This document shows, piece by piece, positions 1 to 33,764 of a DNA stretch of 33,764 nt. The stretch is from the NCBI RefSeq assembly GCF_005405405.1, contig NZ_BJDZ01000032.1:1-33764 (forward strand), written 5' to 3'. This DNA is from Lactiplantibacillus plajomi (GTDB lineage: Bacteria > Bacillota > Bacilli > Lactobacillales > Lactobacillaceae). Under the pieces are notes generated by a model. The model was not told the DNA's origin. It saw only the letters and a list, made by a program, of their open reading frames with translations, and did not search any database. Position 1 is the stretch's first letter. Every line of letters begins with the position of its first letter. The position numbers were made by a program, and so were the translations under genes.

Positions 1-45
1 TGGTCGACTAGATTGTAGCACAGGACGGTATGTCCTTTTGTTGTG

Positions 46-85
46 CATAAAAAATGGTGTTGATGGTTTTTATCCATCAACACCA
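46..85 (-). terminator. Hairpin with T-run on the minus strand
   Basis: A perfect 12-bp stem TGGTGTTGATGG (55-66) / CCATCAACACCA (74-85) has a 7-nt loop. Read on the minus strand it is followed by six T (49-54), the usual shape of an intrinsic terminator for leftward transcription. No leftward gene lies directly to its right, so it would stop antisense or repeat-derived transcripts, or work together with the next hairpin as part of a convergent terminator. Confidence 0.55.
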
Positions 86-98
86 AATATCATAGAGC

Positions 99-122
99 CC
101 GTATTTATACGGAGGTTTTTTT
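99..122 (+). terminator. Rho-independent terminator of an upstream gene outside the window
   Basis: CCGTAT (99-104) pairs with ATACGG (107-112), which in practice gives a 5-bp stem with a TTTA loop, followed by AGG and seven T (116-122). Rightward orientation. It would end a transcript that enters from the left edge. Confidence 0.6.
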
Positions 123-126
123 GTGT

Positions 127-410
127 AGAGTGTGAAGGTCGCCGGGAGATGCTGAGCACTACCTAGCTAACGCACTGTCACGGGCTATGTGATGGGGCGT
201 TAGCGTAGTAGGCGCAGGCATCTGGCGACCTGAACACGTTTCGACTATTCTGCCAGAACGGTTTATGCAACCGGCACTTAGCGTAGCAAGCGCAGGGAGC
301 TGCCACACCGAACACATTTCAACTATTCTGCCAGAACGGGCTGTGTGATGGTGCGTTAGCGTCCTAGGCGCAGGCATCTGGCGACCTGAACACGTTTCGA
401 CTATCCTGCC
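127..410 (+). repeat. Structured repeat element, family A copy 1, with 3' half tripled
   Basis: The copy starts with AGAGTGTGA (127-135) and then forms a long imperfect hairpin: GGTCGCC 137-143 with GGCGACC 224-230; AGATGC 147-152 with GCATCT 218-223; ACTAC 158-162 with GTAGT 205-209; GCTAACGC 166-173 with GCGTTAGC 197-204. It is followed by GAACACGTTTCGACTAT. The 3' half is then repeated in tandem with a 78-bp period (177-254, 255-332, 333-410). Unit 3 keeps the arm that can pair with the 5' half; unit 2 has diverged there. The same flanks and layout recur at 11202-11373 (minus) and 33497-33664 (plus). I do not recognise it as a named RNA or mobile element. The 78-bp period is a multiple of three, so an open minus-strand frame runs through it, but I do not regard that as a gene. 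Confidence 0.75.
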
Positions 411-474
411 CAGCAAGCGCACTGACCCGGGCGCTTACCCGCGCCGCCCCCTACCATTCTGTCCTCAAACAGCT

Positions 475-480
475 TATAAT
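475..480 (+). promoter_or_regulatory. Probable -10 box for the NfeD/SPFH operon
   Basis: TATAAT lies 37 nt before the ATG of the small OB-fold gene. The -35 at the right spacing (around 452-457, TACCAT) is weak, so only the -10 is persuasive. Confidence 0.45.
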
Positions 481-516
481 TGGCTTATCACAAACTATAT
501 AAGGGTGGGAAGACGC

Positions 517-705
517 ATGCAAGAAGGCTACCTCGACCAGCGGCTAATCGGCCGGCAATTGACAATTAAAGCCACCTACTTAACGGACGGTGTGCAATTT
601 TACGGTATCTTTTACCACTTACAGGCGGATACGCCCCTTCACGTTGGTGATACGGTTGAAATTACGGCGGCAACCTCGCACGGGCTGCACGTTAAGCCAG
701 TGTGA
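517..705 (+). CDS. Mini NfeD-like OB-fold protein
   Basis: A 62-residue soluble protein that reads like the C-terminal OB-fold domain of NfeD proteins: a leading LIGRQ, alternating beta-strand pattern, a VGDTVEIT turn and an ending that resembles the L-V-V-x-P close of the family. It has no membrane segment or ClpP-like protease domain, which longer NfeD proteins carry. I chose the ATG at 517 because AAGGGTGGG (501-509) sits at a workable distance; the GTG at 505 would lie inside that site. The SPFH gene follows after 24 nt, and NfeD-SPFH pairing is a classical membrane-microdomain operon, which supports the call. Inferred role: partner or modulator of the SPFH protein. Function in this organism is unknown. 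Confidence 0.65.
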   Translation: MQEGYLDQRLIGRQLTIKATYLTDGVQFYGIFYHLQADTPLHVGDTVEITAATSHGLHVKPV

Positions 706-729
706 GTAGCGCCATAGGGGGGATTTTCA

Positions 730-1638
730 TTGTTTAAAATTTTTATTATTATCTTATTACTAATCATCATCGTGCTAGGCCTCGTTTCGTCGATTCGCAT
801 CATCACCCAGCCTAATCAGGGGGTCGTCATCACCCTTGGGAAGTTCGAGCGGGTGCTCAGTTCCGGCCTGCACTTCATCAAACCGTTCATTTCCCGCGTT
901 ATTACGGTCAACACCGCCCAAACTCCGGTCGACCTTAACCAACAAGTGGTCATCACTAAGGATAACGCGGAAATTTCCGTTAAAATCTCGCTGAAGTACC
1001 ACGTCACTAACATCGAAGACTTCGTATTCAAAAATGAGGATTCCGTTCGTAGTATGATCCAAGATACCCGGGCATCTTTACGGGGGATTATTGGGAACAA
1101 GGAACTCAACGAAGTTTTGAACGGGACCCAGGAAATCAACGCCGCGCTGTTTAAAGAAATTTCTTCAGTAACGGCCGGTTACGGTCTGAACGTTGACCGG
1201 GTCAACATCGACTCGGTCAACCCGTCCGCCGATATCCAAGCTTCGATGAACCGGCTACTGCAAGCCACCCGTGAACGGGACGCCACCATTGCGACCGCCG
1301 AAGGGAAGAGTAAATCGATCACGTTGGAGAACGAAGCCAATAACCGTGCGCTACTCGCCACCAACAAGGCGCAAAACGAAGCTCTCGTAAATAGCGCCAA
1401 GGCGAAAGCAACCGCCATCCAAACGGAAGCCGACGCCGACGCTTACCGGACGCGGACGTTGAACGACGCGTTGAGTAGCTCATCCGAAAACTACTTCATT
1501 TTCCAAAACACTGAAGCAGTCAAGGCCCTGGCTGACGGTAGTGCCAACACGGTCGTCTTGCCTAACCAGACGCTTGATAGCTTAGGTTTGATCCCCGCTT
1601 TGACCAAGTTAACTAAAACGACATCAACTAAATCATAA
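730..1638 (+). CDS. SPFH/band 7 membrane protein (stomatin/QmcA-like)
   Basis: 302 residues. One N-terminal hydrophobic anchor (about 3-20, rich in I and L) is followed by a band 7/SPFH domain (about 22-180, with QGVVITLGKFERVLSSGLHF near its start) and an Ala/Glu/Lys-rich coiled-coil stretch (about 185-250), the layout of QmcA/stomatin-type proteins. These form large membrane-bound oligomers linked to membrane microdomains and quality control by membrane proteases. The start is TTG at 730, 8 nt behind AGGGGGGA. It is the second gene of a two-gene operon with the NfeD-like protein. Exact role here is not shown. Confidence 0.88.
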   Translation: MFKIFIIILLLIIIVLGLVSSIRIITQPNQGVVITLGKFERVLSSGLHFIKPFISRVITVNTAQTPVDLNQQVVITKDNAEISVKISLKYHVTNIEDFVFKNEDSVRSMIQDTRASLRGIIGNKELNEVLNGTQEINAALFKEISSVTAGYGLNVDRVNIDSVNPSADIQASMNRLLQATRERDATIATAEGKSKSITLENEANNRALLATNKAQNEALVNSAKAKATAIQTEADADAYRTRTLNDALSSSSENYFIFQNTEAVKALADGSANTVVLPNQTLDSLGLIPALTKLTKTTSTKS

Positions 1639-1639
1639 T

Positions 1640-1699
1640 GACAAAAACACAGGATTGCTCGACTACTTAATAGCCCGAACAAGCCTGCGTTTTGTTTTT
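1640..1699 (+). terminator. Probable terminator after the SPFH gene
   Basis: ACAAAAACACAGG just after the stop is nearly complementary to CCTGCGTTTTGT 50 nt later, and the downstream arm runs into TTTTTC. The stem is imperfect and the loop long, so moderate confidence. Confidence 0.5.
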
Positions 1700-1785
1700 C
1701 TACCGTAATAATTAATATTATTATAATTTGCATTAAAATTGATGTACAATTTAATTGTCTAAAATTCCATTTCGAGGTGATCGCG

Positions 1786-3099
1786 TTGAATAAAAATTGG
1801 CAAACAGCTTGGCCGGAACGCATTAGCTACGGGCTAAGTGACGCCGCCGACAACCTGGTCTTCCAAATGATGACCACTTACCTACTGTTCTTTTATACCG
1901 ACGTGTACGGCCTATCCACCAGCGCCGCCGCGATTTTATTCGTCGTGGCGCGGATTGCCGACGTGGTTGAGAGTCTGATCATCGGCGTCATGATCGACCA
2001 CACCCATTCACGGTTCGGTAAGAGTCGGCCGTTCTTCCTGTGGTACGCGCTACCATACGCGTTATTTGCGGTGCTGACCTTCGTGACGCCTGATTTTGGG
2101 GTCACTGGTAAGTTGATTTGGGCCTACGTCACCTACCTCGGGCTCGGCTTTTTCTACACCGCCGTCAACTTACCAATCACCTCGATTTTACCCGCCTTAT
2201 CACAAAATGATCGTGAATTAACGTTACTCGGCGTGATCCGCCAATTTTGTGGCAGCAGCGTTCAAATCATCGTCGCAGTCTTCACGTTACCACTCGTCGC
2301 GTTATTCGGTCAGGGTGACGAAAAGCGCGGGTTCCTGTTAACGATTGTGCTATTCAGTGTCATTTCGTTAGTATTAATTCTAAATACGTTTTTACAAGTT
2401 CGCGAACGGTTCAGCCAGCCCAAGCAGCCGCACCAGCCGCTCCGCGAAATTTGGGCGAAACTCAAACAAAACCAACCTTGGTTCATTTTGTCAGCCGTCA
2501 TCCTACTTTACTGGTTAACGACTGCCATTAAAAATCAGACCACGATTTATTATTTTAAGTACTTATTACAACGCGAAGACTTAGTCCCGGTAGTGAACGG
2601 CTTTACCTTTGCTTCACTGCTGGGGGTCGTCTTAATCGTCCGGCTTGCTAACCACCACGGCAAAAAGCGCACGATGTTAGCCGGCATCGCGACGGCCGCA
2701 ACCGGTCAACTGGTACTCGGCCTCGGGACCAGTTTTAATCAGCTCACGCTCGTCTTTGGCGGTACCCTAATTAATGCAATCGGGAACGGCCTGATTATTG
2801 GTCTCGTGTCGATTATGATTGCCGACACCATCTTATACGGTTCGACCCTTGGCATTCACGCAGACGGCCTACTAGCTTCGACTAGTGACTTTGGGGTCAA
2901 CGTGGGGCTCGGACTGGGCGGGCTCGTTACCGCAGGCTTGTTCCACCTATCCGGCTACGTTGCAAACAGCAGCCAAAACGTGGCAACGCAAAATATGATT
3001 ACCCTCAACTACGCTTGGTTACCGCTAGCCCTGTACGTCACCATGTTTATCGTCCTCAGTTTTTACGACGAACAGCGAATCCGCCAAATTGAACAGTAA
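1786..3099 (+). CDS. GPH-type sugar/cation symporter (MFS)
   Basis: 437 residues with about 12 hydrophobic segments. The N-terminus (SYGLSDAADNLVFQMMTTYL) and the D-x-x-x-R-F-G-K-S-R-P loop after the second helix pair (DHTHSRFGKSRPF) are typical of the glycoside-pentoside-hexuronide:cation symporter family (MelB/XylP type). It probably imports a glycoside or pentoside together with a cation. There is no C-terminal EIIA-like domain, unlike LacS-type members. The TTG at 1786 is preferred: GAGGTGA lies 5-6 nt upstream, while the GTG at 1777 overlaps that site. No sugar-processing gene is adjacent, so the substrate cannot be deduced from context. Confidence 0.85.
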   Translation: MNKNWQTAWPERISYGLSDAADNLVFQMMTTYLLFFYTDVYGLSTSAAAILFVVARIADVVESLIIGVMIDHTHSRFGKSRPFFLWYALPYALFAVLTFVTPDFGVTGKLIWAYVTYLGLGFFYTAVNLPITSILPALSQNDRELTLLGVIRQFCGSSVQIIVAVFTLPLVALFGQGDEKRGFLLTIVLFSVISLVLILNTFLQVRERFSQPKQPHQPLREIWAKLKQNQPWFILSAVILLYWLTTAIKNQTTIYYFKYLLQREDLVPVVNGFTFASLLGVVLIVRLANHHGKKRTMLAGIATAATGQLVLGLGTSFNQLTLVFGGTLINAIGNGLIIGLVSIMIADTILYGSTLGIHADGLLASTSDFGVNVGLGLGGLVTAGLFHLSGYVANSSQNVATQNMITLNYAWLPLALYVTMFIVLSFYDEQRIRQIEQ

Positions 3100-3103
3100 A
3101 CAA

Positions 3104-3135
3104 AAAAGCCGACCCGTTGAGGATCGACTTTTTTT
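3104..3135. terminator. Bidirectional terminator between the symporter and fba
   Basis: AAAAAGCCGACCC / GGATCGACTTTTTTT forms a stem with A-run on one side and T-run on the other, so it can serve both the rightward symporter gene and the leftward fba gene that converge here. Confidence 0.8.
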
Positions 3136-3150
3136 CGAATCAAAAATCAA

Positions 3151-4014
3151 TTATTTAACAGATGGAGTTTCGAACCAACCGATGCGTGAAGTAATCACGT
3201 CAACGATGGCCTTCTTACCAGGTGCTAATAACTTACGAGGGTCGTAGCCCTTACCGATTTGGTCTGCGCCAGATTCGATGTAGGCACGAGTAGCGTTGGC
3301 AAAAGCAATTTGGTTTTCAGTGTTAACGTTAACCTTGCTAATACCAGCCTTAACAGCTTTAACGATTTGGTCCTTAGGAATACCAGAACCACCGTGAAGT
3401 ACTAATGGCATCTTAACGGCGTCTGAGATTTCTTGTAAACGATCGAAGTGTAAGCCAGTCCAGTTTTCTGGGTACTTACCGTGGATGTTACCAATCCCAG
3501 CAGCTAAGATGTCGATACCAGTGTCAGCTAAAGTCTTAGCTTCTTCAACAGAGGCTAATTCACCTTCACCGATGATACCGTCTTCTTCACCACCGATTGA
3601 ACCAACTTCGGCTTCAACAGAGATGCCCTTGGCGTGAGCCAACTTAACGATTTCCTTAGTCTTTTCTAAGTTTTCAGCAAATGGTAAGTCGTGGCCATCA
3701 AACATAACTGATGAGTAACCAACTTCGATACATTCCTTGGCAGCTTCGTAGTTACCATGGTCTAAATGCATAACAACAGGAACAGTGATGTTCATGCTTT
3801 CCATTTCATCGGCAACTAAGTCCTTAACCAGCTTGTAACCGCCCATGTACTTAGCAGCGCCCATTGAAACTTGGATAATAACGGGGGTGTTCGTGTCTTG
3901 AGCACCCTTTAAGATGCAACGAGTCCATTCAAGGTTGTTCGTGTTGAACGCACCAATAGCGTAATGGTTCTTGTATGCGTCGCGTGTCATATCAACAGCA
4001 TTTACAAATGACAT
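3151..4014 (-). CDS. fba: Class II fructose-bisphosphate aldolase
   Basis: 287 residues, typical length for the bacterial class II FbaA/GatY group. It cleaves fructose 1,6-bisphosphate to glyceraldehyde 3-phosphate and dihydroxyacetone phosphate in the cytoplasm, using Zn2+. Visible signature: catalytic and metal residues in HLDHG (His83, Asp85, His86), the acidic VEAEVG motif (134-137), GNIHGKYP (His178) and LHGGSGIP (His207). The ATG is set by AGGAGGG 9 nt upstream. Codon choice differs from most neighbours in being strongly biased, as expected for a highly expressed glycolytic gene. It is monocistronic, transcribed leftward from a 450-nt regulatory region shared with the aldehyde dehydrogenase gene. 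Confidence 0.95.
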   Translation of the reverse strand: MSFVNAVDMTRDAYKNHYAIGAFNTNNLEWTRCILKGAQDTNTPVIIQVSMGAAKYMGGYKLVKDLVADEMESMNITVPVVMHLDHGNYEAAKECIEVGYSSVMFDGHDLPFAENLEKTKEIVKLAHAKGISVEAEVGSIGGEEDGIIGEGELASVEEAKTLADTGIDILAAGIGNIHGKYPENWTGLHFDRLQEISDAVKMPLVLHGGSGIPKDQIVKAVKAGISKVNVNTENQIAFANATRAYIESGADQIGKGYDPRKLLAPGKKAIVDVITSRIGWFETPSVK

Positions 4015-4066
4015 AAAAATAACCCTCCTAGGTTAATTAAAGAGATACGATTTTTGAATCACATAC

Positions 4067-4072
4067 ATTTTA
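4067..4072 (-). promoter_or_regulatory. Candidate -10 of the fba promoter
   Basis: On the minus strand TGTGCTAAAAT gives an extended -10 (TGC-TAAAAT); TTATCA 18 nt further upstream could be a weak -35. It would give a leader of about 45 nt before the AGGAGGG site. Confidence 0.45.
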
Positions 4073-4247
4073 GCACACTTTACATAGTAGTGATAACTGA
4101 TTTGTGATATTTATTAACCATAACAATCGCCTAAATACCGGTATGTTTGTCCACTTTTGAATGTAAGCCTTTCCATTGGCAATTTAACTATTAGTTTGGT
4201 CTGACCTAATTATTATTAAATAAATAATTTATGACCGCGACCCTTCA

Positions 4248-4285
4248 CTGTTTTTAGTTTTGTGAATTCCCTAACTAAAAATCAG
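4248..4285. repeat. Inverted repeat in the fba/aldehyde dehydrogenase spacer
   Basis: TTTTTAGTT (4251-4259) and AACTAAAAA (4273-4281) are exactly complementary, extended by CTG/CAG with one bulged base. There is no T-run after it, so an operator or structured leader is as likely as a terminator. Function unknown. Confidence 0.4.
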
Positions 4286-4295
4286 CATTTTGCGG

Positions 4296-4310
4296 TTGCA
4301 AGCGTTTTCT
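4296..4310 (+). promoter_or_regulatory. cre box (CcpA site)
   Basis: TTGCAAGCGTTTTCT fits the CcpA consensus WTGNAANCGNWNNCW at every defined position. It lies about 78 nt upstream of the -35 of the aldehyde dehydrogenase gene and about 230 nt upstream of fba on the other side. The position would suit activation or looping more than simple blocking; which gene responds is not shown. Confidence 0.7.
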
Positions 4311-4377
4311 ATATTTTTCAATTATCGTGCTGATTAGACCGGCGTTCAGGCACTTTAATAATTTTTAAATGAAATGG

Positions 4378-4394
4378 ATGTAATCTATTTACAT
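4378..4394. promoter_or_regulatory. Inverted repeat overlapping the -35 of the aldehyde dehydrogenase promoter
   Basis: ATGTAA-TCTAT-TTACAT, with 6-bp arms, covers the -35. This is a plausible operator for a dimeric repressor; I cannot name the protein. Confidence 0.4.
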
Positions 4395-4415
4395 TTATGA
4401 AGAAGTGGTTATAAT
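4388..4415 (+). promoter_or_regulatory. Promoter of the aldehyde dehydrogenase gene
   Basis: TTTACA (4388-4393), a 16-nt spacer and a perfect TATAAT (4410-4415). The start site would fall near 4422, inside the Rex-like site. Confidence 0.65.
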
Positions 4416-4420
4416 AGAAT

Positions 4421-4438
4421 TTGTGAAATAAACAACAA
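4421..4438. promoter_or_regulatory. Rex-like operator
   Basis: TTGTGAAATAAACAACAA begins with an exact Rex half-site (TTGTGAAAT); the second half (CAACAA) deviates from CACAA by one inserted base. It sits right after the -10, where Rex would repress when NADH is low. Fermentative aldehyde/alcohol dehydrogenases are classical Rex targets in Gram-positives. The match is by eye only. Confidence 0.5.
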
Positions 4439-4467
4439 GTATCGCATTGCTTAGGAGGAACCACTCG

Positions 4468-5838
4468 ATGTTGAAAGAAATTGATGAAAAAACCGAAGTC
4501 AAACAGTCAATTGATCGTCTCGTGTTAAATGCCTCGTTGGCTGCCAACCATTTGGAAGTCATGAACCAAGCTCAAATCGATAAGGCAGTTGCCGCCATGG
4601 CGCACGCCGCCCACGCCGCACGCGGAATGCTCGCCTCGATGGCCGTTGAAGAAACCGGTCGGGGGAACTACCGTGATAAGGTCGTTAAAAACGACTTTGC
4701 GGCTAAAAATATCTACAACTACATCAAGGATGACAAGACTGTCGGCATCATTAATGATGATCCCGTCAGCGGCGTCACCAAAGTCGCCGAACCCGTTGGT
4801 ATCATTGCCGGGGTCACACCGGTTACGAATCCAACCTCGACGGTCATCTTTAATGCCATGCTAGCGTTAAAGACTCGTAACCCAATCATCTTCGGTTTCC
4901 ACCCGTTTGCGCAAAAGTGCTGTGTCGAAACCGGTCGCATCATCCGTGACGCCGCGGTTGCCGCTGGTGCCCCTAAAGATTGGATTCAATGGATCAAGCA
5001 ACCTAGCCTTGACGCAACCGAAACGTTGATGAACCACAAGGGCGTTGCCACGATCATTGCGACCGGGGGTTCCGGCATGGTCAAGAGTGCTTATTCAACC
5101 GGGAAACCCGCGTTAGGCGTTGGCCCTGGTAACGTACCGTGCTTTATCGAAAAGACCGCTAACGTTAAGCAAGCGGTCAACGACGTGATTACTTCTAAGT
5201 CTTTCGATAACGGTATGATTTGCGCCTCCGAATCGAACTTAATCGTGGACGACAGCATTTATGATCAAGTTAAGCGCGACTTAAGCGCTAACGGCGTCTA
5301 CTTCGTGGGTAAAGCAAACTTCAAAGCCCTCGAAAGTACCGTGATGAACTTGCAAAAACAGGCGGTTGACCCTAAAGTTGCCGGTCAAACGCCATGGCAA
5401 ATCGCTAAGTGGGCTGGCTTCGACGTTCCCGTAGATACCAAAGTACTGGCCGTTGAAATTCCCGATATCGGTGGCGACCAAGTCCTATCCCGTGAAAAGT
5501 TATCACCCGTATTGGCCGTTGTCCGCGCCAAGGATACCCAGGCCGGCTTCAACTTGATGAAGCGCAGCCTGTCACTCGGTGGCCTAGGGCACACCGCAAC
5601 GTTGCACACGACTGACGAACAAGTCATGAACCAGTTCGCCCTCGAAATGACCGCCTGCCGGGCACTGATCAACGTTCCGTCATCACAAGGTGCGATTGGC
5701 TACAAGTACGATAACGTTGCCCCGTCCTTGACGTTAGGTTGCGGGACTTGGGGGCATAACTCGATTTCCCATAACTTGGAAGACTGGGACTTACTCAACA
5801 TTAAGACCGTTGCTAAGCGTTTAAATAAAATTCGTTAA
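4468..5838 (+). CDS. CoA-acylating acetaldehyde dehydrogenase (AdhE N-terminal-like, stand-alone)
   Basis: 456 residues. It matches the aldehyde dehydrogenase half of AdhE and EutE-type enzymes that interconvert acetyl-CoA and acetaldehyde with NAD(H) and CoA. Visible: cofactor-fold sequence GVTPVTNPTSTVIFNAM, the GPGNVP motif, the catalytic cysteine in NGMICASE (Cys252) and the family-typical SLGGLGHTA near the end. The alcohol dehydrogenase half of AdhE is absent, so ethanol formation would need a separate enzyme. The ATG at 4468 follows AGGAGG by 8 nt; the upstream in-frame TTG at 4447 precedes that site. Likely role: NADH reoxidation when the phosphoketolase route or pyruvate yields acetyl-CoA. 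Regulation by CcpA and Rex is suggested by the sites upstream. Confidence 0.88.
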   Translation: MLKEIDEKTEVKQSIDRLVLNASLAANHLEVMNQAQIDKAVAAMAHAAHAARGMLASMAVEETGRGNYRDKVVKNDFAAKNIYNYIKDDKTVGIINDDPVSGVTKVAEPVGIIAGVTPVTNPTSTVIFNAMLALKTRNPIIFGFHPFAQKCCVETGRIIRDAAVAAGAPKDWIQWIKQPSLDATETLMNHKGVATIIATGGSGMVKSAYSTGKPALGVGPGNVPCFIEKTANVKQAVNDVITSKSFDNGMICASESNLIVDDSIYDQVKRDLSANGVYFVGKANFKALESTVMNLQKQAVDPKVAGQTPWQIAKWAGFDVPVDTKVLAVEIPDIGGDQVLSREKLSPVLAVVRAKDTQAGFNLMKRSLSLGGLGHTATLHTTDEQVMNQFALEMTACRALINVPSSQGAIGYKYDNVAPSLTLGCGTWGHNSISHNLEDWDLLNIKTVAKRLNKIR

Positions 5839-5875
5839 TTCCTACTTCAACCGTAAAGTTTAAAATGCCGCTAAC

Positions 5876-5922
5876 AAAAGTACCTGACCGAACCAGTTAA
5901 GCTGGTTGATCAGGTACTTTTT
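5876..5922. terminator. Strong bidirectional terminator
   Basis: AAAAGTACCTGA / TCAGGTACTTTTT outer stem with an inner AACCAG / CTGGTT stem. T-rich tails occur on both strands, so it can end both the aldehyde dehydrogenase gene and the convergent toxin-antitoxin operon. Confidence 0.85.
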
Positions 5923-5963
5923 AGTCTCATCATGTTATCCTAACGGTACTTGTTTTATGATTT

Positions 5964-6227
5964 TTACTCATAATGATTCCAAGCTGAGTAAATATGGACA
6001 ATTTTTCGTTGTTCATCAACTGAGTATACAATTCTATGCTGAATATTTAATCTTCTAGAATATAGCTTATTTTCTGGCGGAAATAACTTCTCAAAATTGT
6101 CTGATACATCGTACGGGTTCACTGCCAGTTTTTTGACGATTTCATCAAGCTTTTTACGTAAGGGACTATTCTTAATCTTTCTTAAATCGTTTTTAGATGA
6201 ATTTTTAAATCGAATTGAGTAACCCAT
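5964..6227 (-). CDS. yoeB: YoeB/Txe family mRNA interferase toxin
   Basis: 87 residues from ATG 6227; an in-frame TTG at 6233 overlaps the antitoxin stop and is the alternative start. The small basic RelE-fold protein has the YoeB signature: a lysine-rich start with KNDLRKIK, the NPYD-x4-FE-L segment, R-x-LN-x-x-HRIVY and the C-terminal HIYSAWNHYE, where the penultimate residues hold the catalytic His-Tyr pair. YoeB toxins cleave mRNA at the ribosomal A site. It lies directly downstream of a YefM-like antitoxin with overlapping or near-touching frames, as usual for this pair. Low G+C compared with neighbours suggests horizontal acquisition. Confidence 0.9.
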   Translation of the reverse strand: MGYSIRFKNSSKNDLRKIKNSPLRKKLDEIVKKLAVNPYDVSDNFEKLFPPENKLYSRRLNIQHRIVYSVDEQRKIVHIYSAWNHYE

Positions 6228-6229
6228 TT

Positions 6230-6493
6230 TCAAATTTTATCCCAATCAACGCCGTTAGTTATGTCCGTTTCACCAGAATCATCTTTCATCGCTCGGTGGA
6301 CTTTACTAAGGGTACCATCATTCATCAAGTAGAGCGTTTCTTGTAAAGCTCGATAATCTTTAGCACTCATAATAACCGCACTATCATCTTCAGTACGTCC
6401 ATTTATTTCTATAGGTGTTGAGTCCTCATTAACCGCTTTAATGATCTTATAAAGATCTTTTCTCGCTTGGGTGGGATTAGTCATCCTTTGCAT
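6230..6493 (-). CDS. yefM: YefM/Phd family antitoxin
   Basis: 87 residues. The N-terminal part carries the Phd/YefM DNA-binding fold (TQARKDLYKIIKAV, then PIEI-NG and AVIMSAKDYRALQETLYLM), the C-terminal tail is acidic and probably disordered until it wraps the toxin. It neutralises the YoeB toxin encoded next and normally represses its own operon, more strongly in complex with the toxin. GGGGGAA lies 10 nt before the ATG at 6493; an internal ATG at 6484 has no better site. Confidence 0.9.
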   Translation of the reverse strand: MQRMTNPTQARKDLYKIIKAVNEDSTPIEINGRTEDDSAVIMSAKDYRALQETLYLMNDGTLSKVHRAMKDDSGETDITNGVDWDKI

Positions 6494-6540
6494 GCTAGGC
6501 GTTCCCCCTTATCTTTACTTTAATTTGCATCCTCAGCATA

Positions 6541-6560
6541 ACGTACGTATTTAAGTACGT
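6541..6560. promoter_or_regulatory. Candidate autoregulatory operator of the toxin-antitoxin pair
   Basis: ACGTAC (6541-6546) and GTACGT (6555-6560) form an inverted repeat 8 nt apart, about 50 nt upstream of the antitoxin start. YefM operators in other bacteria contain GTAC-centred palindromes. Inference from position and symmetry. Confidence 0.45.
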
Positions 6561-6813
6561 CAACGATAAAGCTCGCACCGCTTAGTTGCCTGTAATAATA
6601 CGTCACTAGTCCTTAGCAATTATTTGGTCGCTCCCTTGAATTTAACCAGTCAGCCGGTCAATTTTCACCGGAAAGCTTTGTTATCTTAGCTGATAAATTA
6701 ATAAAAGCACTATCCGGCGACCCAAGCAGGTCCTCGAATAATGCTTCAACTTAGTTCTATTTTTCTTAATCTTCACGTACCTTAAGTTACACGCTGATTT
6801 ATCCTGTCATCAC
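6561..6813. other. Gene-free spacer
   Basis: Together with 6494-6560 this leaves about 320 nt without a gene. Apart from the operator above I see only short weak hairpins (for example CCGGT / ACCGG near 6653-6670) and no convincing terminator for the ABC operon that ends at 6814. Confidence 0.5.
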
Positions 6814-7020
6814 TCAATTTTGATGTCGACACCTTTGAATTATTAAAATGACGGTGGTGATCACGGCTAACGCTAGCAAACCGTATCCGAGTGGTAGCAA
6901 GAAAAAGAGCTCGTGCAGAAAGCCATCAGCATCCACCTGCGCGCCAATCATTGCTTTTAACCCAAAGCATAGCATCGCACTTAGCCATAACATGGCACAA
7001 ACCGAACGGTGCATCCGCAT
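6814..7020 (-). CDS. Small membrane protein, last gene of the ABC operon
   Basis: 68 residues with two hydrophobic segments (about 8-27 and 38-62) separated by a short acidic loop, and a basic tail (QRCRHQN). The start is strongly supported by AAAGGAGGCGG 5 nt before the ATG. It begins 13 nt after the permease stop, so it belongs to the GntR-ABC operon. No family recognised; it may be an accessory subunit of the exporter. Confidence 0.65.
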   Translation of the reverse strand: MRMHRSVCAMLWLSAMLCFGLKAMIGAQVDADGFLHELFFLLPLGYGLLALAVITTVILIIQRCRHQN

Positions 7021-7033
7021 GCCACCGCCTCCT

Positions 7034-8035
7034 TTAATCTAATCGTTTCGTCGTCCATACCGTCCGGAACTGGTCCGGCCGGTATAAGAACCAGCGGCCG
7101 AGGCCCCAAGTGACGTACGCAACGACGATTGCCATCACAATGCCCGTTAATAACGGCATCTGACTGCGATAATTATCCGTCAAAATGGCTAAGACCGTCA
7201 ACCCAAACTCCGAACAGCTGGTCGTTAAGCTTAGGTAAATAATTGAAAACCATAGTACTGCCGAGCGATATTGCGGGAAGCGGAAAAATTCCTGACTATT
7301 TTCAAGTGACAGGTGGTCGAACCCCCAACCGTTGAACCAGTATAAAAAGCCGCCGAGGACTATCGCAACCGCCGCAATCACCGCCAAGCTGCCCCACGTC
7401 TCGGCTTGTAAGTGGTTGAGTACGTCAACGCGACGATAGTTGACCCGCAGGACGGCCGCCGTAATGTAAACCAGCGCGTTATAAGCAAATAGCAAACTAC
7501 AACTGAAAACGACCCCGGCGACCACGCTAGCAAACAGGTGACCGACCCACAAGCCAAAGGTCACGGCGACCATCAGCAATACGCTTAACATCAACCACTG
7601 TGTTACCATCATCCATAACGACGCACCCCAGGACACGGTAACGTGGCGGTGCGTCAACGTTGATTGGATTGTGACCCAGTAAACCAGCTGCATGCCCACG
7701 TAGCCGGTCGTTGCCGCCGTAACTAATAACCCAATCTTCTTACGATAAATCTGGCGCCGATGAACCGGTAACCCGAATAAGTAGTGGTCAAAACTGGTTA
7801 AGTTATCGTGTAAAAACATGGTGATGCCCAGCGCGAAAAAGACGATAATGGCCACAAAGGCGCGTAAGTCGCCCCCATTGTTCAAGTTATACACGCTACC
7901 CGCGATGTAACCACGCGGGTTAGCCACCACGCTCATCCCACTTTTTAATCCGACCAACATCAACGCGACCACCGCCGCAATCAGGATTGGCCGATAATGT
8001 CGCCATAATAATTGCCATAATTTTTGATTAGCCAT
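7034..8035 (-). CDS. ABC transporter permease (YtrC/D-like)
   Basis: 333 residues with about six to seven hydrophobic segments and a cytoplasmic N-terminus (NQKLWQLLWRHYRPIL), the layout of ABC-2-type permeases of the small GntR-controlled exporters. The loop FGLPVHRRQIYRKKIG after the second segment is characteristic: it probably contacts the ATPase. It lies 9 nt downstream of the ATPase gene. Substrate unknown; relatives respond to cell-wall-active compounds. Confidence 0.75.
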   Translation of the reverse strand: MANQKLWQLLWRHYRPILIAAVVALMLVGLKSGMSVVANPRGYIAGSVYNLNNGGDLRAFVAIIVFFALGITMFLHDNLTSFDHYLFGLPVHRRQIYRKKIGLLVTAATTGYVGMQLVYWVTIQSTLTHRHVTVSWGASLWMMVTQWLMLSVLLMVAVTFGLWVGHLFASVVAGVVFSCSLLFAYNALVYITAAVLRVNYRRVDVLNHLQAETWGSLAVIAAVAIVLGGFLYWFNGWGFDHLSLENSQEFFRFPQYRSAVLWFSIIYLSLTTSCSEFGLTVLAILTDNYRSQMPLLTGIVMAIVVAYVTWGLGRWFLYRPDQFRTVWTTKRLD

Positions 8036-8044
8036 GTCGCACCC

Positions 8045-8938
8045 CTATGATAAAATCTCGTAATCCGCTTGATCGGTCAAGTTCGCCATGAACAGGTCGG
8101 TCAACGATAACGGTAGCTCTTCTTGAAAAACTGGGTTGGTCGCCGCCAACTGCGCTTGCAACGCCGGCGTATAATTTTCAAACACCACGACGATCACCCG
8201 TCCGGAAACGTGAACGACGTGCCCGTGCTCGCGCAATAACGCCGGCACGACCTTATCGCGGTAAACCAATTGGAGCTTACGCGCATTTTCACGCATTTCC
8301 TCCAACTGATAGTCGTTGACTAAACGGCCATTTTTCAGCATCAGGGCCCGGTCAATCACGCCTTCCAACTCCACAAGGTTATGCGACGCAATCAGGATGG
8401 CCCGGTTACTTCCCGCTACTTCGTCGATTAAAATACCCAGAATATTTTTGCGAATCAGCACGTCGAGACCGTCAAGCGGTTCATCCAAGAACAGGTATGG
8501 CGCGTTAGTCGCCACGCTTAAAATAATCGTGAAGAGGCCGAACATCCCCTTTGAAAACCGCCGTAATTTCTGACTCTTAGTAAAGTGATACCGCGTCAAT
8601 AGGCCGTCAAACTTTTCGGTATCGAACTGCGGGTAGGCTTGCTGGTAATACCACTCGATCTGTTTAATCGTGGCCCCGCGAAAAAAGTTCGCCGTTGGGT
8701 CAACGAAACAGAGCTGGGTTCTTAACGCCGGGTGGGTCACTAGGACCTGATCATCTAACAATACCGCACCATCATCCGCTAAGTATTGGCCGTTGATGGT
8801 CCGAAACAACGAAGTCTTACCGACACCGTTACGACCGATCACCCCAACAATTTGTCCGGGTTGCACCCGAAAACTGACCTGATCCAACGCTTGTTGGTGG
8901 CCAATTCGTTTACTTACCTTATCAACTACTAACGTCAT
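8045..8938 (-). CDS. ABC transporter ATP-binding protein (YtrB-like)
   Basis: 297 residues. Walker A GRNGVGKT (35-42), Walker B with LFLDEPLDGLD, and the switch histidine in ASHNL are present. The signature motif is degenerate (RRFSKGM instead of LSGGQ), as is common in the YtrB-type group. A C-terminal extension of about 80 residues follows the nucleotide-binding domain. Its start codon overlaps the stop of the GntR gene by 4 nt (ATGA), so translation is coupled. It energises the permease encoded next. Confidence 0.85.
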   Translation of the reverse strand: MTLVVDKVSKRIGHQQALDQVSFRVQPGQIVGVIGRNGVGKTSLFRTINGQYLADDGAVLLDDQVLVTHPALRTQLCFVDPTANFFRGATIKQIEWYYQQAYPQFDTEKFDGLLTRYHFTKSQKLRRFSKGMFGLFTIILSVATNAPYLFLDEPLDGLDVLIRKNILGILIDEVAGSNRAILIASHNLVELEGVIDRALMLKNGRLVNDYQLEEMRENARKLQLVYRDKVVPALLREHGHVVHVSGRVIVVVFENYTPALQAQLAATNPVFQEELPLSLTDLFMANLTDQADYEILS

Positions 8939-9294
8939 ACCGTCTTATCCTCCATCTGATCCAGCCACTGATGTAGGGCTGCAATGTCAATTCCCACTTG
9001 CTGGGCCTGCTGAACAACTTGTCGTAACCGGTGTTGGACATCACGGCGAATCTCGTCCGCATTCAGTCCGTTCACGTACGTTCCCTTGCCCGCGACCGTT
9101 CGAATCACCCGCGAAGCTTCCAACTGCTTATACGCTTTACTGACCGTATTCGGGTTCAATAAGTGCTGGCGAGCCATTTCACGGACCGATGGCAAGCGAT
9201 CATCCGGTTGTAACAGGCCGGTTCGAATATCGTGCTCAATGCCGGCGACCAACTGGGCGTAGTATGGCCGGCCGCTCGCGTGATCAATTTGCAT
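8935..9294 (-). CDS. GntR/YtrA-type repressor
   Basis: 119 residues: an N-terminal GntR winged helix (YAQLVAGIEHDIRTGLL, RLPSVREMA, NPNTVSKAYKQLE, GKGTYV) and a short helical tail (about 80-119) for dimerisation, with no large effector domain. This is the YtrA subfamily, which autoregulates ABC exporter operons. It is the first gene of the operon; AGGAAGGGCGG precedes the ATG. An imperfect symmetric site lies upstream. Confidence 0.88.
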   Translation of the reverse strand: MQIDHASGRPYYAQLVAGIEHDIRTGLLQPDDRLPSVREMARQHLLNPNTVSKAYKQLEASRVIRTVAGKGTYVNGLNADEIRRDVQHRLRQVVQQAQQVGIDIAALHQWLDQMEDKTV

Positions 9295-9311
9295 CGTCTG
9301 CCGCCCTTCCT

Positions 9312-9334
9312 AACTGTATTACACTGTACTAGTT
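9312..9334. promoter_or_regulatory. Possible YtrA-type operator
   Basis: AACTGTA at the left and TACTAGTT at the right of this 23-nt stretch form an imperfect inverted repeat just upstream of the GntR gene. YtrA-type regulators bind symmetric sites in their own promoters. Weak symmetry, low confidence. Confidence 0.3.
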
Positions 9335-9392
9335 GCACCCATGCTACTGTATCGGTCAACTTTAAGCAACCACGCACCCGGCTTTACGCATC

Positions 9393-9435
9393 AAAAAAAG
9401 GCGCGTCACCTTGACATACCAAGCGTTACGCACCT
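9393..9435 (-). terminator. Terminator of the GNAT pair
   Basis: On the minus strand AGGTGCGT pairs with ACGCGCCT (one G-U), followed by seven T. The loop contains a second short stem CTTG / CAAG. It ends the two acetyltransferase genes before the GntR operon. Confidence 0.7.
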
Positions 9436-9469
9436 AATTTAAAAATTATTTAAACTTGATTAACAATCA

Positions 9470-9997
9470 CTAGTTAAGTGGTCGGACCATCGTCGTCACG
9501 GCTAACCGTTCTCCGTGTGCTAGTGGTAAATAGAGCTGATCACCATCGGTAAAACCGAGCTTTTCCCAAAAGGCGGCTACCCCGGAATCGGCCGTCACCC
9601 GGGTCAACTGAATCCAGTCGATTCCACTTTGTTTCGCCGCCTGCATCAAGCCGGTTGCGATGACCCGGCCCACCGTTTTACGCTGGTAGGCCTGGTTGAC
9701 CATCAATAACCCAATGAACAGGAAACGTTCTTGCGGGTAACGGTTTAAAATATCGAGCACTGCGACTAACCGGTTAGCTAAGTAAAAACCAAAGACTTGT
9801 TTTTGTTCCGCGGCAACGTCAGCCGGCGTCGCGGTCAAATCCGCTTGAATTTCAGCTAAGGTTAGTGGTTGGGCCGAAAAATAGCGGTGGTAAGTCGGGT
9901 TACTGTTTTCAAGCGCCAACAAGTCGTCCTGATCTTGCAAGGTCAATAACCGAATTTTAAAATCGGGCAGCGCCCGCTGTAACGTGGCAAGTTTCAT
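9470..9997 (-). CDS. GNAT family N-acetyltransferase
   Basis: 175 residues with a GNAT fold: a beta-strand DFKIRLLTLQDQDDLLALE start, central FLFIGLLMVN strand, and the acetyl-CoA site around YQRKTVGRVIATGLMQAAK (Q-R-x-x-x-G-R/K-type). The end, FWEKLGFTDGDQLYLPL, is the usual GNAT C-terminal strand. Substrate cannot be told. Its ATG starts on the base after the TAA of the previous acetyltransferase gene, so the two are coupled. Confidence 0.82.
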   Translation of the reverse strand: MKLATLQRALPDFKIRLLTLQDQDDLLALENSNPTYHRYFSAQPLTLAEIQADLTATPADVAAEQKQVFGFYLANRLVAVLDILNRYPQERFLFIGLLMVNQAYQRKTVGRVIATGLMQAAKQSGIDWIQLTRVTADSGVAAFWEKLGFTDGDQLYLPLAHGERLAVTTMVRPLN

Positions 9998-10486
9998 TTA
10001 CTGATCCCAGACTTTCTCTAAGTTATACCAGGTTTCGCCGGCGTGTTGCGATTCGGCGACGCCCTGATTGACGAACCCATTACGTTCATAAAACGGAACT
10101 AGCCGTTCCAAACAAGTTAACGACATACTAAGTCGACCCTTAGCGCGGGCGTCCGCTTCCAACGCGGCCAGTAACTGACTGCCAACTCGTTGGTGTCGAG
10201 CTAATGGCGACACAGCTAACGTAAAGACGAGCTGGTGACCACCGCGTTCTAAGTTGGTCGGCGTCGTGGTAAACATCTCGTCGGCAATGTAGCGGGCCCC
10301 GGTCGCGGGGCCGACAATGAACCCCAATACGACGGCCCGGTCACGGGCAACTAAAAACGTTTCGCCAAGCTTAGCGATACGTTCGCGGTAGGCGGCTTCC
10401 GTCCCCGCCTCCGCACTTGAAAAGCCGGCCTTTTCAATGGCCATAATTTGCGGTAAATCGGTTAATTTAACTGGTGTAATTTCCAT
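9998..10486 (-). CDS. GNAT family N-acetyltransferase (AANAT-like)
   Basis: 162 residues. The N-terminus (DLPQIMAIEKAGFSSAEAG) and the conserved strand and loop LVFTLAVSPLARHQRVGSQLL form the acetyl-CoA binding core; SLTCLERLVPFYERNGF is the typical C-terminal part. It resembles the arylalkylamine/polyamine-type acetyltransferases that are common in lactobacilli, but the substrate is open. GAGGAGGAAAC precedes the ATG. First gene of a two-gene operon. Confidence 0.82.
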   Translation of the reverse strand: MEITPVKLTDLPQIMAIEKAGFSSAEAGTEAAYRERIAKLGETFLVARDRAVVLGFIVGPATGARYIADEMFTTTPTNLERGGHQLVFTLAVSPLARHQRVGSQLLAALEADARAKGRLSMSLTCLERLVPFYERNGFVNQGVAESQHAGETWYNLEKVWDQ

Positions 10487-10588
10487 AGTTTCCTCCTCAT
10501 CACGCCCCCCATTATACCAAAAGTAGCCCGTACATAACGGTCTTACTGGTCAGCAACGTGTTTCATACCGTTTTCAATCTCCACATGC

Positions 10589-10594
10589 TATACT
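10589..10594 (+). promoter_or_regulatory. Extended -10 promoter of the ASCH gene
   Basis: TGCTATACT: TATACT with the TG dinucleotide one base upstream. No good -35 is visible, which fits an extended -10 promoter. Confidence 0.5.
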
Positions 10595-10655
10595 GGGGTA
10601 TGAATCCGGTTACACTTACCAGATTCGCTATTCTTATTGAAATTAGGTGATGTGC

Positions 10656-11123
10656 ATGCCAGCTCAATCAGCAGAACAATTATGGAAAGCTTATAACGAA
10701 ACGACCGCGACAAACGGTGCTTCTTACCAGACTCGCTGGTTCGGGGATCAAAACCAACCAGCCGAAGTCCAGGCACTGACCGACCTGGTCCTTAACGGGA
10801 CTAAGACCGCGACGACCACGCCGTTGGATACTTACACCAACGAACAGGTCGCCATTCCGCAAGTCGGGGACTATAACGTCCTTTTGAACGGCGAGATGAA
10901 ACCGGTCGCCATCATTAAGACCGTGGTTTCGGAACTGATTCCCTTTTACCGGATTTCAGCCGAACATGCTTGGCATGAGGGCGAAGGCGACCGTTCGATC
11001 GGTGATTGGCGGAAACGTAAAACCGAAACTTTCGCGCCAACGCTCGAAGCGCACGGGCACCAACTAAACACGGACACCCCGATGGTTAGCGAAGTTTTCG
11101 AAGTCGTTTACCGGGCAGATTAA
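10656..11123 (+). CDS. ASCH domain protein (YqfB-like)
   Basis: 155 residues. An ASCH fold with GTKTATTTPLDTY, then PQVGDYNVLLNGEMKPVAIIKT and the strongly conserved AEHAWHEGEGDRSIGDWRKRK block. ASCH proteins are RNA-binding or nucleoside-modifying (E. coli YqfB is an N4-acetylcytidine amidohydrolase); the activity of this Gram-positive clade is not certain. ATG 10656 is preferred because AGGTGA lies 5 nt upstream; the GTG at 10647 overlaps it. Single gene, followed by a repeat. Confidence 0.85.
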   Translation: MPAQSAEQLWKAYNETTATNGASYQTRWFGDQNQPAEVQALTDLVLNGTKTATTTPLDTYTNEQVAIPQVGDYNVLLNGEMKPVAIIKTVVSELIPFYRISAEHAWHEGEGDRSIGDWRKRKTETFAPTLEAHGHQLNTDTPMVSEVFEVVYRAD

Positions 11124-11146
11124 CCGCCGACACAACCAGCGCGTGG

Positions 11147-11200
11147 GTCAACAGTCGGTTGACTTTGGGCGCATGTTTTAACTATTCTCGTTCGGAGACG
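11147..11200 (+). repeat. Degenerate plus-strand half copy of family A
   Basis: A short hairpin GTCAAC / GTTGAC is followed by GGCGCATGTTTTAACTAT, which resembles the 3' flank GGCGCACGTTTCGACTAT of family A, and by TTCGGA. It is read rightward and meets the full minus-strand copy at the shared palindrome at 11202-11231, so the locus is mirror-symmetric. Confidence 0.6.
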
Positions 11201-11201
11201 G

Positions 11202-11231
11202 AAGGGGCTGTGACATTAGTCACAGCCCCTT
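11202..11231. terminator. 13-bp palindrome, probable bidirectional terminator
   Basis: AAGGGGCTGTGAC / GTCACAGCCCCTT with an ATTA loop. The same core (10 bp) recurs at 33641-33664. T-runs are short, so termination is likely but not certain. It sits exactly at the junction of two convergent repeat copies. Confidence 0.55.
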
Positions 11232-11373
11232 GTATGTTTCCGAATATTGATAGTCGAAACGTGCGCCAAAAGCCAACTGGCTCCGCTTAACCCCGTAAGT
11301 CAAACAATCCAAGCCCAGGATTATTCGCCTTACGCCGTTATGCTCACCAGCTAACCGACTTTTGTCACACTCT
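11202..11373 (-). repeat. Structured repeat element, family A copy 2
   Basis: Read on the minus strand: AGAGTGTGAC (11373-11364), 5' arm with CAAAAGTC and AGCTGG, inner TAACGGCGTAAG, loop, and the 3' arm ending in CTTTTG, then GGCGCACGTTTCGACTAT and the shared palindrome. It is about 90% identical to the copy at 33497-33664. Two differences in the stems turn pairs into G-U in the minus-strand RNA, while in the other strand they would be C-A mismatches; the inner stem has two mismatches. This favours transcription leftward. Confidence 0.75.
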
Positions 11374-11403
11374 GGGCAACCGTTCGTTTCTAATTAATTA
11401 AAA

Positions 11404-11417
11404 CCGGCGAACGCCGG
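11404..11417. repeat. GC-rich hairpin
   Basis: CCGGCG-AA-CGCCGG followed on the minus strand by TTTTAATTAATT. It could act as a weak leftward terminator. Confidence 0.35.
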
Positions 11418-11442
11418 CTTAGCCCACTTGACAGCGGTTACA

Positions 11443-11460
11443 TTAGTTTAATCAAACTAA
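11443..11460. promoter_or_regulatory. Inverted repeat upstream of the XRE-cupin gene
   Basis: TTAGTTT-AATC-AAACTAA, 7-bp arms, about 50 nt upstream of the -10. Possible operator; regulator unknown. Confidence 0.35.
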
Positions 11461-11473
11461 CATGTTACCATCA

Positions 11474-11489
11474 GCAAGTTTTAACTTGC
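11474..11489. promoter_or_regulatory. Palindromic operator over the -35 of the pot operon
   Basis: GCAAGTT-TT-AACTTGC is a perfect 7-bp inverted repeat that overlaps the -35 (TTGCCC, 11486-11491). The XRE protein encoded just downstream is the natural candidate to bind it. Confidence 0.5.
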
Positions 11490-11513
11490 CCCAGCGCTAT
11501 TTTTCGCTATAAT
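11486..11513 (+). promoter_or_regulatory. Promoter of the XRE-potABCD operon
   Basis: TTGCCC, 16-nt spacer, perfect TATAAT (11508-11513), about 60 nt before the XRE ATG. Confidence 0.6.
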
Positions 11514-11571
11514 TAGAGCTCGTACTAAACTTATTGTTTACTTTAAGAAAACAAGAACCGAGGTGACCACC

Positions 11572-12114
11572 ATGGACATTGGTCAACGACTCCACAACTT
11601 GCGGGTTCAAAAACAACTAACGCAGGAGGAGCTGGCTGAGCGAACCGACCTTAGTAAAGGTTACATATCACAGCTTGAACATAATCAGTCGTCCCCTTCA
11701 ATGGAGACTTTTTTCTCAATTCTCGCAGTTTTAGGGAGCAGCCCCGCCGCGTTCTTCGCGCCCGAATCACCCGGCCAAAAAATCGTTTACCGCGCCGCAG
11801 AGCAAACGACCTATGACGATGAAGCACTGGGCTACCGCTTAACTTGGCTAGTGCCGGCTTCGAATGAGAACGAACTCGAACCGGTTACCGTCACTTTAAC
11901 GCCCAACGGTTGCTTCAAATCCTTTGAGCCCTCGCCGGCGGAGACCTTCATCATGGTCCAAACCGGCGAACTAGACTTACAGCTTGGCGACGCGCACTAC
12001 CGCGCGACTGCCGGCGACACCCTTTATTACCACGCTACCCAGACGCACCAGGTTCGTAACGCCGGTGCAACGGCCTGTACGTTCACGCTGGTCACGAACG
12101 CGTCTTATTTGTAA
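11572..12114 (+). CDS. XRE-cupin transcriptional regulator (PuuR-like)
   Basis: 180 residues: an N-terminal helix-turn-helix (about 5-60, with [22 protein letters not shown]) and a C-terminal cupin barrel (about 105-178, with [30 protein letters not shown]). This layout is used by regulators of polyamine and related metabolism; the cupin probably senses a small ligand. The ATG at 11572 is set by GAGGTGA 5 nt upstream; a GTG at 11563 lies inside that site. It is 20 nt upstream of potA, so it is very probably the local regulator of polyamine uptake. Confidence 0.88.
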
Positions 12115-12134
12115 ATCTTAAGGAGGTCCTTTCC

Positions 12135-13232
12135 TTGGCCGCTAATATCCAACCGATCGTTCGGTTAAAAAATGTTTGTAAAAGTTACGGGGACCATCAG
12201 ATCCTCAAAAATATCAATTTAGAACTCGAAGCCGGTAAGTTTTACACCCTACTGGGGCCTTCCGGTTGCGGTAAAACTACCATCTTGCGGACGATTGCGG
12301 GCTTTACCGACGTAACGGCCGGCGACGTCGAATTCGACGGTCAGGTTGTTAACGACCTTCCCGCCAACCAACGCCAAGTCAACACCGTCTTTCAAGACTA
12401 CGCCCTGTTCCCACACTTAAACGTCGCGGAAAACGTGGCGTTCGGCTTAAAGCTGAATAAGGTTCCGAAGGCTGAAATCGACAAACGGGTTGCCGAAGCC
12501 CTCGCAATGGTCCAACTCGCCGACTTTGGTGACCGCGAGATCAGCGAAATCTCCGGTGGCCAACAACAACGGGTCGCCATTGCCCGGGCGCTGGTCATGC
12601 GGCCGAAAGTCCTGCTGTTGGACGAACCGTTATCCGCACTGGACGCCAAGTTACGTAAAGACATGCAGTACGAACTGCGGGAATTGCAACAAAGTCTTGG
12701 CATCACCTTCCTGTTTGTCACCCACGACCAGGAAGAAGCGTTGGCCATGAGTGACGAAATCTTCGTGATGCGCGAAGGTGAGATTTTACAAGGAGGCTCC
12801 CCAGTCGACATTTACGACGAACCGATCAACCATTTCGTCGCTAACTTTATTGGCGAAAGTAACATCATTCCCGGCAAGATGATTCAAGACTTCGAAGTCG
12901 AGTTCGTCGGCAAGTCCTTTGAATGTGCCGACGCCGGCATGCGCCCTAACGAAGCAATCGAAGTCGTCCTCCGCCCTGAAGACCTAGACATCGTTGCGGC
13001 TGCTCAGGGAAAACTCGTGGTGACCGTCGACTCGCAACTGTTCCGTGGTAACTACTTTGAAATCGTCGCCTACGACACTGACGGCAACGAGTGGCTGGTC
13101 CACTCGACCAACCCGGCGGACGAAGGGGAACCGATTGGGCTGACCTTTGACCCGCAGGACATCCACGTCATGCGCCTTAACGAAACTGAAGCGGCCTTCG
13201 ATGCCCGCTTGGAAAAATACGAAGATGATTAG
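12135..13232 (+). CDS. potA: Spermidine/putrescine ABC transporter, ATP-binding subunit
   Basis: 365 residues. Walker A GPSGCGKT (41-48), Q-loop [12 protein letters not shown], signature ISGGQQQR, Walker [13 protein letters not shown], switch histidine in VTHDQEEAL, and a C-terminal TOBE domain (about 275-355), the layout of PotA. It drives uptake through PotB and PotC. The start is TTG, directly behind AAGGAGGTCC. Confidence 0.95.
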
Positions 13233-13244
13233 GGGGGACGGCAC

Positions 13245-14078
13245 ATGCAACGTAAACAACGCTTAAGTCGGCAAACGGCCTACTTTATTCCCTACGTGCT
13301 TTGGATCGGCCTGTTCGTCATTGCACCGGTCATTTTGCTGGTTTACCAATCATTTTTCGACATCAACGGGCACTTCACCTTAGGCAATTATCAGACCTAC
13401 TTTTCGTCCAATACGTACCTGATGATGACCCTTAACTCCGTCTGGTACGCGTTCTTAATTACCTTGGCAACCCTGGTAATCAGCTACCCGACCGCCTACG
13501 TCCTGAATGCCACCAAGCACCCGCAACTTTGGCTACTGCTGATCATCATGCCGACTTGGATCAACTTACTATTAAAAGCCTACGCCTTTATCGGCATTTT
13601 TAGTCAGGCCGGCATTGCTAACCAGTTCTTGCAGTTTATCGGGCTAGCACCGCAACAGATTCTGTTTACTAAATTTAGTTTTATCTTCGTTGCGGCTTAC
13701 ATTCAGATTCCGTTCATGGTGCTCCCAATCTACAATTCGATTAGCGAGTTGAACCCGTCCTACGTCAACGCCAGTAAGGACCTCGGGGCAACGTCCTGGC
13801 AGACTTTCAGCAAGGTCATCTTTCCACTGACCCTACCGGGAGTCAAAGCCGGCGTCCAAGCCGTTTTCATTCCGTCACTGTCACTCTTCATGTTGACGCG
13901 CCTGATCGGTGGTAACAAGGTGATCACCCTCGGGACCGCGATTGAAGAGCACTTCTTGACGACCATGAACTGGGGGATGGGTTCGACCATCGGTGTCATC
14001 CTGATTATTGCGATGGTCATCATCATGAGCCTAACCGGTGGTAGTAAACGCCGGACGAAAAGGGGGTTGACGAAATGA
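13245..14078 (+). CDS. potB: Spermidine/putrescine ABC transporter permease
   Basis: 277 residues, about six membrane helices, with the EAA-type loop NASKDLGATSWQTFSKVIFPLTLPGV that docks on the ATPase. PotB pairs with PotC to form the channel. GGGGGGACGG precedes the ATG, 12 nt after potA; its stop overlaps potC by 4 nt. Confidence 0.93.
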   Translation: MQRKQRLSRQTAYFIPYVLWIGLFVIAPVILLVYQSFFDINGHFTLGNYQTYFSSNTYLMMTLNSVWYAFLITLATLVISYPTAYVLNATKHPQLWLLLIIMPTWINLLLKAYAFIGIFSQAGIANQFLQFIGLAPQQILFTKFSFIFVAAYIQIPFMVLPIYNSISELNPSYVNASKDLGATSWQTFSKVIFPLTLPGVKAGVQAVFIPSLSLFMLTRLIGGNKVITLGTAIEEHFLTTMNWGMGSTIGVILIIAMVIIMSLTGGSKRRTKRGLTK

Positions 14079-14890
14079 GCATTCGCAACTTTAAATGGCG
14101 TAACCTGTACCTCTGGTTCGTCTTCATCGTCTTGTACGCGCCAATCATCTTCCTGATCGTCTACTCGTTCAGTAAGGGCGAGACGATGAATAACTTTCAC
14201 GGCTTCACCTGGGCGCACTACCAGGACCTGTTCGCCGACAGCCGCCTGATTGCAATCTTCTTAGATACGTTACTGGTCGCACTCCTTTCGTCGATTTTAG
14301 CCACCATCGTTGGCACACTCGGAGCGCTCGGCATTAGCCAAACGACCCGCGCCATTACTAAGAATACGTTGTTATCACTCAACAACATTTTAATGGTGTC
14401 ACCGGACGTTATCATCGGGGCCAGCTTTCTGATCTTCTTCACGGCGCTCAAAATCCCGCTCGGCTTTGGCTCGGTATTACTCAGCCACATCGCCTTCTCG
14501 ATTCCGATCGTCGTTTTGATGGTCCTGCCAAAGGTTCAGGAAATGAGCCGGAGCTTACTGGACGCGGCCGCCGACCTTGGGGCTAACAGTTGGCAACTGT
14601 TAAGTCAGGTCACGATTCCTTACATCATGCCGGGCATTCTCTCCGGTTTCTTCATGGCGCTGACCTACTCACTTGATGACTTCGCGGTCACCTTCTTCGT
14701 CACTGGGAACGGCTTTTCGACCCTGTCAGTGGAAATTTACTCACGGGCGCGCCAGGGCATCAACTTGGAAATCAACGCGCTATCCGGTCTCATGTTTTTG
14801 ATGGCGTTGATCCTAGTTATCGGCTACTACTTCATTAACCAATACAGCAGCCGGCACCGGCACGCAAGCACGAGGGGGCGCCGTAAATGA
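14075..14890 (+). CDS. potC: Spermidine/putrescine ABC transporter permease
   Basis: 271 residues with about six membrane helices and the EAA-type loop DAAADLGANSWQLLSQVTIPYIMPGI. It is the second membrane subunit of the polyamine importer. ATGA overlaps on both sides (with potB and potD) point to coupled translation in fixed order. Confidence 0.93.
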   Translation: MSIRNFKWRNLYLWFVFIVLYAPIIFLIVYSFSKGETMNNFHGFTWAHYQDLFADSRLIAIFLDTLLVALLSSILATIVGTLGALGISQTTRAITKNTLLSLNNILMVSPDVIIGASFLIFFTALKIPLGFGSVLLSHIAFSIPIVVLMVLPKVQEMSRSLLDAAADLGANSWQLLSQVTIPYIMPGILSGFFMALTYSLDDFAVTFFVTGNGFSTLSVEIYSRARQGINLEINALSGLMFLMALILVIGYYFINQYSSRHRHASTRGRRK

Positions 14891-15957
14891 AAAAACTACT
14901 GAGTATCATCATCGCCCTGGCCGCGGTTTGCGGCTTACTGGCATTCGGCGCTAACCAGCTCCAATCCAGCGCCGGCAGCACCGGTAAAAAAGTGTTGAAC
15001 TTGTACACCTGGGGCGATTACATTGACCCAAACCTGCTAACCAAGTTTCAAAAACAGACCGGCTACCACGTCAACGTGGAAACGTTCGACAGTAACGAAG
15101 CCATGTTCACGAAAATCAAGCAGGGCGGTACCAGCTACGACTTAACGGTCCCGAGTGACTACATGATCGAAAAAATGAAAAAAGCCAATTTGCTGTTACC
15201 ACTGGATAAAAAACGCTTGACCGGCATGGCTAACTACGACCCGCGTTTCATGGACCTAGACTTTGATAAGGACAACCGCTACTCGGTGCCCTACTTCTGG
15301 GGAACCCTGGGGATCATTTACAACGATAAGTTCGTCAAGCCCGGTAGTATCAACCACTGGAACGACCTGTGGCAAAGTAAGTACCGTGATAAAATCATGT
15401 TGATCGACAGTGCTCGCGACGTGATGGGCTTCTCACTCGCGTCGATGAATAAGTCGATGAACACGACCGACCCGGCGACCTTACTGGCAGCCCGCAATAA
15501 GCTGAACCAGTTAGCCCCGAACGTCAAAGCGGTCGTGGCCGACGAAATTAAGATGTACATGATTCAAAACGAAGCCGCCATCGCCGTCGACTGGTCCGGT
15601 GAAGCGAGTGAAATGCTGGACGGCAACGACCACTTACACTACGTTGTGCCTTCAGAAGGCAGTAACCTCTGGTTCGACAACCTGGTCATTCCGAAGACGG
15701 CCAAGCACTTCGACGCCATTTACGCCTTCCTAAACTTTATGAGTGAACCGAAAAACGCCGCTCAAAACGCGGAATACATCGGTTACGCCACTCCTAATAA
15801 GAAGGCCAAGGCGCTACTGCCGAAAGCCATCCGGACCGACCGCCAGTTTTATCCGGACGATCAAACCATCCGCCACTTACAAATTTATAAGGACCTTTCA
15901 CCAGCTAAGGTCGGGCTGTATAACGACCGTTACCTTGAATTCAAAATGCACCATTAA
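14887..15957 (+). CDS. potD: Polyamine-binding extracellular protein
   Basis: 356 residues. An N-terminal hydrophobic segment (about 3-22) is followed by a PotD-type periplasmic-binding fold: LNLYTWGDYIDPNLLTKF, YDLTVPSDYMIEKMKK, a WG near the first hinge, and EIKMYMIQNEAAIAVDWSGEA. It captures spermidine or putrescine outside the cell. The expected lipobox is not canonical: the only cysteine in the leader stands in LAAVCGLL, without the usual L-A/S-G/A-C context, so it may be membrane-anchored by an uncleaved segment. Last gene of the operon, followed by a terminator. Confidence 0.92.
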   Translation: MKKLLSIIIALAAVCGLLAFGANQLQSSAGSTGKKVLNLYTWGDYIDPNLLTKFQKQTGYHVNVETFDSNEAMFTKIKQGGTSYDLTVPSDYMIEKMKKANLLLPLDKKRLTGMANYDPRFMDLDFDKDNRYSVPYFWGTLGIIYNDKFVKPGSINHWNDLWQSKYRDKIMLIDSARDVMGFSLASMNKSMNTTDPATLLAARNKLNQLAPNVKAVVADEIKMYMIQNEAAIAVDWSGEASEMLDGNDHLHYVVPSEGSNLWFDNLVIPKTAKHFDAIYAFLNFMSEPKNAAQNAEYIGYATPNKKAKALLPKAIRTDRQFYPDDQTIRHLQIYKDLSPAKVGLYNDRYLEFKMHH

Positions 15958-15961
15958 TGTC

Positions 15962-15994
15962 GCAAAAAACCTGGACTAGTGCCAGGTTTTTTGC
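15962..15994 (+). terminator. Terminator of the pot operon
   Basis: GCAAAAAACCTGG / CCAGGTTTTTTGC, perfect 13-bp stem with a 7-nt loop and T-run within the arm. Confidence 0.85.
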
Positions 15995-16015
15995 CAAACT
16001 TAGGAGGCAACCACC

Positions 16016-16786
16016 TTGCATGACGTCAAACACGGGCTCGTGCCCGCACTCATCCTACTTTTATTAGTTCCCGGTTTATTTTTTGCGGCGGCGCTCTCCG
16101 CCCACCCGCTGGGAATTCCAACGATTTACGGCGGGATTTTTCAGGACGCCGTTGCGTTGGTCGGCGTCTGGCTATTCAACCGCTTTGTCACCCACGTTCC
16201 GGTCAAGTTTTGGAACGGTCGCCACGCCGCTCAGCAGTTGCAGCACAGTCTCCCCGCCATGGTGATTATCGGCTTACTGGTTTACGCCAACGTGGTCCGG
16301 CTACTCGCCGGTCCGTTCTTGCCACAAATTTTTATCTACTTAGGTTACATTCTCTTAATCGGTTTGACCGAAGAATACATTTTCCGCGGGACCTTCATTC
16401 CGTTGCTCGCCCGCGCGTTTCCCGGCCACAACCTACTCGTGGTCCTGTTATCCAGCCTACTATTCGGCGGGCTGCACCTAATGAACATTACCCACTTATC
16501 GCTGACTTACGTTTTACCGCAAATCCTGTTTGCCATGGCCATTGGGACTTTCTTTGCCGGCATCTACATTAGTACCCGCAACTTAATGATCCCCATCTTA
16601 TTGCACGCGGCCACCGATTTATCGGTCGTCGTTCAGTTCACCCAGCACCCGACCAGTAGCGCGAACCTGAACTTTAGCCCACAAATCGCCTTGTCGGTCA
16701 GTCTCTTCTACGGCGTCGTTTTCCTAATCGCCCTACTAGTGACCGCCCGTCAAGTACGCCACGTCACCATTGCTACTCATCGTTAA
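16016..16786 (+). CDS. CPBP family intramembrane metalloprotease homologue
   Basis: 256 residues with about seven hydrophobic segments. The CPBP (CAAX protease and bacteriocin-processing, Abi) motifs are present: EEYIFRG (EExxxR), FGGLHLMN (second motif with His) and LLHAATDLSVV (His/Asp motif). Homologues act in bacteriocin self-immunity or membrane peptide processing; the target here is unknown. Start TTG 16016 is set by TAGGAGG 9 nt upstream. Monocistronic between two terminators. Confidence 0.85.
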   Translation: MHDVKHGLVPALILLLLVPGLFFAAALSAHPLGIPTIYGGIFQDAVALVGVWLFNRFVTHVPVKFWNGRHAAQQLQHSLPAMVIIGLLVYANVVRLLAGPFLPQIFIYLGYILLIGLTEEYIFRGTFIPLLARAFPGHNLLVVLLSSLLFGGLHLMNITHLSLTYVLPQILFAMAIGTFFAGIYISTRNLMIPILLHAATDLSVVVQFTQHPTSSANLNFSPQIALSVSLFYGVVFLIALLVTARQVRHVTIATHR

Positions 16787-16787
16787 C

Positions 16788-16821
16788 AAAAAAAGGATCC
16801 GCCACTGGGCAGATCCTTTTT
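16788..16821. terminator. Bidirectional terminator between CPBP gene and ndh
   Basis: AAAAAGGATC / GATCCTTTTT stem with A/T-runs on both sides serves the two convergent genes. Confidence 0.85.
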
Positions 16822-16827
16822 ACTATT

Positions 16828-18030
16828 CTAATGATATAAATCAAAGCGGCCCTTACTAAAGACGGTACTGAGGTGGGCACTTTCTAACAATGAACGGTCA
16901 GTAATAACCTTCTTCAACGCGGAAGCCGGGTAGCCCTTGACCTGGCGCTTATTGGCAAAAATCTCACCAATTCCGTCGCGGTCACTTAACGAGGCCACCG
17001 TCCCACTCGACTTATAGTCAAACGGTGCCGTTGTCTTCCCCGCCGTTAGCGCAATGATATTTTTGGCCGCCTGTTCGCCACAGGCCAACGCAATTTGCGC
17101 GGTTGTCGGGTACGGCCGCTTACCATCCGGTGGCATCACCGCCGCAACGTCCCCCACAATAAAGACTTCGGGGTGATCTGTTAACGATAAGTCGGGTTCG
17201 ACCGTCACCCGGTTACGACGTTGTTCAAACCCGGAATCGGCAATCACGTGTGAACCACTGACCCCAACCGTCCAAACGATCGTGTTAGCACTAAACTCCT
17301 GTTCCACGTCGTTGGCATCGGTGTAAGCCACCGCTCCCGGCTTAATCGCCGTAATCACGGACCCTAACCGCATTTCAACGTTGTGCTTTTCCATAAACGC
17401 CATCGCGTAGTCGCGCAACTCCTGCCCAAACATCGGCAAAATGGACGGCATCCGTTCCAAACAAACCACCTTAATCGCCGGCACCTGGTACTTCGCCGAC
17501 AATTTCGGCAACGACTGCGTCAGTTCACCGAGTAATTCGATTCCCGTAAACCCAGCGCCACAGATGGCCACTTTCAAATCATTGCGGTCCTTAGTTGTCC
17601 GGTAATCCTTAACTTGGTCCTTAATATGTTGATAAACGGCCTTCGAGGTTGCCAAGTCGTCCATTGGCAACGCGTTCTCGTCCGCCCCCGGGACCCCGAA
17701 CGTTTCCGATTGAAACCCGAGCGCTAACACTAAGTAATCGTAATGCAGCTCCGGATGATCTTCAAACTGCACCGTTTTACTTTCAACGTCGACCGTCTTC
17801 ACGGTCGCCTGCACAAACTTCACCCGTTTCGCAATCACCGTCGGAATTCGATAGGTAATCTTCTCCGGATCGATGGTCCCGGCCGCTACTTCGTGTAAAT
17901 TCGTCTTTTCCGTATGAACCGGCGTCTGGTCAACCAAAATCAATTGGTCACTACTCGGTAATCCCTTGGTTAAAAACTTGATGGCCCGCATTCCGGCGTA
18001 ACCGCCACCCAGCACTAAAGTTGTTGGCAT
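16828..18030 (-). CDS. ndh: Type II NADH dehydrogenase (NAD(P)/FAD oxidoreductase)
   Basis: 400 residues. Two dinucleotide-binding motifs are visible: VLGGGYAGMRA (FAD, residues 6-16) and VAICGAGFTGIELLGE (NADH, about 160-175), plus FIVGDVAA near 290, which closes the FAD site. The length and spacing fit Ndh-2, a membrane-associated enzyme that passes electrons from NADH to quinone without pumping. In lactobacilli it works with exogenous quinone or with bd oxidase. AAAGGGG precedes the ATG. Part of the redox set of this window. Confidence 0.85.
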   Translation of the reverse strand: MPTTLVLGGGYAGMRAIKFLTKGLPSSDQLILVDQTPVHTEKTNLHEVAAGTIDPEKITYRIPTVIAKRVKFVQATVKTVDVESKTVQFEDHPELHYDYLVLALGFQSETFGVPGADENALPMDDLATSKAVYQHIKDQVKDYRTTKDRNDLKVAICGAGFTGIELLGELTQSLPKLSAKYQVPAIKVVCLERMPSILPMFGQELRDYAMAFMEKHNVEMRLGSVITAIKPGAVAYTDANDVEQEFSANTIVWTVGVSGSHVIADSGFEQRRNRVTVEPDLSLTDHPEVFIVGDVAAVMPPDGKRPYPTTAQIALACGEQAAKNIIALTAGKTTAPFDYKSSGTVASLSDRDGIGEIFANKRQVKGYPASALKKVITDRSLLESAHLSTVFSKGRFDLYH

Positions 18031-18237
18031 ACTTTATTGACCCCTTTCACTATTCGGTTAACCCAGTCCCATCATTGCTCCGCTGACAGCGGCTGTAACC
18101 GCTTGAATACTTCTATCGTACACTGCCCTTCTGAAAATTTCAGCTAAAACGCCACCCGAATTTCAGTAATCCTGGCATGGTCAGTTCAAGTCTCAGCGCC
18201 TCCTTCCGATACAGAATACTGATTTACCAGTCGGTCC
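18031..18237. other. Upstream part of the large gene-free region
   Basis: About 200 nt upstream of ndh containing its presumed promoter. I could not pick a convincing -35/-10 pair by eye. GCTCCGCTGACAGC near 18077 and several T-rich stretches are all that stand out. Confidence 0.4.
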
Positions 18238-18359
18238 ATTAACCACCATCTATATTCAAAAAAACACTACTACAATATAATTCAAAAATTCTTGGAATAC
18301 TGTTAACGTGCCGGTCCGCTCCGCCTGCACGAAAGCATGGCTGTGGGCACGCTTGGAAG
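18238..18359. repeat. 128-bp tandem repeat, unit 1
   Basis: 122 nt, starting ATTAACCACCA and ending GCTTGGAAG. It contains a small hairpin CGTGC / GCACG (18307-18311 with 18327-18331) with a constant loop CGGTCCGCTCCGCCT, and the motif CGAAAGCATGGCTGTG (18330-18345). About 90% identical to unit 2. Not coding in any frame of useful length. Confidence 0.8.
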
Positions 18360-18366
18360 GCTCTTT

Positions 18367-18486
18367 ATTAACCACCACTTATATTCAAAAAATACTACTA
18401 CAATATAATTCAAAAATTCTTGGAACACTGTAACATGTCGGTCCGCTCCGCCTACACGAAAGCATGGCTGTGGGCACGCTTGGAAG
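18367..18486. repeat. 128-bp tandem repeat, unit 2
   Basis: 120 nt, a second copy of the unit at 18238. The hairpin flanking the constant loop has changed on both sides (G-C to T-A pair) but keeps its pairing at that position. The motif CGAAAGCATGGCTGTG recurs at 18457-18472. Confidence 0.8.
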
Positions 18487-18487
18487 C

Positions 18488-18576
18488 CAATTCAAACACC
18501 GAATTGTCTCCCAAGTCGACCTTGTTGTAAGTCGTCAAAGTACGACGACCAACAACAATTTCACAGCCATGTTTCG
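18488..18576. repeat. Foldable segment with inverted copy of the repeat motif
   Basis: CAATTC / GAATTG (18488-18493, 18501-18506), then TTGTTG / CAACAA enclosing GTCGT / ACGAC (18522-18558), then CACAGCCATGTTTCG (18562-18576), the reverse complement of the CGAAA-CATGGCTGTG motif of both tandem units. This long-range complementarity suggests one structured transcript across 18330-18576. Confidence 0.55.
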
Positions 18577-18860
18577 AAGGGCTCCGGGACCTTGATCACA
18601 GCACGTCAACTAACGACCTATCAGATTTAACAATCTAGCCACGTAGTTGTTTACGTGATTCGTCGATTTTTAGTACACAACCCCCATATTCAATTAAAGT
18701 TAGTAGACAACTAACCGTAATTAGTACCCTTGTCTAGCTATTCAGGCTCTAAGACGTTTGTTTCTCTATGTAGTGACCACCATTCAATAATCAATTACTA
18801 GCCTAACTCAATCCATTCATACAAATTAGCGCACTAGTGCCCGCCAACGACTAATTTAAG
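18577..18860. other. Spacer with two short hairpins
   Basis: CACGTA / TACGTG (18640-18657) and GTTAGT / ACTAAC (18699-18715) are the only clear structures. No gene seen. Confidence 0.5.
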
Positions 18861-19020
18861 CCTGGAGGGAAAGTGGGAACAGTCCCAGCGGTGAAATTTC
18901 ACTTGGTCGCCGGGTTATGGCGAGTTAGTGAAAGCCCGGCGGTTAAGACCTGAACTTTGGGCTTAACCCCGTGGCCACCGCGTTCCGGACTGATTCCCGC
19001 TGACCGGAGGGCTGGCAAGT
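18861..19020. repeat. Multibranched structured repeat, family B copy 1
   Basis: Nested complementarity: GGGAACAGTCC (18875-18885) with GGACTGATTCCC (18987-18998, one bulged A); GCGGTG (18888-18893) with CACCGC (18976-18981); CGCCGGG (18908-18914) with CCCGGCG (18935-18941); GTTAAG (18942-18947) with CTTAAC (18962-18967). Together this makes a closing stem with two inner hairpins. A related sequence in opposite orientation lies at 33686-33764. No named RNA recognised; no gene of useful length in it. Confidence 0.65.
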
Positions 19021-19144
19021 GATTACTAACTTCGAATCGATTACCAACAACTAGGATAAAGTGCCGTTATTCATCCGTTGAGTACGTCCGATACGACATA
19101 AATCTGGCAGCGAGTTATGTCATAACTAATCGCGCTAACCCAAT
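19021..19144. other. Spacer downstream of ackA
   Basis: Nothing gene-like. A short partial symmetry TTATGTCGTATCGG-like around 19090-19120 is too weak to call. Confidence 0.4.
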
Positions 19145-19175
19145 AAAAAACGACGCTCCGTTAAGAAGCGTCGTT
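19145..19175 (-). terminator. Terminator of ackA
   Basis: Read leftward: AACGACGCT / AGCGTCGTT, 9-bp stem, followed by TTTTATT. Confidence 0.85.
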
Positions 19176-19199
19176 GAAAGTGAAGCGGTTGATTCAGAT

Positions 19200-20408
19200 T
19201 TAGTTGTTCACGGTGTCCTTCGCCGTTAAGCGTTGAACGTCACGAACAATCATTAATTCTTCGTTAGTTGGAACGACCATGACTTTAACGTCTTCGCCGT
19301 CCTTGCTGATAACTTGTTCTTTGCCGTGAACGTCGTTCTTTTCGTCGTCGACGGTAGCACCGAAGTAACCAAGTTGGTTAATGATGCGTGCCCGCATTGA
19401 AACGGAGTTTTCACCAACACCGGCAGTGAAGACTAAGGCGTCAATGCCATTCATTTCGGCGATGTAGCTACCAACGTACTTAACAACGCGGTTAGCGAAG
19501 ATTTCGAGTGCTAATTCAGCTCGTTCGTTGGTATCCTTGGCTTTATCCAAGTCACGCATGTCAGGAGAAATTCCTGAAATACCGAGTAAACCGGACTTGT
19601 GGTTTAAGATGTCCACGAAGTCGGAAACGTCGGAAATGCCGAGGTGGCGCATCAAGAACGGAATTAATGAAGCGTCCAAGTCACCGGAACGGGTACTCAT
19701 GGTAATCCCGGCTAATGGGGTGAAGCCCATTGACGTATCAATGGCCTTGCCGTGGTCAAAGGCGGTGATTGAAGCACCTGAGCCTAAGTGTAACGTGATC
19801 AACTTCAGTTGGTCGAGTGGCTTGCCTAATAACTTGGCCGTCCGGTTGGCAACGTAACGGTGACTAGTCCCGTGGGCCCCGTACTTACGGGCACCAAATT
19901 GTTCGTAGTATTCGTAAGGTAAGCTGTAGAGGTAGTTGACCTTTGGCATGGTTGCGAACAACGAGGTGTCAAAGACCGCAACTTGAACAACTTTTGGTAA
20001 TAATTGTTGGAAGACTTCGATATAATAAGCTTGCGTTGGGTTATGTAACGGCGCGTACTCTGATAAGTCTTTGATTTGCTTTAAAGTTGTTGGGGTGATG
20101 ACAACGGAATCTTTAAACCGTTCCCCACCCGCAACGATCCGGTGGCCAATTCCCGTAATCTCGGATAAGTGGGTTAAGATGCCGTCACTCTTTAAACGGG
20201 TCAAAACCATGGCCGCAGCTTCCTGCGCGTCAATGGTTTTACGCGTTTCCTTGGATTTCGTTCCGTCCGCTTTTTTGATTTCAAATACGGAATCGGGTAA
20301 CCCTAAACGGTCGACCATTCCGGAAGCAATAACCGTTTCTTCTGGAACGCTAAATAATTTCCACTTTAAAGTGGAACTACCAGCATTAATAGCTAAAATT
20401 TTTGACAT
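19200..20408 (-). CDS. ackA: Acetate kinase
   Basis: 402 residues, normal length. It converts acetyl phosphate and ADP to acetate and ATP, the energy-yielding end of the phosphoketolase route in this window. Seen: the N-terminal ILAINAGSSTLKWKLF (phosphate-binding), GHRIVAGGERF, VAVFDTSLFATMP, GAHGTSHRYV and the ASKHA-type segment LGSGASITAFDHGKAIDTSMGFTPL, then VFTAGVGENS. The ATG at 20408 is set by GGAGG 9 nt upstream; an open frame continues further upstream (to 20477) but contains the promoter and cre box. Confidence 0.95.
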   Translation of the reverse strand: MSKILAINAGSSTLKWKLFSVPEETVIASGMVDRLGLPDSVFEIKKADGTKSKETRKTIDAQEAAAMVLTRLKSDGILTHLSEITGIGHRIVAGGERFKDSVVITPTTLKQIKDLSEYAPLHNPTQAYYIEVFQQLLPKVVQVAVFDTSLFATMPKVNYLYSLPYEYYEQFGARKYGAHGTSHRYVANRTAKLLGKPLDQLKLITLHLGSGASITAFDHGKAIDTSMGFTPLAGITMSTRSGDLDASLIPFLMRHLGISDVSDFVDILNHKSGLLGISGISPDMRDLDKAKDTNERAELALEIFANRVVKYVGSYIAEMNGIDALVFTAGVGENSVSMRARIINQLGYFGATVDDEKNDVHGKEQVISKDGEDVKVMVVPTNEELMIVRDVQRLTAKDTVNN

Positions 20409-20448
20409 TATGCATTTCCTCCATCCATCATCAAGTGTGCCTACTGTC

Positions 20449-20477
20449 AGTTTAGCCAATAATGATTGCGCTTTCAA
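20449..20477 (-). promoter_or_regulatory. Putative ackA promoter
   Basis: On the minus strand TTGAAA (20477-20472), 17-nt spacer, TAAACT (20454-20449). An alternative -10 (TATATT near 20511) lies further upstream. Confidence 0.5.
20463..20477 (-). promoter_or_regulatory. cre box at ackA
   Basis: TTGAAAGCGCAATCA (minus strand) fits WTGNAANCGNWNNCW at every defined position. It overlaps the -35 of the promoter proposed here, or lies about 30 nt downstream of the start from the alternative promoter. Confidence 0.7.
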
Positions 20478-20561
20478 GGATAAATTCTAAAACGCTTAAT
20501 TTTCGTCATAATATAAACCGCACTTCTGGTATATTATTTTTTTCATCGGCCAGTTTTACGA

Positions 20562-20567
20562 TATAAT
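20562..20567 (+). promoter_or_regulatory. -10 box of the small membrane protein gene
   Basis: TATAAT with a weak T-rich -35 (TTTTTC, 20539-20544) 17 nt upstream. Confidence 0.5.
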
Positions 20568-20594
20568 AAAATTGATGAAAGCGAGGCGATGATT

Positions 20595-20960
20595 ATGATG
20601 AAAACACGTTTTTCTTGGACGCTCAGTAACTGCTTTGCAATTTTACTCTTACTGCTTGGCGCGATTTTAACCAGTTGGGCCTTAATAACCAGCTTTGGTA
20701 CCCGCATCAGTGTGGACGCGGTCGTCACCGCAGCTGGCCTTTGGATCGTCGGTGTCATTTTCCTGCATCCGGCGCCAATCAGCATCTTAATCCCCGCAAT
20801 CGCACTCGTGAGTCTCGGTGCCGGGTACGCCAGCTATTACAGTAGTCCACACTCCTGGCTAGGGGCCATCGTGGCCGTCCTAATTACCGGTGCCATCCTA
20901 AGTTACGGCCTAAGTTTACGCAAAACGATTCGCCAACGCCATAGTCATTGGTACCACTAA
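20595..20960 (+). CDS. Small membrane protein of unknown function
   Basis: 121 residues with four hydrophobic segments (approximately 10-30, 38-58, 62-80, 86-106) and a basic, His-rich tail (KTIRQRHSHWYH). No motif recognised. Of three close ATG codons, 20595 has the best distance (8 nt) from GAGG. It is divergent from ackA and followed by its own terminator. A role cannot be inferred from its neighbours. Confidence 0.65.
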   Translation: MMKTRFSWTLSNCFAILLLLLGAILTSWALITSFGTRISVDAVVTAAGLWIVGVIFLHPAPISILIPAIALVSLGAGYASYYSSPHSWLGAIVAVLITGAILSYGLSLRKTIRQRHSHWYH

Positions 20961-20973
20961 TAATTTTGATTCT

Positions 20974-21007
20974 AACCGCCCTAAGTGAACTTGCTTAGGG
21001 TGGTTTT
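20974..21007 (+). terminator. Terminator
   Basis: AACC-G-CCCTAAG / CTTAGGG-T-GGTT, followed by TT. Confidence 0.8.
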
Positions 21008-21080
21008 ATCGTTCATGGACGCTACAAAAGCCAGAGTGCCAACAAGTTAACGGTTTAATTTAAACAACGATTAAGATTTC

Positions 21081-21121
21081 ATCAAGCGAGTTAGCGCCAG
21101 TTGAGTGCTAACCCGCTTGAT
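21081..21121. repeat. Long hairpin upstream of the helicase operon
   Basis: ATCAAGCG-A-GTTAGC (21081-21095) pairs with GCTAAC-C-CGCTTGAT (21107-21121), 14 of 15 positions, 11-nt loop. There is no T-run, so it is not a normal terminator; it lies just upstream of the -35. Candidate operator or transcript-end structure. Confidence 0.5.
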
Positions 21122-21127
21122 TATCGC

Positions 21128-21156
21128 CAGACAAAAGCGAACAGATGTTTTATAAT
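21128..21156 (+). promoter_or_regulatory. Promoter of the helicase-nuclease operon
   Basis: CAGACA, 17-nt spacer, perfect TATAAT (21151-21156). The start codon follows 35 nt later behind GAAAGGA. Confidence 0.6.
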
Positions 21157-21190
21157 GGAAGCACCATAATATCAGAAAGGAACCGGTGGG

Positions 21191-23590
21191 ATGGTCACTA
21201 AAATCGGAATTCGCCAACTAGTCGAGTTCGTCTTGCGCCAGGGCGATTTGAACGAAACTAAAAATAGCCAAAATACGGCCCTCGTCGGTGCTAAAATTCA
21301 CCGGCGGCTGCAAAGCAGTCGTAGTGATGATTACCAAGGCGAAGTTTACCTAAAGACGACCGTCACCATGAACGGGCAGGACTACCTGATTGCGGGGCGC
21401 GCGGACGGGGTTCAGCTGACCAACGATGGGGTCATCATCGAGGAAATCAAGACCTCTGACCAGGCGTTTGAAGACCTGACGGAGAACACCCAAACCTTGT
21501 ACTGGGGACAGGTCCAGGTATACGGCTACCTTCTATTAAAGCAACACCCGGAGTTGGACGCGGTCACCCTCCAATTAACTTACTTCCAGGTTGCAACTGA
21601 AAAAATCACCAAAACGCAGCGGACACTGACCCGCGCCGAACTCACCACTTTCTTCACGCAGTTGATTCAAGAATACGAGTACTGGCTAACGCTGCGGGCG
21701 GACTTACGGCAACGGCGGAACGCTTCCATTAGTGACCTGGACTTCCCGTTTCCAGCGTTTCGCCCTGGCCAGCGGGAACTAGCGGCTGCGGTTTATAAAA
21801 CGATTTACGCTCACAAGCGGCTCTTTGCGGAAGCACCGACCGGCACCGGCAAGACGATTTCAACCTTATTTCCCGCCATTAAGGCGATGGGCGAAGACCT
21901 GATTGAACGCATATTTTACTTAACCGCTAAGCAGAGTACCCGCCGCGTTGCCGAGGAAGCCGTCGCCCTGATGAGCAGCCACGGCTTAGTTATTAAGAGC
22001 ATTACGTTGACCGCCAAGGACCAGATTCGCTTTCCGGAAGAACGCGACGTCCTCCCCGAGGATAACCCGTACATGATCGGCTATTACGACCGCTTAAAAC
22101 CGGCGTTAAAGGATTTACTGACCCACGAAAACCAACTGACCCGGACGGTGATCGAAACGTACGCCAAAAAACACACGGTCGACCCGTTCGAATTTTCGCT
22201 GGACGCGTCGCTTTTTTGCGACGTCGTGATTTGCGACTATAACTACCTCTTTGATCCGCTGGTCTACCTCCAGCGTTTCTTTAGTGAAAGTGACGACGAT
22301 AACTTTTTCTTAATTGACGAAGCCCACAACTTAGTCAGCCGGGCCCGTGACATGTACTCCGCTACCGTCAGCGACCAGCCGATTGCACAGCTGATCAAGT
22401 TAGCGCAACCCGATAAAAGTCAGCCCAGTGACGACCTTCAGCGGGAGTTAAAAAAGGTGCGCCGGAGCTTCACCCGGTTAGCACAAGCGCTAATGGACAA
22501 CGACCTGCCCGCCCAAGTCAGCCCGGAACCCCCGGAAACGCTGTTGCGGACGCTTCGCAAATTCAACGAGTTCGTCACGGATTGGATGGGTGAACAAAAA
22601 CCCTCGCCGTTACTCGACGCCGTCCGTGACTACTTTTTTGATTGCCTGACGTTCGTCAAAATCGGTGATTTATATAATGGTAGTTATCAGACCCGCACCG
22701 TCTTGGACGGTCACCACGTCACGGTCAAACAGCTTTGTTTGGATCCCAGCGACTTTCTCGACGGTTCGTTACAACTGGGGGCCGGGGCGGTACTCTTTTC
22801 CGCGACCTTATCACCAATGGCTTATTATCGCCGGGTGCTGGGCGGGACCGCTGAAAGCTTGGCGTACCAACTACCCTCACCGTTTCCACCCAAGCACCAA
22901 GCAATCCTCGTGACCCAGTACGTGCAGACAACTTACCGCGAACGCGACCGCAACGTTGAACGGATCATTGCCAGCTTAAAGGCGTTGATTAGTGCTCGGA
23001 CCGGCAACTACTTGGTATTTTTCCCGTCCTACGGTTACTTAACGCAAATCAAGGCGGCCTTTGAACTCGCCTATCCTGAAATCACCACCACGGCACAGGA
23101 AGCCACGATGGACGCGGCCAGCCGCCAAGCCTTTCTTGACCAGTTTCAACCCGCACCGGCAAAAACGTTACTCGGTTTTTGCGTACTCGGCGGCATTTTC
23201 TCCGAAGGTATCGACTTGCGGGGTAGCCGGTTGATTGGTGTCGCCATCGTCAGCGTTGGGTTGCCCGGATTGAATCCCGAAACGAACCTGATTCGCGACT
23301 ATTACGACCATCAAAACGGTCAGGGGTTCGCTTACGCGTACCAGCTGCCCGGCATGAATAACGTCTTACAAGCCGCTGGGCGTTTGATTCGCAGCCGTCA
23401 CGACACCGGCATTATTTTGTTACTTGACCAGCGTTTTGCCAGCCGCCGTTACGTCGACCTATTCCCCGAACACTGGCAGTATTACCAGACGATTCGCTCA
23501 CTACCGCAACTTAGCGCCACCATTACCAATTTTTGGCAACAAGTGAAAGGAGCCCCGACCGATGAAAACGAAACTCACCCTTCAGCTTGA
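21191..23590 (+). CDS. PD-(D/E)XK nuclease / XPD-DinG type helicase fusion
   Basis: 799 residues. The N-terminal part is a Cas4-like PD-(D/E)XK nuclease: His37, Asp72 in GRADG, Glu85-Ile-Lys87 in EEIKTS, and QVQVYGY around 107-113. The helicase follows (from about 187, FPAFRPGQRELA): Walker A APTGTGKT (215-222), DEAH box (376-379), FSATLSPM, and motif VI in QAAGRLIRS. The helicase class is 5'-3' superfamily 2 like XPD/DinG. Cysteines expected for the Fe-S cluster between Walker A and DEAH are replaced at 280, 287, 292 and 331 (R, V, N, D) when set against the family pattern I remember. First gene of a tightly overlapping operon. Probable role: DNA repair or defence. Confidence 0.85.
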   Translation: MVTKIGIRQLVEFVLRQGDLNETKNSQNTALVGAKIHRRLQSSRSDDYQGEVYLKTTVTMNGQDYLIAGRADGVQLTNDGVIIEEIKTSDQAFEDLTENTQTLYWGQVQVYGYLLLKQHPELDAVTLQLTYFQVATEKITKTQRTLTRAELTTFFTQLIQEYEYWLTLRADLRQRRNASISDLDFPFPAFRPGQRELAAAVYKTIYAHKRLFAEAPTGTGKTISTLFPAIKAMGEDLIERIFYLTAKQSTRRVAEEAVALMSSHGLVIKSITLTAKDQIRFPEERDVLPEDNPYMIGYYDRLKPALKDLLTHENQLTRTVIETYAKKHTVDPFEFSLDASLFCDVVICDYNYLFDPLVYLQRFFSESDDDNFFLIDEAHNLVSRARDMYSATVSDQPIAQLIKLAQPDKSQPSDDLQRELKKVRRSFTRLAQALMDNDLPAQVSPEPPETLLRTLRKFNEFVTDWMGEQKPSPLLDAVRDYFFDCLTFVKIGDLYNGSYQTRTVLDGHHVTVKQLCLDPSDFLDGSLQLGAGAVLFSATLSPMAYYRRVLGGTAESLAYQLPSPFPPKHQAILVTQYVQTTYRERDRNVERIIASLKALISARTGNYLVFFPSYGYLTQIKAAFELAYPEITTTAQEATMDAASRQAFLDQFQPAPAKTLLGFCVLGGIFSEGIDLRGSRLIGVAIVSVGLPGLNPETNLIRDYYDHQNGQGFAYAYQLPGMNNVLQAAGRLIRSRHDTGIILLLDQRFASRRYVDLFPEHWQYYQTIRSLPQLSATITNFWQQVKGAPTDENETHPSA

Positions 23591-24278
23591 AAGCACCCTC
23601 TACCAGTACTGCCTTGAACAGGGGGCCTACGTGGTCGAAGAAGTCAACATGCCAGATGACCAGGGCATCGTGGACACGCTGAGTTACCAGCAACTCGCTG
23701 ATGGCCAAATCGAATGGCGCTGTTACGAGTTAAAAGTTACCAAGGCGGATTTCCATTCTAAGGCTAAGTTATCCTTCATTGGTCACTATAACTACTTCGT
23801 TTTACCGCAGTCCCTTTACGAACAAGTTCAAGCTGAGATTCCCACCCACGTTGGTGTCCTGATCTACCGGGCCTTTGACCAGCAGGCGGTCGACCTGGCC
23901 CCGCAACCACCGCGCGCACCGGGCTTCTTAACGGTTGCTAAGAAGGCCCAGCGGCAGGACTTACAAGTTGCCGAAGGTCCCCTGACCAGTCACTTTATCG
24001 GCTCACTTTTCCGGGAAGTCGATAAGGCCAAGCGGGTGCAAAAGGGTCTACAATTATACTCCGACGACCAGCTCTACAAGGAGCTGCGCAAACGCGCGCG
24101 GCGCGGCTACGACGTTTACGATCCGGAAGCGAACTTATACGACCGTTTCATTGATGAGACCCAGACGGACGCGGTGACCGCGTTACAAACGGAATTGGAT
24201 GCCCGCAACGCCGAGTACCAAGCGCTCAAGCTTAAATACGATGCGCTGCAAGCGCCCAACCTGGGGGACCAACTATGA
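23562..24278 (+). CDS. MmcB-like PD-(D/E)XK nuclease-fold protein
   Basis: 238 residues. The N-terminal half resembles MmcB-type restriction-endonuclease folds: an acidic residue in GIVDTL (Asp38), then CYELKVTKADF with Glu56-Leu-Lys58, and HYNYFVLPQSLYEQVQAEIPTHVGVLIY, where family members have the Y/F-x-x-P and G-x-L-I segments. The C-terminal part (about 150-238) is charged and probably helical, ending in a coiled-coil-like stretch. The start lies 29 nt inside the helicase gene, 6-10 nt after AAAGGAG; its own end overlaps the next start by 4 nt. Likely nuclease acting with the helicase; not proven. Confidence 0.65.
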   Translation: MKTKLTLQLESTLYQYCLEQGAYVVEEVNMPDDQGIVDTLSYQQLADGQIEWRCYELKVTKADFHSKAKLSFIGHYNYFVLPQSLYEQVQAEIPTHVGVLIYRAFDQQAVDLAPQPPRAPGFLTVAKKAQRQDLQVAEGPLTSHFIGSLFREVDKAKRVQKGLQLYSDDQLYKELRKRARRGYDVYDPEANLYDRFIDETQTDAVTALQTELDARNAEYQALKLKYDALQAPNLGDQL

Positions 24279-25186
24279 CGACCTATTACCCCTACCTGCG
24301 CGGGCGAATGTACGACCTGTTGGCACTGAAAGCATTATGTGAACAAGGGCAACTCGGCGCCCACGTGATTCCGATCATCGAACCGGTTCGCGATTCTAAG
24401 GAACTACAACGGACCGTCCAAGCTTTTATTAAGGCCCAGCAACCATTCAGCCTCATCGCTAACCCGCAAGTTAGTGTCTACGGCCTGAATCCAACCAAGT
24501 TACACCCGCTTCCCGACTTGCGGGACTTGCCGTTTTTCCATCCGGCCGCGATCCTAGCCGCCGATTTTAGCCGCGACTTCGTAACGGCGTCCGCAGGTCA
24601 GCGATCACTACTGATTGCACGAAACTACCGGTTGCTGAACGCTTACCGCGCCGACCCGCTATTAAAGCAAACGACTTTGGTGGTTAGGGATGAAGCCCGG
24701 TTACACGCGTTGGCCGGCAATCACGGCATTCTACTGACCGATAGTCTGACCACCCCCGACCACGTCGCCGACTACGCACAGTTAGCTGACGAATTTTTTG
24801 CCCCAGCGTATTGGCACCGACCACCCGTTGGTTTTGACGGCTTCGGCGACTACTCACTGATTGGTCACCGTTACTTTGATAAGGGCATGCCGTCACGGGC
24901 CATCGCCCTGCACGTCATTTACGTCACGGCTAACGGACAATTACGCATCCACCACTTTGTTTCAACTAGTAACGCTAGCATGCACGGCCAAAAGCAGAAG
25001 TTCTTCGAAGCGTTGACGCAGCTCATCGCTTGGGCGCCGGAGCACTTAACCGGACTCAACCGGACCCCGGCCCTAGAGCAACTCCTCGCCTACGCGCAGG
25101 CGTCGCGCTTCCCTGGACTTGGTATCGTTAAAAAGCTATCATTAATGCATCACTTACAACTCATGCACCGTCTGCTGGCACTTTAA
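24275..25186 (+). CDS. Sce7725-like / beta-protein-like protein
   Basis: 303 residues. The start MTTYYPYLRGRMYDLLALKAL and the following VIPIIEPVRDSKELQRTV, then SLIANPQVS, are the pattern I associate with the Sce7725 family, a poorly characterised group that occurs with other nuclease-like proteins. No catalytic motif is obvious; a TIM-barrel-like alternation of strands and helices is likely for the first 180 residues. Start overlaps the stop of the nuclease gene (ATGA), so it is the third member of a coupled operon. Function unknown. Confidence 0.6.
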   Translation: MTTYYPYLRGRMYDLLALKALCEQGQLGAHVIPIIEPVRDSKELQRTVQAFIKAQQPFSLIANPQVSVYGLNPTKLHPLPDLRDLPFFHPAAILAADFSRDFVTASAGQRSLLIARNYRLLNAYRADPLLKQTTLVVRDEARLHALAGNHGILLTDSLTTPDHVADYAQLADEFFAPAYWHRPPVGFDGFGDYSLIGHRYFDKGMPSRAIALHVIYVTANGQLRIHHFVSTSNASMHGQKQKFFEALTQLIAWAPEHLTGLNRTPALEQLLAYAQASRFPGLGIVKKLSLMHHLQLMHRLLAL

Positions 25187-25247
25187 GATCATTAAGTATA
25201 GTAAGAAATAATTTTTCAATCGTCAGCCACACGACGGCTTGCAAACG

Positions 25248-25288
25248 AAAGGAAGCGTGCCGGTTGCAGTTAAACCGGCAATCAAACT
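25248..25288 (+). promoter_or_regulatory. Ribosome binding site separated from its start codon by a hairpin
   Basis: AAAGGAAG (25248-25255) lies 33 nt before the ATG at 25289. Between them TGCCGGTT / AACCGGCA (25258-25280) folds into an 8-bp hairpin. If the hairpin is skipped, the spacing becomes about 10 nt. No in-frame start lies closer to the site, because a TAA follows. Confidence 0.55.
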
Positions 25289-25663
25289 ATGGCAAAACAC
25301 GACTCCGCTTGGAAACAAATGTTTAACTTTTACCGCGACGAATACCACGAGCAACGCGCGCCAATGATTTACGGTGACGTGTGGCTAAAGACGAAGTCCC
25401 GGCAACGGCTGATTCTCGGGCTGACCACAGCCACCACCACGCCACTATCAACGGTCAGCGCACTAACACTCCCGCAAATCGGTCAACACGTCGCTGCCGG
25501 CGACGTCTTAACGACCGTCAGTGACGCTTCGGGTGAGCACCCGATCACCACCCCGTTCGGCGGGACCGTGTTAAAAACTAATGTAGATTTATTAAGTCAA
25601 CCGACCCAACTAGCCACTAATCAACAAAAAGAAAACTGGCTAGTCTGGTTGCGGGCTGATTAA
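25289..25663 (+). CDS. GcvH-like (lipoyl-domain) protein without the modification lysine
   Basis: 124 residues. The middle and end (DVWLKTKSRQRLILGLTT, LPQIGQHVAAGDVLTTVSDASGEHPITTPFGGTVLKTN) follow the glycine cleavage H-protein pattern: a hammerhead beta fold with G-x-x-V-x-x-G-D. At the place where H proteins have the lipoylated lysine (ESVKA), the sequence shows SDASG, so lipoylation there seems impossible. No other glycine cleavage gene is near. It follows the helicase operon after 102 nt, behind an unusual ribosome site. Possibly a protein-protein adaptor. Family assignment is moderate. Confidence 0.55.
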   Translation: MAKHDSAWKQMFNFYRDEYHEQRAPMIYGDVWLKTKSRQRLILGLTTATTTPLSTVSALTLPQIGQHVAAGDVLTTVSDASGEHPITTPFGGTVLKTNVDLLSQPTQLATNQQKENWLVWLRAD

Positions 25664-25758
25664 GTGCCGTTACTTTTAGTAAGTTGGAATTAATGGTGTG
25701 AAGCGTTTTCACGTTGTTAACGCATCCGCTTCTAACCGGCTCCCCTAAACTAACTAGT

Positions 25759-25800
25759 CCGCGAAATCGTGATTAACCCGCGATTTTGCGGGCTTTTTTC
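25759..25800 (+). terminator. Terminator
   Basis: CCGCGAAATCG / CGATTTTGCGG followed by GCTTTTTTC. Confidence 0.8.
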
Positions 25801-25899
25801 TTTAAATTAGTTTAGTCATCTACACTATTAACCGTTCAACACACGCGTTTAAATTGCGCCCAGGTTCAAAATCCAACACCCCTCAAACTACTGAGTTAT

Positions 25900-25934
25900 A
25901 TTACAAAAGATTACAAAAAGCCACTTTTATTACA
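25900..25934. promoter_or_regulatory. Triple ATTACA boxes upstream of the Apf-like gene
   Basis: ATTACA at 25900, 25910 and 25929, i.e. starts 10 and 19 nt apart. On the other strand these read TGTAAT. The third box starts exactly 59 nt before the -10 at 25988. The same spacing occurs at 26884-26918. It recalls WalR boxes (TGTWAH-N5-TGTWAH), but the spacing is one base shorter. Confidence 0.7.
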
Positions 25935-25987
25935 GCTTTAGACCAAAATCGTAAAGTAACTGCTATTTTCTTGTCACACTCACCGTT

Positions 25988-25993
25988 TATACT
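25988..25993 (+). promoter_or_regulatory. -10 box of the Apf-like gene
   Basis: TATACT; the -35 (TTTTCT at 16-nt spacing) is poor, as in activator-dependent promoters. Confidence 0.55.
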
Positions 25994-26070
25994 GTTGTCT
26001 AGTAAATTAGCTTGGAAGTCATTCGGGGCCAAGCCAAATTCGGACTAATAAATAGGAGTGTACATCAAGT

Positions 26071-26673
26071 ATGAAAATCAAAAACGCTTTATTATCTACC
26101 GCTGCCGCTACTGCTAGTCTCTTTGCCATTGGCGCCACTGCCCAAGCTGCAAGCGTAACGGTTAAGGCCGGCGACACCGTTTCAGAACTCGCCGAAACTC
26201 ACAACACCACCATTTCTGCCATCGAAAAGGCTAACAACTTAAAAGACGTTAACTTGATCTTCGTTGGTCAAGAATTGGAACTTGATGGGAACGTTGCTTC
26301 AACGACGACCGCAACGAACACGACTACGACCACTCAATCTAACCAAGCAAGCACCACGACGCAAACGCAACAACAAGCACCCGCACAACACGCAACGGTT
26401 GCACCTCAACGTCAAACGAGCCAAGCAACCACTAACTACAATGCAAGTGGTTCAGAAGGCGCTGCTAAAGCTTGGATCGCCGGTAAAGAATCTGGTGGTT
26501 CATACAGCGCTCGCAACGGTCAATACATCGGTAAGTACCAATTAAGTGCCTCATACTTAAATGGTGACTACTCCGCTGCTAACCAGGAACGGGTTGCGAA
26601 CAGCTACGTTTCTTCCCGTTACGGTTCTTGGTCAAACGCCAAGGCACACTGGCTTTCAAACGGCTGGTACTAA
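26071..26673 (+). CDS. LysM wall protein with Apf-type C-terminal domain
   Basis: 200 residues, secreted. Signal peptide (1-27, ending AQAA), one LysM domain (about 28-73, VTVKAGDTVSELAETHNTTISAIEKANNL) that binds peptidoglycan, a Thr/Gln-rich linker (about 78-125), and a C-terminal domain (about 128-200, AAKAWIAGKESGGSYSARNGQYIGKYQLS to SNGWY) like that of aggregation-promoting factors. The GKESGG region resembles the catalytic-Glu segment of lysozyme-like muramidases (Glu140). Likely cell-wall remodelling or surface protein. AGGAG lies 12 nt before the ATG, a little far. It has the same promoter layout as the next gene. Confidence 0.85.
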   Translation: MKIKNALLSTAAATASLFAIGATAQAASVTVKAGDTVSELAETHNTTISAIEKANNLKDVNLIFVGQELELDGNVASTTTATNTTTTTQSNQASTTTQTQQQAPAQHATVAPQRQTSQATTNYNASGSEGAAKAWIAGKESGGSYSARNGQYIGKYQLSASYLNGDYSAANQERVANSYVSSRYGSWSNAKAHWLSNGWY

Positions 26674-26694
26674 AAACGACTAAATAATTATCCG

Positions 26695-26726
26695 AACAAG
26701 CTGGTTGCGACCAGCTTGTTTTTTTA
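26695..26726 (+). terminator. Terminator of the Apf-like gene
   Basis: AACAAGCTGGT / ACCAGCTTGTT followed by TTTTTT. Confidence 0.88.
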
Positions 26727-26883
26727 TGGTTCGGCAACCCTGACCCGTAGAAATAATCAAGCCCCATTTTCATAGTACTTAACCATTTCATCAGGTTAGC
26801 ATCGCCCTTTTTTTGACAACCCGCTTAAACATAAGCTTTTTATGAAAACCGGATTGTTCACTTTCATGAAACCAGAGCGGAAT
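26727..26883. other. Spacer between the two LysM genes
   Basis: Only the end of the preceding terminator and a possible CCCGCTTAAAC-rich stretch; no gene or structure worth naming. The regulatory boxes start at 26884. Confidence 0.4.
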
Positions 26884-26918
26884 ATTACAATTCATTACAA
26901 AAACCGCCTTTTATTACA
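26884..26918. promoter_or_regulatory. Triple ATTACA boxes upstream of the second LysM gene
   Basis: ATTACA at 26884, 26894 and 26913 (starts 10 and 19 nt apart), third box 59 nt before the -10 at 26972. This equals the arrangement at 25900-25934 to the base. Confidence 0.7.
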
Positions 26919-26950
26919 ACACCCCCCTAAAAACGTAATGTTCTGATTAT

Positions 26951-26977
26951 TTGCATGCAATACTGGCTGGTTATACT
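26951..26977 (+). promoter_or_regulatory. Promoter of the second LysM gene
   Basis: TTTGCA-like -35 (about 26950-26955), 16-nt spacer, TATACT (26972-26977). Confidence 0.5.
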
Positions 26978-27071
26978 AGTCACTGTTGATTGGTTGAACG
27001 CGAAGTTGACCAATTAAAGTTGTTAGAAACCGTATATCGAATCGTAAATTATAGGAGAGTGTCTTTACATT

Positions 27072-27842
27072 ATGAAAATTAAAAATCTCGTTTTATCCTC
27101 AACCGCTGCTTTAGCTTTATTCGCCCTTTCAACGACTGTCGCTAACGCCGACACCGTTACCGTTAAAGCCGGCGACACCGTTTCAGAAATTGCCGAAGCC
27201 CACAACACGACCGTTTCAGCAATCGAAAAAGCTAATAAGTTAGCTAACGTTAACTTGATCTTCGTTGGCGATAAGCTTGAAGTAAACGGCACTTCAACGA
27301 CGACTGCCACTAGCGCAGCCCCACAATCAGCCGCTGCTAGCCAAGCTACCAGCACGGCCAGTGCCAGCGTAACTAGTGCGTCAAGTGCCGCACCTAAGTC
27401 AGTTGCTAGCCAAGCTTCTTCATCAGTTGCCAGCCAAGCATCATCAAGCGTTGCGTCATCTGCAAGCACCAGCCAAGCAACTTCATCAGCTAGCCACAGC
27501 ACTTCCGCAGCTTCTACTGCAACTTCAACTAGTTCAGCTGCTTCAAGTTCCGCTTCATCAGCTAGCTCCAGTGCTTCAACTAGCTCAACGTCAAGCTACA
27601 CTGGTAGCAACTTACGGAGCTACGTCTTGAGCCAAATGCAATCACGGACCGGCGTTTCAGCTTCAACTTGGAACACCATTATCACCCGTGAATCTGGCTG
27701 GAACACGACTGTCAAGAACAGTACTAGTGGTGCCTACGGTTTATTCCAAAACATGCACATTAGCTCTGGTTCCGTTGAAGCACAGGTTGACGCCGCCGTT
27801 GCACTTTACAACGCACAAGGCATGCAAGCTTGGGCCCTTTAA
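27072..27842 (+). CDS. LysM protein with Ser/Ala-rich linker and lytic transglycosylase-like domain
   Basis: 256 residues, secreted. Signal peptide (1-26, ending ANA), LysM (about 28-73, nearly identical to the Apf-like neighbour), a 100-residue Ser/Ala/Thr linker (about 75-176, with repeats such as SSSVASQA), and a C-terminal SLT-like domain (about 180-256) with ITRESGW (Glu207, likely catalytic) and SGAYGLFQ. It probably cuts glycan strands during wall growth. AGGAG is 14 nt before the ATG. Same regulation as its neighbour is suggested by the ATTACA boxes. Confidence 0.87.
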   Translation: MKIKNLVLSSTAALALFALSTTVANADTVTVKAGDTVSEIAEAHNTTVSAIEKANKLANVNLIFVGDKLEVNGTSTTTATSAAPQSAAASQATSTASASVTSASSAAPKSVASQASSSVASQASSSVASSASTSQATSSASHSTSAASTATSTSSAASSSASSASSSASTSSTSSYTGSNLRSYVLSQMQSRTGVSASTWNTIITRESGWNTTVKNSTSGAYGLFQNMHISSGSVEAQVDAAVALYNAQGMQAWAL

Positions 27843-27860
27843 TTAAAAGATAACTAAACT

Positions 27861-27902
27861 GAAAACCCGTTGTGAGACGAACTCACAACGGGTTTTCTTT
27901 TT
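27861..27902 (+). terminator. Terminator of the second LysM gene
   Basis: GAAAACCCGTTGTGAG / CTCACAACGGGTTTTC, perfect 16-bp stem, loop of 5 and then TTTTT. Confidence 0.92.
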
Positions 27903-27949
27903 GCCAACAACTGGGGTATGCTAAGCTTATAGCGAAAGGAAGTGGATCC

Positions 27950-28693
27950 ATGCGTGAACTCCGTTTAATCACGGCCTTCTGGTTAATGATGGTCGGTTGC
28001 CTAATTTTAATTAGTCTACTTTTTAAGTTACCTGGATTAGCTTTGAATTCGACAGTCGCTACCGGTTTCGAAGAACTGTTATTGCTGATTCTGGTTCTGA
28101 CCTTAAATGACCGCTACATCCACCAACCCTTACACTTGCGTTCGGCACTCAGTTGGCCGCAACAGGCCCAAATCGTTGGTCCAACGTTACTCGTGGTCGC
28201 CATCATCACCATAACCAGCTTGATTGCAACGACCCAACTGACTAGCGCCCTCACCAACTTAATGGTCGCACTACTGATCAGCCTGTTTGAGGAAGTCCTA
28301 TTCCGGGGCATTTTATTCAAACGCAGCCTAAAAATTTTCGGTGTCACCCCAAGCAGGCTAGGACGGGCAGTATGCCTCAGTAGTTTGTACTTTAGCCTGA
28401 CCCACCTCGTGAATTTAAGCCACCAAAGTATTCCGTTGACCTTACTGCAACTCGGATTCACCTTCGCCCTAGGACTCTTACTGGCCGGGATTTATCAAGC
28501 AACCGGGACACTGATTTGGCCGATTGTCATTCATGCGGCCAACGACTTTTTCAGTTTTAGCCAACCCACGATTAACCTACCGCTGATTCATACGACCGCC
28601 AGTTTTCAGGTCCTAGAGATTATCATTATTTTAGCGTTGGCCGGGTTAGTTTTCCGACCACTAGTTGCGCCCAACAACCCGCCATCGCAATAG
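27950..28693 (+). CDS. CPBP family intramembrane metalloprotease homologue (second)
   Basis: 247 residues, about seven hydrophobic segments. CPBP motifs: SLFEEVLFRGILFK (EExxxR), SLYFSLTHLVN (His), VIHAANDFFSF (His/Asp). It differs clearly from the protein at 16016 and is not a recent duplicate. AAAGGAAG lies 6-8 nt before the ATG at 27950; an upstream ATG at 27872 is inside the preceding terminator and not credible. Biological target unknown. Confidence 0.85.
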   Translation: MRELRLITAFWLMMVGCLILISLLFKLPGLALNSTVATGFEELLLLILVLTLNDRYIHQPLHLRSALSWPQQAQIVGPTLLVVAIITITSLIATTQLTSALTNLMVALLISLFEEVLFRGILFKRSLKIFGVTPSRLGRAVCLSSLYFSLTHLVNLSHQSIPLTLLQLGFTFALGLLLAGIYQATGTLIWPIVIHAANDFFSFSQPTINLPLIHTTASFQVLEIIIILALAGLVFRPLVAPNNPPSQ

Positions 28694-28715
28694 GCTCAGA
28701 CAATTTAATTATCCC

Positions 28716-28749
28716 AAACAGGCGACTAGCTCACGCTAGTCGCCTGTTT
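28716..28749. terminator. Bidirectional terminator between CPBP gene and xpk
   Basis: AAACAGGCGACTAGC / GCTAGTCGCCTGTTT, perfect 15-bp stem with a TCAC loop. It stands between two convergent genes. Confidence 0.88.
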
Positions 28750-28764
28750 ACTAATCACAGCTAC

Positions 28765-31143
28765 TTATTGAATTCCGGTCCACCGCCAAGCTTCGACTTC
28801 CGGTAAATCACGGCCATATTCACGAATATAATCATGATGGCGTGCAAGTTCTTGATCCATCTGAGTCATAAAGGCCGCTGCTTCAGTTGCTAGACCAACC
28901 TTTTCAACTGCTGCTTTGGCTAAGTGGAACCGATCAAGTTCGTTAAGGACGCGCATATCAAATGGCGTTGTGATATCACCGTTTTCGCGGTAACCGTGGA
29001 ACTCAACGTTATGATTATGCCGACCATAGAGTAAACCGCGGAACGTATTCTCGAACCCATGACACGCAAAGATAACCGGGGTATCCGTCGTAAAGTATCG
29101 ATCAAATTCAGCGTTGGTCAGCCCGCGACTATCCTGATCCGTCCCCGCTGGCCGCAAGCGTAACAAGTCAACCACGTTGATAAAGCGAACCTTCAACGTT
29201 GGAAATTGTTGGTGCAACAGGTCAATCGCTGCCAAGGATTCCATCGTTGGTTCGGTTCCAGCCGCCGCGAAGATAATGTCCGGTTGCCCGTTATCATTGG
29301 TCGCCCACGGTACAATCCCTAAGCCTTGATCAACTAGTTTGGTGGCTTCGGTCATTGTAAACCATTGTGGTCGGGGATGTTTCGACGCCACCACCAAGTT
29401 GATTTTTTCGCGTGACTGCAACGTCCGATTCATGACCGCCATCAACGTATTCGCGTCAGCTGGCGTGTATTCGTTCACCAACTCGTGCCCCTTTTCGGCT
29501 AAGTGACCAATCATCCCAGGATCTTGGTGTGTGTAGCCGTTGTGGTCTTGCTGGAAAGCGTGCGATACGTTTAAGATGTTCAACGCCGGGTAGTCGTGAC
29601 GCCATGGTTGCTCCGATGCTTTACGTAACCACTTATAGTGTTGGGTCAACATTGAATCAATGACCCGGGTAAAGGCTTCATAGGAAGCAAAGAACCCGTG
29701 GCGGCCACTCAGTACGTAGCCTTCAAGCCAACCTTCCGCCTGATGTTCAGATAATTGACTGTCAATGACACGTCCCGCTGGCGCCATATTTTCATCATTT
29801 GGTTCTTTAATGGGTTCCAACCATTGGCGCTTACCATAATCTAACATTGAGAAGAACTTATTCGACTTGGTCTCATCCGGGCCAAACGCTCGGAAAGTCG
29901 TTGGATTTTTACGAATAACCGCCGTTAGAAACTTCGATAATTCTTCAGTATCCTGAGCATCCCGGCTCCCAGGCTGGTCAATATCAAATTCATAACGGTT
30001 AACGTCTGGTAACGTTAAAGCTTGCGGGTTCAAGCCCCCATTAACTACCGGGTTCATGGCCATTCGCTGGTTTCCATCCGGTACCGTGGTCCGAATATCA
30101 GTTTTCAACGTCCCGTTATCGTCAAATAGTTCATCGGGCCGGTAAGCTTCCAACCAGTCAGTCAGCATAGTCGCGTGTTCGAGGTGGGTGGCGTCCACCG
30201 GCACGGGAACCTGATGCGCACGGAACGAGCCGGCGATCGGTTCATGGTTTAAATTGGTCTTTGGCCCCGTCCATCCCTTAGGCGAACGAAGAATTAACAT
30301 GGGCCAAATCGGTAAGGTCTGATCATTCTTTAACCGTGCCCGTTGTTGAATCGATAAAATTTGATTGATAATTTGATCCAACGTTGCAGCCATCCGGTGA
30401 TGAACGGCCATTTCATCAGCTTTAGTACCGTCAGTTTCGACGAAGTACGGTTGCCAACCCATTCCCTTAAAGTAGTCCGTTAATTCGGCATCCGATAAAC
30501 GTGACAAAATCGTCGGGTTAGAAATCTTAAAACCGTTCAAGTTGAGCATTGGCAAAATTGCGCCGTCATTCACGGGATTAATAAATTTGTTGGAAAACCA
30601 CGAAGCGGCTAACGGCCCGGTTTCCGCTTCGCCATCGCCAATCTCAACCGCAGCAATTTGGTCCGGATTATCCAAAACGGCACCAACCGCATGCGAAATC
30701 GGGTAGCCCAGTTCACCGCCTTCGTGCATTGAACCCGGCGTTTCCGGTGCAGCGTGCGAAGCCACCCCACCAGGAAACGAGAATTGTTTAAACAAGCGTT
30801 GCAGCCCCCGTTCATCCTGAGTGATGTGTGGATAGATTTCAGTATAACTACCATCCAAATAAGAATTTGAGACCATCACCTGACCGCCATGACCAGAGCC
30901 CTCAATATAAAACATATTGAGATCATACTTCTTAATGACCCGGTTTAAATGCGCATACATAAAGTTTTGTGACGCAATCGTACCCCAATGACCAATTGGA
31001 TGATACTTAACGTCATCCGCTTGCAATGGTCGCCGCAACAGTGGGTTATCACGTAAATAAAGTTGTCCTACCGAAATATAATTAGCCGCCCGCCAATATT
31101 GATCAACCCGTTCTAAATACGCTTTTGAATCAAAATTACTCAT
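28765..31143 (-). CDS. xpkA: Xylulose-5-phosphate/fructose-6-phosphate phosphoketolase
   Basis: 792 residues, the usual length. It splits xylulose 5-phosphate (and probably fructose 6-phosphate) with phosphate to acetyl phosphate and a sugar phosphate, using thiamine diphosphate and Mg2+. Visible: [16 protein letters not shown], the thiamine diphosphate motif [10 protein letters not shown], and [11 protein letters not shown], which follows the family closely. The start at 31143 has GGGAGG at 8 nt; two ATG codons upstream (31149) lie too close to it. With AckA it gives the acetate branch and one ATP. A 16-bp palindrome stands in its leader. Confidence 0.95.
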
Positions 31144-31190
31144 CACCATAACCTCCCAAGTAGTCGTCTCTTAGTCTAACCATTTTTAAA

Positions 31191-31206
31191 ATTGGAACGT
31201 TCCAAT
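31191..31206. promoter_or_regulatory. 16-bp perfect palindrome upstream of xpkA
   Basis: ATTGGAACGTTCCAAT, exactly symmetric with a central CG, about 50 nt before the start. The central CG with flanking AA/TT is typical of LacI-family operators. It is not a canonical cre box, as the outer G/C positions differ. It lies downstream of the likely promoter, as a roadblock site would. Confidence 0.65.
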
Positions 31207-31219
31207 TCCTTTTGACACC

Positions 31220-31253
31220 CATAGTTTATGCCGAAACCCCTTGGGAGACAAGG
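31220..31253 (-). promoter_or_regulatory. Probable xpkA promoter
   Basis: On the minus strand TTGTCT, 17-nt spacer, TAAACT. Start site would be close to the palindrome. Confidence 0.5.
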
Positions 31254-31301
31254 CTTTATCGATTTTGATATTTAATATTAATTCATAAGTAATCCTTATA
31301 A

Positions 31302-32135
31302 TTAGCAACGCGTCGACTGGGTCAACGTTTGAATTTGCTGACAAATTGCAGCTAAGTCTGGATTTAATCCCCAGTCACTCCGCGCATAAACGAGGTAGAA
31401 GCAGCGTTTGAACCGTTCCCCCAACGACCGGGTTGGAATCGAATCCGGTACCAACCGCTCGGACAACACCGTTTGACCCATTCCGCGTTGAAGTAATCGC
31501 AAGATCAAGTTTAAGTTATCAATTTCCAACTGTTGTTCCGGAACAATTCCCGCTTCTTTTAAATAACGCTGCGTGTACTCAAACGTTCCCGAACCGCGTT
31601 CCCGCGTTAACCACAGTCCGGTCGCCTGACCGGCACAAACTAACTGGTCGGGCATTAACGCCACCCGCTCAATTCCACTAGCTGCCACCGGTTTTTCAAC
31701 TAGCCCGAACTGTACCCGGTGGGCCTTCAGCTCTTTAAGGACCTGCTCCGAATTTGTCATTTTCACCCGCCACGCAATCTGGGGAAACTGTTGGTTTAAT
31801 TTAGGTAGTAAATTGGGCAGGAGCGTCAGGGCCGTCGTTTGTGACGCACTAATAACGACCGTTTGCGTTTTTTGTTGCTTAGCCGCGACTAATTTACGTT
31901 CAGTTTGTTGCCAATCCGCGAGTAACTTCGTTGATTCCGAATACAGAACGTCCGCCGCCGCGGTCGGGTGAACGTCGCGATTACCGCGGCGCTGAAATAA
32001 TTGCACCTGCAACTGTTCTTCAAGCTGTTTAATCTGGTTGGAAACGGTCGGCTGGGTCACAAATAACTGGGCCGCAGCTGCCGAAAAACTACGCGTTTCG
32101 TAAACGAGGCGAAACGCCTTAATGTGAGTCAACAT
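31302..32135 (-). CDS. LysR-type transcriptional regulator
   Basis: 277 residues. Winged HTH at 1-60 (MLTHIKAFRLVYETRSFSAA, VTQPTVSNQIKQLEEQL, RRG) and a substrate-binding-type effector domain (about 90-270). It resembles the CysB/CbbR-like group in shape only; its ligand and targets are unknown. AAGGAGAAG precedes the ATG. It follows the small gene at 32150 by 14 nt and so probably shares its transcript. The xpkA gene lies directly downstream, with a promoter of its own. Confidence 0.85.
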   Translation of the reverse strand: MLTHIKAFRLVYETRSFSAAAAQLFVTQPTVSNQIKQLEEQLQVQLFQRRGNRDVHPTAAADVLYSESTKLLADWQQTERKLVAAKQQKTQTVVISASQTTALTLLPNLLPKLNQQFPQIAWRVKMTNSEQVLKELKAHRVQFGLVEKPVAASGIERVALMPDQLVCAGQATGLWLTRERGSGTFEYTQRYLKEAGIVPEQQLEIDNLNLILRLLQRGMGQTVLSERLVPDSIPTRSLGERFKRCFYLVYARSDWGLNPDLAAICQQIQTLTQSTRC

Positions 32136-32149
32136 ATTTTTTCTTCTCC

Positions 32150-32419
32150 TTACGTCTTGATCATGTATAGTTGGTGGCTACGGGGAAATTCACGTTTCAA
32201 CGCCTGCTGAACGGCGTGTTTTCCCGCGTTATCTTCAAACGAAAAATTTTGGTCCTGCTTAAGGTACCCCCGTTCAATCAGTTTCATAGCAACCGTTGTC
32301 ACTTGAACCGTTACCGACCGGTCCTTTTTCTTGGTCAATAACGTTAGTGTCGTAGGTCGGTGCTGCTTAACCACCTTTTTCAGTAACGTTTCGGCCTGCT
32401 TAATCGGTAAGCATTTCAT
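32150..32419 (-). CDS. Small protein of unknown function
   Basis: 89 residues, basic, probably cytoplasmic: AETLLKKVVKQHRPTTLTLLTKKKDRSVTVQVTT, then a Phe/Asp segment FSFEDNAGKHAV. No domain recognised. Start ATG 32419 overlaps the stop of the preceding gene by 4 nt (ATGA), with GGGAG upstream, so it is translationally coupled. The longer frame upstream lacks a usable start. Confidence 0.55.
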   Translation of the reverse strand: MKCLPIKQAETLLKKVVKQHRPTTLTLLTKKKDRSVTVQVTTVAMKLIERGYLKQDQNFSFEDNAGKHAVQQALKREFPRSHQLYMIKT

Positions 32420-32751
32420 TGCGCATCTCCCAATACCTGTTCGAGGGCGTGGGTGAACGGCGCCTTTTGTAATTGAGTACTGATAAAAAAGACCGTAATT
32501 TGGCACGTTGTCACCGTAAACGCCACCCTAACCGAGCCCGTTACGCCAACGTTAACGCGCCGTTCATAACAGGTTTGCCCTGCGAGTCGCTGGCGGGTCG
32601 CCACCTTCACTTCCGGCATCCCGTTAACTACTTCCCGGCTCAGTGCGACCGCTATTTTTGGCTTAATCCGAGCCGCCTGGTGCCGATAGCGTTTAAAAAA
32701 GGGCTTACATCCACGGGCAACGTAAGTCACCGGTATTAATTGCGTTGGCAC
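32416..32751 (-). CDS. Small protein of unknown function, first gene of the LysR operon
   Basis: 111 residues from GTG 32751 (AAGGA at 13 nt); the alternative GTG at 32760 lies too close to the site. The sequence has a basic first half (KPFFKRYRHQAARIKPK) and beta-rich middle (VNVGVTGSVRVAFTVTTCQITVFF). No family recognised. It overlaps the next small gene by 4 nt and is followed by lysR, so the three form an operon. Confidence 0.45.
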   Translation of the reverse strand: MPTQLIPVTYVARGCKPFFKRYRHQAARIKPKIAVALSREVVNGMPEVKVATRQRLAGQTCYERRVNVGVTGSVRVAFTVTTCQITVFFISTQLQKAPFTHALEQVLGDAQ

Positions 32752-32772
32752 GCTGACCACTTTCCTTCTTCC

Positions 32773-32815
32773 AAATTAAAAAGGGGTCCTGGAAGGCGCT
32801 CCTTCCAGTGACCCC
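32773..32815 (-). terminator. Terminator of the DJ-1/PfpI gene
   Basis: Read leftward: GGGGTC / GACCCC and TGGAAGG / CCTTCCA nested stems with a 4-nt loop, then TTTTTAATTT. Confidence 0.85.
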
Positions 32816-32828
32816 AAATAAATCACGA

Positions 32829-33413
32829 TTACAAACTATCCTGAATATTATCTGCTAAGTAATCGTAAAGCATGGCGTGCTTCATATCCTTCGTATCCAC
32901 ACCCAACGTTTCGGCAATCGCATAAGCAAACGCCCAGGCCGTGGCTGGTCCGCGACTAGTTAACACTTTGTGGTCTAGGTCGGTTACCGTAATGGTTTCT
33001 TTAAAGTTACCCGTTGGGGCATCCTTCTTAGTTTCCGAATCCAAGCCGGGGAAAATCGTGTAGTCGGCGCCATCCAGTACGCCGTAGCGTGCTAGGGCCC
33101 GGGGTGCGGCGCACATCGCTGCGTCCCACTTACCAGCCGCGTGCCGTTTGACCATTAAGTCGCGTAACTTTTGGTTATCCCGTAAGTTAGCTGAACCGGT
33201 CATGCCACCCGGTAGTGCAACCAAGTCGTAATCGAGTAAACTCTCGTCGACGACCTTATCACACGTTAACTTGATCTGGTGGTCACCCATCACGTCCTTA
33301 CTGGTTAAGCCAACCATGTCGGCTTGAACACCTAACCGCCGTAACACGTCGATGACGCTTAGACCTTCAACTTCTTCGCAACCATCCGCAAAGACTACTG
33401 CAACACTAGCCAT
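32829..33413 (-). CDS. DJ-1/PfpI family protein
   Basis: 194 residues. Flavodoxin-like DJ-1 fold: VVFADGCEEVEGLSVIDVLRR with the conserved acidic residue, then LVALPGGMTGSANLRDN, and the nucleophile cysteine in AAMCAAPRALARYG (Cys101). The family includes stress proteins, chaperones and protein or glyoxal deglycases; the specific activity here cannot be told. Start ATG 33413 follows GAGAGGAAGG by 7 nt; the longer frame starts before that site. Monocistronic. Confidence 0.88.
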   Translation of the reverse strand: MASVAVVFADGCEEVEGLSVIDVLRRLGVQADMVGLTSKDVMGDHQIKLTCDKVVDESLLDYDLVALPGGMTGSANLRDNQKLRDLMVKRHAAGKWDAAMCAAPRALARYGVLDGADYTIFPGLDSETKKDAPTGNFKETITVTDLDHKVLTSRGPATAWAFAYAIAETLGVDTKDMKHAMLYDYLADNIQDSL

Positions 33414-33496
33414 AAGAATCCTTCCTCTCAATTCATTCATTTTTAAAACGCTACCACCATTCTAGCACACTCAATCGGTCGCTGTGCAATCCAAAT

Positions 33497-33664
33497 AGAG
33501 TGTGACAAAAGTCGGTTAGCTGGTGAGCATAACGGCGTAAGACGAATAATCCTGGGCTTAGATTGTTGGACTTACGCCGTTAAGCGGAGCCAGCTGACTT
33601 TTGGCGCACGTTTCGACTATCAATATTCGGACACATGAATGGGCTGTGACATTAGTCACAGCCC
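33497..33664 (+). repeat. Structured repeat element, family A copy 3
   Basis: AGAGTGTGA (33497-33505), then nested stems CAAAAGTC (33506-33513) with GACTTTTG (33596-33603), AGCTGG (33518-33523) with CCAGCT (33590-33595), and TAACGGCGTAAG (33530-33541) with CTTACGCCGTTA (33571-33582), followed by GCGCACGTTTCGACTAT and a palindrome. It is the best-preserved copy. The palindrome GGGCTGTGAC-ATTA-GTCACAGCCC is at 33641-33664. Confidence 0.8.
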
Positions 33665-33666
33665 AT

Positions 33667-33764
33667 TTCCTACGATTAGTCAAGCCCGGATAGTGGAAAC
33701 TTTCCGCCTTGCCGGTTGGTCCTAAAGCGGCTGGAACGTGGTGGACACGACTTTAAGCCAAGCA
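33667..33764. repeat. Degenerate inverted half of family A joined to a partial family B copy
   Basis: ATAGTGGAAACTTTCCGCC (about 33690-33708) resembles the reverse complement of the 3' flank of family A, so the palindrome is again the centre of a mirror. From about 33720, GGCTGGAACGTGGTGGACAC resembles the reverse complement of the family B element at 18861-19020. The copy is cut by the window edge. Confidence 0.5.

What the first reader, a model, noticed from the sequence alone, without database searches (positions are those of the whole stretch)
127..410. Family A: a repeated long hairpin whose stem sequence changes while pairing is kept
Seen: three loci (127-410 plus, 11202-11373 minus, 33497-33664 plus) share AGAGTGTGA at one end and CACGTTTCGACTAT at the other. 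Between these, the copy at 127 pairs GGTCGCC/GGCGACC, AGATGC/GCATCT and GCTAACGC/GCGTTAGC, while the copy at 33497 pairs quite different arms, CAAAAGTC/GACTTTTG, AGCTGG/CCAGCT and TAACGGCGTAAG/CTTACGCCGTTA, in the same order. Same layout with unlike stems is what selection for structure gives. In the third copy, substitutions keep pairs as G-U on one strand only, which suggests an RNA read from AGAGTGTG towards CACGTTTCGACTAT. I know of no named family with this form; the idea of a structured RNA or a hairpin-type mobile element is inference.
Basis: partly seen in the sequence, partly recalled or inferred. Interest (0 to 1): 0.78.

Follow-up and report, generated by a model that had tools for sequence, protein, structure and literature searches.

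The report
Mobile RNA hairpins replacing transcription terminators
The three hairpins belong to a large family of short, gene-free repeats in lactic acid bacteria that tend to sit in the stop signals at gene ends and keep one RNA fold while their sequence is rewritten, which makes them look like mobile elements tuned to terminators.

Summary
The hairpins (127-248 +, 11373-11250 -, 33497-33620 +) belong to a dispersed family: at least 36 matches in this Lactiplantibacillus genome and 123 in a sister species; 58 of 150 relatives match, 4 of them outside the family, with more. One ~124-nt layout is kept while the arms change: 95.7% of cells paired, covariation 0.797 against 0.202 in shuffles. G-U outnumbers A-C 387:23, so the sense strand is what folds. 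No Rfam match. Copies begin directly behind sense stop codons (75 of 138; mirror position 6) or behind terminator-like sequence (21). At three orthologous sites, 23 of 42 loci without the element carry a terminator-like hairpin there (20 of 250 shuffles); at two of them the element, with its own terminator, has taken that place in this genome. Presence varies between sister species. Best reading: a protein-less mobile hairpin that homes to terminators. It resembles the EFAR repeats of enterococci; homology to EFAR was not tested and the mobilising enzyme is unknown.

The parts
127..248 (+). Complete long hairpin, A1 type (AGAGTGTGA ... CACGTTTCGACTAT)
   Evidence: fold z -6.4; R1 122.1 bits; R2 111.5 bits
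249..326 (+). Tandem 3'-half unit 2; its 3' arm does not fit the 5' arm at 127 (duplex -30.2 kcal/mol)
327..404 (+). Tandem 3'-half unit 3; its 3' arm fits the 5' arm as well as the hairpin's own (-57.3 against -55.7 kcal/mol)
   Evidence: (weak hit 280-404, 19 bits)
97..122 (+). Weak terminator-like hairpin with a T7 run just upstream of copy 1
   Evidence: -6.5 kcal/mol, folded as 83-123
11250..11373 (-). Complete long hairpin, A2 type
11202..11231 (.). Terminator-like hairpin shared by the minus-strand copy and a plus-strand short form
11139..11185 (+). Degenerate short form of the element, behind the stop codon of the + strand ASCH-domain gene 10647-11123
   Evidence: (hit 11160-11231 +)
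33497..33620 (+). Complete long hairpin, A2 type
33639..33666 (.). Terminator-like hairpin of the 33497 copy

Best explanation
This is a non-coding mobile repeat. The unit is a long hairpin of about 124 nt with fixed internal loops and freely changing stems, in many copies followed by its own short terminator hairpin (about 170-180 nt in all). It inserts into or just behind stem-loops that end transcripts: ordinary terminators behind stop codons, attenuator terminators, and other copies of itself. At a terminator behind a stop codon it can replace the native hairpin, sometimes leaving part of its stem, and sometimes supplies the stop codon (AGAGTGTGA) and the new terminator. The sense RNA, or the sense DNA strand, must fold, so stems change in matched pairs. 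Shown: dispersal, fold conservation, sense-strand bias, position behind stops and terminators, presence/absence between sister species, and at two orthologous sites an element where relatives have a terminator. Inferred: that an enzyme acting in trans recognises the folded hairpin and moves it, and that the resident copy serves as a 3' end of the mRNA.
For: Covariation on a plain MAFFT alignment of 9 own-genome hairpins: 94.7% of cells paired, 32 of 42 pairs changed on both sides, score 0.786 against 0.231 shuffled and at most 0.146 when slid. On 116 distinct copies: 95.7%, 0.797 against 0.202. On 78 distinct copies from several families: 91.5%, 0.823 against 0.192. G-U 387 against A-C 23. Sharp 5' end: each base of AGAG in at least 97% of 151 copies with a mixed base before it (copies were first required to match [AG]G[AC]G). 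Sense stop codon within -12..+30 nt of the 5' end in 75 of 138, mirror position 6 of 138; within 60 nt 82 against 21; terminator-like sequence at most 14 nt upstream in 21 of 138; either in 93 of 138. Orthologous sites: LysR gene, full element in 3 of 21 species, short form in 1, fragment in 1, no sense copy seen in 16; MFS gene, full in this genome, short form in one sister, none seen in 18 of 20 readable loci; ArgH gene, filled in this genome, not in the other 8 loci fetched (9 of 21 genomes). Of these 42 loci without an element 23 have a terminator-like hairpin in the first 110 nt (MFS 10 of 18, ArgH 6 of 8, LysR 7 of 16), against 20 of 250 shuffles. Flanking inverted repeats of score 12 or more, as left-over stems would give: 9 of 149, 1.5 expected.
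Against: No mobilising enzyme was identified; neighbour proteins were compared only within the fetched loci, about 1.5-4 kb on each side. No general target duplication: direct repeats of score 12 or more are 6 of 149 against 4.8 expected (19 against 12.2 at score 10), and the only long one outside tandem arrays is 25 bp at L015. 19 of 42 loci without the element show no terminator-like hairpin in the first 110 nt. 45 of 138 copies have neither a near sense stop nor a recognised terminator upstream; the window copies at 11373 and 33497 lie upstream of a divergent gene. The upstream gene is on the opposite strand for 40 of 154 hits. Expression was not tested. Gene positions come from a simple ORF caller.
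Confidence: 0.7

Rival explanations
1. A cis-acting 3'-UTR or terminator element kept for host benefit: the fold stabilises or ends the mRNA, and spread is only by occasional duplication.
For: Sense orientation directly behind stop codons in 75 of 138; structure of the sense strand conserved; REP-like and Efa repeats are discussed as mRNA stabilisers (PMC1590033, passage).
Against: Sites are not conserved between sister species (3 full copies of 21 at the LysR site); copies also lie behind attenuator-like terminators, in tandem and nested in other hairpins; copy number runs from 36 to 123 in the five genus genomes, and only 8 were found in G001.
Confidence: 0.16
2. Self-spreading palindromes without any enzyme: polymerase template switching between hairpins copies, nests and corrects them, and covariation is only DNA-level correction of one arm from the other.
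For: Insertion into hairpins; A-X-A and A-B-C-B-A orders of tandem 3' halves, read by eye; one arm pair rewritten with pairing kept at an orthologous site (L084 and L138).
Against: Strong G-U over A-C bias on one strand and a conserved U-G wobble (94 of 116) are not expected of DNA-level correction; internal loops and length are fixed; the 5' end is sharp.
Confidence: 0.11
3. A trans-acting small RNA family, each copy an independent gene with its own terminator.
For: A2-type copies end in a terminator-like hairpin; fold conserved.
Against: Positions -14 to -1 show only A/T richness, no shared motif (promoters further upstream were not examined); stems differ so widely that a shared target sequence is unlikely.
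Confidence: 0.03

Closest known systems
EFAR / Efa-1 palindromic repeats of enterococci (De Gregorio et al. 2009, seen only as a reference in PMC3733652; Efa-1 in PMC2267715; Efa in PMC1590033)
   Same: Efa-1 is 163 bp, intergenic, 65 copies, a pair of adjacent stem-loops (PMC2267715, passages); Efa elements lie preferentially near the 3' ends of genes (PMC1590033, passage). Recalled, not read: modular build, insertion into stem-loop targets whose stems are partly retained.
   Different: Sequence homology to EFAR itself was not tested. The family here is found across Lactobacillaceae and in Trichococcus; a broad model also finds related hairpins in 60 of 105 genomes of a family that is probably Enterococcaceae (family name inferred).
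REP/BIME repeats with RAYT transposases
   Same: Dispersed extragenic palindromes, thought to be mobile (PMC3733652, abstract and passages).
   Different: REPs are 20-40 bp and most bear a GTAG or CGTC tag; this is about 124 nt with internal loops and AGAG/GTTTC ends. RAYT presence not tested.
Group IIC introns
   Same: Insert at intrinsic terminators (PMC4424553, passage).
   Different: The unit is a hairpin of 124-180 nt, too small for an intron with its reverse transcriptase gene.
MITEs such as RUP, NEMIS, ERIC
   Same: Short, non-coding, multi-copy, beside genes (PMC3733652, passage).
   Different: No general target duplication; classical 15-30 bp terminal inverted repeats were not seen, the two ends pairing only as the foot of the hairpin.

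Membership tests
EFAR / Efa-1 | About 160-170 bp made of two adjacent stem-loops | tested here: met
   A2-type copies: long hairpin plus terminator hairpin matched together (query 1-178 of 181). A1-type copies lack the second hairpin in the unit (my reading).
EFAR / Efa-1 | Intergenic, close to the 3' end of genes | tested here: met
   75 of 138 within -12..+30 nt of a sense stop
EFAR / Efa-1 | Inserts into stem-loops, parts of the target stem retained (recalled) | tested here: met
   ArgH and MFS sites; 23 of 42 loci without element have a terminator-like hairpin; inverted-repeat remnants 9 of 149 against 1.5
EFAR / Efa-1 | Sequence homology to EFAR of Enterococcus faecalis | not tested
   No EFAR sequence or named E. 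faecalis chromosome was in reach; a guessed DOI for the paper was not held. R2 hits in family f3 are suggestive only.
REP/RAYT | 20-40 bp palindrome with GTAG or CGTC tag | tested here: not met
   124-nt unit with AGAG 5' end
REP/RAYT | RAYT (Y1) transposase in the genome | not tested
MITE with TIRs | Target-site duplication | tested here: not met
   Direct repeats near background, one 25-bp exception outside tandem arrays
Group IIC intron | Insertion at intrinsic terminators | tested here: met
Group IIC intron | Intron ribozyme domains and reverse transcriptase in the element | tested here: not met
   Unit is 124-180 nt; no Rfam match in the window. A trans-acting RT elsewhere was not searched.
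Known Rfam families | Covariance-model match | tested here: not met
   0 matches over the window at gathering score; two with E-values 0.6 and 1.7 in 1-700, outside the hairpin

The most novel reading that the evidence does not exclude
An order-wide class of protein-less elements in Lactobacillales that spreads as a folded RNA: a trans-acting reverse transcriptase or nuclease recognises one conserved hairpin architecture and rewrites transcription terminators with it, so that dozens to hundreds of gene 3' ends per genome are of mobile-element origin.
Probability: 0.22. Interest if true: 0.85.

Novelty: new variant of a known kind. Interest (0 to 1): 0.6.

Why it matters
It suggests that many gene 3' ends in lactobacilli are shaped by a mobile hairpin that can replace the native terminator and sometimes the stop codon. 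The family offers a clean case of stems rewritten while a fold is kept, and makes testable what enzyme recognises a hairpin rather than a sequence. It also gives models (R1, R2) with which genomes can be annotated; Rfam 15 had no match in this window.

Tried and rejected
Rfam: no family. Distant blastn: PLSDB plasmids with both copy types, GenBank phages with the 127 copy only; no match. IMG/VR with one exact A1-type pattern: none. Coding origin: the reverse-strand ORF 159-422 is the array read backwards; rejected. Transposase or RT beside copies: ORFs of loci L001-L037 and L068-L184 were clustered; the 14 largest clusters shown look like transporters, orthologous neighbours and the array itself; three of them were checked by Pfam (MFS_1, MerR, iron-dependent repressor). 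Target duplication: rejected as a rule. Of 40 loci given to R1 (117 stretches were found), 29 matched and 11 did not: eight not from Lactobacillales by their titles (Kineothrix, Hyphomicrobiales, Brevibacterium, Edaphobacillus, Bacteroidales, Pseudomonadota, Amycolatopsis, Clostridia) and three of Lactobacillaceae (L261, L281, L282). An earlier, stricter pattern found nothing. Placing E. faecalis by blasting two family-f3 loci against plasmids failed. Paper searches (listings seen) showed no such family in lactobacilli; two were for EFAR. Most subscription papers are not in the library. The A-X-A order of tandem 3' halves remains unexplained. On rechecking, one search showed that 19 of 42 empty loci have no recognised terminator close behind the stop; the confidence was lowered from 0.72 to 0.70 for this.

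Full report
What is there. The hairpin proper is about 124 nt: an AGA lead, a GTG/CAC foot, an 8-bp helix, a 4-nt one-sided bulge (GGTT-like), a 7-bp helix, a GA internal loop, a short helix, a CTA/GTA loop in A1 copies, then a 17-bp helix with a GGGCTT-like loop, and a GTTTCGGCTAT tail. The copy at 127 is followed by two 78-nt tandem units that repeat only the loop, 3' arm and tail; the first does not fit the 5' arm, the second fits as well as the hairpin's own. The copies at 11373 and 33497 belong to one subfamily and bring a second, terminator-like hairpin.

Structure. On a plain MAFFT alignment of nine own-genome hairpins, 94.7% of cells pair and 32 of 42 pairs change on both sides; the covariation score is 0.786 against 0.231 in shuffles and 0.071-0.146 when the partner is slid. 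The larger alignments were fitted to the model and so lean towards it, but give the same picture: 0.797 against 0.202 on 116 distinct copies, and 0.823 against 0.192 on 78 distinct copies drawn from several families. On that last alignment the number of pairs with double changes was reached by 73 of 500 shuffles. G-U cells number 387 and A-C cells 23 on the 116 copies; without columns rich in either, 190 and 22. The copies were chosen by a model that may favour G-U somewhat. A U-G wobble is kept in 94 of 116. At one site taken as orthologous from shared neighbours (L084, L138, L182) L138 has a rewritten lowest helix that still pairs, at 84-86% overall identity to the other two.

Distribution. 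R1 matches 36 places in this genome and 123, 55, 45, 58 and 116 in five others (G012, G020, G014, G003, G061); at most 150 candidates per genome were scored, so these are lower bounds. It matches 58 of 150 relatives: all 21 genus genomes searched, own included, 33 others of the family and 4 of other families (strict filters). In whole-family searches it matches 22 of 76 genomes of f5, 5 of 18 of f2 and 1 of 27 of f7, these counts including the four just named; of 36 further handles 1 has a weak match. Named loci confirmed by R1 come from Lactiplantibacillus, Levilactobacillus, Lentilactobacillus, Lapidilactobacillus, Pediococcus, Furfurilactobacillus, Loigolactobacillus, Agrilactobacillus and Trichococcus (29 of the 40 loci scored, of 117 found). 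A model with 42 pairs can be drawn to long hairpins in general, and R2 was not run on an unrelated family, so this last step is suggestive; in the window R2 finds only the three copies, one antisense shadow and the tandem unit.

Where copies sit. Of 156 hits with context, 4 duplicates and 14 second copies of tandems were dropped. Of the remaining 138, 75 begin within -12..+30 nt of a sense stop codon, 6 end within that distance of an antisense stop (82 and 21 within 60 nt), and 21 lie at most 14 nt behind a terminator-like sequence; 93 have one or the other, 45 neither. In 10 of 138 the stop codon is the TGA position of AGAGTGTGA. Several copies follow attenuator-like terminators; in L183 a T-box-like sequence precedes it (my reading, whose output was cut). 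In 11 of the 14 arrays that I printed for their adjacent copies, the next copy starts 0-8 nt behind the GTTT or ATTT of the previous unit.

Mobility and target. Behind a LysR gene, full elements occur in 3 of 21 species with unlike arms (58-76% identity), a short form in one, a fragment in one, and no sense copy was seen in 16 (one of these has antisense copies further on). Behind the MFS gene of L010, this genome has lost the native stop and uses the element's; a short form lies at the same place in G011; the other 18 of 20 readable loci show none in sense there (one of 21 was misread by my motif). Behind ArgH, 9 of 21 orthologs were fetched: this genome is filled, the other eight are not, and five of them keep the same leader followed by a plain hairpin. 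Counted by one rule, 23 of these 42 loci without an element have a terminator-like hairpin in the first 110 nt (10 of 18, 6 of 8, 7 of 16), against 20 of 250 mononucleotide shuffles; 19 do not. Score-12 inverted repeats flank 9 of 149 copies against 1.5 expected; direct repeats are 6 against 4.8. Together this says that the element enters terminator stem-loops and can take their place, though not every site can be shown to have had one.

Comparison. Efa-1 of Enterococcus faecalis (163 bp, 65 copies, two adjacent stem-loops; PMC2267715, passages) and the earlier Efa note (PMC1590033, passages) are the nearest described repeats that I found; PMC3733652 lists EFAR among MITEs and cites De Gregorio et al. 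2009 (passages). That EFAR inserts into stem-loops and keeps part of their stems is recalled, not read. The likeness in build and target is strong; shared descent is untested. Group IIC introns choose the same kind of target (PMC4424553, passages), which is why I rank an RNA-borne mechanism as the most novel open reading. No report of this family in lactobacilli appeared in the listings of searches of the held library.

Noticed in passing
33669-33764: A different repeat (CCTACGATTAGTCAAGCCC ... GGCTGGAACGTGGTGG) abuts the terminator of the 33497 copy and also lies at the start of contig C35; its 16-mer occurs in 18 of 431 loci.
   Followed up: partly
5964-6493 (-): YoeB-like toxin and Phd/YefM antitoxin pair by Pfam.
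   Followed up: partly
L072:3779-4230 and window 127-404: Tandem 3'-half units run in A-B-C-B-A and A-X-A orders, as if each new unit duplicated its host unit; read by eye, unexplained.
   Followed up: partly
L015:1501-1669 and flanks: This copy is flanked by a 25-bp direct repeat, the only long one seen outside tandem arrays.
   Followed up: no
L153, L160: Copies that appear nested inside an older hairpin of similar kind, by eye from the flanks and the flanking inverted repeats.
   Followed up: no
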